NCBI RefSeq assembly: GCF_012027495.1
Contig: NZ_SNUK01000002.1
Coordinates: forward strand, 1-64,000
Source: Thermococcus sp. JdF3
GTDB taxonomy: Archaea > Methanobacteriota_B > Thermococci > Thermococcales > Thermococcaceae
Length of the DNA: 64,000 bases
Reading direction: 5' to 3'
Shown here: piece by piece, positions 1 through 64,000 of the stretch
How the letters are laid out: every line of letters starts with the position of its first letter
How positions within the stretch are numbered: the first letter of the stretch is position 1
The notes under the pieces: model-generated
Told to the model about the DNA's origin: nothing
The model's database searches: none
What the model saw: the letters and a program-made list of their open reading frames with translations, nothing else
Position numbers and translations under genes: made by a program

Positions 1-3
1 GAT

Positions 4-1269
4 CTAAGAGGGTTCTTCGAACCCCTCGGGGAGGGCCTTCCCCCCATTACCCCTCATCTGGAAGGCCCTAAGACCCTCCAGACTTGGGGTTATGGTTTTC
101 ACGACCTTCCTCAAAATATTAAACGCTCCAACTAAATCCGCATTGAAGGTAAGCCCCGTTGCGGGACACTTAAATAAACCACGAACGAACCTCGCCCCAT
201 CGTGGGGCTTCCCGCAGACAGGGCACGTTTGAGAAGTGAAAGCCTCATTGACCACGATAACCTGAATACCAAACTCCTCAGCAACTTCCTTTAAACGTTT
301 AATGACCGTGTTAAACCGCCACACGTGAGAGAGGATGAAATTCTGCTTCTTACCCTTATCAGAGTTCCGAGCTATTCCCTTGGGATAGCCGACGACGATT
401 TTAGAGACACCCAAATCGTAAAGCCTTCTAACCGTCCCCCTGACTGCCGTGTTAATGTAATGCTTCGCCTGTAGTTTAGCCCTCTCGTGCATTCTCCTGA
501 GCTTTCTGCTCGTCTTAGCACCACTTTTGTTGAGTTTTGATTGATACTCGGCAATCCTCTTCCGCCAGTAGAAGTCAATACTTTTGAGAGGCCTGCCATT
601 CACGAGAAAGCTTTCTCCACTCTCGACATAAACGGCCATTAAATTGTTCACTCCCAAATCAATGCCTGCTGAAAGGCTCCCCTTTGGTTTTCTCGGGAGT
701 TTAACCCATTCCTCGCCCTCAAGTCTTTCCCTGACTTCTGAGAAGGAGATGTGGACATACCACTTCCGCTTTACCTCGTCGTAAGTTATTTCTAACCGCC
801 CCTGCTTGCCTCTCAAGTGTATTCTTCCCTTGAACTGGATTTCCAAGCGTTTGAACTTCCCAAGGCCTTTCAATATGAGTTTGCTCCCTTCAATCCTGTA
901 CTGGTCGTTCCTGAGGATTATGAAGGGTTTTCTCTTCTCGCATTCCTTCAGGTAGTTCGGTGGTTTTGGCTTAAGCCAGTCGGGGAGTTCTCCATTCCGC
1001 TTCTTTCTTGCAAGGGTGAAGAATGAACGCCACGCCTCAGCGTTCTTTCTCGCTATTTGTTGAACCGTTGCAGAACCGATTTCTTTCTTAAACTCCTCAT
1101 AAACAGTTTTTTCAGTCTTTTTAAAGTCCACGATTTGCTCTTGGAAGAACTGTTGTCGCCTGAGGTAGTTTACCCTATTCCAAACTTTGGCTCCAGCGTC
1201 GGCTAACTGGAAGAGGATTTCGTTTTGGGTTTTTGAGGGTTGGAGTTTGAGCGTTACCGAACGCTTCAT
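4..1269 (-). CDS. tnpB: IS200/IS605-family TnpB, RNA-guided nuclease (copy A)
   Basis: 421-residue TnpB/OrfB, the transposon-encoded RNA-guided endonuclease ancestral to Cas12. The split RuvC triad is visible: D204 in GIDLG, E342 in VVNEAF and D378 in FNADLVGA. The zinc ribbon has C349, C352 and C368, but Thr371 stands where a fourth Cys is usual (CPATG). By eye most residues match copy B at 60877-62190. No tnpA lies beside it inside the window, but its 3' end touches the window edge, so the right end and guide-RNA scaffold cannot be seen in full. The last codons form a hairpin-prone GGTTC-GAA-GAACC segment shared with copy B. The ORF is intact, so it is probably functional as a protein. Confidence 0.93.
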   Translation of the reverse strand: MKRSVTLKLQPSKTQNEILFQLADAGAKVWNRVNYLRRQQFFQEQIVDFKKTEKTVYEEFKKEIGSATVQQIARKNAEAWRSFFTLARKKRNGELPDWLKPKPPNYLKECEKRKPFIILRNDQYRIEGSKLILKGLGKFKRLEIQFKGRIHLRGKQGRLEITYDEVKRKWYVHISFSEVRERLEGEEWVKLPRKPKGSLSAGIDLGVNNLMAVYVESGESFLVNGRPLKSIDFYWRKRIAEYQSKLNKSGAKTSRKLRRMHERAKLQAKHYINTAVRGTVRRLYDLGVSKIVVGYPKGIARNSDKGKKQNFILSHVWRFNTVIKRLKEVAEEFGIQVIVVNEAFTSQTCPVCGKPHDGARFVRGLFKCPATGLTFNADLVGAFNILRKVVKTITPSLEGLRAFQMRGNGGKALPEGFEEPS

Positions 1270-1387
1270 CTCAAGTTGTAGTGTGAATTTTAAGCTTTAA
1301 AAAAGTGTTGCTTTCCTGCTGAATGGCTGGTTGGGTTGTTTATTGCATCCCCGCCGTGAACGACGAGGCTTGAGAAGAGAAAAATGT
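1270..1387 (-). mobile_element. Left end of TnpB element copy A
   Basis: The 118 bases upstream of copy A match those upstream of copy B almost base for base when one is reverse-complemented. They contain an imperfect hairpin (arms 1349-1356 and 1361-1368, loop TGAA) and a 13-base block ACATTTTTCTCTT (read on the minus strand, 1375-1387) also found at 60761-60773. Similarity stops beyond that block, which places the element boundary at about 1387, only 14 bases from the stop codon of the next gene. Subterminal hairpins are typical of IS200/IS605 ends. Confidence 0.75.
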
Positions 1388-1400
1388 GTGAAAAAAGAAC

Positions 1401-2642
1401 TCAGAAGAGCCACTGGTTCTCTATGCACTCGTCACAGGGCGGCTTTTCTCCCGCTATGGCCTTGAATTTGGTGTAGATACACTCCGGCAGGCCGAGCGGG
1501 CAGCGGTCCGGGGTGACGCCGGGCCTGACCTTGGTCGGGTCGAGCTTTATCTTGATGTATGCCTCATACTCCTCGACCTTCTTCCAGGGCAGAACTTTGG
1601 CACCGTAGATGACGAGGTTGTCGTAAATCTTGGCGTAGTCGCCGACGACCGCGGTCTCCTTGAGTATGACGTTCTTTCCGACGACGACGCCCTCTCCGAG
1701 GATGCTGTCCTTTATCTCGGAGCGCTCCCTAACGATGTCGTTGCCTATGAGTATGGCGCGCTTGAAGTAGGCCCTGTCCTCAACAACGGTGTTCGGGCCT
1801 ATGTACGTGTAGGCCTTTATCTTGACGCCGTGGCCTATCTTAACCCCCTCGTCGATGCAAACCGGCCCCTGTATCTCAACGTCCTCGGGGACTTCGGCAC
1901 CCTCTTTGATAACGAAATAACCGTTCTCCTTGGCTATCTCATCCATCGCAACCTGGTGGGCGTAGAAGAGGTCGTCCGGGGTTCCGAGGTCAATCCAGTA
2001 GTATCCGCGCGGTATTTTGTGGGCGTAAACAAGCCCCCTGGCCACGTACTTCGGGAGAACCTCGCGCTCGAAGTAGACCTCCTTGTTCTTCGGAATCTCC
2101 TCCAGAACCTTCTTGTTAACCATGTAGATGCCCGCATCGACGAGGTTTGTGCGGGGCCTGTGGGGCTTCTCCTCGAAGTGGGTGACCTGGTTTCCGTCGT
2201 CCAGCTCGACGACTCCGTACTTCTCCGGGTCATAGACCTTGGTAACCGCGACTGTTATGAGGCCGTCGTTCTCTTTGTGGGCCTTGATGAGCTCTTTAAA
2301 GTCGAAGTTCGTGAAAACGTCACCGTAGATAACCAGAAAGTCGTCGTCCACGTAATCTTCCACATTCTTCAGCGCTCCGCCGGTCTCGAGCGGCATCGGG
2401 TCATTGACGAACCGTATCGTTTTGGGGTAGTCGGCCATCTTTTCGTCGATGAACTCCCTTATCTCCCCCCTCATGTAGTGGACGGACAGGATTATCTCAT
2501 CGATCTCCTGGATTTTCTCCAGGCTCTCAAGGAGGTACTGAAGGTTTGGCTTGCCAAGAACCGGGATCATGGGCTTGGGTCTGGTCGATGAGAGCGGCCT
2601 TAACCTCGTTCCAAAACCGCCAGCAAGAATAACTGCCTTCAT
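1401..2642 (-). CDS. Sugar-phosphate nucleotidyltransferase (NDP-sugar pyrophosphorylase)
   Basis: 413-residue cytoplasmic enzyme expected to make an NDP-sugar from NTP and a sugar-1-phosphate for glycan or glycolipid synthesis. Residues 1-25 carry the nucleotide-binding signature AGGFGTRLRPL...RPKPM; the C-terminal half has the hexapeptide-like pattern of a left-handed beta helix. The substrate (mannose-1-P or glucose-1-P) cannot be read from sequence. The ATG at 2642 is chosen because GGTGAT sits just upstream; a longer frame to 2693 lacks such a site. An unusual feature is a C-terminal cluster C381, C388, C403, C406, which could bind a metal or Fe-S centre. TATA-like AT-rich sequence lies around 2690-2705. 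Confidence 0.85.
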   Translation of the reverse strand: MKAVILAGGFGTRLRPLSSTRPKPMIPVLGKPNLQYLLESLEKIQEIDEIILSVHYMRGEIREFIDEKMADYPKTIRFVNDPMPLETGGALKNVEDYVDDDFLVIYGDVFTNFDFKELIKAHKENDGLITVAVTKVYDPEKYGVVELDDGNQVTHFEEKPHRPRTNLVDAGIYMVNKKVLEEIPKNKEVYFEREVLPKYVARGLVYAHKIPRGYYWIDLGTPDDLFYAHQVAMDEIAKENGYFVIKEGAEVPEDVEIQGPVCIDEGVKIGHGVKIKAYTYIGPNTVVEDRAYFKRAILIGNDIVRERSEIKDSILGEGVVVGKNVILKETAVVGDYAKIYDNLVIYGAKVLPWKKVEEYEAYIKIKLDPTKVRPGVTPDRCPLGLPECIYTKFKAIAGEKPPCDECIENQWLF

Positions 2643-2830
2643 GGTATCACCATTTACCCTTTCAACAAAGGGTTTTATATGTTTTACGGCCATAAAATAT
2701 ATAACCGGCGGTGGCAGGTTTAACTGACGGTGAAAAGTTCGAAAAATCCGCGTTTAGGCCCCCACATGAGTGTTTTGCCCCAAAAATCGGGGTTTAATCG
2801 CGGAAAAAATATAAGTTCTGTAAGGGCCCA

Positions 2831-3100
2831 TCACGGTTTCGATACCCTGTCCTTCCCACCGAGCCTGAAATCTGAGAGCTGATATACCTTCCCCTTGAAG
2901 CGGAAGCAGGTGCCGGGGCAAACGCTCTTAAGGGGGCAGGTGGCGCAGGCGCTCTCCCCCGCCTCCACCCGCTCCAGGTAGCCGAGGTCGGCCAGCACCT
3001 CCATGGCGCCGACGACCTCATCCCTCGGAACGTCCAGCTCCCGGGCTATCCCGTCTATGCTCCTCCCTTCCTCCAGCAGTGCCAGGATCCTCTCCAGCAT
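2831..3100 (-). CDS. feoC: FeoC-like winged-helix protein with four-cysteine motif
   Basis: 89 residues. The N-terminal half (about 1-45) is a small winged-helix (EGRSIDGIARELDVPRDEVVGAME). It is followed by C52, C55, C61 and C65, spaced like the Fe-S or metal-binding loop of FeoC proteins. FeoC is thought to sense iron or oxygen and to adjust FeoB stability or feo transcription. It is the last gene of a feoA-feoB-feoC operon, starting 9 bases after the feoB stop with the ribosome site AGGTG. The symbol rests on position plus the Cys motif. Confidence 0.78.
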   Translation of the reverse strand: MLERILALLEEGRSIDGIARELDVPRDEVVGAMEVLADLGYLERVEAGESACATCPLKSVCPGTCFRFKGKVYQLSDFRLGGKDRVSKP

Positions 3101-3109
3101 TCCAACACC

Positions 3110-5086
3110 TCAGTAGCCCAGCGCCGTCCCCACGTTCCATATCAGGATTCCAACGAGCGACGCGAGGCCGATCATGTAAACCACTGTGAAGGCGGCCCAT
3201 TTCCAGTTGCTCTCGGCTCTAACGGCGCCTATCGTGGCTATGCACGGGATGTAGAGGGTGGTGACCATGCCGAGCACGTAGGCCTGGAGCGGTGTCATTG
3301 CTCCCACTATGGCCTCCTCGCTTCCGTAGATTATTCCGTAGGTTGATATGACGTTCTCCTTGGCGATTATCCCGAACAGCAGGCTAACCGCCGCCTTCCA
3401 GTCGAGGCCCATGAGACGCATGTACGGCTCGAAGAACATGCCGAGCCTCTCCGCGTAGCTTCCTCCTGTGCCCATCTGCACGGGATAGCTGCTGAGGTAC
3501 CAGATGGCCATCGAGCCGAGCAGGATTATGGTTCCCGCCTTCTTTATGAACTCCTTGCTCCTCTCCCACGAGTGGAGTGTTACCGTCTTCCACGACGGGA
3601 TGAGGTACTCCGGTAGCTCGATGATGAAGGGGCTCTCCTCGCCCCTGATAACGAACCTGCTCAGGAGCCAGGCCACGAGGAGGGCGAGCAGCACCGCCGT
3701 GGCGTAGATGCTCACCGCGACGAGTGCCTGGTGACTGGCGAAGAAAGCCCCCGCCAGGAAGCTTATGACGCTCAGCCTGGCGCTGCAGGGTATCAGCGGG
3801 TTGACGAGCATGGTCAGCAGTCTGTCTCTCTCGTCATCGAGGGTTCTCGTGGCCATCACCGCGGGGACGTTGCAACCGAAGGCGAGCACCAGGGGAATGA
3901 AGCTCTTGCCCGGCAGGCCGAACTTCCTCATTATGCGCTCCATGACCACAGCCGCCCTGGCCATGTATCCAACGTCCTCGAGGACGGAGAGGGCCAGGAA
4001 CAGCAGGAAGACGAGCGGGAAGAAGCTGAGCACGGAACCAACACCCGCTATGATTCCATCGACCAGGAGTCCCCTCAGAGCCTCGTTTGCTATATGCGGC
4101 GCGAGCCATTCCCCGAAAGCCGCGAAAGCATCGTCGAGGTATCCCTGGAGGGGCAGCCCGACGGCGAACACGAATTTGAACATGAGGTAGAAGACGCCAA
4201 AGAGTATGAGGAGGCCGTAGACGGGGTGCGTGAGGAACCTGTCGAGCTGGTCGCTGAAGCTCTCGCCTTCCACCTTTGTGTACCGCACAAAGCGGTGCAT
4301 GAGCCTGTCGATGAACTCGTACTTCTGGCTGGCGATTATAAGGTCCATCGCGCGCTTGTAGCGCTCTTCAACCTCCGCTATGTGTCCCATTATCTCGTCG
4401 AGCTTTGCACTGCCGAGGTGTCTGAGGATGAGCTTTATGACCCCATCGTCGCGCTGAAGGAGCTTTATCGCAAGCCAGCGGAGGTTGTACTCCTCCCCCA
4501 GTTCGGTGTCCCTGAGAACAGCCATTATGTGCTCTATCTCCCTCTCGACCTCCGGGTCGTACCGCGGGATCACGGGCCTCTCCTTCAGCATCCCGTTGGC
4601 CATCAGGTGTATCTTCTCCTTCAGCTCGTCGAGGCCGGCGCCTTCCTTCGCGCTCATGGCCACCACTGGAACGCCGAGAACCTCCTCCATCCTCTTCACG
4701 TTTATCTCGATACCGTGTTTCTCGGCCAGGTCTATCTTGTTGAGGGCTATGATAACGTTGTTGAGACCCATCTCCAGTATCTCCATGGTGAGGAAGAGGT
4801 TTCGCATGAGGGCTGTTGCGTCGATGACGTTCACGACCACGTCGGCGCTCCCCTTCAGGAGGAAGTCCCTCGCGACGAGTTCGTCGATGGAGTGGGCCGT
4901 GAGGGAGTACGTGCCCGGGAGGTCAACTACAAGAAACTTCTGTCCCCGGTATTCCAGTATTCCCTCCTTTTTCTCGACCGTAACGCCGGGCCAGTTGCCA
5001 ACGTGCTGCCTCATCCCGGTCAGTGCGTTAAATATGGTCGTTTTTCCGACGTTGGGGTTCCCTGCCAGTGCAATGACCTTCATCAT
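3110..5086 (-). CDS. feoB: Ferrous iron transporter FeoB
   Basis: 658-residue membrane GTPase that imports Fe(II). The N-terminal G domain shows G1 GNPNVGKTT (residues 9-17), the G3 motif DLPGTYSL and the G4 motif NKID. A helical region follows, then a membrane part with two gate-like repeats containing conserved Cys (FGCNVPAVMATR and NPLIPCSARL). The ATG at 5086 is preceded by GAGGTGG; the frame opens slightly earlier. It lies 10 bases downstream of feoA and 9 upstream of feoC, so the three are one transcript. Length is normal for the family. Confidence 0.97.
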   Translation of the reverse strand: MMKVIALAGNPNVGKTTIFNALTGMRQHVGNWPGVTVEKKEGILEYRGQKFLVVDLPGTYSLTAHSIDELVARDFLLKGSADVVVNVIDATALMRNLFLTMEILEMGLNNVIIALNKIDLAEKHGIEINVKRMEEVLGVPVVAMSAKEGAGLDELKEKIHLMANGMLKERPVIPRYDPEVEREIEHIMAVLRDTELGEEYNLRWLAIKLLQRDDGVIKLILRHLGSAKLDEIMGHIAEVEERYKRAMDLIIASQKYEFIDRLMHRFVRYTKVEGESFSDQLDRFLTHPVYGLLILFGVFYLMFKFVFAVGLPLQGYLDDAFAAFGEWLAPHIANEALRGLLVDGIIAGVGSVLSFFPLVFLLFLALSVLEDVGYMARAAVVMERIMRKFGLPGKSFIPLVLAFGCNVPAVMATRTLDDERDRLLTMLVNPLIPCSARLSVISFLAGAFFASHQALVAVSIYATAVLLALLVAWLLSRFVIRGEESPFIIELPEYLIPSWKTVTLHSWERSKEFIKKAGTIILLGSMAIWYLSSYPVQMGTGGSYAERLGMFFEPYMRLMGLDWKAAVSLLFGIIAKENVISTYGIIYGSEEAIVGAMTPLQAYVLGMVTTLYIPCIATIGAVRAESNWKWAAFTVVYMIGLASLVGILIWNVGTALGY

Positions 5087-5096
5087 GACGGCCACC

Positions 5097-5324
5097 TCAC
5101 AGTTTTCGTATCATGACCTTCGCCGCCATTCCCCTGCCGATAGCGAAGCGCACGCCGCCGACGGAGATGATTATCGGGCCGTACTGGTGGGACTCGATTA
5201 TTTGAACCGTCGCTCCGGGGGTGAGGCCCATGCCCACAAGCCGCTGCCTTGCGGTGGGGCCGCCAAGGATGTTCACCACAATCCCCCTGTCCCCGGGTCT
5301 GAGTGCGTTTAAAGGTACAATCAT
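5097..5324 (-). CDS. feoA: FeoA, SH3-like partner of FeoB
   Basis: 75-residue cytosolic FeoA, an SH3-like domain that modulates FeoB. The family pattern LRPGDRG...ILGGPTARQRLVGMGLTPGATV is present. The ATG at 5324 is chosen because GGTGAT lies a few bases upstream; two earlier in-frame starts overlap that site. It is the first gene of the feoABC operon. Its promoter region contains a TTAGG/CCTAA palindrome and a TATA-like element, listed separately. Confidence 0.93.
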   Translation of the reverse strand: MIVPLNALRPGDRGIVVNILGGPTARQRLVGMGLTPGATVQIIESHQYGPIIISVGGVRFAIGRGMAAKVMIRKL

Positions 5325-5335
5325 GAGCATCACCG

Positions 5336-5349
5336 TTAGGCTTTCCTAA
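5336..5349. promoter_or_regulatory. Candidate DtxR/IdeR-type operator of the feo operon
   Basis: Perfect inverted repeat TTAGG-CTTT-CCTAA between the feoA TATA-like box and its start codon, about where transcription should begin. TTAGG...CCTAA matches the core of DtxR/IdeR-family iron-dependent repressor sites. Inference: metal-loaded repressor would block feoABC when iron is plentiful. No dtxR gene is in the window. Confidence 0.6.
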
Positions 5350-5373
5350 TTCGATATTCCAATCCCTCGATGA

Positions 5374-5383
5374 CCTTAAAAAG
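5374..5383 (-). promoter_or_regulatory. TATA-like box of feoABC
   Basis: On the minus strand the segment reads CTTTTTAAGG, preceded by AAAG as a possible BRE. It lies about 25-30 bases upstream of the palindrome at 5336-5349, so the start site would fall on the operator. Confidence 0.45.
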
Positions 5384-5545
5384 CTTTGGTGGGCCTAACA
5401 AAATCGGGGAGTTCGAAATCAGAAATCCGCGGGTTCTAAGACGCCCCGGGAAGGTGTTCTCAGGGGATGCGGAATTTAAAACTTCGGAAAGGTATTTAAG
5501 GGATTGGAGAGAATACAACAAGTTGAATTTCGGAGGTGTGTTATC

Positions 5546-5908
5546 ATGGAGGAGACTCCACCTGAAGAACCCAAGAAGACGTCCCTCGGCATGGATGAGA
5601 ACCTTGAGGGACTGCTTGCCTATCTTGCCTGGTGGATTACAGGGATAATATTCCTGGTGCTTGAGAAGGAGAGCGATTTCGTCCGTTTCCATGCTATGCA
5701 GTCGACGATAACCTTCATAGGCATCACTGTGCTCCAGGTGATCCTCAGCTTCATTCCCTACATAGGGGGCATCATCGCCTGGCTCCTGGGAATCGTGGGA
5801 TTTATCCTCTGGATCCTCGGCATGGTGAAGGCCTACCAGGGCGAGCGCTACAAGTTCCCCATCGTCGGCAACCTGGCCGAAGAGTGGATGGGGAAGGTCA
5901 ACGTCTGA
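5546..5908 (+). CDS. DUF4870-type small membrane protein
   Basis: 120 residues: a short acidic and charged N-terminus (1-20), then about three hydrophobic helices (LLAYLAWWITGIIFLVLE; ITFIGITVLQVILSFI; GGIIAWLLGIVGFILWILGMV). The spacing and the motif VRFHAMQS are typical of DUF4870/Tic20-like proteins, whose function is unknown. The ATG at 5546 has a strong GGAGGTG site. TATA-like ATTTAAAA lies near 5474-5481. It is divergent from the feo operon and followed by a hairpin terminator. Confidence 0.8.
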   Translation: MEETPPEEPKKTSLGMDENLEGLLAYLAWWITGIIFLVLEKESDFVRFHAMQSTITFIGITVLQVILSFIPYIGGIIAWLLGIVGFILWILGMVKAYQGERYKFPIVGNLAEEWMGKVNV

Positions 5909-5935
5909 GGCTTAGCTTTTTAAGCCTCCTTTTTT
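5907..5935 (+). terminator. Hairpin plus T-run after the DUF4870 gene
   Basis: A perfect 8-bp stem GAGGCTTA/TAAGCCTC (5907-5914 and 5921-5928) with a six-base loop is followed by a run of T. The loop and right arm (CTTTTTAAG) also resemble a TATA box 25-30 bases before the start at 5946, so the same bases may serve as promoter of the next gene. Confidence 0.5.
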
Positions 5936-5945
5936 ACCCCACCCC

Positions 5946-6746
5946 ATGATGGGCATAGAGAGCGTGGTTGAGGAGATAGCGAGGTTTTCCAGGGAACTCG
6001 GGCTTTATAAAAAACGCATACTCGTCATGTTTTCGGGCGGGAAGGACAGCTCACTGGCCCTCCATATCCTTAAGGAGGCAGGTCTTGAGGTCTCCGCGCT
6101 GACCTTCTTCCACCGCTGGAGCTGGAGGGAAACCCTGAACTGGGCGATGGGTTTTACCAAAAAACTCGGAGTTGAACACTACCTCGTTGATGTTACGGAC
6201 GGCCTCCTCCGTGAGGCAACCGGGAGGAAGGGGCCGATCTGCATAAACTGCAAGAAGGTGATGCTCTGGAACGCCAAATGGTTCGCCCTCAACAACGGCT
6301 TTGACGTCCTTGCCAAGGGGGACAACGCCAACGATAAGATAATAGGCGCCCTGCTGGACCAGTGCAAAGGCGATATAAGACTCTGCGACATACCGAAGAT
6401 TGGGATTCCATTCTTCAGGCCGCTGGTAAAGTACACCGCCGAGGAAGTCGAAAGGCTGGCCGATGAGGTGGGGATAAGACCCTACCGCATGTACGAGCAC
6501 GCGAGGAGGAGGCAGTGGCGCGAGGGCTGTCCGCTCCAGTACATAGACCGCGAGGAGGTCGTCACGGAGGAGCTCATGAACCTGGTCTTCAGGGTGAACT
6601 ACGAGGTGAGCAAAATCGCCAGAGCGAGGAAGGTCCGCGTGAGCGTAAGAGTTCCGAGTTTTGAGGTCATGTGCTGGGACTGCGATGAGGGAACCCTCAG
6701 GGAGGTGGGGAGGGTTACCTCGATGTTCGGGGGGAAAGGAAAATGA
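5946..6746 (+). CDS. PP-loop ATP pyrophosphatase, possible sulfur-transfer or modification enzyme
   Basis: 266-residue PP-loop protein with SGGKDSS at residues 30-36, the ATP-binding loop that adenylates a substrate in tRNA-thiolation, QueC-like and LarE-like enzymes. Cysteines are conserved-looking in pairs: C99/C102 (CINC), C140, C147, C195 and C243/C246 (CWDC), which suggests a metal or Fe-S site or persulfide carriers. The substrate is unknown. It overlaps the next gene by four bases (ATGA), so it is co-translated with a PurM/HypE-like protein. The promoter may overlap the hairpin just upstream. Confidence 0.8.
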   Translation: MMGIESVVEEIARFSRELGLYKKRILVMFSGGKDSSLALHILKEAGLEVSALTFFHRWSWRETLNWAMGFTKKLGVEHYLVDVTDGLLREATGRKGPICINCKKVMLWNAKWFALNNGFDVLAKGDNANDKIIGALLDQCKGDIRLCDIPKIGIPFFRPLVKYTAEEVERLADEVGIRPYRMYEHARRRQWREGCPLQYIDREEVVTEELMNLVFRVNYEVSKIARARKVRVSVRVPSFEVMCWDCDEGTLREVGRVTSMFGGKGK

Positions 6747-7741
6747 GGCTTCCTCTGGGGAAGATACGAAACGACGTCCTGCACGATGTTGTATTCCCAA
6801 ACCTGGGCGTGGAGGATATGAAGGTGGTATACGGGCCCGGGGAGGGCTTTGACTCGGCCGTCCTCGAATACGACGACGAGCATTACCTTGTAGTCGCCAC
6901 CGACCCCACACTGGGCGTCCCCGGGGAAACCTTCGGCTTCTTTACCTACCACTTCGCGGCCAGCGATGTGGCGGTTTTCGGGGCGAGGCCGAGGTGGCTG
7001 GTGGTTGATATCCTCCTTCCCCCCGGAAGCGAGAGGGGCTTTCTCGAAAAGACGATGCGCGACTTAAACACGGAATGCCGGAAGTACGGGAGCGCGATAA
7101 TCGGCGGCCACACGGGCGTTTATCCGAGCGTAGCCGAGCCCACCTCAACGACCACGGCAATGGGTCTTGTGAAGAAAGACCAACTGAGGCTTCCGCTTGC
7201 AAAGCCCGGCGACAGAATAGTCGTGACCGGCAAGGTCGGTCTTGAGTTCGCGGTCTCCGCGGCGTACTTCCGGGAGGACGAGCTTAGAAAGCTCCTCTCT
7301 TTCAGGGAAATTCAGCTCCTCAAGGGGCTCTACCGCTTCGAAACCGCGGTTCCGGATTCCCTCGTGGCCGGACCCTTTGTCAGGGGCATGCACGACGCCA
7401 CTGAGGGTGGTTTAACCGCCCTCCACGAGATAGCGGATAATTCCGGGCTGGGATTCAGAGTCTACGCCGAAAAACTCCAGCTCGACCCCCTCGTGGAGAA
7501 GGTTCTCGACTTCTACGGCCTCGATCCGTGGGGCGTTTCGTCCACCGGCACGGTAATAGCGATAACACCTCCGGAAAACATAGATTCCCTAATTAAAGAA
7601 TTCAATAAAAATGGAATTGTTGCATTTGAACTCGGCGAGTTCACCGCCGATAAGAAGCGCATCCTAATCGAAAACGGGGAAGAAAGGGAGTTTCCAACGT
7701 TTAAGAACGACCCCTACGTGGAGCTGTACGGCAAACGATAA
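6743..7741 (+). CDS. AIR synthase-related (PurM/HypE/SelD superfamily) protein
   Basis: 332 residues of the AIRS superfamily, ATP-dependent enzymes that phosphorylate or activate carbonyl, carbamoyl or selenide groups. Visible features are an N-terminal glycine-rich GPGEGFDSAVL, the Asp-rich VVATDPTLGVP, GGHTGVYPS and the C-terminal HDATEGGLTALHEIA typical of HypE and SelD. It is not purM itself: no purine genes are near, and it is translationally coupled to the PP-loop gene. The pairing suggests a two-step ATP-dependent modification; the substrate is unknown. Confidence 0.82.
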   Translation: MRLPLGKIRNDVLHDVVFPNLGVEDMKVVYGPGEGFDSAVLEYDDEHYLVVATDPTLGVPGETFGFFTYHFAASDVAVFGARPRWLVVDILLPPGSERGFLEKTMRDLNTECRKYGSAIIGGHTGVYPSVAEPTSTTTAMGLVKKDQLRLPLAKPGDRIVVTGKVGLEFAVSAAYFREDELRKLLSFREIQLLKGLYRFETAVPDSLVAGPFVRGMHDATEGGLTALHEIADNSGLGFRVYAEKLQLDPLVEKVLDFYGLDPWGVSSTGTVIAITPPENIDSLIKEFNKNGIVAFELGEFTADKKRILIENGEEREFPTFKNDPYVELYGKR

Positions 7742-7766
7742 ATAGGGGAAAGTGATATCCCCAACC

Positions 7767-8084
7767 ATGAGCACTGATCTCATAAAGAAAGTCATCCTAG
7801 ACGTGGCCCGGGAACTGGGTCTTGAGATTGAGGAGGTAATTCTCTTCGGCTCCCGTGCGAAAGGCACCTTTAGACGGGACAGCGATTGGGACGTCCTGGT
7901 TATCCTCTCAAAACCCGTGGAAAGAAAAATGGAACTTGAGGCATACAAACGGATACACAGGGAACTCCTGTTCAAGGGAATTAAAATAGACCCCATTTTT
8001 ATCTCCCGGGATGAGCTGGAACGGGTCAGGGACGATACCGGCTTTGTTTACTACTATGCCCTGAGGGAGGGTGTGAAGATTTGA
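7767..8084 (+). CDS. mntA: MNT-family nucleotidyltransferase antitoxin
   Basis: 105-residue minimal nucleotidyltransferase with the signature GS-x10-DWD (GSRAKG...DSDWDVL). In HEPN/MNT (type VII) toxin-antitoxin systems this protein neutralises the HEPN toxin by adding AMP to it. The ATG at 7767 is chosen; AGTGAT about ten bases upstream is the likely ribosome site, and a GTG at 7752 is less likely. The stop codon overlaps the TTG start of the HEPN gene. Confidence 0.85.
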   Translation: MSTDLIKKVILDVARELGLEIEEVILFGSRAKGTFRRDSDWDVLVILSKPVERKMELEAYKRIHRELLFKGIKIDPIFISRDELERVRDDTGFVYYYALREGVKI

Positions 8085-8455
8085 GCTTTAAAGAATGGCT
8101 CGAAAAGGCTGAGAAAGACCTCGTACTTGCAAAAAGCAGCATCTCTCTGGGTTTCTATGACTACGCGGCGTTTCACGCACAGCAGTGCGCTGAAAAGGCC
8201 CTGAAGGCGTTCTTAGTCTCCAGAGGGCGGCCCATTAAACGAACCCACGACATTGGAGAGCTCATACTCCTATGTGCCGACGTTGATGCTGAATTCTCAA
8301 AGCTCTTTGATGAGGACGTGGATTTGCTCACGGCCTACTCGGTCGAGGCGAGATACCCAACAATCCACGAGCCTGAAAAGGAAGAGGCAGAGAACGCGAT
8401 AAAACTGGCCGAACTCGTCTTGGAGTTCGTTAAGTCCAAGCTTACCTCACCCTGA
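8081..8455 (+). CDS. hepT: HEPN-domain toxin
   Basis: 124-residue all-helical HEPN protein. It shows the FYDYAAFHAQQCAEKALKAFL helix and an R-x5-H motif (R50 to H56 in GRPIKRTH), the RNase-type active site of many HEPN toxins. It starts with TTG inside the stop of the upstream MNT gene, the standard paired arrangement. It converges on pelA, overlapping its 3' end by 14 bases. Confidence 0.85.
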   Translation: MSFKEWLEKAEKDLVLAKSSISLGFYDYAAFHAQQCAEKALKAFLVSRGRPIKRTHDIGELILLCADVDAEFSKLFDEDVDLLTAYSVEARYPTIHEPEKEEAENAIKLAELVLEFVKSKLTSP

Positions 8456-9515
8456 ACCTCAGCAGCGCCGCCAGGCCGCCGAGGGCCTTCAGCTTGTCGC
8501 CGCCCTCGTGCTCCGAGCTCACCACGACCACCTCGCCGCGGGAGTAGCGGACGGCCTCCATCAGCTCCTCTATCTTCTCCCTGTTCTCGCCCTTGAGCAG
8601 CTCGTCGAGAACGAGAAGCGTCTCAACCGCACCGTAATTGACGGCCTCCTCGACTTCCTTGAGACCGTAAGCAGCTAAACCGTTGTTCCTGGCCACGTTC
8701 TCCAGCACCTTCTCGACGAGCTGGACCTCCTTGGCCACGCGGTTCTCGTGATAGACCTTGTCAACCGTTCCACGCTTGATAACTTCGTAGATACCCGTTC
8801 TTCCGGTCACACTCGTGTCCTCGATGACCACCTTCTTGGCCAAGTCCGGGTAGTTCTCGCGCAGGAACTTGTAGAAGTCCTCCTTGACGAAGCCGGGGCC
8901 CGCAACTATGGCCCGCTCTATGCCCTCGCGGCTGATTATCTCCTCCATGCTCTTCGCCACGTCGTGGAAGAACCTCTTCTCCTCACTCTCGCGGTTGGTG
9001 CTGTACCTCTTCCCCCCGAGGTTGTAACGTATCCCCTTGAGTATCTCGACGCCGTACTCGCGGATTATCGCCATGTCGGCCTCGCCGTCGTCTATGACGA
9101 CTATCATCACGCGCGCTCTCTTAGAAGCCTCCACGGCTTCCTTTAGCCTTTCGATGTGGTGCTCCTTCCAGCGGGGCTTCTGGATCGTTACGACCGTGCC
9201 TTCTTCAATCGCTATCGTGTGGTACTTGCCGATGGGAACGTCGTCCCTGCTGGCGTAGACTATCGGCCCGGTGACGCGGACCTGGTTGGCGAACTTGTGA
9301 AAGTTTATCTTTTCCGCTTTAACGCCGAGGAAGACGGGAATGACCTCCACCTTTTCGGCCCTGAGGGAATCGGAGCGCTGGCTCTGCTTTCTGAGGGTCT
9401 TTGCGTAAACGGTATCGCCCGGGTCTATGATGTGGTAGAGGTGCCAGAGGTCGTCGAGGGTTTCGGCCTTGACCTTCACCTTGCCCTCCTTGACGTCCTG
9501 GTGGATTATCTGCAC
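8442..9515 (-). CDS. pelA: mRNA surveillance protein Pelota
   Basis: 357-residue archaeal Pelota (Dom34), which with aIF1A/EF1-alpha-like GTPase and ABCE1 rescues stalled ribosomes. The N-terminal Sm-like domain (MQIIHQDVKEGKVKVKAET), the central eRF1-like domain 2 (VMIVVIDDGEADMAII) and the C-terminal eRF1 domain 3 are all present at normal length. The start is GTG at 9515 behind GGAGGAGGTG. That start lies inside the 3' end of a small upstream gene, so translation is probably coupled. Confidence 0.96.
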   Translation of the reverse strand: MQIIHQDVKEGKVKVKAETLDDLWHLYHIIDPGDTVYAKTLRKQSQRSDSLRAEKVEVIPVFLGVKAEKINFHKFANQVRVTGPIVYASRDDVPIGKYHTIAIEEGTVVTIQKPRWKEHHIERLKEAVEASKRARVMIVVIDDGEADMAIIREYGVEILKGIRYNLGGKRYSTNRESEEKRFFHDVAKSMEEIISREGIERAIVAGPGFVKEDFYKFLRENYPDLAKKVVIEDTSVTGRTGIYEVIKRGTVDKVYHENRVAKEVQLVEKVLENVARNNGLAAYGLKEVEEAVNYGAVETLLVLDELLKGENREKIEELMEAVRYSRGEVVVVSSEHEGGDKLKALGGLAALLRFRVR

Positions 9516-9679
9516 CCTTTCACCTCCTCCAGTAGCTGATCCAGCTCAACACCGTTCTTTCTGGCATCTTCAAGCTCATACATTAACATTTGAAGTTCAC
9601 CCGCGCTCACGTCGAAATAGCCTGCGAAGTTCTTCGTTTTTGAATTAGGCGCGTTGGGTGGAGAGTTAACTTCTTCCAT
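9506..9679 (-). CDS. 57-residue hypothetical protein coupled to pelA
   Basis: Unrecognised short protein, N-terminus Pro/Asn-rich, C-terminal half predicted helical and acidic (ELQMLMYELEDARKNG, ELDQLLEEVKG). Support: a strong ribosome site GGAAGGAG directly before the ATG at 9679, and a stop codon that overlaps the pelA start by ten bases, the usual sign of translational coupling. The pelA ribosome site lies within its last codons. No function is assigned. Confidence 0.62.
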   Translation of the reverse strand: MEEVNSPPNAPNSKTKNFAGYFDVSAGELQMLMYELEDARKNGVELDQLLEEVKGCR

Positions 9680-9732
9680 TCTCCTTCCCGGCAGAATTTA
9701 CCAACTTCAACTAAAATAAAAGTTTTGGAAAA

Positions 9733-10779
9733 TTAAATCAGCTCCCTCTCGGTCCTGGTGAGCCTCTCAGCGCCGTTCTCCGTGATGAGGATGGTGTCCT
9801 CGATGCGGACGCCGCCGAACTTGGGCAGGTATATTCCTGGCTCAATGGTTATCACCATTCCCGGCTTGAGCACCGTCTCGTCGAGCTGGCTCACGCGCGG
9901 CCACTCATGAATCTCAAGGCCGACGCCGTGTCCGGTGGAGTGTATGAAGTAGTCACCGTAGCCGTACTCCTTGATGACGTCCCTGACGAGAGTGTCGAGC
10001 TCTTTGGCCGTCATGCCGGGCCTGGCCGCCTCAACGCCTTTCCTCTGGGCCTCGAGGACGGCGTAGTAGATGTCCTTCTGCTTCTCGTTCGGACTGCCCA
10101 CGACTATCGTCCTCGTGGTGTCCGAGTGGTAGTGCCTGTAAAGTGCTCCCTCATCGATGACAACCAGGTCGCCCTTCTCTATCCTCTTGTCGCTGGCCAG
10201 GCCGTGTGGCAGGGCCGCCCTCCAGCCGCTGGCTATTATAGTGTCGAAGGCCGGCTTTTCGGCACCGTTCATTTTCATGACGTACTCCATCTTCGCCGCT
10301 ATCTCCCTCTCGCGCTTGCCTTCACTTATCTCCTCAAGCGCCGCCATCATGGCCATGTCCGCTATCCCGCAGGCGGCCTTTATGACCTCAATCTCCTCGG
10401 GAGTCTTGATTATGCGGAGCTCCTTCACCACGTCATCGACTGAGACGAAATCCGCGGCACCCGCCTTCTCCCTGAGTGTCTGGATGGTTGAGAAGCTCGT
10501 TCTGCCCTCTATGCCAAGCTTCTTCAGCTTGAAGGAGGAAAGCCTCTCGTAAAGCTCCTTTCCGGTCTTGAATTTTTCGACGGGAATCCTGGAGGTTTCC
10601 CTTGCCTCCTCGTACTCCAGCTCCGGGACGATGAAGATGGCATCGTCAGGGGTAACGACGAGGTAGCCGCCGAGAACCGGGGAGCTGCCGGTGAAGTAAA
10701 AGAGGTTCTCTTTCCCGGTAATTAGAACTCCATCGAGCTCGTTTTCGGATATGAACTCCTTAAGCCTGTCAATCCTCAT
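9733..10779 (-). CDS. pepQ: Xaa-Pro dipeptidase (prolidase)
   Basis: 348-residue cytosolic metallopeptidase of the pita-bread M24 family, cleaving dipeptides with C-terminal proline. The dinuclear metal ligands are visible in VVIDEGA, SDTTRTI, STGHGVGLEIHE, TIEPGIY and GVRIED. N-terminal creatinase-like domain about 1-125, catalytic domain after. Same length as the characterised Pyrococcus furiosus enzyme. GGTGAT precedes the ATG. Confidence 0.95.
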   Translation of the reverse strand: MRIDRLKEFISENELDGVLITGKENLFYFTGSSPVLGGYLVVTPDDAIFIVPELEYEEARETSRIPVEKFKTGKELYERLSSFKLKKLGIEGRTSFSTIQTLREKAGAADFVSVDDVVKELRIIKTPEEIEVIKAACGIADMAMMAALEEISEGKREREIAAKMEYVMKMNGAEKPAFDTIIASGWRAALPHGLASDKRIEKGDLVVIDEGALYRHYHSDTTRTIVVGSPNEKQKDIYYAVLEAQRKGVEAARPGMTAKELDTLVRDVIKEYGYGDYFIHSTGHGVGLEIHEWPRVSQLDETVLKPGMVITIEPGIYLPKFGGVRIEDTILITENGAERLTRTERELI

Positions 10780-10901
10780 CTTTTAATCACCGGGCATTTG
10801 TAATCGTCATTGCAATAAAACCCTTTCGGCAGACCACCGACGAAAACCCGACGCTTCTCGTTTCAGGAAAAGGTTATAATCCAGCAGAGGATACTAGGTG
10901 C

Positions 10902-11570
10902 ATGGCGGTTTATCTGTTCGACTTTGACGGGACCCTCGTGGACAGCACGGGCGCGGTTGAGAAGGCCCTCCGCATAGCCATCGAAAAGACCGTCCCCGCA
11001 GTCATTGAGAGCGACCTGTACGAGGACTACTATAAGGCCCTTGCCCTGTTCATCAAGGGTCGGCTTACATACCAGTACCTCGGGGTTATACACGAGCTGG
11101 TGGCACAGGGGACTATACACGAGTACTACAAGCTCATGCCCCGATACATCAAGGACTTTCCCCACTCCCGGAACGTCGTCCGAACGCTGAGAAAACGTGG
11201 ACGTTATGTCATCAGCTTCTCCGGCGAGCACACCTACCCCGGCGGAAAGGTCATCTTCATGAAAAGGACAAACTGGTACGACGAGTTCGATGAGGTGATA
11301 ACCTTCAGGGGTACCAAGGACATGCTCAAGAAGTTCGAGAACCTGCGCGAACTCTATCCCGACGAGCCCTTCGTCTGGGTGGACGACAGCCCGAGCAGGT
11401 TCACGTACATTCTCGATGAGAACACACTCCTCGTTCAGAAGGCATCGCCGTACAAGAGCGACGTCGCTCTCCTCTTCGAGAGGCAGAACTTCCTCAAGAT
11501 CAAATCTCTCCGGGAGATTCTGGAGATAGACGATGGCCTCTCGGCGTTCGCCAGAGGGGATAAAACTTAA
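10902..11570 (+). CDS. HAD-superfamily hydrolase
   Basis: 222-residue haloacid-dehalogenase-type phosphatase. Motif I is [11 protein letters not shown] (nucleophile D7, acid/base D9), motif II-like VISFSGEH, and motif [11 protein letters not shown]. The small helical cap lies between residues about 15 and 90. The substrate cannot be inferred. It is followed by rpl35ae with only about 40 bases between. Confidence 0.8.
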
Positions 11571-11611
11571 AAATTTCACCCCGCGAACCCCATTCGGTGG
11601 AGGTGAGGGCG

Positions 11612-11878
11612 ATGGCCAGGGGGAAGGCTCTCGTCCTTGCCTACGCCGGAACCAAAGAGCACCAGGACAACCACCACATGATTCTGAAGCCCCTCAGCAT
11701 CGACGACAGGAACGCGGCCTCAAGGCTCATAGGCAGGAAGGTCGTCTGGAGGACTCCAACCGGCAGGAGAATGTACGGCAAAATCCTCAGGACGCACGGC
11801 AACAGGGGCGAGGTTAAGGCCTACTTCAAGCCAGGACTGCCGGGACAGGCAGTCGGGGACTACGTCGAAATTCTCTGA
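11612..11878 (+). CDS. rpl35ae: Large-subunit ribosomal protein L35Ae
   Basis: 88-residue archaeal/eukaryotic ribosomal protein eL33 (L35Ae), with the family pattern [23 protein letters not shown]...VGRKV-like...[28 protein letters not shown]. The ATG at 11612 follows GGAGGTGAG; an in-frame GTG at 11597 is part of that ribosome site. TATA-like AAACTTAAAAATT lies within the end of the upstream HAD gene. Confidence 0.95.
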
Positions 11879-11925
11879 GCGCAACCCTTTAAACCTCCCA
11901 ACCTTTTCATTTCTCCGGTGAGAGA

Positions 11926-13062
11926 ATGGAGTTCGTTGAGGTGCGCGAGGGTCTTGCAAAAATCCTTGTCCCGAAGGCGGAGAGGATATACGACGCCCCG
12001 GTCTTCTACAACCCGGTCATGGCGCTGAACAGGGACATAAGCGCCCTGGCCGTGGGGGTACTCACACCACGGACCGTTCTCGACGCCCTCTCCGCGACAG
12101 GAATAAGGGGCATTCGTTACGCCCTTGAGACCCCGACGGGTGAGGTCTGGCTGAACGACATAAGCGAAGATGCATTCCGCCTGATTCTGGAAAACGTCAG
12201 GAGAAACCTCGGCGTTGAGGGCGAGAAGATAAGCGAGAGGAGGTTCTCCTTCGGAGAAGAGAAGAGGGTTGTGGCCAACCTCGACGATGCCAACAGGCTG
12301 ATGGCCGAGAAGTTCCGCTACTTCGACTTTCTGGACTTGGATCCCTTCGGTTCGCCGGTCGAGTTCCTCGACACGGCCTTGAGGAGCGTGAAAAGGCGGG
12401 GGGTTCTGGCGGTGACGGCTACCGACACCGGCGTCCTCTGCGGAGCCTACCGGCACGCCTGCCGCAGGAAGTACCTGGCGGAGCCGATAAGGGGCGAGCT
12501 CTGCCACGAGGCAGGTTTGAGGATACTCATCGGAACCGTTGTCAGGTACGCCGCCAAATACGACCTCGGCGTCGAGGTTCTTCTCGCCTACTACCGCGAC
12601 CACTACTTCAGGGCCTTTCTGAGGCTCAGGAGCGGTGCGAGGAAGGCCGATAGAAGCGTTTCCATGCTCGGCTACCTCGGGCAGGAAGCCAGCGGGCGCT
12701 TCGAGTACGAGACGGGTTTCCTCCCGGAGAGGGTACCCTCACACGGCCCCCTCTGGCTCGGCCCCCTCAAGGAGCAGGGATTCGTTGAGGACATGCTAGA
12801 TCTGGCGGAGGAAAAAGCCCTTGCCCACAAAAAAACGCTCTCCTTCCTCGAAACCCTCGCCGGAGAACTCGACGTTCCCTTCCACTACGACACTCATGCC
12901 CTCGCGAGGAGGAACGGCCTTCAGGTCGGGAAGCTCGCCGATGTAATCGAGGCCCTCCGTGAAATCGGCTACCGTGCGACGAGGACGCACTTCTCCCCCA
13001 CTGCAATAAAGACCGATGCGCCTTTTGAGGAGGTGCTGAAGGCTCTAAAGGCACTGCAGTGA
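11926..13062 (+). CDS. trm1: tRNA (guanine(26)-N2)-dimethyltransferase Trm1
   Basis: 378-residue SAM-dependent enzyme that dimethylates G26 of tRNA. Visible signatures: N-terminal [26 protein letters not shown], the SAM site [13 protein letters not shown] and the catalytic [14 protein letters not shown], then [10 protein letters not shown]. Length is normal. It follows rpl35ae by about 50 bases, a translation/tRNA neighbourhood. Confidence 0.96.
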
Positions 13063-13111
13063 CCGACACCCATTTAACAACCTCACCGTTTTTCTCCCAG
13101 GGGGTGAGGGG

Positions 13112-14206
13112 ATGGACGAGATGCTGAAACTCGCGAGCGGTTTTTACAGGGACGAGTACGCTGACTCGGTTCTCTACGCCCAGCTGGCGAAGATAGAGAG
13201 GGACGAGGAGATAAGGAAGGAATTCCTGAGGCTCTCGAACATAGAATCAAAGCACGCCAAGTTCTGGCACGACTTTATAAAGCGGCACGGCGGCGAGGTT
13301 CCTAAGCCCTCCGTGAAGAGGCTGACGGTCTTCTCTGTCAAGCTCCTGAGGAAGCTCCTCGGCCCGGGTTCGGTCGCCTCGCTCCTTGAGATGGGCGAGA
13401 ACAGCGCAATCCAAAAGTACTTCAAGTACCTCACGACCTACGCTGGGAGGTTCAGCGAGGATGAACTGGGGGAGATAAAGGACGTTATACTGGACGAGCT
13501 TGAGCACGAGAAGTTTTTCTACGAGAGCAAGGAGCGCTTCCACGTTGAGAACACGAGGGACCTCGTTCTGGGCATGAACGACGGGCTGGTTGAAATCCTC
13601 GGTGCCGTCACGGGTCTTTCCGCTGTGTATCCGAACAATCCGCAGCTCGTCGGAATAAGCGGCCTCATAGTCGGTGTAGCGGGTGCGCTCTCGATGGCCA
13701 CAGGAACCTTCGTTTCGGTCCGTTCCCAGAGGCAGATCAAGGAATCCATCCGCGACAGGATGGAGGTTCTCTTCAGAGTTTCGCCGGAAAGGGCGGCCGA
13801 AGAGCTTGTGGAGAAGCTCGTCGAGGGAGGAATGCCCGAGGAGGTTGCGAGGGAGGTCGCAAAGGAACTCGCAGACAACAGCGATGCGATAATGCAGCTC
13901 CTCCTCCCGGAGGCGGAGGAGAACGAGATAAGGGCGGCGCTCTACACGGGCTTCGCTTACCTCCTTGGAGTCGCCTTTCCGGTTACGCCGTACTTCCTCG
14001 CCTCCAGCTCTCTGACGGCGCTTCCGTTTTCAATACTCCTGGCAGGCTCTGCGCTGGCGATAGTGGCGACGCTGATTTCCCTGCTCTCGGGCATCTCGAT
14101 AAAGAAGAAGGTCGCGGAGATGGTGGCGACCGGCCTGGGTGCGGCGTTCCTGAGCTACCTCTTCGGCCGGCTTATGGAGGCCCTCTTCAACGTCTCGGCG
14201 CTTTAA
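13112..14206 (+). CDS. Ferritin-like/VIT1 fusion iron transporter
   Basis: 364 residues in two parts. Residues 1-145 form a rubrerythrin/ferritin-like four-helix bundle with carboxylate and His ligands (ERDEEI, NIESKHAKFWHDF, ILDELEHEKFF). Residues 150-364 are a CCC1/VIT1-family membrane transporter (LGMNDGLVEILGAVTGLSA, IVGVAGALSMATGTFVSVRSQ) with about five helices. Such erythrin-VIT1 proteins are thought to oxidise or deliver Fe(II) and move iron across the membrane. The stop overlaps that of the convergent vapC by three bases. Confidence 0.9.
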   Translation: MDEMLKLASGFYRDEYADSVLYAQLAKIERDEEIRKEFLRLSNIESKHAKFWHDFIKRHGGEVPKPSVKRLTVFSVKLLRKLLGPGSVASLLEMGENSAIQKYFKYLTTYAGRFSEDELGEIKDVILDELEHEKFFYESKERFHVENTRDLVLGMNDGLVEILGAVTGLSAVYPNNPQLVGISGLIVGVAGALSMATGTFVSVRSQRQIKESIRDRMEVLFRVSPERAAEELVEKLVEGGMPEEVAREVAKELADNSDAIMQLLLPEAEENEIRAALYTGFAYLLGVAFPVTPYFLASSSLTALPFSILLAGSALAIVATLISLLSGISIKKKVAEMVATGLGAAFLSYLFGRLMEALFNVSAL

Positions 14207-14607
14207 AGATAGAGCACCTCGACGCCGAGCTTTTTCGCCGTTTTTCCCTGTTTCTCATCGCTGGTGGCGAGCCTGCCGTACTTGAGGGCCTGGGCTATGT
14301 AGAGGGCATCGTAAACCGTGATCCCGTGTTCCAGAGCTATTGTCTCGGCCTCAGAGAGGTACTGGAGCGGGTTCTCGTAGATGATTATCCTCCCGGTTGC
14401 GTGAAGGTAGTCGAGTATCTTTCTGGCAGTCTCCAGGGAGATGTCCTGATAGAGCCTGTACCGCTTCCACACGGCGTTGGCCCCTTCGATCTGCGCCATT
14501 TCCAGCGAGACCAGATCCGTGTTCCCCCTGAGGAACTCGGAAACCTCCCCCCACCCCTCCTCTTTAAGGAGGTACTTTATCAGGGCGGACGTGTCAATTA
14601 CTATCAC
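14203..14607 (-). CDS. vapC: VapC-type PIN-domain toxin
   Basis: 134-residue PIN ribonuclease: IVIDTSALIKYLL at the N-terminus (first acidic residue D5), a middle acidic residue in EMAQIEGANAVW, and C-terminal ITVYDALYIAQAL and ATSDEKQGK. It overlaps the end of its antitoxin gene by 14 bases. Confidence 0.88.
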   Translation of the reverse strand: MIVIDTSALIKYLLKEEGWGEVSEFLRGNTDLVSLEMAQIEGANAVWKRYRLYQDISLETARKILDYLHATGRIIIYENPLQYLSEAETIALEHGITVYDALYIAQALKYGRLATSDEKQGKTAKKLGVEVLYL

Positions 14608-14815
14608 GGGAATCCCTCACGAGCTTTGTGGCCCTTCCGCTCTCAAGCTCGGGAACGTTCTCGAGGAAGGCATCGATCTCGTCGAGCAGCTTGCTTTTCT
14701 CTTCGTCCCTAATCTTCCTTTCTATGAACTCCCTTATCTCCTCGCTCCAGTTGATGTCGTACTTCTTCATCTTCTCCTTCAGCTCGTCCGGGACGCGGAC
14801 GCTTATCACCGCCAT
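14594..14815 (-). CDS. vapB: VapB-type ribbon-helix-helix antitoxin
   Basis: 73 residues starting AVISVRVPDELKEKMKKY, a classic ribbon-helix-helix DNA-binding strand and helix, followed by a charged helical tail that would wrap its PIN partner. First gene of the vapBC pair; probably autoregulated, though no clear palindrome was seen upstream. Confidence 0.85.
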   Translation of the reverse strand: MAVISVRVPDELKEKMKKYDINWSEEIREFIERKIRDEEKSKLLDEIDAFLENVPELESGRATKLVRDSRDSN

Positions 14816-14862
14816 ACGACCACCGTTTACAGAAACGTATTACGAGGATATAAACATTGCCA

Positions 14863-16263
14863 TCACACTTTCACGTGCTTCCACTTTCCTCTCCTGAACG
14901 CCCACCAGAAGAGGGCGGCGGTGGTGAAGGTTTCGAGGCTCATCGCTATCCACGCCGCTATGACGCCCAGACCACCAAAGGTGAAGCCGGGGAAGGTTAT
15001 GCCCAGTATCTCGAAGGGAGGTATTGTAAAGCCAAAGCCGAGCAGGTAAGCCGGGACTATGCGGAAGAGAAGCTTGCTGACGGCGGTGATGTACATCGGC
15101 GTCTTGGTGTCCCCTGCTCCCCTGAGTGCACCGCCGAGGACGAAGAGCCAGCCGAGGGGAATCTCACTTATTCCGACTATTATGAGGTATATGCTCGCCA
15201 GGCGGAGAACTTCATAGTAGTTGGGATCGTCCGGGTTAATGAAGGGCATGACGAGGTAGCGCGGGAAGACTATCAGGATGACCGCCATGACCGCCATGAA
15301 GGCCCCGACCATCTTGAGGGCCTCATAAACGGTGCGCTCGGCCTTCTCCGGGTTCCCCTCTCCAAGACCCTGGCCGACGAGGGCGGAGGTGGCGACGTTG
15401 AAGCCAAAGGCCGGCATGTAGGCTATGCTCTCCACGCGGAGGCCAACCTGGTGGGAAGCAAGGGCCACGGTTCCAAAGCGCGTGACTATGCTCATGTATA
15501 TGAAGTTGTAAAAGCTGAATATCCCGCGCTCAACCATGGTGGGGATTCCTATGCGGAGTATCCTTCTCGCCATGTCCGGGTGGAAACTCCAGCTCGGCCG
15601 GAACCTCAGCACGAGCCTCCCGCTCCAGAGGAGGTAGAGTCCGATGAGGAACGAGGTGGTGATTCCTATGCCCGATGCCCAGGCGGCGCCGACGGGGCCA
15701 AGCTCGGGAAAACCGAGCTTTCCGAATATGAGAAGGTAATCGAGAACCGCGTTTACCACGTTCATAAGGATGCCGAGCTTCATGGGTGTCTTCGTGTCTC
15801 CGGCGCCTCTGAGGGCGGAGAAGGCCGTAAAGCCGGCGAATCGAATTGGATAGAACGCGAAGAGAACCTTGATGTACTCATACCCCAAAGTAACGACGTC
15901 GGGTTTTGCCCCCATTATCCTAAGGATATCATCCCCGAGAACCCACCCGAAGAGCATGACCGGGATCCCGAGGAGGAAAGCCAGGTAGAGGCTCTGCTCC
16001 AGTGCAAGAACGGCGCTCTCCTCATCCTTCGCCCCAACGAACCTGGCCACCAGCGCGAGGGTTCCCGTAGCAACCGCCGCCATTATTGGCATCATGAACC
16101 AGCTGACCTGGCCACCGAGGCCAACCGCGGCCAGGGCTAGGGCGCCGAGCTGGCCGACCATCATCATGTCCACTAGATTGAGAAGCGTCTGGGATATGTT
16201 GCCCATTATCGCCGGCCACGCCAGCTTCCAGAGCCGCCGCTGGTTCTCGTTGAAGTGCAGCAT
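14863..16263 (-). CDS. MATE-family multidrug/cation efflux transporter
   Basis: 466-residue membrane protein with about 12 helices in two related halves (LVDMMMVGQLGALALAAVGLGGQ; later IYMSIVTRFGTVALASHQVGLRVESIAYMPAFGF). These are typical MATE/NorM segments; the family exports cationic drugs or metabolites by Na+ or H+ antiport. The substrate is not inferable. Single-gene unit upstream of vapBC in the same direction. Confidence 0.92.
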   Translation of the reverse strand: MLHFNENQRRLWKLAWPAIMGNISQTLLNLVDMMMVGQLGALALAAVGLGGQVSWFMMPIMAAVATGTLALVARFVGAKDEESAVLALEQSLYLAFLLGIPVMLFGWVLGDDILRIMGAKPDVVTLGYEYIKVLFAFYPIRFAGFTAFSALRGAGDTKTPMKLGILMNVVNAVLDYLLIFGKLGFPELGPVGAAWASGIGITTSFLIGLYLLWSGRLVLRFRPSWSFHPDMARRILRIGIPTMVERGIFSFYNFIYMSIVTRFGTVALASHQVGLRVESIAYMPAFGFNVATSALVGQGLGEGNPEKAERTVYEALKMVGAFMAVMAVILIVFPRYLVMPFINPDDPNYYEVLRLASIYLIIVGISEIPLGWLFVLGGALRGAGDTKTPMYITAVSKLLFRIVPAYLLGFGFTIPPFEILGITFPGFTFGGLGVIAAWIAMSLETFTTAALFWWAFRRGKWKHVKV

Positions 16264-16391
16264 TAAGACGTCCCTCTAAACGAGGAGAAAGGCATTTTAG
16301 TTAATAAGGGTTGCGGTGACCGGCTGGGAATCGGATCTAAAACGTCCCTGTACATTAATGGGTTAAAAAGGGGTAAGGAAAATAAAAGGGC

Positions 16392-16583
16392 TCAGTAGGC
16401 GAGGTTCCTCTTCTTCCTCCACTTGTGGGACCAGCTGTACTTCCTCATGCGCCTGCTCCTGCCGAAGCCGCAAGCGGCGCAGTAGCCCTTCTGAACGTTG
16501 AAGGCGCGCCTTCCGCAGCGCCTGCACCTGATGTGAGTCGGAGTGTGGTTTCTCCTGCCCTTTGGTTCGGTTCCCGCTCCCAT
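16392..16583 (-). CDS. rpl37e: Large-subunit ribosomal protein L37e
   Basis: 63-residue zinc-finger ribosomal protein (eL37): [21 protein letters not shown].....C..CGFG with Zn ligands C20, C23, C35 and C38, and a basic C-terminus ending KKRNLAY. It follows the LSm gene by 25 bases with a GGGGTGAT ribosome site, the standard archaeal LSm-L37e pair. Confidence 0.97.
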
Positions 16584-16608
16584 GTTATCACCCCGTCAGC
16601 TCGCTCAG

Positions 16609-16839
16609 TCACTCAATCTCGACCGGGGAGATGGCCAGAACGTTGTCTCCCCTGATGACGATTTTACCGTACCTCTTAACTTCCTCGCCGTCCTGGATGA
16701 GCGCCGCGTCGGCGAGGACGACGTTCAGGTGGATGTCGTAACCGATGAGCCTGCCCCTGAACTCCGAACCCCTCTTGAGGAGCACGAGCACGTCCTTGTC
16801 GAGGGACTTGTGGATAACGTCGAGTGGTCTTTCCGCCAT
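16609..16839 (-). CDS. LSm (Sm-like archaeal) RNA-binding protein
   Basis: 76 residues with the Sm1 motif (DVIHKSLDKDVLVLLKRGSEFRGRLIGYDIHLNVVL) and the Sm2 motif (KIVIRGDNVLAIS). Forms heptameric rings binding U-rich RNA. The ATG at 16839 has GGAGGTG upstream; the frame extends further but without a site. A TATA element (minus strand GAGTTATAAACC) lies near 16890. Co-transcribed with rpl37e. Confidence 0.95.
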   Translation of the reverse strand: MAERPLDVIHKSLDKDVLVLLKRGSEFRGRLIGYDIHLNVVLADAALIQDGEEVKRYGKIVIRGDNVLAISPVEIE

Positions 16840-16977
16840 TTTCACGCACCTCCAAATAATCAAAGCTCATAGCGATAACGAGGGGAACGGTTTATAACTC
16901 TTTCCGTTCTTCCGCTCGGTGAGGCGGTTTCTTCCCGGCCGGACTGAAGTTCCTCCCACGGTGCATTCCCAGAAAGA

Positions 16978-17006
16978 CATATAACCATGTATCACTCACG
17001 GTGATT
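16978..17006 (+). promoter_or_regulatory. Promoter of the GH13 gene with Thermococcales glycolytic motif
   Basis: TATA-like CATATAAC (16978-16985) is followed at once by TATCAC-TCACG-GTGATT (16990-17006). This matches the TGM consensus TATCAC-N5-GTGATA at 11 of 12 defined bases. A TGM downstream of TATA is the position at which the Tgr/TrmBL1 regulator represses maltodextrin and glycolytic genes. The right half also serves as the GGTGAT ribosome-site-like sequence. Confidence 0.75.
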
Positions 17007-19286
17007 ATGGTGAAGTCAATGAAGGTCAAGGGTCTCGCGGTAATAGTTCTCCTCCTCGCCGCCCTGGCCGGTGGCTGTGTTTCTCCGGGTTCATCGACGG
17101 GAACCGGGACTGAAATGCCCTCTCCAACCGACACGTCAGCGCAGTACCCTTCCGGGGGGATCCGGCTGGAGCTGCCGCGGGGGAACTACACTCCCCTCTA
17201 TCTCGGCCCCGGCGAGGCCTGCCCTCCCGGCAGGGTCCCGGCCGCCTTCCGCTACGTTCCGGGCAATGAGTCGGTCAGCTCGGTCAGCCTGCGCGGGAGC
17301 TTTAACGGCTGGGCCGAGTGGCCGATGGAGCTGAACAACGGCACCTGGAGGATAGAAACCTGCCTCGCCCCCGGCAGGTATCAGTACAAGTACTTCATCA
17401 ACGGTCAGTGGGTCAAGGACATGTCGGACGACGGCACCGGGCGGCCCTACGACCCGGACGCCGACGGCTACGTCGACGACGGCTACGGTGGAAAGAACGC
17501 GGTCAGAATCGTTGAGGGAAGCTCTAGCTTTTACGTGGAGTTCGATCCCAGCGACCCGGCCCACATCAGCATTGCCGACAACAGGACAGTGATAAGGGTC
17601 GAGGTAAAGCGGGATACGGTAGACTCCGCCATTTTGGTGACGGATCGGGGAAACTACACCATGAAGCTCCAGCTCTGGTGGGACTCCGGTGAGGCCTGGC
17701 GCGCCGAAGTGCCATCCGTCGGGCCCGTTGAGTATTACATCGTCATAGACTCCGCGGACGGAGGGCGGTTTGTGGTTCTAAACACGAGCGAGAGCCCGTT
17801 CTTCCGCTTCGACGGCGTGGACAGGTTCCCCCAGCTGGAGTGGGTGAGCAACGGCGTAGCCTACCAGATATTCCCGGACAGATTCAACAACGGAAACAAA
17901 AGCAACGACCCGCTAGCGCTCAAGAACGACGAGCTACTCCTGAATGAAATGATCGACGAAGAGCCCATACTATCAAACTGGAGCGACCCCATAACGCCCC
18001 TCCACTGCTGCCACCAGTACTTCGGAGGGGATATAAGGGGCATAACCGGGAAGCTCGACTACCTCCAGAGCCTGGGCGTCACAATAATCTACCTCAACCC
18101 GATTTTCCTCGCGGGGAGTGCCCACGGCTACGACGTCTACGACTACTACCGCCTTGACCCGCAGTTCGGAACCGAAGAAGACCTCAGGGAGTTCCTGGAC
18201 GAAGCCCACAGAAGGGGGATCCGGGTCATTTTCGACTTCGTGCCCAACCACTGCGGCATCGGTCACCGGGCGTTTCTGGACGTCGCTTCGAGGGGCAACC
18301 AGAGTCCCTACTGGGACTGGTTCTTTGTCAGGCAGTGGCCCTTCAAGCTGGGCGACGGAAACGCCTACGAGGGCTGGTGGGGCATCGGGAGCCTTCCGAA
18401 GCTCAACACGGCCAACCCGGAAGTTAGGGAGCACCTTATCGGGGCGGCCCTGTACTGGCTCGACTTTGGGTTCGATGGAATAAGGGTGGACGTCCCCAAC
18501 GAAATCCTCGACCCCGGGACCTTCTTCGGGGAGCTCAGGAAGCGGGTTAAGGAGAGGCACCCAGATGCCTACCTCGTCGGAGAGATATGGACGCTCTCAC
18601 CCGAGTGGGTTCGGGGAGATCGCTTTGACTCGCTCATGAACTACGCCCTCGGCAGGGACATACTCCTGAACTATGCGAAAGGTCTGCTGAGTGGAGAGGC
18701 GGCGATGAGGATGATGGGCAGGTACTACGCGTCCTATGGAGAGAACGTCGCGGCCATGGGCTTCAACCTCGTCAGCTCGCACGACACTTCCAGGGTTCTC
18801 ACGGACCTTGGTGGGGGTAGGCTAGGTGAGGAACCGACAAATGAGTCAATCCAGAGGCTCAAACTCCTCTCAACGCTTCTCTATGTACTCCCGGGAACGC
18901 CGGTGACCTTCCAGGGCGACGAGAGGGGACTGCTCGGGGACAAGAACCACTACGACGAGCAGCGCTATCCTATCCAGTGGGACACCGTGAACGAGGACGT
19001 TCTGAACCACTACAAAGCCCTGGCAGAGCTCAGGAAGGATGTTCCAGCGCTGAGGAGCAGTGTCATAAGGTTCTACACTGCCAAAGGTGGGGTAATGGCC
19101 TTCTTCAGGGGGCACGACGACGAGGTTCTGGTCGTGGCAAACAGCTGGAAGAAGCCCGCCGAGCTGGAGCTCCCCGACGGGGAGTGGAGGGTGATATGGC
19201 CTGAGAGCCGGTCGGGAACGGTTCTCTCAGGAGCCGTGGAGGTTCCTTCAGTGGGGGTTCTCGTGCTGGAAAGGATCGGCCCCTGA
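17007..19286 (+). CDS. Secreted lipoprotein GH13 alpha-amylase/pullulanase (TK-PUL-like)
   Basis: About 759 residues. A signal peptide with lipobox (LAALAGGC, C24) and a Ser/Thr/Gly linker suggest membrane anchoring outside the cell. Next come starch-binding or beta-sandwich modules (about 60-270, including LRGSFNGWAEWPMEL, typical of CBM48/CBM20-like folds), then a GH13 barrel: DFVPNHCG, nucleophile D495 in GIRVDVPNE, acid E526 in VGEIW and D593 in SSHDT. Length and architecture recall the T. kodakarensis type III pullulan hydrolase. Start is uncertain: ATG 17007 would be nearly leaderless, ATG 17019 is an alternative. Confidence 0.9.
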   Translation: MVKSMKVKGLAVIVLLLAALAGGCVSPGSSTGTGTEMPSPTDTSAQYPSGGIRLELPRGNYTPLYLGPGEACPPGRVPAAFRYVPGNESVSSVSLRGSFNGWAEWPMELNNGTWRIETCLAPGRYQYKYFINGQWVKDMSDDGTGRPYDPDADGYVDDGYGGKNAVRIVEGSSSFYVEFDPSDPAHISIADNRTVIRVEVKRDTVDSAILVTDRGNYTMKLQLWWDSGEAWRAEVPSVGPVEYYIVIDSADGGRFVVLNTSESPFFRFDGVDRFPQLEWVSNGVAYQIFPDRFNNGNKSNDPLALKNDELLLNEMIDEEPILSNWSDPITPLHCCHQYFGGDIRGITGKLDYLQSLGVTIIYLNPIFLAGSAHGYDVYDYYRLDPQFGTEEDLREFLDEAHRRGIRVIFDFVPNHCGIGHRAFLDVASRGNQSPYWDWFFVRQWPFKLGDGNAYEGWWGIGSLPKLNTANPEVREHLIGAALYWLDFGFDGIRVDVPNEILDPGTFFGELRKRVKERHPDAYLVGEIWTLSPEWVRGDRFDSLMNYALGRDILLNYAKGLLSGEAAMRMMGRYYASYGENVAAMGFNLVSSHDTSRVLTDLGGGRLGEEPTNESIQRLKLLSTLLYVLPGTPVTFQGDERGLLGDKNHYDEQRYPIQWDTVNEDVLNHYKALAELRKDVPALRSSVIRFYTAKGGVMAFFRGHDDEVLVVANSWKKPAELELPDGEWRVIWPESRSGTVLSGAVEVPSVGVLVLERIGP

Positions 19287-19372
19287 GGCTTTCTTTTCTT
19301 TCGCCACTCTGACGATTCCCGCCCCAAAAGCTTTTTATGAAATGGCCTTACTCCAGTTTCAGGTGGTGAGTA

Positions 19373-21085
19373 ATGGGAGAGAAGCCCGACAGATACGAGA
19401 TTCTTCAGGATTTGATGAGGAGAAGGGGCTTTGCATGGGGCAGCTTTGAAATCTACGGCGGCTCACGCGGATTCTATGACTACGGTCCGCTCGGTGCGAC
19501 GATAAAGAGGAAGATCGAGCGGAAGATACGTGAGGCCTTCCAGAGGGAGGGCTTCTTCGAGCTGGAAACTCCAGACATCACACCGGAGAGGGTCTTCATC
19601 GCGAGCGGTCACGTTGAAAAGTTCGTTGACCCCCTGGTTGAGTGCAGGAAGTGCGGGGCCCGCTTCAGGGCGGACCACATAGTGGAGGAAGCCCTCGGCA
19701 TAGACACCGAGGGTATGAGCGCCGAACACCTCACCGAACTCATCCGCGAGCACGGGATAAAGTGCCCCGAGTGCGGCGGTGAGCTCGGCGAGGTCTGGTA
19801 CTTCAACCTTATGTTCGAGACCAGGATCGGCCCCTACGGCGACCAGAAGGGCTACCTGAGGCCTGAAACTGCCCAGGGTATCTTCGTGAACTTCAGGCGC
19901 CTCAACGCTTTCGCCAGGAACAGGCTTCCCTTCGGCGTTTTCCAGATTGGCAAGGCCTACCGCAACGAGATTTCACCGAGGCAGGGCATGCTCCGTCTGA
20001 GGGAGTTCACCCAGGCGGAGGCGGAGATATTCTTCAACCCGAAGGAAACCGAGCACCCGCACTTCGACGAGGTCAAGGACGAGGTTCTGTGCCTCTACCC
20101 GATAGAAAACCAGCTCAAGAACCTTGGAATGGTTGAGCTCACGGCGGAGGAGGCGGTAAAGAAGGGCTACATCATGAACACATTCTTCGCCTACTACATG
20201 GTCATGGTCAAGCGCGTCCTCCTCGATATCGGCATCCCCGAGGATAAGATACGCTTCCGCCAGCAGCTGCCCGAGGAGAGGGCGCACTATTCGCGCGACA
20301 CCTGGGACGCCGAGATACACAGCGAGCGCTTCGGCTGGATCGAGTGCGTCGGCATAGCCAACCGCGGCGACTACGACCTGAGCAAGCACCTGAAGATGAG
20401 CGGCGCGGACATGACCGTCCTCATCCACTACGATGAGCCCAGGATAGTCAAGCACCTCAAAGTGAGCCTCAACATGAAGCGCGTCGGGCCTAAGCTGAAG
20501 AAGGACGCCAAGAGGATAAACGGGCTCATCCAGGGCTGGGACGAGGAGAAGCTCAGGAACCTGGTGGAGGTGCTGGAGAGGGACGGCAAAATCACCATCG
20601 AGGGCTACGAGCTGGAGAAGGACGACTTCATAATCAGGGAGATTGAGGAGAAGATAACGGGCGAGAAGATAGTGCCCCACGTCCTCGAGCCGAGTTTCGG
20701 AATAGACAGGCCCTTCTACCTGCTCCTTGAGAACAGCCTCGTCATAGAGGAGGACAGGACCTATCTCAAGCTCAAGAAGGACATGGCACCGATTGAGGTC
20801 GCAGTTCTGCCCCTCGTCGCCAAGGAGCCCCTCAAAAGCATAGCCTACGAGGTCTTCAGAACCCTCCAGAAGGCCGGCTTCATAGCGGTCTACGACGAGA
20901 AGGACACCGTCGGCAGGCGCTACATGCGCTACGACGAGATTGGAACGCCCTACTGCGTGACGATAGACAACCAGACGCCCGAGGACAACACGGTGACGAT
21001 AAGGGACCGCGACACCAGGGAGCAGACGAGGGTAAGCATCGAGGAACTGCCGACCAAGCTGAGGGAGCTGATTTTTGGAGAGTGA
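19373..21085 (+). CDS. glyS: Glycyl-tRNA synthetase
   Basis: 570-residue class II, eukaryote/archaea-type GlyRS. Residues 1-40 hold RRGFAWGSFEIYGGSRGFYDYGPLG, motif 2 includes FGVFQIGKAYRNEISPRQGMLRLREFTQ, and motif 3 is VLEPSFGIDRPF. A zinc finger is visible at CRKCGARF...CPECGG. The C-terminal anticodon-binding domain starts near residue 465. Promoter: AAGCTTTTTATG about 45 bases upstream; ribosome site GGTGGTGAG. Confidence 0.97.
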   Translation: MGEKPDRYEILQDLMRRRGFAWGSFEIYGGSRGFYDYGPLGATIKRKIERKIREAFQREGFFELETPDITPERVFIASGHVEKFVDPLVECRKCGARFRADHIVEEALGIDTEGMSAEHLTELIREHGIKCPECGGELGEVWYFNLMFETRIGPYGDQKGYLRPETAQGIFVNFRRLNAFARNRLPFGVFQIGKAYRNEISPRQGMLRLREFTQAEAEIFFNPKETEHPHFDEVKDEVLCLYPIENQLKNLGMVELTAEEAVKKGYIMNTFFAYYMVMVKRVLLDIGIPEDKIRFRQQLPEERAHYSRDTWDAEIHSERFGWIECVGIANRGDYDLSKHLKMSGADMTVLIHYDEPRIVKHLKVSLNMKRVGPKLKKDAKRINGLIQGWDEEKLRNLVEVLERDGKITIEGYELEKDDFIIREIEEKITGEKIVPHVLEPSFGIDRPFYLLLENSLVIEEDRTYLKLKKDMAPIEVAVLPLVAKEPLKSIAYEVFRTLQKAGFIAVYDEKDTVGRRYMRYDEIGTPYCVTIDNQTPEDNTVTIRDRDTREQTRVSIEELPTKLRELIFGE

Positions 21086-21087
21086 GC

Positions 21088-21210
21088 TCAGCACAGTTCC
21101 TCCACAATCTTTTCAACACTTTTCTTAAGGTCTGGAAGCTGGAGACGGACTATCGTTCAAACGATATTCAAATCGACACCGAAGTAGTGATGAATGACGA
21201 CGTATGTCGT
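21088..21210 (-). pseudogene. Remnant of a DUF86-type HEPN toxin gene
   Basis: Directly downstream of the MNT gene, the minus-strand frame reads VVIHHYFGVDLNIV, then a TGA stop (21157-21159), then TIVRLQLPDLKKSVEKIVEELC and stop. This matches the C-terminal end of DUF86/HEPN proteins, where the interrupted position is normally Trp (TGG to TGA). The rest of the gene, including the N-terminal helices, is missing and a second stop precedes the fragment. It is a decayed partner of the adjacent MNT gene. Confidence 0.6.
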
Positions 21211-21233
21211 TCAAAAACAGGCAGGGGTCCCGC

Positions 21234-21539
21234 TTAGACATAAACGAGGTCCCCCTTTATGTGCTCCCAGAAGCGTTCTCTATTCATAACTGCATTCTTG
21301 GTAACGAGATCCACCTTAACCCCGAGAAGGGACTCCAAGTAGTCTTTCAGATCCACTATCTCCCACCCGATTGGCCTCTCAAACTCCACGAGTATATCAA
21401 CGTCGCTGAGTTCGGTCTGCTCTCCCCTGGTGTAGGAGCCGAAGATGGCAATCGAACTGACCCCAAAGCGCTTCCTAAGTTCTTCCTTGTGGGTCCGGAG
21501 GGTGTTCTCGATGTCTGGGAGGGTAACCCGCGCCATCAT
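21234..21539 (-). CDS. MNT-family nucleotidyltransferase (orphan antitoxin)
   Basis: 101 residues with AIFGSYTRGEQTELSDVDILVEF, the GS-x10-DxD nucleotidyltransferase signature. Start chosen as the ATG at 21539, since a TATA-like element 25 bases upstream implies a leaderless message; the frame runs further upstream without support. Its expected HEPN partner is only a remnant downstream, so it is either an orphan antitoxin or acts on another HEPN protein. Confidence 0.82.
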   Translation of the reverse strand: MMARVTLPDIENTLRTHKEELRKRFGVSSIAIFGSYTRGEQTELSDVDILVEFERPIGWEIVDLKDYLESLLGVKVDLVTKNAVMNRERFWEHIKGDLVYV

Positions 21540-21557
21540 ACGTTTGTGCGACACGAA

Positions 21558-21569
21558 AGTATAAAAAGG
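21558..21569. promoter_or_regulatory. Shared, near-symmetrical TATA element of two divergent genes
   Basis: AGTATAAAAAGG lies 25 bases from the minus-strand start at 21539 and about 32 from the plus-strand start at 21596. Read either way it resembles an archaeal TATA box, and no second one is seen in the 56-base gap. Confidence 0.4.
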
Positions 21570-21595
21570 TTCAGCAGGAGTTATCTCCGGTTGAA

Positions 21596-22102
21596 ATGGG
21601 CCGGAGAATCCACCTCCTCTACCGCCGCCTTCCAAACCGCCTGCTGGAGAGGGAGGATGAGATAGTAGCTGACTTGGGCAACATTATCGTTGCTAAGGCA
21701 AAGTTCGAGGGAATGCTGGCCCCTCTTAAGGTGAACGGCGTTGAGGTAATACGGAACGGCTACACTATGCTCTACTTCGCTTTCATCGGGGAGAACTACG
21801 ACGTTCTGAAGGTCTACGACGAAAACGGTGAGTTCAAGGGCCTCTACGTCGATGTCCTGGCCTACACGAAGCGCGAAGGAAACACGATAGAGATGCTCGA
21901 CCTATTCCTCGACGTCTTCGTCTTCCCGGATGGAAAAGCGTTTCTTCTTGACGAGGATGAGCTTGAGATGGCCCTCAACTACGGCGTAATTGACAGGGAT
22001 ACCTTCGACCTTGCCTATTCCATCGCGAGGGAGATACTCGAAAGGCTTAAACGCGGCGAGTTTCCGCCGAAAATAGTCTGGGAGTACGGTCTGGAGGGCT
22101 GA
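21596..22102 (+). CDS. DUF402 domain protein
   Basis: 168 residues, matching DUF402 (FAU-1 C-terminal/Ntdp-like fold): basic N-terminus MGRRIHLLYRRLPNR, then ENYDVLKVYDENGEFKGLYVDV and LDLFLDVFVFPDGKAFLLDEDELEMA, the conserved acidic stretch that binds metal in characterised members. Members hydrolyse nucleoside di/triphosphates or bind RNA; which applies here is unknown. It ends two bases before the DUF167 gene, so the two form an operon. Confidence 0.75.
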   Translation: MGRRIHLLYRRLPNRLLEREDEIVADLGNIIVAKAKFEGMLAPLKVNGVEVIRNGYTMLYFAFIGENYDVLKVYDENGEFKGLYVDVLAYTKREGNTIEMLDLFLDVFVFPDGKAFLLDEDELEMALNYGVIDRDTFDLAYSIAREILERLKRGEFPPKIVWEYGLEG

Positions 22103-22104
22103 AG

Positions 22105-22392
22105 ATGGGTGCGGAATTCGTGAAGGAGGCCAGGGACGGAACGGTTCTGCTCGTTTACGTCCAGCCGAAGGCGAAGAGGAACGAGATCGAGGGCGTGGAT
22201 GAGTGGCGCGGAAGGCTGAAGGTGAAGATAAAGGCCCCGCCGGTGGAGGGGAAGGCAAACAAGGAACTCGTCAAGTTCCTCTCGAAGGTTCTCGGGACGG
22301 AAGTGAAGATAATCCGCGGAGAGGCGAGCAGGGAGAAGGATTTGCTCGTCGGGCTGAGTGCGGAGGAGGTACGGAAGAGGCTGGGAATTTGA
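22105..22392 (+). CDS. DUF167/UPF0235 (YggU-like) protein
   Basis: 95 residues with the family core YVQPKAKRNEIEGVDEWRGRLKVKIKAPPVEGKANKELVKFLSKVLG. Small conserved protein of unknown function, found in all domains. Start separated by two bases from the DUF402 stop. Confidence 0.88.
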   Translation: MGAEFVKEARDGTVLLVYVQPKAKRNEIEGVDEWRGRLKVKIKAPPVEGKANKELVKFLSKVLGTEVKIIRGEASREKDLLVGLSAEEVRKRLGI

Positions 22393-22437
22393 GATTCGCG
22401 CAACCTTAATATAGGAGGCGAGTGAACCTACTATTGA

Positions 22438-23075
<638 letters not shown>

Positions 23076-24080
23076 TCACTTCAAAATCCCCAGGCTCTCG
23101 TTCGTCTTCTTTATGCTCTCCCACTTGCCGGCCAGCTCGAACATGGCCCTTATGGCGTCTATGTTCTCAGGAACCACGTCACTCTCCTGGTGGACAGCCT
23201 GAATGTAGAAGAGCCTGTTCCCGCGGACGCTTATGCTCTCCTTCCAGACGGCAATCTCGTAGAGGTTGTTCCACTCGCGGTGAAGGTCGCGGGCGAACTC
23301 TATGAGCTGGGCCGTGCTGTCGAAGCCCCTCTCCTTCTCAAAGAGCAGAACGCGCGTGGTGTTCTCGAAGATATCAACGACGTCCTTGGCCTCGACCGGC
23401 TTCTTCAGCTCGACCATGATGCTGTGAACGTGCATGAGCGTAGTTGGAACGACAAAGGCTGAGGTCTCGATGTTTATCGGAATAACTGTCTGGACGTCCG
23501 GGCCATGGTGGGACGGGACGGTAACGCTTGGGGTTATGGCATTCACCGGGCCGCGCTTGGCGTCGTTCGGGTCAGCCGCGCGGCGAATCATGACCGCGTA
23601 GACGTAGTCGATGTACTCCTGAATGGCCGAGAGGGTTCTGGTAAGACCTGTGGTGTTGCACGACACGACGCGGACGTAGTCCTTGCCTAGGGCCTTCTCG
23701 TAGTTGGCCTGGGCCACGAAGGAGACCTCGGCAGTGGTGGCCTTCTCACCGCCCTGGAAAATCGCCTTAACGCCGGCCTTCTCGTAGAGGGCCTTGTTCT
23801 TCGCCCCCATTCCTCCAGGGGTGGCGTCAACGATGACGTCAACCTCATTGAGGAGGTCTCTGAGAGTTCCGGCAACATCAAAGCCCGCCTTCTCGAACCT
23901 CGGAAGGAACTCCTCGCTGGCAGCGTAAACCGGGATTCCGAGCTCCGCCGCGCGGTAGGCCTCGAAGTCTGGCTTCGTCTTGGTGACACCGATGAGCCTC
24001 ATATCGTCCTGTTTCGTTACGGCGTAGGCAACGCGCTTTCCAATTGTTCCGTATCCATTGACTCCAACCTTCACCTTCAT
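23076..24080 (-). CDS. gap: Glyceraldehyde-3-phosphate dehydrogenase, archaeal type
   Basis: 334-residue phosphorylating NAD(P)-dependent GAPDH of archaeal type. Rossmann start [21 protein letters not shown]; catalytic Cys in [11 protein letters not shown] near residue 140; HHGPDVQTV substrate site. In Thermococcales this enzyme works mainly in gluconeogenesis because glycolysis uses GAPOR. The ATG at 24080 has GGTGG upstream; longer frames have no support. A TGM-like palindrome upstream of its TATA box fits activation by Tgr. Confidence 0.97.
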
Positions 24081-24102
24081 GCTACCACCGGAGAATTTTA
24101 CC

Positions 24103-24144
24103 GCGATAAAATACTTAAACGTTGTTTTCACTCGTGGTGAAAAC
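24103..24144 (-). promoter_or_regulatory. gap promoter with TGM-like palindrome upstream of TATA
   Basis: Minus-strand TATA-like AGTATTTTATCG lies at 24103-24114. Immediately upstream, 24124-24144 is a perfect palindrome GTTTTCAC-TCGTG-GTGAAAAC. Its core TTTCAC-N5-GTGAAA differs from the TGM consensus TATCAC-N5-GTGATA at one base per half. Upstream of TATA is the activating position for the Tgr/TrmBL1 regulator at gluconeogenic genes. Confidence 0.65.
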
Positions 24145-24236
24145 TGCTATTGAGGGCACTGGATTTTTACATTTTTGTGCAAAGGACTTCCGCTGGGGTT
24201 ATAAGCCGTTCCCCTGAAAATCCATCGGTGATTGTG

Positions 24237-24995
24237 ATGTTCGCCGAGGTGCTGACGGTAGGCGACGAACTGCTCACGGGAAACACCGTGGACAGCAACT
24301 CCGCGTTCATAGCGAAGAGGCTCACCGAGCGGGGCTACTGGGTGAGGCGGAAGACAACTGTCGGAGATGACGTTGAGGAGATAAAGGCCGTTGTGAGGGA
24401 AATCCTCGCGAGGAAGCCAGAGGTTCTCATTGTCTCTGGAGGGCTGGGACCGACCCACGACGATGTAACTATGCTCGCCGTTGCCGAGGCCCTGGGAAAG
24501 GACTTCGTCCCCTGTGAGGAGTGCCTTGAGAGAATCAAGGCCTTTTACAGGGAGCTGCATGAGAAGGGCCTCATAGACGACCCGGAGCTGAACGAGGCCC
24601 GCAAAAAGATGGCCTACCTGCCGGAGGGTGCCGAACCTCTGGAGAACACCCAGGGTGCCGCCCCCGGAGCTTACATCGAGCATGACGGCGTTAAGATCTT
24701 CGTCCTTCCCGGAATGCCGCGGGAGATGAAGGTGATGCTTGAGAGGGAAGTCCTCCCCCGGCTCGGTGAGAGGAAATTCATCCAGAGAAAGCTCCTCGCG
24801 GAGATAACCGACGAGAGCAAGCTGGCGCCGATTCTCGTCGAGGCCCTCACAAGGTTCCGCGTGAGGATACACTCATCGCCGAAGGGCTTCGGGAAGTACA
24901 TCGGGATAATAATCTTCGGCGAGAGCGAGGAGGAGATAGAGAAGGCCAGAGCTTTTATGGAGGGGCGGGGGGTTCGCTTCGAGGAGGGCTGGTAG
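24237..24995 (+). CDS. CinA-like molybdopterin-binding domain protein
   Basis: 252 residues of the CinA N-terminal/MoaB-like fold: AEVLTVGDELLTGNTVDSNSAFIAKRL, VSGGLGPTHDDVTM and GAAPGAYIEHDGVKIFVLPGMPREM. In bacteria this domain is linked to NMN deamidation and ADP-ribose hydrolysis (CinA/PncC); the deamidase domain is absent here. ATG 24237 has GGTGATTGTG before it; TATA-like GGGTTATAAG lies near 24195. Role in pyridine nucleotide repair is inference. Confidence 0.82.
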   Translation: MFAEVLTVGDELLTGNTVDSNSAFIAKRLTERGYWVRRKTTVGDDVEEIKAVVREILARKPEVLIVSGGLGPTHDDVTMLAVAEALGKDFVPCEECLERIKAFYRELHEKGLIDDPELNEARKKMAYLPEGAEPLENTQGAAPGAYIEHDGVKIFVLPGMPREMKVMLEREVLPRLGERKFIQRKLLAEITDESKLAPILVEALTRFRVRIHSSPKGFGKYIGIIIFGESEEEIEKARAFMEGRGVRFEEGW

Positions 24996-25042
24996 CGAAA
25001 CGCTGATAAGGGATTTATAGAAGATAATGAACGTGGTGGGAA

Positions 25043-25231
25043 ATGCCGGTGGAGATAGATGTGCCCGAGGACATAGAGCCTCTTGTAGTGGAGATACTCA
25101 AGGCTGTTCGGGAGGGAAGAAGGAAGAAGGCCCTAAAAGACCTTGAAAACCTTATTCAGACAGTTAATAAAAACGCTCCCGAAGAAATCCCCGACACCCT
25201 TGAAGTTCTTGAGGAGCTGAGAGAAAGATGA
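25043..25231 (+). CDS. Putative antitoxin of a PIN module
   Basis: 62 residues, acidic and helical (VPEDIEPLVVEILKAVREGRRKKALKDLENLIQTV), no obvious DNA-binding motif. Called an antitoxin from its size and its four-base overlap with a PIN-domain gene. Ribosome site GGTGGG. Confidence 0.65.
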   Translation: MPVEIDVPEDIEPLVVEILKAVREGRRKKALKDLENLIQTVNKNAPEEIPDTLEVLEELRER

Positions 25232-25665
25232 TAGTGGCAGATGCATCTTTTATAGTCGATGCTCTCATCGTCCCACGGAGAAGAAAAAAAGACGAGGTGT
25301 ATTTAAGGCAGTTGAAACGTCACCAGCGCTCTAAGGAGTTGCTGTCATTCTTTTTGGAAGAAGGTTTTCAGCTTTACATACCCTTCCTGGGCCTTGTTGA
25401 GGTTTCTGCTCTTCTTGTTAGAAAACTCGGAAAAAAAGCCAACGTTGATGCCGTTTTGGGATTTTTAAACGAGTATTTTTTCATAATTCCTGAAAAGGAT
25501 CTTGAGGAGTTTCTACTGAACCTGGCAATGGAAATAGGCTCAAGGGCCGCGGATACCTACTACATTTCCCTTGCAAAGATGAAAGGTGCCGTCCTCGTGA
25601 CTGCTGACAGGAAAATGGCTGAGGTTTCAAAAGACGTTGGTGTTAAAGTGATTCTACTGGAGTGA
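25228..25665 (+). CDS. PIN-domain protein (VapC-like toxin)
   Basis: 145 residues: IVADASFIVDALIVP (D4), LGLVEVSALLVRKL, AADTYYISLAKMKGAVLVTADRKMAEV. PIN fold with an insertion of basic residues (RRRKKDEVYLRQLKRHQRSKE). The coding sequence uses more A/T at third positions than its neighbours, which hints at recent transfer. Its stop is immediately before the next gene. Confidence 0.8.
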   Translation: MIVADASFIVDALIVPRRRKKDEVYLRQLKRHQRSKELLSFFLEEGFQLYIPFLGLVEVSALLVRKLGKKANVDAVLGFLNEYFFIIPEKDLEEFLLNLAMEIGSRAADTYYISLAKMKGAVLVTADRKMAEVSKDVGVKVILLE

Positions 25666-25670
25666 TGCCT

Positions 25671-26498
25671 ATGCTTCCGCCGGAGGTCCGTTCGCCCCTT
25701 GAAGAGATGCGAGCCGAGAGGATAAGGGGCGCAAGCTGGCTGGCCAGAAGGGGCGCCGAGGCGTACCTTGTCCTCTCCGAACTCCTCGAGGGGAAGGAAC
25801 TTGAGAATGCCCTGGTGGAAATGAGGAGGGAAATTCCTGCTGTGAACAGGACGATGGCTTCCCTGTACAATCTGGCCAGGTTCATTCCGATAACCGGAGA
25901 CCCCGACGTGGTGAGGACGAAGGCCGAGGAGTTCATCAGGCTCGGGGAGGAAGCGAAGCGCGAGATAGGCAACATCGGAAGCGAGCTGATAGACGAAAAT
26001 GAAGTTGTAATCACACACTCCTTCTCATCCGCTGTTCTTGAAATTTTCAAGGCCGCTAAGAAGAAGGGCAAACGCTTTAGGGTCATCCTAACCGAGAGCG
26101 CGCCCGACTACGAGGGAATAGCCCTCGCGAGGGAGCTTGATTCTATAGGGGTCCCATTCGAGGTAATAACTGACGCACAGCTCGGTCTTTTCGCAAAAAA
26201 GGCCACCCTCGCTCTGGTCGGTGCCGACAGCGTGACGCGCGACGGGGCGGCGGTGAACAAGGCCGGAACCTATCTCCTCGCCCTCGCCTGCCACGACAAC
26301 AGTGTTCCCTTCTACGTCGCCGCCGAGAGCTTCAAGCTCCATCCGGAGCTGAGCTCCGGTGATGTTGAAATCGTCGAGAGGCCCTACGTGAGGCAGGGCT
26401 ACAGGGTAAGAAACATGCTGTTCGACGTTACCCCCTGGCGGTACGTTAGGGGCATCATAACGGAGTTTGGGATTCTGGTGCCCCCGAAGGAAATCTGA
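25671..26498 (+). CDS. eIF2B alpha/beta/delta-family protein
   Basis: 275 residues of the IF-2B/MtnA/ribose-1,5-bisphosphate isomerase superfamily: VVITHSFSSAVLEIFKAAKK, VILTESAPDYEGIALARELDSIGVPFEVITDAQLG, LVGADSVTRDGAAVNKAGTYLLAL. Thermococcales carry two such proteins, an R15P isomerase in AMP degradation and an aIF2B-like one; the shorter length here suggests the aIF2B-like type, but this is not certain. GGAGTGAT precedes the ATG at 25671. Confidence 0.82.
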   Translation: MLPPEVRSPLEEMRAERIRGASWLARRGAEAYLVLSELLEGKELENALVEMRREIPAVNRTMASLYNLARFIPITGDPDVVRTKAEEFIRLGEEAKREIGNIGSELIDENEVVITHSFSSAVLEIFKAAKKKGKRFRVILTESAPDYEGIALARELDSIGVPFEVITDAQLGLFAKKATLALVGADSVTRDGAAVNKAGTYLLALACHDNSVPFYVAAESFKLHPELSSGDVEIVERPYVRQGYRVRNMLFDVTPWRYVRGIITEFGILVPPKEI

Positions 26499-26536
26499 AG
26501 GTCGACGCGAAAAATCAGAAAGGGAAGAAAAGAGGC

Positions 26537-29203
26537 TCACTCCTGGTGAACCAGCCAGAGAAGGGCTCCCTTTATGAAGGGCCAGCTGCTCTTGATGTAC
26601 TTGAAGTCGTAGCTGTCGCTGAGGGCCTTGCTTGAGCCGTAGGCAACTATTCTGCCGGTGCCGAGATCAACGGCGGCCGCGATAACCGGATTGGTGCCCT
26701 TTATCCTGACGACCTTTCCGTCGGCATCGATAGAGTAGCTGGTGTCGTAGCCCTTGATGAGCCAGACGGCGTTTCCGCTTATCGTTAGGGTGTCGCCGTT
26801 GTAGTACATCGTCCAGTCGTCTGGCACGAATTTCATGACCGGGTGTGCCTTGTTGTATATTCCAACGAACGGATAGTAAGGCCTGCCGCTGTTCTGGTCG
26901 TCGTCCATGAGCTCGTCCGGGTTGAAGGTTATTCCATAGTCACCGACTATCTCGTTGAAGTTCTCGACGTTGGCGTACTTGTACCATTCGCCCGCTATGA
27001 AGAGGCCCCCTCCGTTCTCGACGTACTTCTTAAGGCTCTCGATTTCAGCGGGGGTGAAGTCGTCCTTCGGGTCGGTGAGTATCACAACGTCGTACTCCTC
27101 GAGTAGGTCGTATGTGAGCGGGAGCTGGTTTATCTCCACCTCCCAGCCGAGCTCGCTCTGTATCTTGTCCACGAGGTAGCTGACACCGGCTTCGTTAATG
27201 TAGTACTGCCCATGGGAGGCATCGATAAGCACCTTGGGGATCGTTATGGTAATGTTCATGGCGGGTGTCTGCTGGCTGGCGTTCTGGGTTGTGTTGGTTG
27301 GAACTCCCGCGGTCTCATTGCCAGGGATTGCCCCGGTTTCAGTTTCATTTTCCGGTTCTTGCATCTGCTGGGCGGCCTTTATTTCCTCCAAGGCCCTCTG
27401 AAGGTGGGGCAGGAGGAACTGGATTTCCTCCTTGACATCCTCGCCAAGGAACAGCGCCTTACGCAGGTGTATCATGGCGGGGAGGTAGAACCCGGTCTTA
27501 TCAGCGCGGTTCTTGAACTGCTCGTAGAGCGAGTACTCTTCCATAACCTCAGACATGCTGTCGTTTACCCAGTTAATCTTGTCCGCGACGTCGCTGTCGA
27601 AGGATACCCCGTAGCTGACGAGCTCTGAGACCGTGTTGGTGAAGTTCTCGTAGAGATTCTCAAGGTCTGAGAGCCTGGAATCGTACTGGCGGTTATAATA
27701 CACCGTCAGGCCGTAGGAGACCGTGTTGGGGTTGGGGACAACTTTGTAATCGTATATTCTCTCATCAGTAATGCCCCAGTCCGCAGTAAGTATCTGTATA
27801 TCAATCCTGAGTTCGCCAAGATCCCTTGGAGTATACACGAATGACTCCTCAATGCTACCCCCACTCTCAATCCATCTGGTGATGTTTTTAATCTCCATCC
27901 CGTTGGCGTAGACAACAAATGTCACGTTGTCGCCCCTTTCTCCGTTGTTTGTAACGGTCACCTCAAAGTTCATTGAGATTCCCCTGACTGCACGGTCTGG
28001 TTTGACGACGTCAGATATATGTATGGACGGAATGTAGAGCTCGTAATCGGTCGGGTAGACCTCAATAACGTCGTACTTGTATCCTATGCCCTCGACGTAC
28101 TTCAATATGTTGCCCGCAGTGACGTCCATTATGCCATAGTAGTCGTAGAGGGTGAGGCTTCCGGTGTCGTCGGCTATGGTGATGCTCTTCCCATCAACCT
28201 CGGTAATCCTGACCCACTCCAGCCTGACGCGCATGCTCTGGTAGGCGTCGCTCATGTTGGTAACCTCAATCACAACGGGCTCTGGAAGCCCGGAGGTTCC
28301 AACCACCCTGTAGGTCGGGTTCTTTATCTCGTAGAGCCCCATATAAGCCGCAGTGGTTCCGTTAACCTGGACGACGTCACCGACCTGCACAGAGGGAGTA
28401 CCTCCAGTGTAAACGTAAATTCCGCTGTTGGGTTCGGTGCCGTTCTGGATGAAGAAGCCGGTACTGCGGGTGCCTATGACTATTCCGCTGGTGACAACAT
28501 ATTTGTCCTCTTCCCAGTTCTCCCTTATCTCCCGAATGGACTGGTAGAGATCTATCTCAATACCAATATCATCGGCATCTCTGGGCTCTATCTTAAAGTC
28601 CCCATAGGAGTAGTAAACAACTCCGATTATGTACGCAATGTTCTGGTCAGCTTCGGGAGTATATCTGTACATTAAGTCGTCGATTCTCACAGGACCGCTT
28701 CCATCATCGACTTCCCACTCACCATAGCCGAGATCCGGATTAGTGACCACGACGTTTTCAACCTTGGCGAGGACGCTCTCCCACTGCTCCTGGGAAGCCT
28801 CCCCGGTCCGGAGAACTACGGGCTCCGGAACATCGGCCGTTCCCAGGGACTCAATATCATCCAGATACGCATTTATTTCAGTCAATCCATTGAATTCTTT
28901 CACAGTACCGGTCACTTGAACGTAATCTCCCCTCTGAACTGGGGGAGAACTTCCAGTATACACGTATATTCCACTCCAAGGTCCAGTGCCATTCTGAATG
29001 AAGAATCCCTTCGATGTCACGGCAGTAACAACACCCCTTGTCACAACTTCCATCCCATCGTAGGCAGATGCATCCCCATTCGGGGTGTTGCTTTGAATTT
29101 CCTGAATTGGGACATAAATAGCCGCCTGTACAGGTTTTATTGTCCATGCTGGCACTAGGCTTAACACTAACAGGGCCATTAAAACAATGCTCCACCGTTT
29201 CAT
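26537..29203 (-). CDS. Large secreted protein with OB-fold repeats and a GATase-like domain
   Basis: 888 residues with a signal peptide (MKRWSIVLMALLVLSLVPAW). Two related OB-fold segments of the type in extracellular nucleases (TRGVVTAVTSKGFFIQNGTGPWSGIYVYTG; TSGIVIGTRSTGFFIQNGTEPNSGIYVYTG) lie at about 30-140 and 205-310. Next come a beta-rich region with NGERGDNVTFVVY, a helical segment (500-620) and a Thr/Asn/Glu linker. The C-terminal 235 residues start IDASHGQYYINEAG and resemble DUF4350/class-I glutamine-amidotransferase-like folds. No nuclease motif or C-terminal anchor seen. GGTGAT precedes the ATG at 29203. Function unknown. Confidence 0.78.
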   Translation of the reverse strand: MKRWSIVLMALLVLSLVPAWTIKPVQAAIYVPIQEIQSNTPNGDASAYDGMEVVTRGVVTAVTSKGFFIQNGTGPWSGIYVYTGSSPPVQRGDYVQVTGTVKEFNGLTEINAYLDDIESLGTADVPEPVVLRTGEASQEQWESVLAKVENVVVTNPDLGYGEWEVDDGSGPVRIDDLMYRYTPEADQNIAYIIGVVYYSYGDFKIEPRDADDIGIEIDLYQSIREIRENWEEDKYVVTSGIVIGTRSTGFFIQNGTEPNSGIYVYTGGTPSVQVGDVVQVNGTTAAYMGLYEIKNPTYRVVGTSGLPEPVVIEVTNMSDAYQSMRVRLEWVRITEVDGKSITIADDTGSLTLYDYYGIMDVTAGNILKYVEGIGYKYDVIEVYPTDYELYIPSIHISDVVKPDRAVRGISMNFEVTVTNNGERGDNVTFVVYANGMEIKNITRWIESGGSIEESFVYTPRDLGELRIDIQILTADWGITDERIYDYKVVPNPNTVSYGLTVYYNRQYDSRLSDLENLYENFTNTVSELVSYGVSFDSDVADKINWVNDSMSEVMEEYSLYEQFKNRADKTGFYLPAMIHLRKALFLGEDVKEEIQFLLPHLQRALEEIKAAQQMQEPENETETGAIPGNETAGVPTNTTQNASQQTPAMNITITIPKVLIDASHGQYYINEAGVSYLVDKIQSELGWEVEINQLPLTYDLLEEYDVVILTDPKDDFTPAEIESLKKYVENGGGLFIAGEWYKYANVENFNEIVGDYGITFNPDELMDDDQNSGRPYYPFVGIYNKAHPVMKFVPDDWTMYYNGDTLTISGNAVWLIKGYDTSYSIDADGKVVRIKGTNPVIAAAVDLGTGRIVAYGSSKALSDSYDFKYIKSSWPFIKGALLWLVHQE

Positions 29204-29385
29204 GTGAATCACCCAGAGAAAAACGGCATTGATGTATAAATAAGTTTTCCCTTCAGTTACTACGGTTTTTTATCACCAAAAGTGTCTCCTGGCGTTTTCG
29301 TTCAACGGGCCTACCTTCGGGGCTGGAAGGGGATCAGTCCACAAACTCTAAAAACGTTGAGCGTGAGTTAAGGTTGGTGGTTAAA

Positions 29386-29901
29386 ATGTCCATCACAACC
29401 AAAACAGGGGATAAGGGTCTAACTGGTCTCTTCACGGGCGACCGTGTTGCAAAGTACTCGCCGATAATGGAGGCGAACGGGAACATAGACGAACTCGACA
29501 GCTTTCTGGGGGAAGCCAAGCACCACGTGCCGGAAGAGATGGCGGAGATACTTGAAAGGATCCAGGTTCAGCTCTACGACCTGATGGCCGAGCTGGCCAG
29601 CAAGGGAAAGTACGCGAAGGTCGGAGATGAGGAAGTCAAGTGGCTTGAGGAGCTTATTCATAAGTATGAAGACGAGGTTCAACTGAGAGCTTTCGTTCTT
29701 CCGGGCTCGACCCCGGCGAGTGCGAAGCTTGACGTGTGCCGGGCGGTGGCCAGAAGGACAGAGAGGGCCGTCGCGAGGCTCGTCCTTGAATACGGCTTCG
29801 GCCACAATGCCCTCATCTATCTAAACAGGCTCAGCGACCTGCTCTTCGTAATGGCCAGGACGATAGAGAAGAGGGAGGGAAAGCTGAAGGAGGTTAAGTA
29901 A
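29386..29901 (+). CDS. Cob(I)alamin adenosyltransferase, PduO type
   Basis: 171 residues; makes adenosylcobalamin from ATP and cob(I)alamin. Signature N-terminus SITTKTGDKGLTGLFTGDRVAKYS, then GNIDELDSFLGEAKHH and the C-terminal CRAVARRTERAV...YLNRLSDLLFVMAR. ATG 29386 follows GGTGG. It converges on the MFS gene with an eight-base overlap. Works with cobamide salvage genes such as cbiZ at 57449. Confidence 0.94.
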   Translation: MSITTKTGDKGLTGLFTGDRVAKYSPIMEANGNIDELDSFLGEAKHHVPEEMAEILERIQVQLYDLMAELASKGKYAKVGDEEVKWLEELIHKYEDEVQLRAFVLPGSTPASAKLDVCRAVARRTERAVARLVLEYGFGHNALIYLNRLSDLLFVMARTIEKREGKLKEVK

Positions 29902-31138
29902 GTCTCCCGTTTTCCTCGAACTTTTCCTCCCTGAGCAGAACCTCCCTGTATCTGGCCCAGAAATAGGCGACGACAACCGCCATGCCCGCCCAGATGGCCA
30001 TGGTAACCTCCCAGGCCGGGAATCTGTCGAGGAGCGGCCCGACGGCGAGCAGACCGAGCGGGCTTGAGAGGTGCATCAGGACGGCCATTGCCGACATAAC
30101 CCTGCCCCTGAGCTCGCTCGGTATCGCGCGCTGTATCTTCGAATTGATGGGCACGTCTATGAAGGCCTCTATACTGCCCCATAGGATGTTTATCCCCGCG
30201 AGGAAAAAGAACGCCTCGTTTCGCCCCAGGCCGGAGAGGGGACTTATCGCCCACGTGAAGGCGAGTATCATCACCCCGTCCAGGAGGAGGGTGTGGAAAA
30301 GGTACCTCCCAGCCTTTTTTCCGAATTTAATCGCTATCAGGCCGTTTCCAAGGAGGGCACCTCCCATGAAGGCGCTCTCAAGCAGTCCAAACTGGTAGCT
30401 CGAGAACTTCAGCACTTCTCTGTAGGAGTACGGCATGATTACGGCCCCAAAGGGCTGACCGAGGGCTATCATAAAGAGGGCGAAGAACATAAGGGTCGAG
30501 AGGTATCTGTTGGAGCGGAGAAAGCCAATGCCCTCTTTTAAGTCCTCAATAACCTGGGAGAAGCCTTCCAGCTCCCTCGTACGCCACTCGTACCTTATCA
30601 GTATCTCAAACAGTCCCGAGCCGAAGAAGCTGGCCGCGTTGATGAGGATGGCCAGTTTGATACCTCCGACGGCGTAAATAAACCCTCCGAGGGCAGGGCC
30701 GACGAGACGGGCCAGTATGGTGAACGACGAGACCGTGGAGTTGGCCTTCTCAAGCTCGTCAGGTTGAACAAGGTCTGGGAACATCGCGCCAGTCCCGGCT
30801 GAGAAGAAGGCACCCATGACCGCCATGACGACCTGAACCGCCAGAAGCTGGTAGATGCCCAGGAGGTCGAACGCGATGACGCCGAAGAGAAGGGCTCCCC
30901 TCGCAAGATCAAAGCCGACCATAAGCCACTTTCGGTTGTAGCGGTCGCCCACCACCCCCGCAAAGGGCATGATTATGAGAACGGGTATCATCTCGGCGAG
31001 TATGAAAGCGGTCATCATCGAACCGCTGTGGGTCTGGTCAAGGACGTAAAGGGGCAGTGCAACGTCCTGCACCGCCCAGCCGAGCTGGCTTATGAAGCGG
31101 CCGAGGGCGAAGAGCCAGAAGTTCCTGTTGAGGCTCAC
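29894..31138 (-). CDS. MFS exporter (MFS_3/EntS-like), second of a tandem pair
   Basis: 414-residue, 12-helix major-facilitator protein. N-terminal NFWLFALGRFISQLGWAVQDVALPLYVLDQT and the loop GDRYNRKWLM are the MFS signature; the C-terminal half contains ELRGRVMSAMAVLMHLSSPLG. Closely related to the upstream MFS gene, with which it overlaps by four bases, so the two are a duplicated co-translated pair. Substrate unknown. Confidence 0.9.
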   Translation of the reverse strand: MSLNRNFWLFALGRFISQLGWAVQDVALPLYVLDQTHSGSMMTAFILAEMIPVLIIMPFAGVVGDRYNRKWLMVGFDLARGALLFGVIAFDLLGIYQLLAVQVVMAVMGAFFSAGTGAMFPDLVQPDELEKANSTVSSFTILARLVGPALGGFIYAVGGIKLAILINAASFFGSGLFEILIRYEWRTRELEGFSQVIEDLKEGIGFLRSNRYLSTLMFFALFMIALGQPFGAVIMPYSYREVLKFSSYQFGLLESAFMGGALLGNGLIAIKFGKKAGRYLFHTLLLDGVMILAFTWAISPLSGLGRNEAFFFLAGINILWGSIEAFIDVPINSKIQRAIPSELRGRVMSAMAVLMHLSSPLGLLAVGPLLDRFPAWEVTMAIWAGMAVVVAYFWARYREVLLREEKFEENGRLT

Positions 31139-32382
31139 GGCACCACCTCCACTTCTTCTGAGCCGATGTTTATAACGGTTTCCCTAAAGCGGAGGTAATA
31201 ATACACTGTTATAAGGACGCTCGGCACGGTGAGGGCAAGGATTATCACGGTGGTTCCTGTGGCATCGAGGAGGGGCCCAACCAGCGCCATTCCCAGCGGT
31301 GTCGTCGCCATCATCACCGTCTCGAACGCCGTGAAAAATCGCGAACGAACCTCATCGGGAACCGCCTTCTGGAGCTTCGTGAAGAGGGGAATGTTGACCA
31401 GGGTGTTGAAGAGTCCTGTCAGGGCAATTGTCCCCAGCAGGGCCGGATAAGCCAGCCCTCCAAGGATGGAGCGCGTTACAAAGGCCAGGCCCGTTAAACA
31501 GATGAGCTGGGCAAAGAGCGCTTTGAAGAGGAAGTCCTCGGACCGTTCACCGAGCTTCAGAGCAATGAGCATGTTCCCGGCCAGAGCCCCGAGGGTTGCG
31601 GCGGTTTCGACGCTGCCAAAGCGGACTGCCGAGAGGCCGAGCTCAATCCTGGCGAGGTAGGGAAGAACCACCGCGAACACCGGGTTGAGGAGGGTGTTTA
31701 GGAGAACCCCGAAGCTCACGAGCACCATGAGGTCCTTTGAAGCCCTGATAAAGCGGAAGCCGTCGAGCATGTCATCCCAGACCTCGCGGATGCTTGAGAG
31801 CTCCCGCGTTTCCCTGCGGTACTCGATCAGGATTTCAAACAGGCCGGAGCCAAAGAAACTGGCCGCGTTGATGAGGATAGCCAGCTTGATGCCTCCGAAG
31901 GCGTAGATTAACCCTCCAAGGATCGGGCCAACTATCCTCAATATCTGGCCGCCGCTCTGGAGTATCGAGTTGGCCCTGGCAAGCTGATCCCTCTCCACAA
32001 GGTCGGGAAACATTCCGACTATGCCGGCCGAGAAGAACGCCCCCATAACGCTCATCGCCATCTGAACTGCCAGGAGCTGGTAGATTCCGAGCAGGTTGAA
32101 GGCGATAACCGCAAAGAGAAGCACTCCCCTAGCTATGTCAAGGCCGTACATGAGCTTCTTTCTGTCGTAGCGGTCGCCTATCACTCCGGCTATGGGGTTC
32201 ACCAGCAGCCGCGGAATCAGCTCCGCCATTATGAAGAGGCTCATCATCGCCCCGCTGCCGGTCTGGTCGAGGACGTAGAGAGGAACCGCCACGTCCTGGA
32301 TCACCCAGCCCGCCTGTGATATCCACCTGCCCACGGTGTAGAGCCAGAAGTTCCGGCCCATCCTTCGGAAATTCGCGAACAT
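31135..32382 (-). CDS. MFS exporter (MFS_3/EntS-like), first of a tandem pair
   Basis: 415-residue, 12-helix major-facilitator protein: NFWLYTVGRWISQAGWVIQDVAVPLYVLDQT, GDRYDRKKLMYGLD, and FGSGLFEILIEYRRETREL shared with its downstream paralogue. It could work as a heteromer with it or have a different substrate. Start uncertain between GTG 32388, ATG 32382 and a later ATG at RRMGRNFW. Confidence 0.9.
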   Translation of the reverse strand: MFANFRRMGRNFWLYTVGRWISQAGWVIQDVAVPLYVLDQTGSGAMMSLFIMAELIPRLLVNPIAGVIGDRYDRKKLMYGLDIARGVLLFAVIAFNLLGIYQLLAVQMAMSVMGAFFSAGIVGMFPDLVERDQLARANSILQSGGQILRIVGPILGGLIYAFGGIKLAILINAASFFGSGLFEILIEYRRETRELSSIREVWDDMLDGFRFIRASKDLMVLVSFGVLLNTLLNPVFAVVLPYLARIELGLSAVRFGSVETAATLGALAGNMLIALKLGERSEDFLFKALFAQLICLTGLAFVTRSILGGLAYPALLGTIALTGLFNTLVNIPLFTKLQKAVPDEVRSRFFTAFETVMMATTPLGMALVGPLLDATGTTVIILALTVPSVLITVYYYLRFRETVINIGSEEVEVVP

Positions 32383-32445
32383 ACCCACTAACCCCCATGT
32401 TCCTCCAACTTAATTACCGAATTAAATAATTGAAGAATTAAAGAA

Positions 32446-33099
32446 TCAAATCAGCTCGACCCTCACGTCGCCGTTCACAGTGCTGGCCTTGACCTCGAAC
32501 TCGCCCGTCCCGACGACCGGGTCATCGGGATCTATGCCGACCAATTTGACGTCTCCATTAACTCTCTTGCTCACTATCCTGGCATCGCAGAACTCGGTCA
32601 GGCGAAGCACGATGTCTCCGTTGACGCAGCTTACCTCGACGTCCCCCTCAAGCTCCTCGATGGTAAGCTCGATTTCCCCGTTCACGGTGGAGGCCTTCAG
32701 AGGGCCGGCAACCGTTAGACCGGCCCTTATCTCCCCGTTAACCGTGCTAAGCTTCTCGGCCTCGCAGTCCTCCAGCGTTATCTCGCCGTTCACCGTTGTT
32801 ACCTCCCCAAAGCGCACGCCCCTGGCCTTAAGCTCGCCGTTCACGGTCTTCGCGTTTATCAGGACCCTCCGCGGAACCTTCACCCCTATCTCCGCCCAAC
32901 CGCTCTCCCCGAGCAGGTTCAGGAATTTCTTCTTCGGCTCCTCCCTGATGATGAGCCTGCTTCCCTTCTGCTCGACGGTGACCTCCACCTCGCCGTGGAC
33001 GGTGTAGTTCACCTCGGCGTAGTCGTTTTCCCAGCCCTCAATCTCGATCCGGCCGTTTGTGGCCTTTATCTCGACTTCCCGGACGTTTTCAAATATCAT
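32446..33099 (-). CDS. DUF4097 (toastrack-like) beta-repeat protein
   Basis: 217 residues with a repeated TVNGE/TVNGD strand motif (AKTVNGELKARG, TTVNGEITLED, STVNGEIRAGL, STVNGEIELTI, SCVNGDIVLRL, STVNGDVRVEL), typical of the DUF4097 beta-helix/toastrack fold. Such proteins occur with membrane-stress (Lia/Psp) systems in bacteria. No signal peptide, so probably cytosolic or membrane-associated by partners. Last gene of an ArsR-controlled operon; start overlaps the stop of a 45-codon gene. Confidence 0.85.
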   Translation of the reverse strand: MIFENVREVEIKATNGRIEIEGWENDYAEVNYTVHGEVEVTVEQKGSRLIIREEPKKKFLNLLGESGWAEIGVKVPRRVLINAKTVNGELKARGVRFGEVTTVNGEITLEDCEAEKLSTVNGEIRAGLTVAGPLKASTVNGEIELTIEELEGDVEVSCVNGDIVLRLTEFCDARIVSKRVNGDVKLVGIDPDDPVVGTGEFEVKASTVNGDVRVELI

Positions 33100-33233
33100 A
33101 TCAAGCCCTCCAGCGGATGAAGTTCAAAATCGAAAAGGGGCCTCTCGTGCCACGTCTTCTTTTCGCAGCCTTCCTGTCCTTCACCAGGGATCGTGATGGC
33201 GCTGGAGGCCTTTGGGATTACTGCAGTCTCCAT
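33096..33233 (-). CDS. 45-residue hypothetical protein
   Basis: Short frame filling exactly the gap between two genes: ATG at 33233 sits six bases after the stop of the upstream membrane protein, with GGGGTGAG as ribosome site, and its TGA overlaps the ATG of the DUF4097 gene. The sequence (TAVIPKASSAITIPGEGQEG, then WHERPLFDFELHP) has no recognised domain. Support is positional. Confidence 0.5.
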   Translation of the reverse strand: METAVIPKASSAITIPGEGQEGCEKKTWHERPLFDFELHPLEGLI

Positions 33234-33238
33234 CTCGC

Positions 33239-34540
33239 TCACCCCAGGTAGGCAGTCAGTTCGTCGAGGAGCTCCTTCACGCGCCTGTTGAGCAGGGTTC
33301 TGTCTATGCCGAGTCCCTCTATCAGCTCCGCGCTCTGCTCCTCGACTATCTCCTTGGCCTTCTCCATCACCAGCCTGTAGGCCTCTGAGTTCTCAACGGT
33401 GTACGTCTTCCCGCCGGCCCTTATGCGGACCTTTCCTTCCTTGGCAGAGATGACGACGTCCTCGATGCGTATCTTTGCCCTCCCCCTGCCTACGGTGACC
33501 GAAACGTCACCCGAGCGCAGGGACACGGTTTCGCCCAGGCTAAGGCTCTCGCTTCCGCTCCGGTAAGTGACCCTCTCCCCGTCCACCTCGATGGAGTACT
33601 CGTCGGTCTGAATCCTGAGCCTGTCACCAACTTTTGTGAGCTGGAAGCCGTTGCGGAGCTCCTTGATGGTCAGCATATCGCCGGGAGGCATCTCAGGGTT
33701 GCCCTCGCGGAACCTCATCGGGCCTATCCTGACCTCTTCGCCGCCCGGCGTCTCCACCACTTCGATGAAGGGCAGCTTAACGTACTCGAAGTTCTCACCC
33801 TCGTAGACCTTGATGAAGCCCAGGTCAACCACGCTGTCCCTCTTGCCCTTCCGGTAGAGCCGGTCGGGGTTTATCATCTCGTTTACCCTCGAAACGAAAC
33901 CCGAATCAGCGGCTGTTTTTCGCCCGGCTATCTTCTCCTCGGTCCACACGATGACCGGGCTGAGGAGCCTCTTCGTTACCCTACCGAGCGGCGTATCGGC
34001 CTCGACCGTGACCTCGCCGTCTACGACCCAACCGACCTTCTTCCTCCCGAACTTCACAGGATAGGCCTTGCCGGTTCCCCTGAGCTTCACCTCGCCGAAA
34101 TCGGCGCCTTCGAACTCGTAGGCCTTGCCTTCAACTTTGATGTCGAGCCTCTTCTCATCGAACTTCGCCAGCAGAATTCCCGCTATGACAAGGACGACGG
34201 CATATGCGAATGCCGTTCCCGCGTAGTCGTGGAGCGTCTCTGACATTCCCAACCACTGTCCAAAGAACAGAAAGACGCTCGTCCAGAAGAAGCCTTTCGC
34301 GAGGGCAAAGACTATTCCGCTCACCGTCACCCCGAACCACTTGCCAACCGCGAGCAGCTCGAAGGCGAACAGGAGCACCACGATGGCGTAGACCAGCCGG
34401 TCGTTGTAGGCCTCAAGCCTCAGCGGTCCCTTGAACAGCCATGCGATGAGCAGTATCGCCGTGAGGGCTTTGAGGTACTCCGCTATCCTGAACCTCGGGC
34501 CTTCGTGCGGAACGGCCCGATACTTCCAGCTAAAACTCAT
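33239..34540 (-). CDS. Membrane protein with C-terminal beta-rich domain
   Basis: 433 residues, not assigned to a named family. Residues about 20-145 form four or so membrane helices (ALTAILLIAWLF; LVYAIVVLLFAFELLAVGKWFG; IVFALAKGFFWTSVFLFFG; FAYAVVLVIAGILLA). The rest is a soluble part rich in short beta strands (KLRGTGKAYPVKFGRKKVGWVVDGEVTV, VSLRSGDVSVTVGRGRAKIRIEDVV) and a helical C-terminus. Follows arsR with a four-base overlap and precedes the 45-codon and DUF4097 genes. The layout resembles LiaF/toastrack membrane-stress sensors, as an inference. Confidence 0.7.
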   Translation of the reverse strand: MSFSWKYRAVPHEGPRFRIAEYLKALTAILLIAWLFKGPLRLEAYNDRLVYAIVVLLFAFELLAVGKWFGVTVSGIVFALAKGFFWTSVFLFFGQWLGMSETLHDYAGTAFAYAVVLVIAGILLAKFDEKRLDIKVEGKAYEFEGADFGEVKLRGTGKAYPVKFGRKKVGWVVDGEVTVEADTPLGRVTKRLLSPVIVWTEEKIAGRKTAADSGFVSRVNEMINPDRLYRKGKRDSVVDLGFIKVYEGENFEYVKLPFIEVVETPGGEEVRIGPMRFREGNPEMPPGDMLTIKELRNGFQLTKVGDRLRIQTDEYSIEVDGERVTYRSGSESLSLGETVSLRSGDVSVTVGRGRAKIRIEDVVISAKEGKVRIRAGGKTYTVENSEAYRLVMEKAKEIVEEQSAELIEGLGIDRTLLNRRVKELLDELTAYLG

Positions 34541-34950
34541 TCTTCCACCTCCTCAAGGGCAGTTATTATCTCAAGCAAGCGCAAAAAGAGACGTCCGTCG
34601 GGCGATATTTCGTATCCATCTCCCTTTCTCACCATCCGGGTTTTCACCAGGAGCTTCAGGTGGTGGGAAACGGTGGGGCTTTCCACCCCAAGGGCATCCT
34701 TTATCTCCTTGAATCCCATGGGCCCCTCGGAGAGCATCTTCAGAATCCTTATCCTGTCCGGGTTGGCGAGGGCCTTGAGGGTTTTGGCTGCCCTCTCCTC
34801 GTCTATCTCGGGCAGGCTTCCGCCTTCGAGCTTTCTCCTGAGGCGGGCCTTTATCGAGAGCATGACCTCATCAACGGGGTCAATGCTTTCCTCCAGCACC
34901 TCCAGGCGCTTCTTCAGCTCTTCGAGCTGAACCTTCAGGTCGTTCTCCAT
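34537..34950 (-). CDS. ArsR-family transcriptional regulator
   Basis: 137 residues. An N-terminal coiled coil (about 1-30, VQLEELKKRLEVLEESI) precedes a winged helix-turn-helix: LKALANPDRIRILKMLSEGPMGFKEIKDALGVESPTVSHHLKLL. No Cys metal site, so the signal is not evidently a metal. First gene of a four-gene operon; an AGTACA/TGTACT palindrome at its start site suggests autoregulation. Confidence 0.9.
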   Translation of the reverse strand: MENDLKVQLEELKKRLEVLEESIDPVDEVMLSIKARLRRKLEGGSLPEIDEERAAKTLKALANPDRIRILKMLSEGPMGFKEIKDALGVESPTVSHHLKLLVKTRMVRKGDGYEISPDGRLFLRLLEIITALEEVEE

Positions 34951-34975
34951 GGTACCACCAGGTACAGACTTTTGT

Positions 34976-35020
34976 AGTACACTTTTCTGTACTTAACTAG
35001 CGCGCTGGGTATATAAAAGT
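34976..35020 (-). promoter_or_regulatory. Promoter and palindromic operator of the arsR operon
   Basis: TATA-like minus-strand ACTTTTATATACC (about 35008-35020) is followed, near the expected start site, by a perfect inverted repeat AGTACA-N6-TGTACT (34976-34993). A further TGTACC half-site (34961-34966) lies closer to the gene. The arrangement fits repression by the ArsR protein it controls. Confidence 0.6.
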
Positions 35021-35108
35021 TTATCGGTCTCCGGGAGGACATCGGATAAATTCAAAAACAGACTGGCAGGTTTGGGTAAAGAAACAAACAATATCAAAAA
35101 ATTTAAAA

Positions 35109-38100
35109 TCAGAGCCTTCTCCGGATAAGAAGGCCCGAAGCCAGGGCAAAAATAACGAACACCGCCGGACCGCAGATGCCTCCTGAATCAGATGAACCGG
35201 CAGACTTCTGTTCCTTCTGCTTTATCTGGAGCTTGATTTCAAGGCCGAAGATGTTCGCTGAGATCTTACCCTCTTTGAGCAGCCCTGTTTTTGTATCGTA
35301 CTTGAGCTCTCCAATGCCAAAGTCGATGCTGTGGACTGTGCCGTCCTCAGGCAGTTTAGACGGGTCTGCGTATATCTCGCTTTCTCCGGGGTCAATGTCC
35401 CACTGGATAGTCACGGGATCAAATATGTCATCTCCGAAGATCTGCTTGAATTCATCGACGTCCCCTTCGATGTCGGTGTACTCAACGGTGAATCCCTCTT
35501 CGGTTATGTTTTTGACCACTATCCTGTACTCAATCTTCCCCGAGATCTTTTCAGACCCTGTTGATGCCTCGAACTCAACTTCATACTTTGCCCAGTCACC
35601 AGCCGCCAATGGGTGTTTCTGTTCAGTCACGGTGCTGGAAGAGACTGTATCTGACTCCGAAGAGACGGTTGACGTCTCCGATGCAGTATTATGGGAGCCG
35701 TTCTCGTTGTCATTATCGGATTGGTTCTCCTCGGTGATGCCGGTATCATCATTATCTGACCTTTCCATCTGTTCCTTAGCACGGGAAATCCTCCTGGAAA
35801 GTTCATTGAGGAGCTCAATCTGCTTTTGGTATGCGGTTATATAATCGCCCTTTGATGTTAGAGTTTCTATTTCCTTCTGCATTGATGCGATGTCCCCAAC
35901 GGCAACGCTGTATCTGAGGGCATCCTGCATAAGGTCCGATATCCGGGTGGAGATTTCCTGTATCTTGGATGATGCAAGTTCATTGGCCTGTTCATACGCG
36001 GTATTGAGGTACTCCATTGCAGCGGTAAGGTTTCCATCCAGCATTGCACTGGATGCGGCCTCAAAGTTCACATCTATCGAGATTGACGTCAGGTTAAGGC
36101 TCCTGGCCAGAGACACCTTTCCGTAGAGCTCGGAAACGCGAGAGGCTACTCTGAGGCCGGCTTCATTCTGAATGTTCATCAGCTTCTGGAATACCCGCAT
36201 CGCGGCTTCCGGCTGGAGGTCGTCCCCGCCGTTGATTTCCTCTTTTATGTCATCCAGCTCCTCCTGAAGGTCTGCGACATCCGCCCCGAGCTTGGACGCC
36301 TCCTGGAGGGCGATCTCTATGGATTCAATCGTTGAGACCACGTATTCACCGCCAACCCCCTGAACCTTGACGTAGTGAAGGTTACTAGCAAGCCCCGTGC
36401 CCGCGGTGAAACCGAAATATGCCCGGGAACTACCAAGAACCGACGGCAAATCAACAACCCTGGAGTACTGATACTGGTTGTCGATTACGAGTTTCAGCGT
36501 GGACGTCTTCGGGTCCCAGGAAAACATCAGGGTGTGCTCCTTTTCGTCGGCAAAGCACGCATCTGAAGCGATGGTAGTCCACCGGCCATTTTCATAGTAA
36601 TCAACCTTCCGCTGCCACTCCCATAGCCTGAAGCCAGCCGCTGGGGAAACACCGCCGATACCAACGTCTCCTCCCCTTCCACCAAGCGCATCCGATGACC
36701 TGCTCTGGAAGCCCACCCATATGCCGTCACCACCGCCGCAGGTCCCAGCGTAGAATTTGGCCGTCATCACAAATGGTGTGGCGAGATCCACTGGGGTGTC
36801 AAACCAGGCGGCACCAGCTTTGTCCCATTCGTTGGGGGTCAGGACAATGGCGTTCAGCGACGGGTCGAAGTATGCACTGCCAACCAGTATCCATCCGTTT
36901 TGGGACGAGGTTGTACCTTCGGCTGTTCCAAGCTGAGGAGCCCCGTTCCACGCAATTACCGCACCTGTCTCAGGATAGACGAGGTAGGTTTTATGCTTCA
37001 TGTCCCCGGTCACATTAACAGCAGCCTTCCCGAAGATGAATGTGAAGCCGTCCCTGTCCCCGATTGTGACCAGAAATGCCCCTCCCTTCAGGGGCACGAT
37101 TCTTAGGTTTCCGGGATCCCCTTCGTACCGGTATCCACTGTCTTCCTTCACCACGCGGTAATTGAGGAACGCGTTAGGATGGCCCTTCCAGTACATCTTT
37201 ACGAGTCCAAGCTCCCAGGGGTATCCTGCAAGCGGTGTCTTGAAGGACTTTCCAACGGAGTTTTTGGTTATGGTAGTCGTGTAATCGCCCGCTTTCAGTA
37301 TCCCGCCCGCGGTGATGTCGTACTTAACGGGGGTTATCTCCAGAGACGTTGGGTCGAGGTACCTGACGTTGAGAACGATTTTATATGAGCCGTCCATCCA
37401 CACACCGAGGAGGTACTTCCTGGAGTCCAGGTCTATGCTCAGAACGTCCATGCCGTTCTGGAGCGTGTAGGTCTTTCCAAGGATGGTGATGTTCAGGGAT
37501 TCGATCGGGGAGAGCGGCACGTTGCTTCTGGCGAAGTACATGAGCTTTCCAAGGTCGTTGCGAATCAGCTGATTGTACGCTGTTTCCACCACATCATCCG
37601 GCAGGTTAAGGGGGAACCTGTCGGCAAGGTCGGGATTGACCTCCCTCACGGCACCCACAAGAACCGCTGTTCTGTATGGAGCACCATACACATCCGGGAT
37701 GGTGCTCAGGTTCCTGTCGGGTAGGCCCCAGGAGGCGTCGTGAATCCTGCGAACTACACTCTGGAGCACGTTGGGCTGAACAACCTCCTGGAGCCATTCG
37801 ACCATATCCATCTTTCCAAGCCTGTCGTATGTTGAGGCTATCTCATCAAGACGGGTCTCGGCCACATGGGTCAGATTGACACCGTCGTACTCGGGCAGAA
37901 GGGTCGTCAGTATCTCTATGGTGACGAGTTCACTGAAAAGGTCCACTGAGAAGTCGGAATCGTAAGTTTCAATGTTCATGTGCCAGATTGGACTCCTCCC
38001 GTCCCCGGGAAAATCGTACGCTGCGGTATCGAGGTAACTCCGAACAAGGCCGTATGCAATCATGTAATAGCCCTTTCCCCCGGGCACCCCAGCGTAGCTC

Positions 38101-38339
38101 TCCGAAAAGAGATCCGCGCCAATCTCGATCCTGTCCTTGGAGACTGACAGTTCTGTCCCCGGAACTATCCTAAGCTCCGGATTCCATCCGTAGTCTTGGC
38201 CAAAGTAGCCCTTCACAGTGGCCTCTACTGTGTTGAAGTATCCCTGAAACGTGGAAGTTCCTGCCGCGGCTTCATTGGGAACTATCCCCAGGAACAGCGT
38301 GGCGATCAATACCAGACACAAAATGCTCTTCCTGCTCAT
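35109..38339 (-). CDS. Large CGP-CTERM cell-surface protein with lectin-like domain
   Basis: 1076 residues: signal peptide (SILCLVLIATLFLGIVPNEAAAG), an N-terminal domain of unknown type (30-480), a concanavalin/L-type-lectin-like beta sandwich (about 480-690, WVGFQSRSSDALGGRGGDVGIGG and CFADEKEHTLMFSWDPKTSTLKLVID), a coiled-coil part (700-860), an acidic Ser/Asn/Asp linker, a small beta domain, and a C-terminal GICGPAVFVIFALASGLLIRRR. The last is the CGP-CTERM sorting signal of Thermococcales surface proteins. ATG 38339 has GGGGGGAT upstream. Role unknown, possibly glycan binding. Confidence 0.8.
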   Translation of the reverse strand: MSRKSILCLVLIATLFLGIVPNEAAAGTSTFQGYFNTVEATVKGYFGQDYGWNPELRIVPGTELSVSKDRIEIGADLFSESYAGVPGGKGYYMIAYGLVRSYLDTAAYDFPGDGRSPIWHMNIETYDSDFSVDLFSELVTIEILTTLLPEYDGVNLTHVAETRLDEIASTYDRLGKMDMVEWLQEVVQPNVLQSVVRRIHDASWGLPDRNLSTIPDVYGAPYRTAVLVGAVREVNPDLADRFPLNLPDDVVETAYNQLIRNDLGKLMYFARSNVPLSPIESLNITILGKTYTLQNGMDVLSIDLDSRKYLLGVWMDGSYKIVLNVRYLDPTSLEITPVKYDITAGGILKAGDYTTTITKNSVGKSFKTPLAGYPWELGLVKMYWKGHPNAFLNYRVVKEDSGYRYEGDPGNLRIVPLKGGAFLVTIGDRDGFTFIFGKAAVNVTGDMKHKTYLVYPETGAVIAWNGAPQLGTAEGTTSSQNGWILVGSAYFDPSLNAIVLTPNEWDKAGAAWFDTPVDLATPFVMTAKFYAGTCGGGDGIWVGFQSRSSDALGGRGGDVGIGGVSPAAGFRLWEWQRKVDYYENGRWTTIASDACFADEKEHTLMFSWDPKTSTLKLVIDNQYQYSRVVDLPSVLGSSRAYFGFTAGTGLASNLHYVKVQGVGGEYVVSTIESIEIALQEASKLGADVADLQEELDDIKEEINGGDDLQPEAAMRVFQKLMNIQNEAGLRVASRVSELYGKVSLARSLNLTSISIDVNFEAASSAMLDGNLTAAMEYLNTAYEQANELASSKIQEISTRISDLMQDALRYSVAVGDIASMQKEIETLTSKGDYITAYQKQIELLNELSRRISRAKEQMERSDNDDTGITEENQSDNDNENGSHNTASETSTVSSESDTVSSSTVTEQKHPLAAGDWAKYEVEFEASTGSEKISGKIEYRIVVKNITEEGFTVEYTDIEGDVDEFKQIFGDDIFDPVTIQWDIDPGESEIYADPSKLPEDGTVHSIDFGIGELKYDTKTGLLKEGKISANIFGLEIKLQIKQKEQKSAGSSDSGGICGPAVFVIFALASGLLIRRRL

Positions 38340-38440
38340 GGGCCGATATCCCCCCATTATCAGTTTTATCCAGCGGAGGTTCCAGCAAAGTAAGTCACCA
38401 CCAGAATGCTTAAAAGTTTTTGTAATATCGGAGCTCTAAA

Positions 38441-38458
38441 AATGAAGAAAACTTCATT
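38441..38458 (-). terminator. Hairpin terminator downstream of padR
   Basis: Perfect seven-base inverted repeat AATGAAG-AAAA-CTTCATT. Read on the minus strand it is a stem-loop followed by T residues, about 40 bases after the padR stop. It separates padR from the surface-protein gene. Confidence 0.4.
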
Positions 38459-38496
38459 GGGACATTGGATTTAAGAGTCAGAAAAGAGTATTTCAG

Positions 38497-38973
38497 TTAC
38501 ATTGTTTTCTCTATAGTCTTTATTTCCTCGTCCAGTATGTCGCGTATCTTCTTGAGGAGTCCCAGGTACTCAATCACGGTCTCTCTGTCCATGACCTTTC
38601 TCTCCCCCATCTCCTCGAGCTTCTTCTTCAGGGCTTCGTGATAGTTGATGGAGGTGTACAGAACCCGAAGGGCCAGTTCATTGGAAGTTTTCAGGTAATC
38701 GAGACCCTTTTCAGTTAGGCTGTATTTCACGCGCCTCACCCTGCCCCGGTACTCCTCGCGGGGCTCCAGAAGACCCTCGTCGACCATCTTGTTGAGTATC
38801 GTGTACAGATTGCTGTGGCTGGGCTTCCAGAGGCCGATGGCTAGCTTCTCAAGCTCCTTCAGTATTTCGTAGCCATGTGCCTCTCCCTTCAGGCCGACGA
38901 TGACCAGGATTATGTCCTTCAGCGGGACCGTGAAGAGGCCCTTGATTATCTTCCGCTCAACGTCCGCCCCCAT
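38497..38973 (-). CDS. PadR-family transcriptional regulator
   Basis: 158 residues: winged helix IILVIVGLKGEAHGYEILKELEKLAIGLWKPSHSNLYTILNKMVDEGLLEPREEYRGRVRRVKYSLTEKG, followed by a C-terminal dimerisation helix pair. PadR proteins often repress efflux genes, and this one is divergent from an MMPL exporter with a palindrome between them. ATG 38973 is chosen because GGTGAT lies just upstream. TATA-like GTTTATAAGG (minus) at 39007-39017. Confidence 0.9.
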   Translation of the reverse strand: MGADVERKIIKGLFTVPLKDIILVIVGLKGEAHGYEILKELEKLAIGLWKPSHSNLYTILNKMVDEGLLEPREEYRGRVRRVKYSLTEKGLDYLKTSNELALRVLYTSINYHEALKKKLEEMGERKVMDRETVIEYLGLLKKIRDILDEEIKTIEKTM

Positions 38974-39030
38974 TGTCATCACCCATAGTCGAAGGTTGAA
39001 CCACAATCCTTATAAACGCTTCTCTCAACG

Positions 39031-39051
39031 ACATGTCGAACTTTGACATGT
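39031..39051. promoter_or_regulatory. Palindromic operator between padR and the MMPL exporter gene
   Basis: Perfect seven-base arms ACATGTC-gaacttt-GACATGT. PadR sites commonly contain ATGT/ACAT half-sites, so this is the likely binding site controlling both divergent genes. It lies upstream of the padR TATA and just before the exporter's expected start site. Confidence 0.6.
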
Positions 39052-39090
39052 TTGAATTCATCATGTTGATGAGCGACAATGGTGGTGGAT

Positions 39091-42000
39091 ATGGCTTGGA
39101 ACGAGTGGATAGTGAAGCACGCAAAGGCCATCGTGGCCCTCTGGATTATCGTGGTCATAGCGGCGATGCCGCTGGCTGCAAAGCTGAACGACCTCACCAA
39201 CTACAGCATGGACCAGTTCCTGCCCAAGGACGTGGAGTCCGTCAAGGTTCAGGACACCCTGGCCAAGGAGTTCCCTGAGTTCGCGACCAGCGACAACCAG
39301 ACGTACATGATAGTGAGCGGAGTGGACGTGAACGACCCCGCGACGCGGGATGCCTATGAGCGCTTCAAGGCCGAGGCAAGGCCCTACGGCTCGAATTTCA
39401 CCTCCTACTACGATGCCGTTGACCTGCTCCACAACAGGTCCTATGAGATAGCCCTAAACCTCACCAGAACGACCGCCAACCTGACCGGAATCTTTTACAG
39501 CTCGGCCATCAACGCCAGCAGCACTTACGGAACCCTTCTCACCCAGATTGAAAACCTGAGCAGTCAGGCCAGGACACTCAACGAGACCGTTCCGGAGCTG
39601 GCAGGAGCTTATCTTTCGCTCGATGCCAACCTCACAGAGCTCTACAACAGGAGCATTGCCCTCCGGCAAGCGCTCAACCAGACGGATTTGGCCTACGTTG
39701 AACTCCACCGGAACCTCACCAAAGCGAGTGAACAGCTCAAAGCCCTCAACTCTACGATAGCTGATCTTAACGCTGGCCTCTACAACCTGAGCGATAGCTA
39801 CGCGGGAACATACCTCGGAACGATAGGGGCCTACGACGCCCTCGTCCAGGCTGGGGCCTACGAGAGGGGCCTCGATGAGGCAACGGCACAGGCAATAGCT
39901 ACTCAGCTCGGCGTTCCGGTTGAGTTCGTCTACGCGGTCTACAACGCCACCTACCCAGCCTACTCGACATATGGAGCAAGTGCGATAACCGATGGTTTCC
40001 TTGCCAACGTCACCAGGGAAATCCTCGTGAGCCAGATAAGCGACCCGATGCAGAGGAACCTCGCGGAGGCATACTCGGTTGCCTTCTACAGGGGAGTTGT
40101 GGCGTTTGACGAGCAAGCGGGCAGTGATTACGCCCTCATTCAGCTCGGCGAGAGCGCGGTTAGGCCCGTTGATGAGATAGCAGGCGAGGCCCTCAAAAAC
40201 CTCCCGCTCGTCATCGAGGAAGCGGGTGGGAGCTACGAAGTTCCGGGCTTCGGTGAGGTTCCCGCCAGCACGCTGGCTCAAATTGTCAACGCCTCGATAG
40301 GCCTTGGAAAGAACCCGGGCGCTTCAGCTGTCGAGAGCGCGGCAATCGAGGTCGCGAAGGCCCTCATGACTGGAAGCCCTCTCCTCGAAATGCCCAACGC
40401 CGACGAGATACTGAGAACCCTCCTCGTTTACGGTCCGACGAAGGAGCTGGAGACTAACCTGCTCGCCGGTGCGCTTGAGGAGAAACTGCCCGGGGAGCAG
40501 AGGTCTCTGGCGGAACCGATAGCCAAAACGGTTGTAAGCTTTGACACCAACGCGACCGGAGTTCTGGCCAGGAATCCCGAGATGCTCAAAGAGGCAACGG
40601 TCTCGTTGCTGGCTGAGATTCTCAAGGGCATGGGTGTTGAACTCCCGGAGGAGACTATAAGCCAGGTTTACGACTCACAGGGGGACGTTGAACCGATTGC
40701 GAGGGGGCTTTTGATACAGAAGACCTCCGAGGAGGTTGGGAGCGAGGAGGTCGCTGAAACCATCGTTGACACCGTCCTCAAGAACCCTGAGGAACTCGCA
40801 GCTGGAGCCGGGGTAGAGGGAGCAGTCAAGGAGATAATCACGAGCCTGGCCGGAGACGTCCCGATAGACATTGGCAAAGCTGTGGAGGATGTTTACGCCG
40901 GTAAAAGCCCGGAAGAAATAGCCTACAGCCTGTTTGAGCAGGGGGTTGATGAGAAGCTCGCCAACGTCAGCGCGCCGGAGGACGTCAAGGAAACGCTGAG
41001 GGAGCTAATGCTGACCGTTGCCAGGGATTACCCGATGAGCGACTCCGAGGTAGAGACCCTCGTGAAGGAGAAAACGGTGAAGCTCGTCGAGAAGTTCGTG
41101 GGGGAGATTAACCTTGGAGTTCCGCTCCACATAAACGCGACCGAGCTTGTGAACATCGCATTCCAATTCAGAGATGAACCGGGGAGTATAACCAGAGAAG
41201 ACGTCAAGCCCATAGAGGAGCAGATTTACCCGTCCATTTACAGCCTCGCAAAGAGCTACATCGGCATGCTCAAGAGCACGGACAACAGAACCATGCTGAT
41301 TCTCTTCATTCCAAAGGGCCTCGAAGGAGTCAGCGACCTGGAGAAGCAGAGTAAGGCACAGTACGAGAGCTCGCTGAAGGTTAAGGAAATAGCTGTGAAG
41401 GAGTTCGGAGCGGTCTCGCCGAAAGTCGAGGCCTACGTAACCGGAACGCCCGTTCAGACCTACGAGGCCATTAAATACGGAAAGGAGGACAACGACAAGA
41501 CTACGAAGTTCAGCATCGTTGGGGCGCTCCTCGTGCTCCTTATCCTGATGGGGGTGGCGCTGCTAGCGACGCTCCTGCCCTTCACCGGCGTCGCCACCGC
41601 AACGCTCACCGCGCTGGGAATACTCTACCTGCTCGCGAAGGGTGACTACCTCGACGTTGGAAGCTGGGCCCAGATGCTCACCGTCACGACGGCACTCGGC
41701 CTTGGAATAGACTACTCCACCTACTACCTGCACAGGTTCAGGGAGTATCTCGCTGAAGGCTACGACCACAACAAAGCCGCAAGCGAAGCCCTGAAGAGAG
41801 CAAAAGATGCCGTCCTCGCCAGTGCCTCAACGGACATCATAGCCTTCGCAAGCTTTATCCTGGCATGGGAGTTCCCGATATTCAAGACCATCGGCATGAT
41901 AGCGCCCCTGGCGGTCATCGTAGTCCTCCTCGCCAGCCTGACCTTAATTCCGGCGATAACCGTCCTCATAGGCGACAAACCGGCATTCTGGTGGCCGAGA

Positions 42001-43158
42001 CACATCGAACACCACCTCAGCAGGGTGGACCTCCATGAGAGGAGCAGAATCGCGGAGTGGGCCGTCAAGCACGCCAAGGTGGTTGTCCTCGTGGCTCTCC
42101 TCGTGGCGGTTCCGGCGGCCTACAACTTCGTCAACTTCAACGGAACCCACGACATAAAGCTCTTCATTCCCAAGGACAGCGAGACCTACAACTTCCTCCA
42201 GCTCAGCGAGAGCACGGTCGGTGCGGGCGTTACCTCCCCGACCTACGTGGTTATAGACCTCGGGCACCCGGTTGGCGACGGCGACCTCAAGACCATCAAC
42301 GAGCTCGCGGGGAGGATTTCAAAGGTGGAAGGCGTTGAGTACGTCTACACCGTGACCCAGCCCTACGGAAGGCAGGTGAACGTCAGCGTGGACGAGCTGA
42401 AGAGCCTTGGCGGAAACCGCTACATCTCGGAAGACGGCACCAAGGTACTGATTCAGGTAACAGGGAAGTACGAGGCCACCGACGACCGCTCCAAGGACAT
42501 GGTGAGGGAGATAAGGGATATAGTGAAAGAAGAGGAGAAGTCGGGAGCGATAAAGTCCGGAATGGTTGGCGGAAGCACTGCACTGGCGCTCGACCTCAGC
42601 GACCTCATCAACGACGTCTTCTGGCACAGGATATTCCCGGTGGCGCTCCTGCTGATGTTCCTGTCCCTCATACCGACCCTCAAGGGACTGCCCGCGGTCA
42701 TAACCACCATAGGCACCATAGCCGTCGGAGTGCTCCTCAGCATAACGGTCTCCAGCTGGCTCTTTGAGAGGGTCTTCGGCCAGCAGGTCATGTGGTTCCT
42801 GCCCATGATGGTCTTCATAGTGCTCATGGGAGTCGGCATAGACTACAACAGCTTCTACCTGGTCAAAGCCAGGGACGAGTTCGAGCGCAGGAGCGCGAGG
42901 GACGCGCTGGTGGTCGCGGCAGGAACGATGGACACCCTCGTCGTCGGCCTCGCCGCTGTGCTGGCGGTAACCTACGGCTCGCTGATGACCGGGGCGACGT
43001 GGGGAATAAGGGAGATAGGCTTCGCACTGGCCGTTGGTGTCCTGCTGACCGCCACGGCGGCGGTCTACTTCATCGGCCCGGCCACGATGGCTCTCTTCGG
43101 TGAAAAGGCCTGGTGGCCCCTGCACAAGGCGGAGAGGAAAGAGAAGGATAAAAAGTAA
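39091..43158 (+). CDS. MMPL/RND-superfamily exporter (HAE3-like)
   Basis: 1355 residues. One helix near the N-terminus, a very large external loop (about 40-800, many N-x-S/T sites, coiled-coil-like), then a cluster of helices with LGIDYSTYYLHRFREYLAEG. A second external loop and a second cluster with GVGIDYNSFYLVKARDEFE follow. The two Asp-containing helices are the MMPL proton-relay signature. Exports lipids or hydrophobic compounds in other groups; substrate here unknown. ATG 39091 follows GGTGGTGGAT. Divergent from padR, which probably represses it. Confidence 0.9.
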   Translation: MAWNEWIVKHAKAIVALWIIVVIAAMPLAAKLNDLTNYSMDQFLPKDVESVKVQDTLAKEFPEFATSDNQTYMIVSGVDVNDPATRDAYERFKAEARPYGSNFTSYYDAVDLLHNRSYEIALNLTRTTANLTGIFYSSAINASSTYGTLLTQIENLSSQARTLNETVPELAGAYLSLDANLTELYNRSIALRQALNQTDLAYVELHRNLTKASEQLKALNSTIADLNAGLYNLSDSYAGTYLGTIGAYDALVQAGAYERGLDEATAQAIATQLGVPVEFVYAVYNATYPAYSTYGASAITDGFLANVTREILVSQISDPMQRNLAEAYSVAFYRGVVAFDEQAGSDYALIQLGESAVRPVDEIAGEALKNLPLVIEEAGGSYEVPGFGEVPASTLAQIVNASIGLGKNPGASAVESAAIEVAKALMTGSPLLEMPNADEILRTLLVYGPTKELETNLLAGALEEKLPGEQRSLAEPIAKTVVSFDTNATGVLARNPEMLKEATVSLLAEILKGMGVELPEETISQVYDSQGDVEPIARGLLIQKTSEEVGSEEVAETIVDTVLKNPEELAAGAGVEGAVKEIITSLAGDVPIDIGKAVEDVYAGKSPEEIAYSLFEQGVDEKLANVSAPEDVKETLRELMLTVARDYPMSDSEVETLVKEKTVKLVEKFVGEINLGVPLHINATELVNIAFQFRDEPGSITREDVKPIEEQIYPSIYSLAKSYIGMLKSTDNRTMLILFIPKGLEGVSDLEKQSKAQYESSLKVKEIAVKEFGAVSPKVEAYVTGTPVQTYEAIKYGKEDNDKTTKFSIVGALLVLLILMGVALLATLLPFTGVATATLTALGILYLLAKGDYLDVGSWAQMLTVTTALGLGIDYSTYYLHRFREYLAEGYDHNKAASEALKRAKDAVLASASTDIIAFASFILAWEFPIFKTIGMIAPLAVIVVLLASLTLIPAITVLIGDKPAFWWPRHIEHHLSRVDLHERSRIAEWAVKHAKVVVLVALLVAVPAAYNFVNFNGTHDIKLFIPKDSETYNFLQLSESTVGAGVTSPTYVVIDLGHPVGDGDLKTINELAGRISKVEGVEYVYTVTQPYGRQVNVSVDELKSLGGNRYISEDGTKVLIQVTGKYEATDDRSKDMVREIRDIVKEEEKSGAIKSGMVGGSTALALDLSDLINDVFWHRIFPVALLLMFLSLIPTLKGLPAVITTIGTIAVGVLLSITVSSWLFERVFGQQVMWFLPMMVFIVLMGVGIDYNSFYLVKARDEFERRSARDALVVAAGTMDTLVVGLAAVLAVTYGSLMTGATWGIREIGFALAVGVLLTATAAVYFIGPATMALFGEKAWWPLHKAERKEKDKK

Positions 43159-43255
43159 CTCTCCAACCCCTTTTCTTTTTGATTTTATCCAGTGGACGAC
43201 GTTTGGCAGGGGCTCACTCGAAAGGTTTATTATCGTCTGGTGATTATCCCTGCAT

Positions 43256-43429
43256 ATGAGCGAGATAGTTGTGAAAATCCCGGACGGAGTGGATGAAAGA
43301 CTCGCAAGACTCGTTATAGAAAGAGCCCTCAAAAGGTTGAAGGTGGCCAACGAGACCTTTGGGACACTCAAGCCGAAAGGGAATGTGGATGAACTTATCG
43401 CCGAGGCCGATGAGGCATGGACCGTGTGA
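43256..43429 (+). CDS. vapB: VapB-like antitoxin (57 residues)
   Basis: Small protein IVVKIPDGVDERLARLVIERALKRL..., with a strand plus amphipathic helices as in membrane-independent RHH-like antitoxins, and an acidic tail. GGTGAT lies 12 bases before the ATG; the end overlaps the vapC start by 13 bases. It is short but clearly one half of a TA pair. Confidence 0.78.
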   Translation: MSEIVVKIPDGVDERLARLVIERALKRLKVANETFGTLKPKGNVDELIAEADEAWTV

Positions 43430-43866
43430 TGCTCGACTCAAACGTTGTACTGAAACACCTCTTCGGCGAGTGGAATATCTCCGAGCTTCTCGCCCTTACG
43501 GAGCCGTATTACAACGATATCGTTTATTCCGAAGTTTTGTACCTGATCATCCGAAATGAAAGTGGCGAGAGACCATTTACCCTCAAAAAGAAACCGGAAC
43601 TTGTTGTTAAATCATCACAGGCCATAAAACCCGCTCTCAAGCTGTTTGAAGTTCTCAATTACTCGCCAATAAGCGAGCACACGTTGTGGGAAGCTGAAAA
43701 ACTCATTGAGCGCTACGGTCTCCTTCCCGGGGATGCCATAATATTGGCCAACTGCATTGAAATGGGACTCGATGCGCTTTTGACGTGGGACTCGGACCTC
43801 CTTCGGGTGAACGACGAAATTTCCAAGTGCATGATAACCACACCCGCTGAATACCTTCTCCTTTAG
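43417..43866 (+). CDS. vapC: VapC-type PIN-domain toxin
   Basis: 149 residues: RVMLDSNVVLKHLFG (D7), DIVYSEVLYLIIRNESG, LLPGDAIILANCIEMGLDALLTWDSDL. The same subfamily as the VapC at 46881 (shared YSEVxYxxIR and YGLLPxDAxIL). Partner of the 57-residue antitoxin. Confidence 0.86.
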   Translation: MDRVMLDSNVVLKHLFGEWNISELLALTEPYYNDIVYSEVLYLIIRNESGERPFTLKKKPELVVKSSQAIKPALKLFEVLNYSPISEHTLWEAEKLIERYGLLPGDAIILANCIEMGLDALLTWDSDLLRVNDEISKCMITTPAEYLLL

Positions 43867-43958
43867 AGAATCTCAAAGTTAAGCATACCGCAATCCATCA
43901 AGAATCTTCAAGGTTACTGCTTCGACAGGCTTTTAAACGCTGAATCCCAGGTTTAAGC

Positions 43959-44837
43959 ATGAACATCGCCGAGATGCTCGCCCTTATAGCGGTCGGCTAC
44001 GTCCTCAAGAGGCTGATTAAATCGGAGAAGCCCTTTGACTACCTACGTATTCTGGTGAACGACGTTCTCCTTGCCCTGTTCATCTTCGGGAACGTGGCGA
44101 GCAAGGACCTGAACTACCTCCTGAGCATAAAGACGGTCTTTCTCTACGTCTTCCTGATAATCGCGATAAGCCTTTCAACCTCCTACCTCTACGGCAGATT
44201 CTTTCTCAAGGGCGACCCCTGGGCCGGTGCGCTCATGGTTCTCTCGGTCTACCCCAACACGGCCGCCCTCGGCTTCCCTATAGCGAGCCTGTTCCTCGAC
44301 GACATAACGCCCGCGATACTCTACTCCACGACCAACTCGATGATAGTCATCCCAATCGTCACCTTCATAGCGGCCCACTACTCCAGCGGAGGCGCGAACG
44401 TTAAGGACAGCTTTCTGAAGGCGCTGAAGTTCCCGCCGACGGTGGCGAACCTCTTCGCCCTTGCACTCGTCATAGCCGGTGTTCGGATTCCGAGCCAAAT
44501 CCTTGAGCCGATAAGAACCGTCGGCTGGCTCAGCATACCTCTGCTTATCATCTACTTCGGCTCGCGGATAACGCTGAGAAGCTTCGACTGGCGCAAGCTC
44601 GCGGAGGTCGGGGCCTTTCGGATAGCGATTCCCTTCACCTTCGTTTTCCTTACCCTCCGCTGGGCGGCTCCGGGCGTCTTCTACTCGGTCCTCGTCGAGG
44701 CCTCGATGCCCCCAGCTATAGCGGCCAACGCGATTCTAGCCCAGTACCGCCTGAAGGCCGAGGAGGCGATAAGCGTCACCTTCGTGCTGACCCTGCTCGT
44801 CATAGGACTCTTCATGGTTCTCAAAGCCTTCCTGTGA
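43959..44837 (+). CDS. AEC-family (auxin efflux carrier) transporter
   Basis: 292-residue, about ten-helix membrane protein: MLALIAVGYVLKRLIKS, GALMVLSVYPNTAALGFPIASLFL, TVANLFALALVIAGVRIP and ASMPPAIAANAILAQYRL (with the AEC PPA motif). Such carriers export organic anions such as malate in other organisms. TATA-like CTTTTAAACG about 30 bases upstream suggests a short leader. Confidence 0.88.
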   Translation: MNIAEMLALIAVGYVLKRLIKSEKPFDYLRILVNDVLLALFIFGNVASKDLNYLLSIKTVFLYVFLIIAISLSTSYLYGRFFLKGDPWAGALMVLSVYPNTAALGFPIASLFLDDITPAILYSTTNSMIVIPIVTFIAAHYSSGGANVKDSFLKALKFPPTVANLFALALVIAGVRIPSQILEPIRTVGWLSIPLLIIYFGSRITLRSFDWRKLAEVGAFRIAIPFTFVFLTLRWAAPGVFYSVLVEASMPPAIAANAILAQYRLKAEEAISVTFVLTLLVIGLFMVLKAFL

Positions 44838-44898
44838 GGGTCACGAAAAAGTAATAAAGACGCCGTGCAACTGTTCTAAAACGCCTGGATGTGGTCAC

Positions 44899-45279
44899 AT
44901 GCTGGGAAATGTTCTGAGAAACATCGTAAGTTCCGACCCCGAGGGAATAAAGGAGAATGGAATCAAAGTTTCGGCCGGGGAGGTCCTCTCAAAGTGGTCC
45001 GAACTCGCTGCGGAGTACGTCATGAATGGCCGCTCCGCCCTTAAGATGTATATCGACATCGAGTGGAAGGAAGGCGGCGTCTTTGGAATGGGCGGTACAA
45101 AACACTGTTACAAAGGCACGTACCGCCTGGAGAGTGTGATGAAGAGCGGAAAGTACGTTCTCCTCAACGTCTACTCCCATGACCCCGACGAGGCATTCAC
45201 CATCAAGCTCCTTCCAGAACATGAGGTGTACCTCTCATCGGGCAATATGAAACACCTCCGCGGGATTTTCGGACTCTGA
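44899..45279 (+). CDS. Hypothetical protein, 126 residues
   Basis: Not recognised. Mixed alpha/beta, no signal peptide or membrane helix. Contains a Gly-rich turn and a single Cys/His pair (GGVFGMGGTKHCYKGTYRLE) and several Tyr. Own ribosome site GTGGTCAC before the ATG; 38 bases downstream starts the M42 peptidase leader, so they may or may not be co-transcribed. Confidence 0.6.
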   Translation: MLGNVLRNIVSSDPEGIKENGIKVSAGEVLSKWSELAAEYVMNGRSALKMYIDIEWKEGGVFGMGGTKHCYKGTYRLESVMKSGKYVLLNVYSHDPDEAFTIKLLPEHEVYLSSGNMKHLRGIFGL

Positions 45280-45326
45280 CCGATGCCCTTTTTAACCCTT
45301 CGACATTTCTTTTAACGGTGGTCGTG

Positions 45327-46346
45327 ATGGAAAGAATGATCGAGATTCTCAGGGAGATTCTGGAGATACCGTCCCCGACGGGCTACACGAAAGAGGTTAT
45401 GGTCTACATAGCAGGACTTCTCAACGAAAACGGCGTGAAAACCTACTTCACCAACAAGGGTGCCCTGATAGCGGGCAACCATCCGGAGCCGGAGCTGGTT
45501 GTGGCGGCCCACGTTGACACCCTCGGCGCGATGGTTAAAGGAATCCTGCCAAACGGACACCTGAGCTTCACGAGAGTAGGCGGCCTGCACCTTCCGGCCT
45601 TCGAGGGCGAGTACTGCACGATAATCACCCGCTCGGGGAAGAAGTACCGCGGAACGCTCCTTCTCAAGAACCCCAGCGTCCACGTGAACAGGGAAGCTGG
45701 AAAGAAGGAGCGCAAGGAGGAGAACATGTACATCCGCCTGGATGAGCTCGTCGAGAAGAAGGAAGATACAGAGAAGCTCGGCATAAGACCGGGTGACTTC
45801 ATAGCCTTCGACCCGAAGTTCGAGTACGTCAATGGCTTCGTCAAGGCCCACTTTCTCGACGACAAGGCCAGCGCCGCAGTGATGATAGACCTGATGCTCG
45901 ATTTGGGTGCCGAGGCCCTTGAAAAGCTCCCGGTGGCGTTCTTCTTCTCGCCCTACGAGGAGGTCGGACACGGGGGCGCGGGCGGTTATCCACCTAGCAT
46001 GAAGGAGCTCCTCGTCGTCGACATGGGCGTCGTTGGCGATGGCGTCACGGGTAAGGAAACCGCGGTATCGATAGCGGCCAAGGACTCAAGCGGCCCGTAT
46101 GACTACGAGATGACGACGAAACTCATCGAGCTGGCCGAGAAGCACGAGATCCCCCACGTCGTTGATGTATTCCCCTACTATGGCTCCGACGGCTCGGCGG
46201 CGCTCAGGGCAGGCTGGGACGTTAAGGTCGCCCTCATCGGCCAGGGAGTGCATGCGAGCCACGGCATGGAGCGGACGCACGTCAAGGGCATGCTCGCGAC
46301 GAAGGACCTCATCAGGGCTTACATAGAGGAGCGGTTCGGGGTTTAA
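45327..46346 (+). CDS. M42-family metallo-aminopeptidase (TET-like)
   Basis: 339 residues; tetrahedral dodecameric M42 aminopeptidases degrade peptides. Metal ligands seen in VVAAHVDTLGAM (His/Asp), FLDDKASAAVM (Asp), FSPYEEVGHGGAG (Glu pair), VVDMGVVG (Asp) and HASHGMERTH (His). Start ATG 45327 behind GGTGG. Specificity not inferable. Confidence 0.92.
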   Translation: MERMIEILREILEIPSPTGYTKEVMVYIAGLLNENGVKTYFTNKGALIAGNHPEPELVVAAHVDTLGAMVKGILPNGHLSFTRVGGLHLPAFEGEYCTIITRSGKKYRGTLLLKNPSVHVNREAGKKERKEENMYIRLDELVEKKEDTEKLGIRPGDFIAFDPKFEYVNGFVKAHFLDDKASAAVMIDLMLDLGAEALEKLPVAFFFSPYEEVGHGGAGGYPPSMKELLVVDMGVVGDGVTGKETAVSIAAKDSSGPYDYEMTTKLIELAEKHEIPHVVDVFPYYGSDGSAALRAGWDVKVALIGQGVHASHGMERTHVKGMLATKDLIRAYIEERFGV

Positions 46347-46387
46347 GACCTTCCTATTTTTTAAACGATGGAAAGGTGAACCGCAGA

Positions 46388-46607
46388 ATGAACAGCCTGA
46401 AGAGCTCAGCGTCGAAGTCCCTTTCCAAGCGCGACATGGAGGAAAGGCTGGCCTTCATAAGGCTCTACGTTAATAAGGCTTAAGGAGAATCCCGATGAAG
46501 TCTTCAGCCAGCAGGTGAAGCTGGTGAACTCTTTTCTCGCGTCGGCGAGGGACTTTCCTCTAACCAAAGAGGAGTATCTAAGGCCGAAGGGTGAGCTGGG
46601 GAAGTGA
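46388..46607 (+). pseudogene. Frameshifted small gene (about 72 codons)
   Basis: ATG 46388 (GGTGAA upstream) reads KRDMEERLAFIRLYVNKA and stops at 46481-46483. The frame one base over continues without a break as RLKENPDEVFSQQVKLVNS and FLASARDFPLTKEEYLRPKG to a TGA at 46605-46607. The two parts look like one helical protein interrupted by a single-base indel near AAGGCTTAAGG. Alternatives: sequencing error or programmed frameshift. Function unknown. This segment fills most of the 374-base gap before the next vapB. Confidence 0.55.
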
Positions 46608-46720
46608 GCCACCAAGACCGTGATTCCACCCTTTGAATTTTCCCGTCCTTTAATAGGCGACTGAGAAATCGGGGAAAGCCTTTTTACTCCCCGGCCATCA
46701 AACCTGTAATGGGTGAGGGG

Positions 46721-46903
46721 ATGGAGAACGTTGAAGGAAAAATGGGGATGGATCTCGAATGGCGGGTTAGGATGGATAAGCTCAGGGCCGAGGCGAGGGC
46801 AAACGTGGACGGGGTCTTGAAGAGGGCCTTCGGCTACCTGAAAACCTCCAAGGGCTGGGAAGAGCTGGAGGCTGAGCTCTATGAGGAGCTTTCTGGTGGA
46901 TAG
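46721..46903 (+). CDS. vapB: VapB-like antitoxin (60 residues)
   Basis: Charged helical protein (DKLRAEARANVDGVLKRAFGYLKTSKGWEELEAELYEEL), no clear DNA-binding motif. ATG 46721 follows GGGTGAGGGG; an earlier in-frame ATG at 46709 is less well placed. Overlaps vapC by 23 bases. Confidence 0.72.
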   Translation: MENVEGKMGMDLEWRVRMDKLRAEARANVDGVLKRAFGYLKTSKGWEELEAELYEELSGG

Positions 46904-47336
46904 CAACGTTTTCATCGAGGCACTCAAAGGGGACGGTGAGGCAGAGGACATACTTTCACGCCTCCTGCGCTCGGACTGGAGGGTCTTCATAAACGACGTT
47001 GTCTTCAGCGAGGTCATGTACCACTTCATACGCATAAGGGCTGGTCCATACTGGAGCGCCAAGAAGAACCCTGAAAAAGTCTCCAAGGCCGTCGAGGAGT
47101 TCGAGAGGGTCGTGCTCCCCATGCTCGCGATTCCCGATTTCCTTGAAGTGAACTACGACATCTCTACAATAGCCCTCCGCGTATCAAAGACATACGGCCT
47201 GCTTCCGAACGATGCACTCATACTCGCGACGGCCGAGTACTACGGCGTTGATACCCTCGTATCCCTCGACCGGGACTTTAAGAGCGCCTGTAGGGGAGAG
47301 GGAATTAAGCTGGTGACATCTATTAAAGAACTGTAG
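46881..47336 (+). CDS. vapC: VapC-type PIN-domain toxin
   Basis: 151 residues: SFLVDSNVFIEALKG (D7), DVVFSEVMYHFIRIRAG, YGLLPNDALILATAEYYGVDTLVSLDRDF carry the PIN acidic residues. Same subfamily as the VapC at 43417. Partner of the 60-residue antitoxin. Confidence 0.87.
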   Translation: MRSFLVDSNVFIEALKGDGEAEDILSRLLRSDWRVFINDVVFSEVMYHFIRIRAGPYWSAKKNPEKVSKAVEEFERVVLPMLAIPDFLEVNYDISTIALRVSKTYGLLPNDALILATAEYYGVDTLVSLDRDFKSACRGEGIKLVTSIKEL

Positions 47337-47408
47337 ACCGGAGCAGTCCCGGAACGTCTTGGTCTCAAGCCCCTGAACGTTGGCCTCAAAAAGTGTAAAG
47401 AAAAAAGC

Positions 47409-48416
47409 TCACTCGATCTTCACACCGCAGACTGGACAGAACTTCGCTCCCTCAGGAACTATGTGGCCGTTGGGACAGCGGTGTATCTGGTGCCCACAGT
47501 AAGGACAGAACCTCGCTCCGGGCGGAATCTGCTTGCCGCAGTAGGGGCAGATTTCCTGCCGTCCCGCAGGTTGAGCTGGTGCCCCCGGCTGGGCCGGCTG
47601 CTGGTATCCTGCCGGCGGAACGCCTCCACCAGCGTAGGGCTGCGCCGGCTGGGCTGGTTGAGCCGGCTGCTGAAGGAGCTGGGGCATCACCACCATTCCC
47701 GTGCCTATCGCGGCCCCCTCGCTCTTCCCAAGCTCCGCCGCGACCTGCTTCGCGGTGTCCATCTGCATGACATACTGGGCGTTTCCTGTCTGCATTATCC
47801 AGAAGAGCCTCTGGCGCCACTCGTCGGTCGTGTTCACCCCTTCAATCTTGACGTCGACCAGTTCAAGGCCGAGCCTGCGGAAGTCCTCCATGAGCTTGAC
47901 CTTGACCTGCGTGCTGACCATGTCGAGGTTCTGGAAGAGGTCGACGATTGAGTAGGCGCTGAGGTGCTTCATCATGCCCTCGTTGAAGTAGGCGCGAATA
48001 AACTTGGTGACGTCAGCAGTGTCGTAGAGGCTCTGGCCACCGACGACCTCGGTGATGAAGAGAACGGGGTCAGCGACCTTGAACCAGTAGACACCGTAGT
48101 ACTTGACTGGGGCAAGCTCCCTCGTCTGCGTTTCTCCTCCGTAGCGCCCCTGGAACTGCTTCATGCTGACGAAAATTACCGTCGCCTTAAACGGGCTGTT
48201 TGAACCGCCGACGAGCCTGTAGAGGAGTGGCAGATTCTGCGTCGTCAGCGTGTGCCTTCCCGGGCCGAGAACGTCGTAGATCTTGCCGTCGCGCATGAAG
48301 ACCGCTACCTCGTACTCGTGGACTATCAGCTGGGCGCCCCACTTGATGACCTCGTTGGGGTAGCGCCAGATTATCTCGTCCTCTCCGGGGTTCACCCACT
48401 CTATGACCTGCACCAT
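47409..48416 (-). CDS. SPFH-domain protein with two C-terminal zinc ribbons (YdjI-like)
   Basis: 335 residues. N-terminal SPFH/band-7-like domain (about 1-215, INTERPRETED from EYEVAVFMRDGKIYDVLGPGRHTL and KVKLMEDFRRLGLELVDVKIEGV), a Gln/Ala/Pro linker, then two zinc ribbons (CPYCGKQIPPGARFCPYCG and CPNGHIVPEGAKFCPVCG). This matches the YdjI/virion-core-protein family that is recruited to membranes by zinc-ribbon membrane partners in Bacillus. ATG 48416 has GGTGAG upstream. Last gene of a four-gene operon. Confidence 0.85.
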   Translation of the reverse strand: MVQVIEWVNPGEDEIIWRYPNEVIKWGAQLIVHEYEVAVFMRDGKIYDVLGPGRHTLTTQNLPLLYRLVGGSNSPFKATVIFVSMKQFQGRYGGETQTRELAPVKYYGVYWFKVADPVLFITEVVGGQSLYDTADVTKFIRAYFNEGMMKHLSAYSIVDLFQNLDMVSTQVKVKLMEDFRRLGLELVDVKIEGVNTTDEWRQRLFWIMQTGNAQYVMQMDTAKQVAAELGKSEGAAIGTGMVVMPQLLQQPAQPAQPAQPYAGGGVPPAGYQQPAQPGAPAQPAGRQEICPYCGKQIPPGARFCPYCGHQIHRCPNGHIVPEGAKFCPVCGVKIE

Positions 48417-48417
48417 C

Positions 48418-48912
48418 TCACTCACCCGCCGCGAAGCTCATCCTCTTGCCAAGGACTTCCTCAAAGTTCACCAGCTCCTCGTCGAGGTTCAGAACGGCCA
48501 TGCCCAGGGCCTGTGGGTTTGCTATCTGGCCGTTCAGGGCCTTAACCTCGTTCAGTATCTCCTCGGCCAGCTCTATCATCCTGGCATCGTATTCCAGGAG
48601 CCTGTTGAGTTCATCCTCCTTGAACTTCACCCTGTCGAAGTAGCCCCTATAACCGGCCTCCGCGTGCCTCACCCTGCTCTCCAGGGCCATGAGCTTCTTT
48701 CTCAGGTTGTCTATGGCCACCAGCTGGGCACAGCTTACCATGGCGCAGCGCTGCATGGCCCGCTCCATCTCTCTCCTGGCCAGGGCAAGGGTATCGGCCA
48801 CCTTTCCACGGACGAGCCTGTCGTCCTCCCTTATGAGCTCCTTCTTCTTGTAACCGTGGAAGCCCGGTATGACGAGTTCGAGCTTCTCAACCAGCGACGT
48901 TTCCTTTCCCAT
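48418..48912 (-). CDS. Helical protein in the SPFH operon
   Basis: 164 residues, almost entirely predicted helix with coiled-coil character (VRHAEAGYRGYFDRVKFKEDELNRLLEYDARMIELAEEIL). No membrane segment. Position is that of PspA-like helical proteins in related operons, but no PspA/Vipp1 motif is recognisable. ATG 48912 follows GAGGTGATT. One base separates its stop from the SPFH start. Confidence 0.6.
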   Translation of the reverse strand: MGKETSLVEKLELVIPGFHGYKKKELIREDDRLVRGKVADTLALARREMERAMQRCAMVSCAQLVAIDNLRKKLMALESRVRHAEAGYRGYFDRVKFKEDELNRLLEYDARMIELAEEILNEVKALNGQIANPQALGMAVLNLDEELVNFEEVLGKRMSFAAGE

Positions 48913-48922
48913 AACAATCACC

Positions 48923-49816
48923 TCACATAGGCTTGAAATACAGGTTGCCCCTGTTGAGCCTCATAACCTCGCTTACCTTCCTCCTCTTCACGGCCCCTTT
49001 CCTGAATATGCCGAAGGCTCCGGCGCCGGCTGAGAGGAGTCCGCCGATGAGGCCCCAGGCACTCCCGTAAATGCCGGCCGCGGCTATGCCGAAGACCAGG
49101 CCCGCTCCGAGAACACCTGCTCCCAGGAGGCTGGCCTTCTTCCTCGCCCCGCTCATGAGCGGGTACTCGGCCTGAACAACCCTCCCGTCGGTGCCATCAA
49201 CGTAGCCGGCAAAGCCCTCCCCGCCGTACTCGTAGTGAACCTCCCAGAGGGGATAGTGAACGAGTCCCTGGTACTTCACCTCTATCTCAAAGTCGCCCAG
49301 GGACTTGTCCTCCTGCGAGGCCTCGCTCAGCAACGCACTCTCCATGAGCTTCCTCGCCATAGCCTCCGCCTCTTCCCTCGACATCCTGGGCTCGTAGTAC
49401 CTGCCCTTCTTGACCACTGCCTCATCGAAGAAGCGCTTGCCCCTGATGGGGAAGGGATAGTCCTTGAGAAGCCCCCGGAACGGCGAGCCGGCTGGTATTC
49501 CCACAAAACGGACTTCCTCGATCGTCCCCCACCGCCTGCTCTTTCCGTGGAGGTAGAAGAAGTAAACCGGCACCCAGTGGAGTTCCTTTTTGGTTATCTT
49601 GGCCCCTGTTATGTCGGCCGGGGCGCCGTACTGCCTTGAGAGGAACTTGAGCAGAACACCCCCGGCGTCTTTCCTCATCGGCGGAAAGAAGAAGTGCTCG
49701 CCGGCCTCTTCCCCGGTCTCCAGGTGGAAGGTGGTTCCGCAGTAGGGGCACGTTACCACGCTCACTGTCTCGGGAACCTTAAACTTGGCCGAGCAGGTTG
49801 GACACTGAACCTCCAT
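48923..49816 (-). CDS. Zinc-ribbon membrane protein (second of pair)
   Basis: 297 residues: N-terminal zinc ribbon CPTCSAKFKVPETVSVVTCPYCG (residues about 5-28), a soluble beta-rich middle with HWVPVYFFYLHGKSRRWG and PLWEVHYEYGGEGFAGYVDG, and two to three helices near residues 230-275 (GAGVLGAGLVFGIAAAGIYG, LIGGLLSAGAGAFGIF). Related in layout to the upstream gene. ATG 49816 with GAGGTGATT. Confidence 0.7.
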   Translation of the reverse strand: MEVQCPTCSAKFKVPETVSVVTCPYCGTTFHLETGEEAGEHFFFPPMRKDAGGVLLKFLSRQYGAPADITGAKITKKELHWVPVYFFYLHGKSRRWGTIEEVRFVGIPAGSPFRGLLKDYPFPIRGKRFFDEAVVKKGRYYEPRMSREEAEAMARKLMESALLSEASQEDKSLGDFEIEVKYQGLVHYPLWEVHYEYGGEGFAGYVDGTDGRVVQAEYPLMSGARKKASLLGAGVLGAGLVFGIAAAGIYGSAWGLIGGLLSAGAGAFGIFRKGAVKRRKVSEVMRLNRGNLYFKPM

Positions 49817-49821
49817 CGGAA

Positions 49822-50835
49822 TCACCTCTTAAGCCCTCCCATGAAGTTCCCCACGAAGCCCGTGCTTCTCTCCGTCCTCTGTCCCTCCAGAACCAGCGAG
49901 CCGAAGTAGCCTCCCGCGCCGGCGCCGATTATCAGTGAGAGCACCGAAACCAGTGCGGAGCCGTTGGCACCGCCGTAGGCAGCTCCGGCGGCACCTATCA
50001 GGACGCCGAGGACTACGCCTGCCATGTACTGGGCGCGTCTCCAGATCGGCATGGGCTCGGTGGCGGCGACGTCCTTTCCGTCCCAGCCAGCGAAGACGGC
50101 GTGGTATATCGAGTTCTCGTGTTTATAGTAGACCGTCCACATCGGGAGGAGAAGCAGGGAGACGTTCCTCGGTTCGTCGGCGGTTATGTCGAAGCGCTCT
50201 ATCCTGTCCGCCTTGGCGGAGTAGCGGTTCCTTATGACGTCTATGGCGTCCTCCCTCATTATCATCTTGGCCCGGGTTTCATCTATCTCGGTGTTGAGTA
50301 TCTCGAGCTTTATTCTGCCCCACCCCTCCTCGTCCAGCTCGAGGAGCTTCTTCCCCTTCGGCCTGTGGCGGGAGTAGTGGACGATGATGTCGTCAACGCC
50401 AAAGCTCTTGACCTGTCTCCTGGCGGGGCCTATGAGGCTGAGGGTTTCATCAACGTAGTCATGGTAGTACCGCTCCACGGTGCGGCAGTGGGTTTCGCCT
50501 TCGGAATCGGTGTGGCATTCTTCCTCGCGCACCATGTACTCGACGTCACCCTCAACGTGAACGTCCCCAACCCAGTAAGGGGCGTAGTGGCCTTCGATGT
50601 CAACTATCTCAATCTGTTCCTTCATCCTCTTCAGGTCGAAGTCCCGATTAACGCGGTCCCAGAAGGCCCTGGCTATGGCGTTTTTATCGATGGTCGGGAC
50701 GATGTAGATGTTCTCTGTCTTCAGGTTGCCACTTATGTGGTTTGGAAAACCGCAGTAGGGGCATATCGTAACGATGGTTTCCGGAGAAACCTCAAGGGGG
50801 GCTCCACAGCGCCCACATCTAAAACCGGCTTCCAT
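49822..50835 (-). CDS. Zinc-ribbon membrane protein (first of pair)
   Basis: 337 residues: N-terminal zinc ribbon CGRCGAPLEVSPETIVTICPYCG, a middle domain with HYAPYWVGDVHVEGDVEY and a Cys/His-containing loop (EEECHTDSEGETHCRTVERYYHDY), MWTVYYKHENSIYHAVFAGWDG, and two or three helices before the C-terminus (YMAGVVLGVLIGAAGAAYGG, LSLIIGAGAGGYFGS). YdjG/YdjH-like in layout. First gene of the operon; minus-strand TATA-like CTTAAATAC near 50865-50875. Confidence 0.7.
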   Translation of the reverse strand: MEAGFRCGRCGAPLEVSPETIVTICPYCGFPNHISGNLKTENIYIVPTIDKNAIARAFWDRVNRDFDLKRMKEQIEIVDIEGHYAPYWVGDVHVEGDVEYMVREEECHTDSEGETHCRTVERYYHDYVDETLSLIGPARRQVKSFGVDDIIVHYSRHRPKGKKLLELDEEGWGRIKLEILNTEIDETRAKMIMREDAIDVIRNRYSAKADRIERFDITADEPRNVSLLLLPMWTVYYKHENSIYHAVFAGWDGKDVAATEPMPIWRRAQYMAGVVLGVLIGAAGAAYGGANGSALVSVLSLIIGAGAGGYFGSLVLEGQRTERSTGFVGNFMGGLKR

Positions 50836-51046
50836 AGGTACCACTCTTATACTTGGGCGTCTTTTTAGTATTTAAGGGTGACGCATTCGAAATTCAGAGT
50901 TTTTCCGTTCCTGTTTGATATAGAATCCCTATGCAAAACTCTCAAAACGGCCCAGGTTTCGAAGTTAGAACCGAAGGTTTAAAACTCAAACGTACCTATT
51001 GAATGTAGTATCCCCGTGCGGGATGTTTGATAACCAGGTGGTTGAC

Positions 51047-51364
51047 ATGAATACTGAAGCTGTGTCCGGTGGCTCAGGACTTGGCGTTTCCTGGGCCGTG
51101 AATCCGTTCGAGCTCCTTTACAGGGCCTGGCCCGATGTGGCCAAGATTGAAGGGGAAATGGCCATCCCCCATCTGGTTGGAAATCTCAGAATCTCCGCAG
51201 GAAGGGTTGTCGGTTTTGAGGTACGTGCCGTGGCCCACGAGCGGCCAACCGAACTTGTGTTTGCGGACGGAAATGAGGTTCTGTTTATACTGCCCGTAAG
51301 GGCCGGAGATGGGGTTGAAGGAGCGTATTTGAGAATAGTCGAGGCACTGAGGGGTGCAGTATGA
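51047..51364 (+). CDS. Hypothetical protein, 105 residues
   Basis: Not recognised. Mixed alpha/beta with one long strand-rich part (IPHLVGNLRISAGRVVGFEVRAVAHE, ELVFADGNEVLFILPV). ATG 51047 follows CCAGGTGG; TATA-like GGTTTAAAAC lies about 65-75 bases upstream. Overlaps the next gene by four bases, so it belongs to a three-gene operon with an SRPBCC-like protein and an ODP-type hydrolase. Confidence 0.6.
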   Translation: MNTEAVSGGSGLGVSWAVNPFELLYRAWPDVAKIEGEMAIPHLVGNLRISAGRVVGFEVRAVAHERPTELVFADGNEVLFILPVRAGDGVEGAYLRIVEALRGAV

Positions 51365-52155
51365 AGAGAAAAACGGCCAACGTGGAAATAAACGCCGGTA
51401 TTGACACCATCAAGGAAGTTCTGAACGATCCCGCCCAGTTTATCACGAACTGGCCCTACGTTGTAAGGGTGAACACCAAAGAGGGCATTGAAGCGGAGAT
51501 AATGCTGCCGAGGTTTGTCTTCAGGTTCAGGGACACCTACAGGTTCACCTTTCACGAGGATTACGACAGCCACATATACGAAGGCATCGGAAAGAAGAGC
51601 CATCTCACGGCTGTCGTCAGGTTGAGGGAATGGCAGAAGAACGTCAGCGCTGAGGTGGAGCTGTCATACAGGGGGAGGGGAGAATTCCTCCTGGGCAAAA
51701 CACTGGAACTCCTGGCCGAGGGTGTTGCAAAGGCCCTCAAGGATCTCTCGGAGAGCACACGCCCTCCCGCGCCCGCCGCTCCAGCGGCCGAAACGGTTCT
51801 CGACGTGGATTTCTCAGACCCAATGAGCGTGGCCAATTTCCTGGCCAAGGCTAAGATGGTTCACAGCGGCCTTCACATAGTCGGGCAGGGGAAGCTCCTT
51901 GACGTCATAATGGAGCTGAGGGGAAACCTTCAGGATGAGGTGCTCTATGTCTCCGGCATCACACAGGATGGTACAAAGTCATTCAAGCTCCTTTTAAGGA
52001 GAAGCCAGATTCTGGCAGTCGAATACCGTGATTCGGAGGGCATTACGGTGGTTAAGGCCGACAGTGAGTCCGAAACAAGAAAGGCCCTTGAACTGGTTTC
52101 CAAGGTCGAAGGTGCGTACATGGTGAACGTCTGGGTTCCGGTTGGAGGTGTTTGA
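51361..52155 (+). CDS. SRPBCC/CoxG-like N-terminal domain protein
   Basis: 264 residues. Residues 1-130 look like a START/SRPBCC ligand-binding fold (TANVEINAGIDTIKEVLNDPAQFITNWPYVVRV; GRGEFLLGKTLELLAEGVAKALKDL). An Ala/Pro linker (APAAPAAE) joins a C-terminal alpha/beta domain (SGLHIVGQGKLLDVIMELRGNL). Function unknown. Middle gene of the operon; stop is one base before the next ATG. Confidence 0.6.
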   Translation: MKRKTANVEINAGIDTIKEVLNDPAQFITNWPYVVRVNTKEGIEAEIMLPRFVFRFRDTYRFTFHEDYDSHIYEGIGKKSHLTAVVRLREWQKNVSAEVELSYRGRGEFLLGKTLELLAEGVAKALKDLSESTRPPAPAAPAAETVLDVDFSDPMSVANFLAKAKMVHSGLHIVGQGKLLDVIMELRGNLQDEVLYVSGITQDGTKSFKLLLRRSQILAVEYRDSEGITVVKADSESETRKALELVSKVEGAYMVNVWVPVGGV

Positions 52156-52156
52156 G

Positions 52157-52930
52157 ATGATAAGGAACATGAACATCTACCCGCTCTACGATGATGGGAA
52201 TCACAAGGTTTACTGGCTCGGCATCGAAGAGGCCGAGGACGAGAAGGGGATACTCACCAACCAGTACCTCGTGGTGGATGGAAACGAGGCGGCCCTCGTG
52301 GAACCCGGCGGGTTCTTTGTGTTTTCAAGGGTCCTGAGGAACGTTTCCTCGGTTATCCCGCCGACTCAGATAAAGTACCTCATGTACTCCCATCAGGACC
52401 CGGACGTTGTGGCTGGATTGAACCTCTGGTTTGAGTACGCCCCCCTCGCAAAGCTCATCATCTCGGAACTCTGGGTTCGCTTCATCCCCCACATGGCCGT
52501 TCTGAGTGCCGGCAGAACGATTGGGATACCCGACAGAGGAGCGGAGTTCCAGCTCGGAAACTCCAAGATAAAGGCGGTTCCTTCCCACTACCTTCACAGT
52601 CCCGGAAACTTCTCGTTCTACGACGAGAAGAGCGGAATACTCTTCAGCACGGACATAGGGGCGGCCGCTTTTCCGGAGGGTGAGTGGTACCTCTTCGTCG
52701 AGGATTTTGATGAACATGTACAGTACATGGAGGGCTTCCACAGGCGCTACATGAGCTCAACCAAGGCGCTGAGGGCATGGGTTCGCTCAATCAGGAAGCT
52801 GAAGCCGAAGGTCATAGCACCGCAGCACGGGGCGATATTCCAGGACGAGAACGTTGACAGGTTCCTCGACTGGCTCGATGGCCTCGAAGTGGGCATAGAC
52901 GTCTTCGAGAAGGAATTTTACGGGGAATAA
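52157..52930 (+). CDS. Metallo-beta-lactamase-fold ODP-family protein
   Basis: 257 residues with the flavodiiron/ODP-type metallo-beta-lactamase fold: VDGNEAALVEPG, YSHQDPDVVAGL (H-x-D ligand loop, with Gln where HxExD proteins have Glu), VPSHYLHSPGNFSFYDEKSGILFSTDIG and APQHGAIF. ODP proteins carry a di-iron site that can bind O2 and lack the flavodoxin domain. ATG 52157 follows GGAGGTG. Converges on the HAD gene with a 13-base overlap. Confidence 0.82.
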   Translation: MIRNMNIYPLYDDGNHKVYWLGIEEAEDEKGILTNQYLVVDGNEAALVEPGGFFVFSRVLRNVSSVIPPTQIKYLMYSHQDPDVVAGLNLWFEYAPLAKLIISELWVRFIPHMAVLSAGRTIGIPDRGAEFQLGNSKIKAVPSHYLHSPGNFSFYDEKSGILFSTDIGAAAFPEGEWYLFVEDFDEHVQYMEGFHRRYMSSTKALRAWVRSIRKLKPKVIAPQHGAIFQDENVDRFLDWLDGLEVGIDVFEKEFYGE

Positions 52931-53595
52931 CTCCCCAGAATCTCTTTTACAAGCTTTTCAAGCTCCCACAGGTCCCTGACATAGTAGTCGGCACCCTCGA
53001 TTTCCCCGAAGCGCGTAACGTTGACGACCTTCATGCCGGCCCTTTTGCCGGCGAGCACATCGTGACGGCTGTCGCCAACCATCAGCGCTTCCTCCGGCTC
53101 CAGGCCGAGTGCGTTCAGGGCTTTTTCAACGAGGTAGGGGCTTGGCTTGACCCCGTCAAGGTTTGAATAGTCCTTTCCGTAAACAACATCGAAGTATTTC
53201 CTCAAATCGAAGAGGTCCAAAACGAACTCCGTGCACTCCGGGGAGGCGTTACTCACGGCCCCCAGCTTCAGGCCCATCCTTTTCAGCTCTCCCAGGACAT
53301 CAACATCCGGGAAGGGTTTTATCCTGCCCTTGTCTGCCATCCGCATGCGGTACTCAAGGTTCACGCCGTCAACGATTTTCCAGAACTCCACGTGGTCTAT
53401 GCCAAAGCGCTCGATGTAGCTCCTCGGAAGCTCGCCGGTTACCGTCTTTTTGTATGTCCCGTAGTCCAGTTCGATGCCACGCTCCCGGAGGGCTGGCATA
53501 ACCCACTTCTCGTACCATTCCCTGTGGTCGTAGCCCTCGTAGTAGACCAAGGTCTCGTCAACGTCGAAGATTAAACCGCGGAGCATCCCCATCAT
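52918..53595 (-). CDS. HAD-superfamily hydrolase
   Basis: 225 residues: motif I IFDVDETLVYYEG, motif II GAVSNAS, motif III/IV GVKPSPYLVEKALNALG and MVGDSRHDVLAGKRAGM. Phosphatase of the phosphoglycolate-phosphatase-like subgroup, substrate unknown. A TTTAAAG element about 27 bases upstream of the first ATG suggests a nearly leaderless message. Confidence 0.88.
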   Translation of the reverse strand: MMGMLRGLIFDVDETLVYYEGYDHREWYEKWVMPALRERGIELDYGTYKKTVTGELPRSYIERFGIDHVEFWKIVDGVNLEYRMRMADKGRIKPFPDVDVLGELKRMGLKLGAVSNASPECTEFVLDLFDLRKYFDVVYGKDYSNLDGVKPSPYLVEKALNALGLEPEEALMVGDSRHDVLAGKRAGMKVVNVTRFGEIEGADYYVRDLWELEKLVKEILGSYSP

Positions 53596-53630
53596 AAGGA
53601 GGGCAACGGTGGAGCTTTAAAGTTTGTCGC

Positions 53631-54071
53631 TCAGAGCTCAAGTTTCTTGAGAAGGGCCCACTGCCTTGGTTTCCATGCAAGGGGATCAGTGACAACGTAG
53701 ACCCTGGTATTGGTGAGTATAACGTGATCACGAATGGTGTTCAAAAATCTCAGAAACGTCTCAAATCCATTATGGAGCGCCAGGTACTCGGGACAGGCTA
53801 TAATTACAGCCCTATCCGGATGCCCTTTGAGACTTTTGATTATACCATCCAAAATTCTGTGGAGTTCCCTCGGACCAAAATATCCCTTAACGGAACTCAC
53901 GGTAATGAGATTCCAGTCGGGAGGAACCTTCATCCCGGCCCGGCCTATAACAACGGCGCTATCTTCGATTATGTCGGAGAATGAACTCACCAGCCTGAAT
54001 GCGGGGACATCAACCCTCCGGGTTCCTTCCTTCCGTGACCGCGCCAGCACAGGAAGTGAAATCCTGAGCAT
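53631..54071 (-). CDS. DUF835 domain protein
   Basis: 146 residues. The C-terminal part (RAVIIACPEYLALHNGFETFLRFLNTIRDHVILTNTRVYVVTDPLAWKPRQWALLKKLE) matches the DUF835 pattern common in Thermococcales, of unknown function. N-terminus is basic. ATG 54071 has GGTGAG upstream; TATA-like GGATTTAAATATCC (minus) at 54105-54118. The 163 bases upstream toward serK show nothing else recognisable. Confidence 0.72.
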   Translation of the reverse strand: MLRISLPVLARSRKEGTRRVDVPAFRLVSSFSDIIEDSAVVIGRAGMKVPPDWNLITVSSVKGYFGPRELHRILDGIIKSLKGHPDRAVIIACPEYLALHNGFETFLRFLNTIRDHVILTNTRVYVVTDPLAWKPRQWALLKKLEL

Positions 54072-54234
54072 TCCACTCACCGCTTAAGGGTAAAATCCTG
54101 ATATGGATATTTAAATCCTTTTTGTAGATGCCTATGTAGGTGCAGGGCCTCGGCCTCCTGGACTGGTCATCACCCATCAGCCGGTTGATCCTTCGTCATC
54201 GGCGGAGGAAGTATGAAAAAGGGGTTAAAAACCT

Positions 54235-54963
54235 TCAGAACAGCTCCTCAAGCTTGACGTCTATCTTGTCCGGGTTGAAGGGCAGGACGTGCCTGGTGGT
54301 CTTGGGGGAGTAGACCTCACCGCGCTTGACGAGCTCCATGACCTCTTCCTTGCTCGGGGCTTTCCTGATGAAGACGTAGTCGATCTCGCCCTTCCCCATG
54401 TCCTCTCTGGCGTCCTCCTTGAGGCCGTAGTAGATGAGCTCGATCCTGCCCTCGACGCTCATCTCGTCGAGAACCTTGCTGACCTTCTTCTGCTCATCGA
54501 GGCCGCCGGGGATGGCGAAGCTCTTCTCGCCGACGAGGGCAAAGGCCATCTCTCCCCTCTCGGCCTTCTCCTCGGCCTCGGGGTCCTCAACCACCTCAAG
54601 CCCCTCTGCCTTGAGCCTCTCGAGAACCTCCTCAAGGCTGCCCTTGAAGGCCGGGTACCAGGTGTAGACCTTGACGTCGTCGCTGAAGTAGTCGAGTATG
54701 ACGGAGGGAGCCTTCTTGGCGCCGAGCTTCTGAAGACCGGCCCAGCGGTGGTGACCGTCAACGATGAGGTACATGTCCTCACCGGGAACCTTGGCGAGGA
54801 GCATCGGCTTCCAGAAGAGACCGGAGCCGGTGACGCTCTCGATGAAGGCCTCGAGCTCCTTCTGAACGAGCTGTTCATGGGGCTTCATCTTGTCGAGCTC
54901 GATAAAAACGTAGTCAACCTTAACGGTCGGGATGTCGTACTTCGGAACCTTCTCAACTCCCAT
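54235..54963 (-). CDS. serK: ParB/sulfiredoxin-fold serine kinase (SerK-like)
   Basis: 242 residues: PTVKVDYVFIELDKMKPHEQLVQKELEAFIES, then LIVDGHHRWAGLQKLGAKKAPSVIL, the ParB/Srx-type DGHHRW motif. This matches the ADP-dependent free L-serine kinase SerK of T. kodakarensis, which makes O-phosphoserine for cysteine synthesis. ATG 54963 has GGAGG upstream; an upstream in-frame start is not supported. Confidence in the exact function comes from family recall. Confidence 0.8.
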   Translation of the reverse strand: MGVEKVPKYDIPTVKVDYVFIELDKMKPHEQLVQKELEAFIESVTGSGLFWKPMLLAKVPGEDMYLIVDGHHRWAGLQKLGAKKAPSVILDYFSDDVKVYTWYPAFKGSLEEVLERLKAEGLEVVEDPEAEEKAERGEMAFALVGEKSFAIPGGLDEQKKVSKVLDEMSVEGRIELIYYGLKEDAREDMGKGEIDYVFIRKAPSKEEVMELVKRGEVYSPKTTRHVLPFNPDKIDVKLEELF

Positions 54964-55101
54964 TTTCCACAACCTCCGTGAGCCTAAACCAGCAGACGGA
55001 AATCGAAGCGGAGGATAAAAAGGCTTTCCCATTTATATGACCAGTTTTTCCTGATGATTCTGCGCAGGATAGCCCAAAATTATGAAAATTCTGCGGGGAT
55101 A

Positions 55102-55268
55102 ATGGTTAAAACCCCGGAGAGAGATATAACTCCGATGAGGAATATCGCCGACCTGCCCCTCCACGGCGGCCACGTTCCGGCGTGGCTGGCCCAGAGGATG
55201 AGGAAGCTCACCCGGTTAGTGCTGGTTCTGGCGGTTGAGGAGTACGGAACGAAGGGACTCCTGAAGAC
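55102..55268 (+). pseudogene. N-terminal remnant of a DUF763 gene
   Basis: Reads RNIADLPLHGGHVPAWLAQRM...[14 protein letters not shown], the N-terminal end of DUF763 proteins (which run several hundred residues). At about 55266 the frame passes into CobT sequence in the wrong frame and stops at 55338. More than three quarters of the gene is missing. Start ATG 55102 or 55135. Confidence 0.7.
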
Positions 55269-56162
55269 GTGCACGTCAGCGACGCCATTGGGAGAGACTT
55301 CAGAAGGGGGCCGGCTTTACCCGAGTTCGGCGAGATAATAAAGCGCGCCAAGCTGTTCGGCGAGGAGCTCAACAAACTGCCGGTCAAAGAGCTGGTCATC
55401 GGGGAATCAACGCCCGGAGGAACGACAACCGCTCAGGCTGTCCTGTGGGCACTCGGCTACGACGCGAAGACCAGTTCAGCCTCGCCCAACAACCCGCAGA
55501 GCCTCAAGGAGAGGGTAATCGGCGAGGCCTTTGAGAGGGCCGGAATCGGGAAAGGTCAACTGAAGGACAACCCGCTTGAGGCCCTGAGGCAGTTCGGCGA
55601 CCCCATGATGGCAACGGTGGTGGGTATTTCCCTCGGCTTCAGGAAGAACGTCGTCTTAGCTGGAGGAACGCAGATGTTGGCTGTTTCAGCCCTTCTAAAG
55701 GCCCTCGGCGAGGATTTAAACAGGTTCATGATAGCGACCACCAAGTGGGTGGTCAACGACAAAAGCGCGACCTTCCTCAAAACGGCGAGGGAAATCGGGA
55801 TAATAACTTATTCCGCCGACCTCGACTTCTCCAAGAGCGAGTTCAAGGGGCTCAGGGACTACGAGAACGGGTACGTCAAGGAGGGCGTCGGCGCGGGGGG
55901 AGCGACGTGGCTGGCCGTTAAGGCGGGTTTCTCGCCGGAAGAGGTGAGCGAAAAGGTCGAGGAGCTTTACAGGAGGCTCATGGAGATGAAACCGTCTTTT
56001 GAGGAGTTCGGCTTTTATTCCAGATTCAATGGCTTTCTCATACATCTCTTTGTCGTCGGTTACCAGTTTCTCGTTTGCTTTTATCTGCACATCCAGTGGA
56101 GAATAGCGAAAAATAAAAAGAGCAAGCTATGGCCTGTGGCATGTGGAAGAAGCAAGGGTTAA
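55269..56162 (+). pseudogene. Truncated CobT (NaMN:DMB phosphoribosyltransferase) gene
   Basis: Reads [60 protein letters not shown] and [15 protein letters not shown]: the core and C-terminal part of archaeal CobT. The N-terminal hundred or so residues are missing, replaced by the DUF763 fragment in another frame. Family-like sequence ends at LYRRLMEMK (55991); the remaining frame to 56162 is unrelated. Could be translated from GTG/ATG near 55269 but would lack the N-terminal half of the active site. Most likely non-functional. Confidence 0.72.
55992..56090 (-). pseudogene. Possible PIN-domain C-terminal fragment
   Basis: Minus-strand frame reads [30 protein letters not shown], which resembles the last helix-strand region of PIN proteins (VTDDxxMYEKA). 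It abuts the end of the CobT homology with no start or promoter. Weak evidence, based on pattern only. Confidence 0.35.
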
Positions 56163-56342
56163 TACTATGTCCATGGCAATGAGGGCTCCTAGGATCACCA
56201 GCGCTGTGGCGGGTTTTCCATATGCATACACAACTAAAGTAGCCGCTAGATAACCTGTCAACCGTTTGAGGAATGATGTTAAAGAGGGGGAATAGTTTTT
56301 GCAATATGCACCTATCACGGACCTGGCGTTATTGGCTCGCAT
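56127..56342 (-). CDS. 71-residue two-helix membrane protein, partner of the Cys-rich gene
   Basis: Reads [23 protein letters not shown] and [22 protein letters not shown]: two membrane helices with a basic N-terminus. ATG 56342 has GGAGGGTC upstream and lies 28 bases inside the end of the cysteine-rich gene, so the two are translationally coupled. Could be an immunity, export or anchoring protein; none is shown. Confidence 0.55.
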
Positions 56343-57022
56343 GTATGACCCTCCTCTCCGCAACATGGCCCGTTACAACAGAAACCCGCACATGTTAACC
56401 AACAGGGAACAGACCATGGCCAAGGTATCCATCCGCACATAGCAGCACATCCGGCAGATGCACATGCTGCCATACAAGTGTTACTTGAGCACGGTTCACA
56501 ACAGTATGAGGTGCATCTCTCAAGTATACCGCATGATTTCCCGCCCCCACATTCCTGAACACATGAATCTAGTGTTTTAAAGTTTCCGTTTATCATTAAA
56601 CCTTTGAGTTTAGTAGTGTGATTTTCTAAACTAACAACTTCCCCCAAGACCTTTACTCCCTGTACTGGCTTTGAGAATTCGTATAGTGCTATTACGTGCT
56701 TCTTGTCCTTCAGTGGAATTCCCATAGCGAGCATGGTTATCCTCTCACCATTGTACTCGATGGTGTGCTTGACAATCTTGACGTGGGAATAGTCAACGTC
56801 CCAGGGCTTTGCGAGCTTCCAGAAGTCCCGCGTAGTTGCGAGCTTGAAGAACATGTGCGCTTTAGACCAGTTCTCCTGAACCCTATCAATGGGCTTCGTA
56901 ACGGCAAAGGGGTTGACACAACCCTTGACCTCTGGATACTTGGGGTAGCTGACCACGTACGCTCCGTACGCCCCAATCAGCAGCAGGGCCACAAACACGG
57001 CCAGCAATGCACGCCTCCGCAT
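56315..57022 (-). CDS. Secreted cysteine-rich protein, halocin C8-like precursor candidate
   Basis: 235 residues. N-terminal signal or anchor helix (RRRALLAVFVALLLIGAYGAYVV), a soluble propeptide-like part (30-150), then an 82-residue C-terminus (154-235) with 18 Cys, including CC pairs and SSNTCMAACASAGCAAMCG...VPCWLTCAGFCC. The Cys spacing with a central Gly/hydrophobic segment recalls halocin C8, which is also cut from the C-terminus of a longer precursor whose N-terminal part gives immunity. ATG 57022 with a G-rich ribosome site; TATA-like GTTTATATACT (minus) near 57066-57080. Confidence 0.62.
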   Translation of the reverse strand: MRRRALLAVFVALLLIGAYGAYVVSYPKYPEVKGCVNPFAVTKPIDRVQENWSKAHMFFKLATTRDFWKLAKPWDVDYSHVKIVKHTIEYNGERITMLAMGIPLKDKKHVIALYEFSKPVQGVKVLGEVVSLENHTTKLKGLMINGNFKTLDSCVQECGGGKSCGILERCTSYCCEPCSSNTCMAACASAGCAAMCGWIPWPWSVPCWLTCAGFCCNGPCCGEEGHTCEPITPGP

Positions 57023-57206
57023 CGACCCCCCCAACGGGTTCTTGCATCCGTATTATAATAGGTTATAGTATATAAACGTTATCCAAACCAAAAGTTAACA
57101 ACCAAATCCAAGATGCACTTAATATTGCGAACAAAGCGCAGTATCTACTAAAAATTCATTCTGGATCCGATATTTCAAACTAGTGTCCAGCCCTGCGTCC
57201 ACCACG

Positions 57207-57389
57207 TCAGTACTCGAACTTATAGTCCCTCTCCCTCATCTGGCGGATTATCTCAGTTATGTCCTCAACGTCCTCATCAACCGTTAGTTCCTCCCGGACA
57301 ACCTTTTCCACGTCCTCAAGAGTAGGTTTACTCTCAGAGGGCCTCTTTAATCGTAGCTTCAGCAGAAGGTTCTGAGCGTTAAGGAACAA
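57207..57389 (-). CDS. Small hypothetical protein, antitoxin-like, start uncertain
   Basis: Frame ends KPTLEDVEKVVREELTVDEDVEDITEIIRQMRERDYKFEY; acidic, helical. No ATG/GTG with ribosome site is available; TTG 57389 is the only in-frame start, and the frame stays open about 35 bases further upstream without a start. It may be 5'-truncated. No toxin gene beside it. Confidence 0.38.
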   Translation of the reverse strand: MFLNAQNLLLKLRLKRPSESKPTLEDVEKVVREELTVDEDVEDITEIIRQMRERDYKFEY

Positions 57390-57448
57390 CCTCTCGACCT
57401 GAGTCTCAACGTCCTCCTGATCTCACCAAAACCCAATAGGTGATGGAG

Positions 57449-58042
57449 TTATTTAACACTTCTCGTCATCTCCCACTTTGCAATGCTCTCCTCAAGTGCC
57501 TTCCTGACGGCTTTTCCGATGTTCATTCCAAGCTCCGTCGCGGTTCCTGCCCACTCCTTTTCCCCTTCGAAAGCGAAGACGCCGATTCCATCGCTCGTCG
57601 TCCCCGTCGCGTTGTAGCCAAGCCTCAGCAGTGTGTAGCTTTTCGCCTCGGTTGCCGTCATTATCGCGTTGGTCATAGCACCAACGGTTAGTCCCTCGTT
57701 TATCACGAGCGCGATGTTTATCGTCCCCGGCTCCCAGGGAGGCGGTACGTCGCCTGCTATCGCCGGATTGGTGATTCCAGCGGTAATGTAGGCCGTAACG
57801 CTCCCGCTCTTCACCACCGATAAAACCTTCGCCACGTCGGCGGCCGTCATGAAGCCAACGAAGTTCTCAAGGTCGTTCTCCCACTCGAAGGCGAGGCAAT
57901 CAGCCCTGTAGTCGCCGGAGTAGTTCTTGTGAACCATCATGAAGAAGAAGCCGTTGGCCCTCGTAAGGCCTCCCCTGTGGGGCGCATTGCTGAGGGCGAG
58001 CATCGGCTCATCGAATGGGAGGATAAAGTGTTTGAACTCCAT
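57449..58042 (-). CDS. cbiZ: Adenosylcobinamide amidohydrolase CbiZ
   Basis: 197 residues of the CbiZ family: LALSNAPHRGGLTRANGFFFMMV, AADVAKVLSV, AYITAGITNPAIAGD and ALVINEGLTVGAMTNAIMTATEAKSYTLL. CbiZ cleaves the side chain of adenosylcobinamide to adenosylcobyric acid in cobamide salvage. Neighbouring CobT is broken, while PduO is at 29386. GGAG ribosome site. Confidence 0.9.
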   Translation of the reverse strand: MEFKHFILPFDEPMLALSNAPHRGGLTRANGFFFMMVHKNYSGDYRADCLAFEWENDLENFVGFMTAADVAKVLSVVKSGSVTAYITAGITNPAIAGDVPPPWEPGTINIALVINEGLTVGAMTNAIMTATEAKSYTLLRLGYNATGTTSDGIGVFAFEGEKEWAGTATELGMNIGKAVRKALEESIAKWEMTRSVK

Positions 58043-58142
58043 GACTTTCTCCCCGGCGCCTCGAAATATAACCCTTCCCGTTAAACGCTTCCGTTTGCTG
58101 AAAGGTTATTAAGTTCGGGAACAAGCTTAATCGGGTGGTAAT

Positions 58143-58658
58143 ATGGGAACGGAGGAACACAAGAGAAAGGCCCCAAAAAAGTTCCGCTTCGCGGTCATAA
58201 CCGTTAGCGACACCGCGAGCAGGGGGGAGAAGGAGGATAAGAGCGGGAAGTTTCTCATCGAGGAGCTGGAGAAGGCAGGACATGAGAAGGTTTACTACGC
58301 GGTCGTGCCCGACGAAAAGATGGCTATAATAGGGGCCGTCGTTGAGGCCTTCGAGAAAGGTGCCGATGTGGTTGTTACCTCGGGCGGAACTGGAATCGCG
58401 AGCAGGGACGTGACGATAGAGAGCCTAAGACCGCTGTTCGACAAAGAGCTTACCGGCTTCGGTGAAGTATTCAGGCTCCTCAGCTACGAGGAGATAGGAA
58501 CGGCCGCGGTCATGACGAGAGCGACAGCTGGGGTAATCCGTAGCTCGGGGAGAGCAATGGCGGTCTTCTGCCTGCCGGGAAGCCTCGGGGCGGCTAAGAC
58601 AGGAATAAAGATCATCCTCAACGAGGCCGGCCACGTGCTGAAGCACGGAGGGGAGTAA
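58143..58658 (+). CDS. moaB: Molybdopterin adenylyltransferase-like MoaB/MogA
   Basis: 171 residues: RFAVITVSDTASRGEKEDKSGKFLIEELEKAG, VVVTSGGTGIASRDVTIESLRPLF and FCLPGSLGAAKTG. Adenylylates molybdopterin before metal insertion (tungstate in Thermococcales). moeA lies 640 bases downstream, with a vapBC pair between them. GGTGGTAAT before ATG. Confidence 0.94.
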   Translation: MGTEEHKRKAPKKFRFAVITVSDTASRGEKEDKSGKFLIEELEKAGHEKVYYAVVPDEKMAIIGAVVEAFEKGADVVVTSGGTGIASRDVTIESLRPLFDKELTGFGEVFRLLSYEEIGTAAVMTRATAGVIRSSGRAMAVFCLPGSLGAAKTGIKIILNEAGHVLKHGGE

Positions 58659-58697
58659 CCTTAAATCATTTCCAGCCAATACGAAGTGGTGATACCG

Positions 58698-58841
58698 ATG
58701 GAGAACATTGGCGATGTAAAAAAAGCCCCCTCTGACCAAAAGGAGGAGAAGCTTAGGGGTCTTCGGAAGTTCAGGGGAGTCCTTGGGACGTTCGATAAAG
58801 AGACAATCCAGTGGGCCATTGAGGAGGCTGAGGAGATTTGA
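58698..58841 (+). CDS. vapB: VapB-like antitoxin (47 residues)
   Basis: Short charged protein (KEEKLRGLRKFRGVLGTFDKETIQWAIEEAEEI), no DNA-binding motif visible. GGTGAT lies eight bases upstream; its TGA overlaps the TTG start of the PIN gene. Confidence 0.72.
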   Translation: MENIGDVKKAPSDQKEEKLRGLRKFRGVLGTFDKETIQWAIEEAEEI

Positions 58842-59296
58842 GGGACGTGGTTTTCATTGATACGTCCATTCTTGTAGAGTATATCCTGAACGGCCCGAAT
58901 GCAGATTTCGCGGAGATGGTTCTAAGCGGTCCCTCTACCAGCGTGACGTCCACGATAGTTTACAGGGAATCACTCGGAGCCCTTGCAATGGCTTTCGGAC
59001 GGCAGAGGTTCGGGATAAAGGGGAAACACAGCCTGCGGAAGTTTATAAGGAAAAACGGCTGGGCCCCGTTTAAGCCCGTCATCGATGCGCTGGACGGATT
59101 AATAAACGAAAGCGGGATTGTGGTGCTCCAGGATTCCCCACAGACTAACGCTTTAAGGACGATCATGGAAAAGTACCACCTGATGCCGTCTGACGCCCAG
59201 ATAGTCCTGACCTGCCAGGCTTATGGAATTGAGAAGATAGCCACCTTCGACTCTGACTTCAAGAGGGTGGATTTCCTAAAAACACTGGAGGTGTAA
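58838..59296 (+). CDS. vapC: VapC-type PIN-domain toxin
   Basis: 152 residues from a TTG start: DVVFIDTSILVEYIL (D8), TSTIVYRESLGALAMAF, LMPSDAQIVLTCQAYGIEKIATFDSDFKRV. PIN acidic residues present. It ends two bases before moeA. Confidence 0.86.
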   Translation: MRDVVFIDTSILVEYILNGPNADFAEMVLSGPSTSVTSTIVYRESLGALAMAFGRQRFGIKGKHSLRKFIRKNGWAPFKPVIDALDGLINESGIVVLQDSPQTNALRTIMEKYHLMPSDAQIVLTCQAYGIEKIATFDSDFKRVDFLKTLEV

Positions 59297-59298
59297 AA

Positions 59299-60489
59299 AT
59301 GAGGGAATTCAAGCGCCTCACTCCCTACCGCGAGGCCCTGAAGCTCCTCCTCGACGATCTGAGCGAGATTCCAGAGCTTGAGGAGGTTCCGCTCGACGAG
59401 GCGCTCGGCAGGGTTCTTGCCGAGGACGTGGTTTCGCCGATAGACAGCCCGCCCTTCGACCGCTCGGCCGTCGACGGCTATGCCCTCCGGGCGGAGGACA
59501 CATTCCCGGCGAGGGAGTACAGTCCGGTTGAACTCAGGGTCGTGGACGAGATAGTCGCTGGGGAGGAGAGCGGAGCGAGGGTTGAGCCCGGCACGGTGGT
59601 GAAGCTAATGACGGGCTCGAAGATGCCGGAGGGAGCGAATGCCGTCATCATGCAGGAGATGGTCGAGCGCGAGGGAGAGGTCATAAGGGTTCTCCGGCCG
59701 GTTGCCCCGGGCCAGAACGTGGCCTTCGCGGGAGAGGACGTGAAGAAGGGCGAGGTGATCCTGCGGAAGGGGCAGGTTTTAAGGCCCCAAGACCTTGCGC
59801 TCCTCAAGAGCATCGGCTTCAGGAGCGTGAAGGTCAAGAGGAAGCCCCGCGTCGGGATAATCGTCACCGGCGACGAGCTCATCGAGGAATTCGATGAAGG
59901 CGCGCTGAAGGCCGGGAAGATTATGGAGAGCAACTCGACTATGCTCATGGGGCTGGTGCGGCAGTACTTCGGCGAGCCGGTTTTCTATGGCGTCGTTCCA
60001 GACGATGAAGGTGCCATCAGGTCTGCAATAGAGAGGGCAGGGGGAGAGTGCGACCTCGTCCTCGTCACGGGCGGCTCCGCCTTCGGCGATAAGGATTTCG
60101 CCCACCGCTTCGTCAAACTGCTCTTCCACGGTACGACGATAAAGCCCGGAAGGCCGGTAGGCTACGGTGAGGGGGTCTTCATAATGAGCGGTTATCCGGT
60201 AGCTGTCTTCGCCCAGTTCCACCTCTACGTCAAGCACGCCCTTGCGAAGCTGGTGGGGACTAGGGACTACGAGGTCCGGGTTCGGGCAAGGCTCACCGAG
60301 CGCGTTTCGAGCCAGCTCGGAAGGCACGAGTTCGTCAAGGTCCGGTACGAGAACGGAGAAGCCAGACCGATCAAGAAGAAGGGCAGCGGAATAATAAGCT
60401 CGCTGGTGGAGAGCAACGGGTACATAGAAATCCCAGAGGACAGCGAGGGGTACCTCGAGGGAGAGACCGTTGAGGTTGTGCTGTACTGA
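59299..60489 (+). CDS. moeA: Molybdopterin molybdenumtransferase MoeA
   Basis: 396 residues; inserts molybdate or tungstate into adenylated molybdopterin. Signatures: LGRVLAEDVVSPIDSPPFDRSAVDGYAL, VVKLMTGSKMPEGANAVI, GIIVTGDELIE, and VLVTGGSAFGDKDF with GRPVGYGE. Normal length with domain IV at the C-terminus. Follows vapC by two bases and moaB by 640, a cofactor cluster interrupted by a TA pair. Confidence 0.95.
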   Translation: MREFKRLTPYREALKLLLDDLSEIPELEEVPLDEALGRVLAEDVVSPIDSPPFDRSAVDGYALRAEDTFPAREYSPVELRVVDEIVAGEESGARVEPGTVVKLMTGSKMPEGANAVIMQEMVEREGEVIRVLRPVAPGQNVAFAGEDVKKGEVILRKGQVLRPQDLALLKSIGFRSVKVKRKPRVGIIVTGDELIEEFDEGALKAGKIMESNSTMLMGLVRQYFGEPVFYGVVPDDEGAIRSAIERAGGECDLVLVTGGSAFGDKDFAHRFVKLLFHGTTIKPGRPVGYGEGVFIMSGYPVAVFAQFHLYVKHALAKLVGTRDYEVRVRARLTERVSSQLGRHEFVKVRYENGEARPIKKKGSGIISSLVESNGYIEIPEDSEGYLEGETVEVVLY

Positions 60490-60495
60490 AGACCA

Positions 60496-60717
60496 TCACT
60501 CCCCGATCAGCTCCTTCCTATCCGGCTTTTTTATTATGGGCTTAACCTCATCCGGGAGGACGTTTGGATCAACGAGATTCTCCACTATCTCAAGGGCCTC
60601 ACTGCGCTCCCTTTTCCTTTCCGCAATAACATCACTGAGAAAATTCGATTTTCCCCACGGGAGAACGTCCCTGATTTTTTCTTCCTCGTCGTCCCGGGGG
60701 TTCTTCCTACTTGCCAC
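60496..60717 (-). CDS. Hypothetical charged small protein
   Basis: 73 residues, very charged (KNPRDDEEEKIRDVLPWGKSNFLSDVIAERKRERSEALEIVENL). Unknown. GTG start at 60717 preceded by GGGGAT; TATA-like GATAATTTTATCC near 60727-60740. Ends seven bases from the convergent moeA stop. Confidence 0.55.
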   Translation of the reverse strand: MASRKNPRDDEEEKIRDVLPWGKSNFLSDVIAERKRERSEALEIVENLVDPNVLPDEVKPIIKKPDRKELIGE

Positions 60718-60760
60718 ACATATCCCCGGATAAAATTATCACAAGAAGCTAATAAATCTT

Positions 60761-60876
60761 ACATTTTTCTCTTGAAAGCCTCGTCGTTCACGGCGGGGAT
60801 GCAATAAACACCCAACCGGCCCTTCAGCAGGAAAGCAACACTTTTTTAAAGCTTAAAATTCACACTACAATTTGAG
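60761..60876 (+). mobile_element. Left end of TnpB element copy B
   Basis: 116 bases nearly identical to the reverse complement of 1270-1387: block ACATTTTTCTCTT (60761-60773), a hairpin with arms 60779-60786 and 60791-60798 (loop TTCA), then AAAGCTTAAAATTCACACTAC, which probably includes the tnpB promoter. The similarity starts abruptly at 60761. Confidence 0.75.
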
Positions 60877-62190
60877 ATGAAGCGTTCGGTAACGGTCAAA
60901 CTCCAACCATCAAAGGAGCAAGAGGAGAAACTCCATCAGTTAGCCGACGCTGGAGCCAAAGTTTGGAATAGGGTAAACTACCTCAGGCGGCAGCAGTTCT
61001 TCCAGGGGCAAATCGTGGACTTCAACAAGACTGAAAAAACCGTTTACGAGGAGTTCAAGAAGGAAATCGGTTCTGCAACGGTTCAACAAATAGCGAGAAA
61101 GAACGCCGAGGCTTGGAGAAGCTTCTTCACCCTTGCAAGAAAGAAGCGGAACGGAGAACTCCCCACGTGGCTTAAACCAAAACCACCGAACTACTTGAAG
61201 AAAGACGGGAAGAGAAAACCCTTAATCGTCCTGAGAAACGACCAGTACCGGATTGAAGGGAGCAAACTCATATTGAAAGGCCTCGGGAAGTTCAAACGCT
61301 TGGAAATCCAGTTCAAGGGGAGAATACACCTGAAGGGCAAGCAGGGAAGATTAGAAATAATTTACGACGAAGTTAAACGCAAGTGGTATGCTCACATCAG
61401 CTTCACGGTGGAGGAGAAACTTGAAGGTGAGGAATGGGTTAAGCTCCCAAGGAAACCAAAGGGGAACCTTTCAGCGGGGATTGACCTTGGAGTGAACAAT
61501 TTAATGGCCGTTTACGTGGAGAATGGTCAGAGTTTTCTCGTGAATGGGAGACCGCTCAAGAGTATTGACTTCTACTGGCGGAAGAGGATTGCCGAGTATC
61601 AATCAAAACTCAACAAAAGTGGTGCTAAGACGAGCAGAAGGCTCAAAAGAATGCACGAGGGGGCTAAACTTCAGGCAAAGCACTACATTAATACCGCAGT
61701 TAGGGGAACAGTCCAGAGGCTCTACGAGTTGGGTGTTTCGAAAATCGTCGTCGGCTATCCAAAGGGAATTGCTCAAAACCCTGGGAAGGGCAAGAAGCAG
61801 AATTTCATCCTCTCTCACGTGTGGCGGTTTAACACGGTCATTAAACGTTTAAAAGAAGTCGCTGAAGAGTACGGTATTGTAGTTGAGGTTGTTGATGAGG
61901 CTTTCACTTCAAAGACCTGTCCCGTTTGCGGGAAGCCCCACGAGGGGGCGAGGTTCGTTCGTGGATTGTTTAAGTGTCCCGCAACGGGGCTTACTTTCAA
62001 CGCTGACTTAGTTGGAGCCTTCAACATTTTGAAAACGGTGGTGGGAACCATAACCCCAAATCTGAGCGGTCTTTACGCCCAGAGGAGGGGTAACTGGCCG
62101 AAGACCCGGCCAGAGGGGTTCGAAGAACCCTCTTCGAGGGTTGCCCTGATGAGAACCCCTCAAACCTCCCCGTCAATGGCGAGGGGTTAA
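60877..62190 (+). CDS. tnpB: IS200/IS605-family TnpB, RNA-guided nuclease (copy B)
   Basis: 437 residues, RuvC residues D203, E341 and D377, zinc-ribbon cysteines as in copy A with Thr at the fourth site (CPATG). It is 16 residues longer because the frame continues past the GFEEPS end of copy A. No tnpA lies beside it. Located between moeA and a CRISPR array. Intact, so presumably able to make nuclease; mobility would need TnpA in trans. Confidence 0.93.
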   Translation: MKRSVTVKLQPSKEQEEKLHQLADAGAKVWNRVNYLRRQQFFQGQIVDFNKTEKTVYEEFKKEIGSATVQQIARKNAEAWRSFFTLARKKRNGELPTWLKPKPPNYLKKDGKRKPLIVLRNDQYRIEGSKLILKGLGKFKRLEIQFKGRIHLKGKQGRLEIIYDEVKRKWYAHISFTVEEKLEGEEWVKLPRKPKGNLSAGIDLGVNNLMAVYVENGQSFLVNGRPLKSIDFYWRKRIAEYQSKLNKSGAKTSRRLKRMHEGAKLQAKHYINTAVRGTVQRLYELGVSKIVVGYPKGIAQNPGKGKKQNFILSHVWRFNTVIKRLKEVAEEYGIVVEVVDEAFTSKTCPVCGKPHEGARFVRGLFKCPATGLTFNADLVGAFNILKTVVGTITPNLSGLYAQRRGNWPKTRPEGFEEPSSRVALMRTPQTSPSMARG

Positions 62191-62231
62191 CTCGCTGGAA
62201 CCCTCGCCCCTCACGGCAGGGAGGAGGTCAG
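62113..62231 (+). mobile_element. Right-end region of TnpB element copy B
   Basis: Includes the hairpin GGTTC-GAA-GAACC at 62117-62129, also present at the end of copy A, and a G/C-rich foldable tail (CCTCGCCCCTCACGGCAGGGAGGAGG) ending near 62231. In TnpB elements the guide RNA scaffold overlaps the 3' end of tnpB and the right end; the boundary here is only estimated. Confidence 0.5.
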
Positions 62232-62251
62232 TTAGTTAAAGGTGAAGGACC

Positions 62252-62899
62252 ATGTCGGAATTCTACAAAGAGAGGAAGCTGAGCTGTGGGGAGGATGTCG
62301 TACTGGCGCTGGCAATATTCGTGGTTTTTCTGGACTTTGTCAACGCCATAGTGCACAACAGCGACACCCAGCTCAGAACCTCGATATTCGCCCTGATCAT
62401 CCTGCTGTTCGCCCTCTCCGTCAGGAAGTTCTATCCCAACCCGAGCAGAAGGATATGGCCGTGGATAAGCCCGATATACGACAACGGCGTCATGATAACC
62501 GTCGCGATATTCTTCCTGTTCCACGTGACGCTTCTCAACGTTCCAATACTCAACGTTGACCTGTACAACGTCTATGAGAACGGCGACATCATCGGCCACT
62601 CCCTCGGCGGCCTGATGATGTGGACGATATTCGCCAAGATAGCCCTCGAATACTCCGGGATCAACAACAAGGGCTGGAGTGCAAAGACCATCGTCAAGTA
62701 CTCGATGGGGGCGCTTCTCATAATCGGCGTCCTGTGGGAGTTCATAGAGCTCGTCGCCTCGCTCACCATACTGCCCCACGTGGACGAGCCGATAAACAAC
62801 AAGATTAGGGACATCATAATGGAGTACATAGGCGCGGGACTGATGACGATAGCGGTGCTGAAGACGAAGTATCCCTTCGACATGGGAGAATGGGAGTGA
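62252..62899 (+). CDS. Six-helix membrane protein of unknown function
   Basis: 215 residues: hydrophobic segments VVLALAIFVVFLDFVNAIV, TSIFALIILLFALSV, GVMITVAIFFLFHVTLLN, DIIGHSLGGLMMWTIFAKIAL, YSMGALLIIGVLWEFIEL and IMEYIGAGLMTIAVL. The GHSLGG and WEFIE motifs recall DUF2238-type membrane proteins. Ribosome site GGTGAAGG lies just after the transposon end. Confidence 0.7.
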   Translation: MSEFYKERKLSCGEDVVLALAIFVVFLDFVNAIVHNSDTQLRTSIFALIILLFALSVRKFYPNPSRRIWPWISPIYDNGVMITVAIFFLFHVTLLNVPILNVDLYNVYENGDIIGHSLGGLMMWTIFAKIALEYSGINNKGWSAKTIVKYSMGALLIIGVLWEFIELVASLTILPHVDEPINNKIRDIIMEYIGAGLMTIAVLKTKYPFDMGEWE

Positions 62900-62916
62900 T
62901 TTCCCTTTGATTTTGT

Positions 62917-64000
62917 CTCCTAATTCTCTGGGGGTCTTATTGCAACGCAATCGCTTACATGGCCTTCAGCAACTACCTTATGACGTTTCAATTCTCATGG
63001 AGTCTTATTGCAACTTTGGTGGAAGAAGGCCCAGGTGGGAGACGGCTAGGTGTTTCAATTCTCCCAGAGTCTTATTGCAACTATCCTCGCGGCAGTCAAG
63101 AGCATGGAAACCCGCGCCGTTTCAATTCTCCCAGAGTCTTATTGCAACCAGCTCCTTCGCCACGTCGGTGGTCGCGTCCACGTCGTTTCAATTCTTCCAG
63201 AGTCTTATTGCAACACAGTACCTCCACAGCCTGCCGTCAGAACTCATATAGTTTCAATTCTCCCAGAGTCTTATTGCAACTAGGACGATGTGCTTGAGCC
63301 TCTGTCCGCTGTAAACGGTTTCAATTCTCCCAGAGTCTTATTGCAACGTCGAGATTAATAACGCGATTAACATCGCGAGCCTGAGTTTCAATTCTCCCAG
63401 AGTCTTATTGCAACGTGGTCCATCAGAAGCGATACCATATTTTGTTCTTGTTTCAATTCTCCCAGAGTCTTATTGCAACGGGTTCTCCAGGGCCGGCCAC
63501 CACAACCACCTATCCGTTTCAATTCTCCCAGAGTCTTATTGCAACTCGTGCTCGTCATCATAGCCCTCATGCACTACCTCTGGTTTCAATTCTCCCAGAG
63601 TCTTATTGCAACTGAGCTACCGCAAGTACAAGAAGATGAAGAAGTACAGTTTCAATTCTCCCAGAGTCTTATTGCAACCTGGTCGGCGTCCTGCTTTGGA
63701 ACTTCCTCTCGACGTTTCAATTCTCCCAGAGTCTTATTGCAACTACACTATTGGATGAACTTTTGTCAAATCAAAACACGGTTTCAATTCTCCCAGAGTC
63801 TTATTGCAACTTGTTTATGTTTAGGGCTTCTCTAATCGCTTTGGGGAGTTTCAATTCTCCCAGAGTCTTATTGCAACCAAATCGAAGAGCTCAAGCAGGA
63901 GAACGCGGCTCTCGGTTTCAATTCTCCCAGAGTCTTATTGCAACCCACGCCGTCGTCATCTACCTTGCACCGGTCGAAGCGAGTTTCAATTCTCCCAGAG
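62917..64000 (-). CRISPR. CRISPR array, leader-distal part, 17 repeats, continues past the edge
   Basis: 30-bp repeats (plus strand GTTTCAATTCTCCCAGAGTC then TTATTGCAAC) at 62917, 62985, 63052, 63119, 63185, 63251, 63318, 63385, 63450, 63516, 63583, 63649, 63714, 63781, 63848, 63915 and 63983 (the last cut at the edge). Sixteen spacers of 35-38 bp. The reverse complement ends ATTGAAAC, the 8-nt tag of Thermococcales crRNAs, so transcription runs leftward. The leftmost repeats are degenerate (62917 strongly, 62985 and 63185 with changes), as expected at the trailer. The leader and cas genes are not in the window; type not assignable. Confidence 0.97.

Follow-up and report, generated by a model that had tools for sequence, protein, structure and literature searches.

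Does a cluster of four genes in Thermococcus sp. JdF3 encode an archaeal version of the pspA-ydjGHI system of Bacillus subtilis, and is its small helical product a relative of PspA? SPFH proteins are widespread and their role in membranes is disputed. In B. subtilis, the SPFH protein YdjI binds PspA, and YdjG and YdjH hold both at the membrane (PMC8581546). YdjG consists of zinc ribbons, a YpeB-related domain and a membrane segment (PMC11237479). A preliminary description of the same DNA had likened the cluster to this system and had suggested that the helical protein could be an unrecognised PspA/ESCRT-like partner in membrane remodelling. The window, that is, the whole stretch of DNA analysed, comprises 64,000 nucleotides. 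The genes lie on its minus strand in the order ZnR1-ZnR2-helical-SPFH:

50836..50920, minus strand: upstream region with a candidate promoter, an A+T-rich stretch (CTTAAATACTAAAAAG) and a GAGTGGT ribosome-binding-like site, both picked out by eye
49822..50835, minus strand: ZnR1, 337 aa; zinc ribbon at the N-terminus, then a mixed domain and hydrophobic stretches towards the C-terminus
48923..49816, minus strand: ZnR2, 297 aa; zinc ribbon at the N-terminus, then alpha-beta repeats resembling PepSY/YpeB and a pair of membrane helices at the C-terminus
48418..48912, minus strand: helical protein of a LIMLP_15305-like family, 164 aa; modelled as a bundle of four helices, conserved at one pole
47409..48416, minus strand: YdjI-type SPFH (Band_7_1) protein, 335 aa; C-terminal double zinc ribbon

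The coordinates first given for the four genes and their tight spacing were verified, the gaps being 5 (49817-49821), 10 (48913-48922) and 1 (48417) bases. Region 50836..50920 is, judging by eye, the probable promoter of the operon; no tRNA and no Rfam match was found in the window. Full four-gene order is kept in 19 of 25 loci (24 fetched ones and the window) and the helical-SPFH pair is retained in the remaining 6, so the arrangement is not a matter of chance. The operon is conserved well outside one strain, and the pair recurs in archaea and bacteria.

The SPFH protein is indeed of the YdjI type with two zinc ribbons. It matches Band_7_1 (PF13421) over residues 16-204 at 6.6e-33 and 114.6 bits, above the curated cut-off of 24 bits, and the same family was matched in the B. 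subtilis control genome. The double zinc ribbon (DZR, 2.3e-9) lies at residues 290-331. No stretch of the protein rises above the hydropathy threshold, hence by this measure it has no N-terminal membrane anchor.

Membrane segments are found in the two zinc-ribbon proteins, which were correctly described as having an N-terminal ribbon and C-terminal membrane helices. Both ribbons are of the CxxC...CxxC kind with cysteines invariant in the alignments (C7, C10, C25 and C28 in ZnR1; C5, C8, C23 and C26 in ZnR2). ZnR2 matches Zn_ribbon_4 at 2.2e-6, and ZnR1 has weak zinc-ribbon matches. Hydropathy places hydrophobic stretches near the C-terminus, at 268-316 in ZnR1 and 227-253 in ZnR2, and the AF2 model of ZnR2 (pLDDT 86.3, pTM 0.76) has helices at 222-250 and 254-274. 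The two proteins are paralogues (hhalign 99.7%). PepSY/YpeB-like matches in the ZnR2 family are weak, occurring in 8 of its 21 members with E 0.015 at best, and Foldseek found nothing below 0.001 for the ZnR2 model. In the VIA comparison of this model the top match (Z 7.9) concerns the membrane helices alone, while YpmB (2gu3) appears at Z 5.4 with an rmsd of 2.9 over 61 residues.

The PepSY-like matches of the ZnR2 relatives would fit a protease-regulating fold, as would the presence of YpmB in the VIA list. In other SPFH families the partner is a protease, FtsH for HflK/C and NfeD for stomatin. The operon could serve in quality control or proteolysis of membrane proteins. The SPFH ring and the ZnR/PepSY-like proteins would then regulate a protease or insertase whose gene lies elsewhere, with the helical protein as adaptor or chaperone. 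A chaperone-like role has been proposed for the band-7 and TPM partners of PspA (PMC11237479). However, the 22 largest clusters of genes neighbouring 46 loci, inspected by eye, showed no protease gene, and we regard this explanation as unlikely, although it deserves to be kept in mind.

How far, then, does the likeness to pspA-ydjGHI reach? Common to both are a Band_7_1 SPFH protein with C-terminal zinc ribbon (the Pfam family of YdjI), N-terminal zinc-ribbon membrane proteins with a YpeB/PepSY-like part (weakly matched here) and a helical protein within the same operon. In contrast to B. subtilis, the Thermococcus operon has two paralogous ZnR proteins, and its genes are ordered differently, the helical gene immediately preceding the SPFH gene. 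A TPM gene like ydjH was not seen in it, nor is a TPM domain among the matches listed for ZnR1, or among the first 25 families listed for ZnR2 and for 21 ZnR2 relatives. The helical protein is not detectably PspA. The proposed resemblance is sound for the SPFH protein and a loose one for the two zinc-ribbon membrane proteins, but it fails for the descent of the helical protein.

This protein belongs to a widespread family that has no Pfam model, its sole name being that of an NCBIfam entry, NF047596 (LIMLP_15305, from Leptospira). The window protein matches the entry at 2.1e-5, and so does each of the 44 sequences in the helical alignment (best E 7.9e-21) at its own score. The scores shown (24.5 bits for the window protein; 23.5 and 47.7 for others) are far below the curated cut-off of 210 bits; the E-values nevertheless show kinship. 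Weak Pfam matches (ANG-1, 0.0083; NPR1_like_C, 0.029) and a PADLOC match (DrmD, 0.0043) were taken as chance. At one locus (L096) the helical match ends a 713-aa reading frame; instead of a fusion, we read this as a spurious upstream extension.

The AF2 model of what had been called a coiled-coil protein (pLDDT 84.5, pTM 0.82) is nearly all helix. Its helices of 36, 19, 30 and 29 residues are, however, predicted to form a compact four-helix bundle and not a long coiled coil. All 16 invariant or nearly invariant residues of the family fall in one half of the predicted bundle, for which the chance is 1.6e-5 if an up-down bundle is assumed. The protein has no sequence kin in the PDB, and Foldseek gave no match at E up to 0.001 (best E 0.055). 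VIA placed IncA first (Z 14.0, rmsd 2.6, 139 residues), a level usual for helical bundles, followed by V-ATPase c-type subunits, a plant Rx coiled-coil domain and talin. PspA, Vipp1 and ESCRT-III chains are missing from the best 50 rows of either search, an absence which is not exclusionary. Neither search assigns the model a decisive fold.

Could the helical protein still be a PspA/ESCRT-III homologue, diverged very far but able to polymerise on membranes? It is all-helical, its gene stands next to a YdjI-type gene as pspA does, and neither PspA nor Snf7 exceeds its Pfam cut-off in any of 26 Thermococcus genomes, among them that of the window. Yet hhalign of the helical family against a 6-sequence PspA alignment gave a probability of 1.7%, and neither PspA nor Snf7 is among the Pfam matches listed for 44 family members; on these grounds PspA homology was rejected. 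Kinship with Snf7 was assessed by Pfam scan alone, that with PspA also by hhalign. ESCRT-III cores contain a hairpin much longer than the helices predicted here, and the conserved residues are confined to one half of the bundle instead of running along the helices. Together with the lack of sequence kin in the PDB, this speaks against the homology suggested in the preliminary description, which we consider highly improbable. In the Meth_adaptin ESCRT systems of Methanobacteriales, the SPFH/zinc-ribbon protein lies together with Vps4 and ESCRT-III (PMC10936438), in contrast to the 26 Thermococcus genomes with no Snf7 over the cut-off. Among 35 further genomes with the helical gene, PspA exceeds the cut-off in 7, all of them bacterial by record title (7 of 11 bacterial against 0 of 24 archaeal genomes). 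Replacement of PspA by the helical protein is therefore not exclusive in these bacteria.

If not a PspA, what is the helical protein? Its genomic company suggests an answer. The helical gene lies directly upstream of the SPFH gene, on the same strand, at 57 of 59 archaeal and bacterial loci. Co-occurrence, named in the preliminary description as a way of checking the operon, is complete in the phylum of the window: among 115 genomes the two genes are present in an identical set of 57, and the helical gene is directly upstream at 58 of 58 SPFH genes. In one bacterial group of 148 genomes, 33 have both genes, 3 only the helical and 2 only the SPFH gene. At the best 30 SPFH loci of this group the flank of about 1.5 kb contains the helical gene in 25 cases and PspA in none; in the remaining 5 genomes its distance upstream is 1.6-3.8 kb. 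These linkage counts are not phylogenetically independent. Because the pairing is fixed in many archaea and bacteria, the helical protein is probably a new component of an old machinery for membrane maintenance. Judged by title and abstract, none of the papers listed in searches of a largely open-access literature describes the pair.

We therefore favour, with some reserve, the view that the operon encodes an SPFH membrane-maintenance complex, with the helical protein as its dedicated subunit and the two zinc-ribbon proteins as membrane anchors. The operon products would assemble into this complex, the helical protein being the partner of the YdjI-type SPFH protein and binding its oligomer by the conserved pole of the bundle. 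ZnR1 and ZnR2 might bring this pair to the membrane in the manner of YdjG and YdjH. We infer both the formation of the complex and its function under stress, when it would guard or repair the membrane; the helical protein would then fill the place of PspA by analogy, not by descent. Functional analogy, with a helical SPFH partner where PspA stands in B. subtilis, is in our best reading the part of the original comparison that survives.

The pair might instead be a membrane module that has nothing to do with envelope stress, serving for instance to form vesicles or to organise lipids, and would share with pspA-ydjGHI its SPFH family only. Zinc-ribbon membrane genes are missing beside the pair at many loci of bacteria and archaea: ZnR1/ZnR2-like genes were found close to it in just 12 of 46 non-Thermococcus loci, therefore anchoring must often rely on other genes or none. 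Archaeal ESCRT loci, too, include SPFH/zinc-ribbon proteins, for which a role in sorting is proposed (PMC10936438). Zinc-ribbon membrane genes are nevertheless seen repeatedly in Thermococcus, in several archaea of the TACK group and next to SPFH genes of proteobacteria, and we think a module of this kind rather improbable.

If the membrane-maintenance complex is real, a ydjGHI-type module works without PspA, and the role of the SPFH complex itself becomes separable from that of PspA. A whole SPFH family, from Thermococcus and Asgard archaea to bacteria, would have a dedicated helical partner which is absent from Pfam. This partner offers a concrete handle: it is small and soluble, and in an archaeon open to genetic work it can be deleted and its binding and structure examined.

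More tentatively, we suggest that the helical family and Band_7_1 SPFH proteins represent an ancient two-component membrane machine of archaea and bacteria, in which the conserved pole of the small four-helix protein attaches it to the SPFH ring. PspA-YdjI of B. subtilis and an operon of Paracoccus with a TelA-annotated gene might be variants of the same scheme, namely SPFH ring, exchangeable helical partner and zinc-ribbon membrane anchor. In a tree of SPFH proteins made by a quick method, 31 archaeal rows fall on one well-supported side and five (Thermoplasmata, Methanocorpusculum) among bacteria; because of long branches, this is a mere hint that the pair is old. A phage search gave a single SPFH match, in an unannotated 4.2-kb record. 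One query for plasmid relatives of the helical protein gave no match and, unlike the Thermococcus operon, the 5 plasmid loci scanned contain no match to the helical family. The Paracoccus plasmid operon comprises TelA (the upstream gene, annotated as toxic anion resistance), DUF2927, SPFH and zinc-ribbon genes, and that of Vibrio an SPFH and a zinc-ribbon gene. In both, a gene matched by the SPFH profile is followed by a ZnR1/ZnR2-like gene (Z1 profile; 8.8e-9 in Vibrio, 7.8e-13 in Paracoccus).

Four tightly spaced genes make up the operon, and the positions attributed to them in the preliminary description are exact.

Genes of the operon in the window
50835-49822, minus strand, first gene, zinc-ribbon membrane protein ZnR1
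49816-48923, minus strand, second gene, zinc-ribbon membrane protein ZnR2, after a gap of 5 bases
48912-48418, minus strand, third gene, helical protein, after a gap of 10 bases
48416-47409, minus strand, fourth gene, SPFH protein, after a gap of 1 base

By eye, the inner genes are preceded by GAGGTGAT- and GGGTGAG-like ribosome sites, and a T-rich stretch lies 3' of the last stop codon. In Pfam, the SPFH protein matches Band_7_1 (6.6e-33) and a double zinc ribbon (2.3e-9), the ribbons are the sole matches of ZnR1 and ZnR2, and no family was found for the helical protein of the window. Judged by its kin, the genome is that of a Thermococcus: MAGs of this genus are the closest named relatives retrieved with the helical protein. 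Two VapC/PIN-domain-like reading frames were also seen by eye near the operon, at 43417-43866 and 46881-47336 on the plus strand.

The operon is not confined to one strain. The helical protein is present in 25 of 41 genomes (the window's own and 40 relatives searched); the complete four-gene order is kept in 19 of the 25 loci (24 fetched stretches and the window), and the remaining six have the helical and SPFH genes only. A search of genome contigs with A1, a 14-row alignment of the helical family, gave at least 59 loci; this set shares some assemblies with the 25 loci, and the counts are not additive. Sources are archaeal (Thermococcus, Asgard and TACK archaea, Theionarchaea, Hadarchaeum, Thermoplasmata, Methanocorpusculum) and bacterial (Chloroflexota, Acidobacteriota, Wallbacteria, Coatesbacteria, Eisenbacteria), with further groups besides. 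Among the matches listed, the SPFH gene lies directly downstream of the helical gene on the same strand in 57 of 59. The exceptions are an Eisenbacteria locus (L096) with no SPFH gene within 8 kb of the helical gene, and a Thorarchaeota locus (L098) where it follows about 3.3 kb downstream. Of the 46 loci among the matches listed that are not from Thermococcus, 12 have genes like ZnR1 or ZnR2 close to the pair.

Several loci depart from this layout. An archaeal MAG (L064:3-5763) has a tandem array of three ZnR1-ZnR2 pairs upstream of the helical-SPFH pair; the contig end truncates the first of them. Variant pairs at L047:7919-9473 and L048:187-1386 have an SPFH reading without the C-terminal double zinc ribbon, ending instead in what we take to be a SHOCT-like motif; in L047 the SPFH reading frame is broken into two parts, and zinc-ribbon-bearing proteins of 328 and 503 aa follow. 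One common cassette precedes the helical gene in L044:7627-10469, L043:1-1952 and L073. Its first product, a presumably DUF2207-like membrane protein, ends in a Cys-Ala repeat and GGGGF, and is followed by a presumed radical-SAM/SPASM-like protein; the whole looks like a peptide-modification cassette. A Thermococcus-group SPFH gene (G274:C1:160013-160579, minus strand) gives a full-length match apart from two in-frame TAG codons, which may stem from decay, a sequencing fault or recoding.

The pair is linked at the level of phyla as well. In the window's phylum, profile A2 (a 44-row alignment of the helical family) matches 57 of 115 genomes searched, and exactly these 57 encode the full Band_7_1 domain at E 1e-16 or below, once weak partial matches with E of 1e-6 and above are excluded. 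The helical gene is directly upstream in 58 of 58 full SPFH matches, one genome having two pieces. Among 148 genomes of the phylum of G061 (the genome of locus L085, titled Bacillota), 36 have the helical protein (E < 1e-9), 35 the SPFH domain (E < 1e-25) and 33 both, weaker matches being excluded. Of the best 30 SPFH loci there, 25 have the helical gene inside the fetched flank (about 1.5 kb), and in the other five it sits on the contig and strand of the SPFH gene, 1.6 to 3.8 kb upstream; PspA is found in the flank of none of the 30. Fisher values for the two groups, 3e-34 and 4e-27, overstate the evidence because the genomes are related. Presence is patchy within Thermococcus (full SPFH domain in 20 of 26 genomes of the genus), a pattern that suggests joint gain and loss of the pair.

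Each of the 44 A2 rows hits NCBIfam NF047596 ('LIMLP_15305 family protein'; best E-value 7.9e-21), which is named for a Leptospira gene and carries no stated function; the window's protein scores 24.5 bits, below the cut-off of 210. None of 14 control genomes matches NF047596. Four controls, B. subtilis, L. lactis, S. acidocaldarius and M. acetivorans, nevertheless encode Band_7_1 proteins; there the SPFH protein seems to do without this helical partner. The motif of the helical family is PG(F/Y)xGYKxKExRRExDKxLR ... HAxxGYxGxFD ... LxxLxExD. The AlphaFold2 model (pLDDT 84.5, pTM 0.82; loop 89-94 poor) has helices at 7-14, 24-59, 64-82, 99-128 and 133-161. Given an up-down four-helix bundle, each of the 16 residues that are invariant or nearly so (16, 17, 20, 21, 25, 28, 31, 35, 84, 87, 88, 90, 99, 102, 109 and 157) falls within the chain half forming one pole. 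This half comprises 86 of 164 residues, so that the chance of such placement is 1.6e-5, with the topology inferred from helix order. We read the pole as a putative binding face, with the SPFH protein as the simplest candidate for its partner.

The helical protein had been suggested as a possible PspA/ESCRT-like protein, and kinship to PspA is not seen in sequence: comparison of the helical alignment with six PspA proteins gave 1.7% in hhalign, and the PDB has no chain of similar sequence. Foldseek found no significant fold match for the model; the best VIA match of the model is IncA, whose score (Z 14.0, rmsd 2.6 over 139 residues) reaches the level usual for helical bundles. PspA passes the Pfam cut-off in none of 26 Thermococcus genomes, with weak sub-threshold matches in 13. 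Snf7 likewise passes in none, with weak matches in three, a blunt test because the control Sulfolobus, too, gave no match over the model's cut-off. Among 35 genomes of diverse origin that carry the helical gene, many of them MAGs of unknown completeness, PspA passes in seven: by record title, 7 of 11 bacterial and 0 of 24 archaeal.

ZnR1 is a paralogue of ZnR2, with 99.7% in hhalign. The ZnR2 model (pLDDT 86.3) shows, besides the ribbon, alpha-beta repeats and a pair of helices at the C-terminus. Weak PepSY matches occur in 8 of 21 ZnR2 relatives, and the VIA list for the model includes YpmB (Z 5.4 over 61 residues), which we take to be PepSY-like. YdjG is described in PMC11237479 as zinc ribbons, a YpeB-related domain and a membrane segment. 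On Vibrio and Paracoccus plasmids an SPFH gene is followed by a ZnR1/ZnR2-like gene, and the helical profile has no match in the five plasmid loci scanned; the combination of SPFH and zinc-ribbon membrane protein thus recurs with varying neighbours. In one Paracoccus plasmid operon (L200:1689-6407), a gene annotated for toxic-anion resistance and then a DUF2927 gene lie upstream of the SPFH gene, and a ZnR1-like gene follows it; this layout suggests that Band_7_1 proteins have a further partner.

In B. subtilis, according to PMC8581546, YdjI binds PspA and both need YdjG and YdjH to reach the membrane. By analogy, we suggest that the operon proteins may bind one another, be recruited to the membrane and function in stress. 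The Thermococcus SPFH protein, in which no membrane segment is seen, would oligomerise and bind the helical protein via the conserved pole, with ZnR1 and ZnR2 keeping it at the membrane. The resulting complex might serve in membrane maintenance or repair.

An insert of 28-31 bases splits six Asgard helical genes at one identical codon boundary.

Inserts in Asgard helical genes
L090:3594-3623, insert
L094:2720-2747, insert
L100:7988-8018, insert
L101:7994-8021, insert
L106:975-1003, insert
L107:1261-1291, insert

By title, the lineages are Jordarchaeia, Freyarchaeota and Sigynarchaeota; the close relatives L081 and L099 lack the insert. The inserts are probable bulge-helix-bulge introns. As background, tRNA genes of Freyarchaeia, the Jordarchaeia of other authors, are reported to be intron-rich (PMC11291895), and archaeal cbf5 is a known case of an intron in a protein-coding gene (PMC2738675). 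Removal of the insert gives back the conserved family frame PGY^HGYK in all six genes. The edges fit the bulge-helix-bulge motif, with 4 of 4 pairs in the 4-bp centre in every gene, 4-6 of 6 in the inner helix and 5-6 of 8 in the outer; other placements of equal score number 0, 2, 0, 0, 0 and 0 of about 2,200 in each gene.

What the first reader, a model, noticed from the sequence alone, without database searches (positions are those of the whole stretch)
56127..57022. Cysteine-rich secreted precursor with a coupled two-helix membrane partner: candidate archaeal peptide toxin system
The 235-residue protein has a signal/anchor helix, a propeptide-like part and an 82-residue tail with 18 Cys, laid out like the halocin C8 precursor (immunity domain plus C-terminal bacteriocin with many Cys). 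A 71-residue two-helix protein starts inside its 3' end. It sits next to a rearrangement scar. Seen: Cys spacing, overlap, ribosome sites. Known: halocin C8 architecture. Inference: an antimicrobial or surface peptide with dedicated partner.
Basis: partly seen in the sequence, partly recalled or inferred. Interest (0 to 1): 0.75.

Follow-up and report, generated by a model that had tools for sequence, protein, structure and literature searches.

The report
Swappable archaeal peptide toxin with immunity
A heat-loving archaeon carries a secreted, cysteine-packed peptide whose tail is swapped between species together with a small membrane protein encoded right behind it, which is the signature of a toxin and its matching antidote used in fights between close relatives.

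Summary
A 235-aa ORF (56318-57022, -) ends in an 82-aa tail with 18 Cys, and a 71-aa membrane protein (56130-56342, -) starts inside its 3' end. Full-length or remnant copies occur in 45 of 94 Thermococcaceae genomes.

The first ~124 residues are conserved (dN/dS median 0.08), while the Cys tail is hypervariable and swapped. Pairs up to 98% identical in the N-part have tails only 29-41% identical, with a sharp DNA break near codon 120. Every surveyed full-length copy is followed by a 71-136 aa membrane protein, usually overlapping or within ~20 nt. Partner family follows the tail (r=0.71 after removing N-part similarity), not the N-part (r=0.10). Orphan partners, often behind remnant tails of the matching type, lie downstream, and some genomes keep partners without a toxin. 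All intact tails have an even Cys count (14-20).

Best reading: a polymorphic peptide-toxin/immunity system restricted, as far as searched, to Thermococcaceae. It is not halocin C8: that model does not match, and immunity is a separate, tail-specific gene. Killing activity, processing, target and the tail fold are inferred; AlphaFold2 models are low-confidence.

The parts
56318..57022 (-). Toxin precursor, 235 aa (stop codon 56315-56317)
   Evidence: homologues in 45 of 94 Thermococcaceae genomes
56951..57022 (-). N-terminal signal/anchor helix, residues 1-24
   Evidence: MRRR plus hydrophobic run; helix in the (low-confidence) model; conserved in alignment
56651..56944 (-). Conserved extracellular carrier/pro-domain, residues 27-124, one invariant Cys (C35); identity between otherwise different copies ends near residue 120-124
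56585..56590 (-). Near-invariant Asn-Gly (N145-G146) just before the tail; candidate processing point (inference)
   Evidence: invariant in the 28-sequence alignment; one near-identical copy left out of it has N-E
56318..56563 (-). Hypervariable disulfide-rich tail, residues 154-235, 18 Cys; predicted toxin
   Evidence: all intact tails in the family have 14, 16, 18 or 20 Cys
56130..56342 (-). Cognate small membrane protein, 71 aa (stop 56127-56129); predicted immunity protein, translationally coupled
57067..57076 (-). TATA box TTTATATACT, 45-54 nt upstream of the ATG
   Evidence: conserved across loci
57026..57032 (-). Ribosome-binding G-run (GGGGGGG) of the precursor
   Evidence: conserved across loci

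Best explanation
The pair is one allele of a polymorphic toxin-immunity system of Thermococcaceae. Shown: a conserved N-part (signal/anchor helix plus ~100-residue domain) carries a tail of about 70-90 residues with an even number of Cys; the tail and the gene behind it form a cassette that is exchanged by recombination at the end of the conserved part; displaced partners remain downstream as orphans. Inferred: the precursor is exported by the Sec route, the tail folds with 7-10 disulfides outside the cell and is displayed on the membrane or released by cleavage near the Asn-Gly motif; it damages the membrane (or a membrane target) of close relatives; the small membrane protein behind it, here 71 aa, sits in the producer's membrane and blocks only the matching tail. 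Orphan partners would then protect against tails once carried or still met in neighbours.
For: N-part conserved and tail swapped: window vs G017 N-part 95% / tail 29%; G037 vs G012 (different genera) 98% / 41%, with DNA identity dropping from >90% to ~55% near codon 120. Reverse cases: G042 and G078 (different genera), N-part 57% / tail 80%, partners homologous. Partner follows tail: Pearson r 0.71 after removing N-part similarity, permutation p 0.0002; N-part vs partner r 0.10. Partners homologous (E<1e-3) in 21 of 27 pairs with tail >=50% identical (25 of 27 at E<0.05) against 1 of 69 pairs with N-part >=85% but tail <50%. Every surveyed full-length copy is followed by a small membrane protein, mostly at -31 to +18 nt. 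Orphan partners lie downstream of other tails or behind remnant tails of the same type, including this genome's tldD site, C2:71900-72586. Genomes with no toxin keep open partner frames, with dN below dS (0.186 vs 0.751). Even Cys count in every intact tail.
Against: No activity is known for any member and no sequence model recognises it. One clear exception: G017 has a tail 61-68% identical to those of G089 and G083 but a different first partner. No dedicated exporter or protease is shared by all sites. Structure predictions are poor (pLDDT 48 for the whole precursor, 65 for the tail) and give no fold match. The comparative pattern would also fit a polymorphic signal/receptor pair.
Confidence: 0.8

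Rival explanations
1. Polymorphic peptide signal with cognate membrane receptor (kin recognition or quorum sensing), tail and receptor co-varying as in Gram-positive pherotype systems.
For: Strict tail-partner coupling and co-transfer; partner is membrane-embedded.
Against: Partners are 71-136 aa, nearly all hydrophobic segments, with no kinase, response regulator or other output gene shared by all sites; they are unusually small for receptors; arrays of up to three or four different orphan partners fit immunity better.
Confidence: 0.08
2. Variable surface protein (adhesin, virus-receptor decoy or antigenic variation) whose partner is a chaperone or membrane anchor for the tail.
For: N-terminal anchor helix; hypervariability; chromosomal allelic exchange.
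Against: Would not explain partners kept intact in genomes without any tail, nor why partners, not only tails, diversify into many families.
Confidence: 0.07
3. Cys tail is a metal-binding or redox domain and the partner a transporter.
For: Many Cys, several CC and CxxC pairs.
Against: Cys number is even in every intact tail, the protein is predicted outside the cell where disulfides form, Cys positions shift between tail types, no metal-protein model matches.
Confidence: 0.03

Closest known systems
Polymorphic toxin systems (CDI CdiA/CdiI, Rhs; PMC3482391)
   Same: Conserved N-part, hypervariable C-terminal tail, adjacent tail-specific immunity gene, exchange at the end of the conserved part, orphan toxin/immunity remnants downstream.
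   Different: Carrier is ~125 aa instead of thousands; tail is a disulfide-rich peptide, not an enzyme domain; immunity proteins are multi-helix membrane proteins; no dedicated secretion system; confined to Thermococcaceae as far as searched.
Halocin C8 family (TIGR04449) and other archaeocins
   Same: Archaeal secreted precursor with Cys-rich C-terminal peptide of about 80 residues.
   Different: No model match in any of 28 members; immunity is a separate downstream membrane protein matched to the tail, not the N-terminal half of the precursor; 14-20 Cys rather than 10 (halocin C8 details from general knowledge).
Class II bacteriocins with small membrane immunity proteins
   Same: Small secreted peptide plus adjacent small hydrophobic immunity protein.
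   Different: No double-glycine leader or ABC exporter nearby; conserved 100-residue domain precedes the peptide; archaeal.
VARTIG modules of Thermococcales (PMC8416519)
   Same: Thermococcales-specific, hypervariable surface or secreted proteins shaped by recombination, proposed role in conflict.
   Different: VARTIG is built on large Ig-domain proteins (arCOG07710); no Ig or other domain model matches here and the gene layout differs.

Membership tests
Polymorphic toxin system | Conserved N-terminal part with hypervariable C-terminal tail exchanged by recombination | tested here: met
Polymorphic toxin system | Immunity gene directly downstream, specific to the tail | tested here: met
   (genetic coupling only; one exception, G017)
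Polymorphic toxin system | Orphan immunity genes or toxin-tail remnants downstream | tested here: met
Polymorphic toxin system | Tail is toxic and partner neutralises it | not testable with these tools
   needs expression and killing assays
Halocin C8 family | Match to the halocin C8 domain model TIGR04449 | tested here: not met
   no match at E<=1 in any of 28 members nor in the genome (the model finds its control in Haloferax volcanii)
Halocin C8 family | Immunity domain is the N-terminal part of the same precursor | tested here: inconclusive
   function untested, but the N-part does not vary with the tail while the downstream gene does, which argues against it
VARTIG | Ig domains / large arCOG07710 protein upstream | tested here: not met
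   no Pfam domain in either protein
WAP / four-disulfide-core peptides | Significant sequence match to the WAP core | tested here: not met
   only omwaprin-a at E=0.27 over 29 residues

The most novel reading that the evidence does not exclude
Thermococcaceae carry their own class of polymorphic, disulfide-rich archaeocins (a dozen or more tail types) that spread as toxin-plus-membrane-immunity cassettes between genera and settle at a few conserved chromosomal sites, most often beside the TldD/TldE protease genes, whose relatives trim the leader of microcin B17 in E. coli and might mature these precursors too.
Probability: 0.6. Interest if true: 0.82.

Novelty: new variant of a known kind. Interest (0 to 1): 0.73.

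Why it matters
Hyperthermophilic archaea live in dense vent communities, yet few antagonistic peptides are described for them. This family would be a large, diverse, predictable set of heat-stable disulfide peptides with matching immunity genes, in an order with genetically tractable laboratory species. It makes archaeal kin competition directly testable and shows that the toxin-tail/immunity swapping known from bacterial CDI and Rhs also operates on a very small precursor. A caveat on novelty: Makarova et al. 2019 (mBio, archaeal polymorphic toxins and archaeocins) could not be read here and may list this family among its candidates; no curated model searched here names it.

Tried and rejected
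Domain libraries: Pfam, NCBIfam, PADLOC and PHROGs give nothing significant for either protein. PDB by sequence: only a non-significant WAP-type match. AlphaFold2 of the precursor with 9 sequences (pLDDT 48) and of the tail with 8 (pLDDT 65); Foldseek on the tail found nothing, so no fold claim is made. Plasmid and phage records and viral contigs: no relatives, so no evidence for a mobile-element carrier. Other families of the phylum: no match outside Thermococcaceae in 115 genomes. Halocin C8 kinship: rejected by model. Literature searches found no description of this family; Makarova 2019 is not held.

Full report
Observation. The 235-aa ORF (56318-57022, minus strand) and the 71-aa ORF overlapping its 3' end (56130-56342) are exactly as described. 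The tail from residue 154 has 18 Cys in 82 residues. Neither protein matches Pfam, NCBIfam, PADLOC or PHROGs. The host is a Thermococcaceae-type genome, judged from the relatives found (all records titled Thermococcus or Thermococcaceae).

It is a real family. A whole-genome search found matches in 45 of 94 Thermococcaceae genomes, about 30 with an uninterrupted full-length copy and the rest remnants, contig-edge pieces or weak matches. A profile of 28 members found nothing outside the family in 115 genomes of the phylum; plasmid, phage and viral-contig collections had none. The N-part is under purifying selection (median dN/dS 0.08 over 84 pairs), and a TATA box 45-55 nt upstream and a G-run ribosome site are conserved.

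Architecture. Residues 1-124 (helix, then a domain with an invariant Cys35) align without gaps and are highly conserved; a near-invariant Asn-Gly precedes the tail; the tails differ widely around a shared frame, roughly C-x3-C-x5-C...C-x3-CC...CC...C...C..G..C. All intact tails have an even number of Cys, 14 to 20, as expected if every Cys is in a disulfide.

Tail swapping. N-part and tail similarities are nearly unrelated (r=0.14). Examples: window vs G017, N-part 95%, tail 29%; G037 vs G012, different genera, 98% vs 41%; G080 vs G074, 93% vs 38%. DNA identity falls from above 90% to about 55% near codon 120. The reverse also occurs: G042 and G078, of different genera, have N-parts 57% identical but tails 80% identical. 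So tails move independently of the N-part.

The partner belongs to the tail. Every surveyed full-length copy is followed by a small hydrophobic protein of 71-136 aa, in most cases overlapping by 4-31 nt or starting 10-18 nt after the stop (G052 and G090 have longer gaps, 125 and 86 nt). Its family follows the tail: partial correlation 0.71 (permutation p=0.0002) against 0.10 for N-part and partner. Among pairs with tails at least 50% identical, 21 of 27 have homologous partners at E<1e-3 and 25 of 27 at E<0.05; among pairs with nearly identical N-parts but different tails, 1 of 69. The exception is G017, whose first partner is of the short three-helix kind otherwise found last in arrays.

Orphans. 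Further partners of other types lie downstream of the active pair on the same strand, for example three extra types in G060 and one each in G052, G061 and G089. Remnant tails directly upstream of partners are usually of the matching type (G049, G058, G070, G072). This genome has such a remnant 15 kb away at its tldD site: a decayed window-type tail, an open window-type partner (60% identical to the 71-aa protein) and a partner of the G054 type. Several genomes without a toxin keep open partner frames (G004, G008, G013, G014, G015, G023, G086); the G004/G008 pair shows dN 0.19 against dS 0.75. Partners of the G051 type occurred only inside toxin loci; those of the G054 type also stand alone at other sites.

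Sites. The cassettes sit at a few conserved chromosomal places: beside tldD/tldE (most common in two genera), between cbiZ and cobT (the window), beside the adenosylhomocysteinase, Elp3 and AOR genes, and a few single sites (gene names read from sequence by recall, not by model search, except cobT and cbiZ). TldD/TldE cleaves the leader of microcin B17 in E. coli (PMC5810440), which is suggestive, but it accepts unfolded peptides, the precursor here has a signal/anchor helix, and other sites lack the neighbourhood; a role is speculation.

Function. The sum - tail swap, tail-matched small membrane partner, orphan partners, partners kept without toxin - is the logic of bacterial polymorphic toxins (PMC3482391 for the class) applied to a bacteriocin-sized precursor. 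That the immunity candidates are membrane proteins suggests that the toxin acts at the membrane (inference). A signal/receptor system is the main rival. Toxicity, export, processing and disulfides are untested; structure predictions were too weak to use.

Known relatives. Not halocin C8: no member matches its model and the tail-specific element is a separate gene. Not VARTIG (PMC8416519). Makarova et al. 2019 could not be read and may list the family; novelty is stated with that reserve.

Noticed in passing
window 55054-56162 (+): cobT is broken: relatives at the same site have ~95 more N-terminal residues; here its front is replaced, out of frame, by the start of another gene, and the frame runs ~55 codons past the usual end. 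A deletion scar beside the cassette (or an assembly fault).
   Followed up: partly
G000:C2:71900-72586 (L070:7901-8587, minus), outside the window: Second, decayed cassette at the tldD site of the same genome: window-type tail remnant, window-type partner, and a G054-type partner.
   Followed up: yes
L072, L073, L074, L076, L077, L084, L089, L091-L095 and others: Divergently transcribed TldD/TldE genes are the commonest neighbours of the family; possible maturation protease or just an old insertion site.
   Followed up: partly
window 60877-62190 (+); L154:3070-4095: A TnpB-like protein gene (named by recall, not by model search) lies 4 kb from the cassette; a similar gene lies next to an orphan partner in G055.
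   Followed up: no
tails, residues ~151-179 of the profile: Weak, non-significant resemblance to the snake WAP peptide omwaprin (E=0.27), from the C-x2-D-x-D-C spacing.
   Followed up: no
L118:3860-5105 (+) (G073): A 415-aa frame with a weak match to residues ~100-211 of the precursor (E=3e-5): possibly a longer carrier with a related tail.
   Followed up: no
L146:3020-3409 and L147:3061-3450 (G015): Two identical orphan partner copies at two sites of one genome that has no toxin.
   Followed up: no
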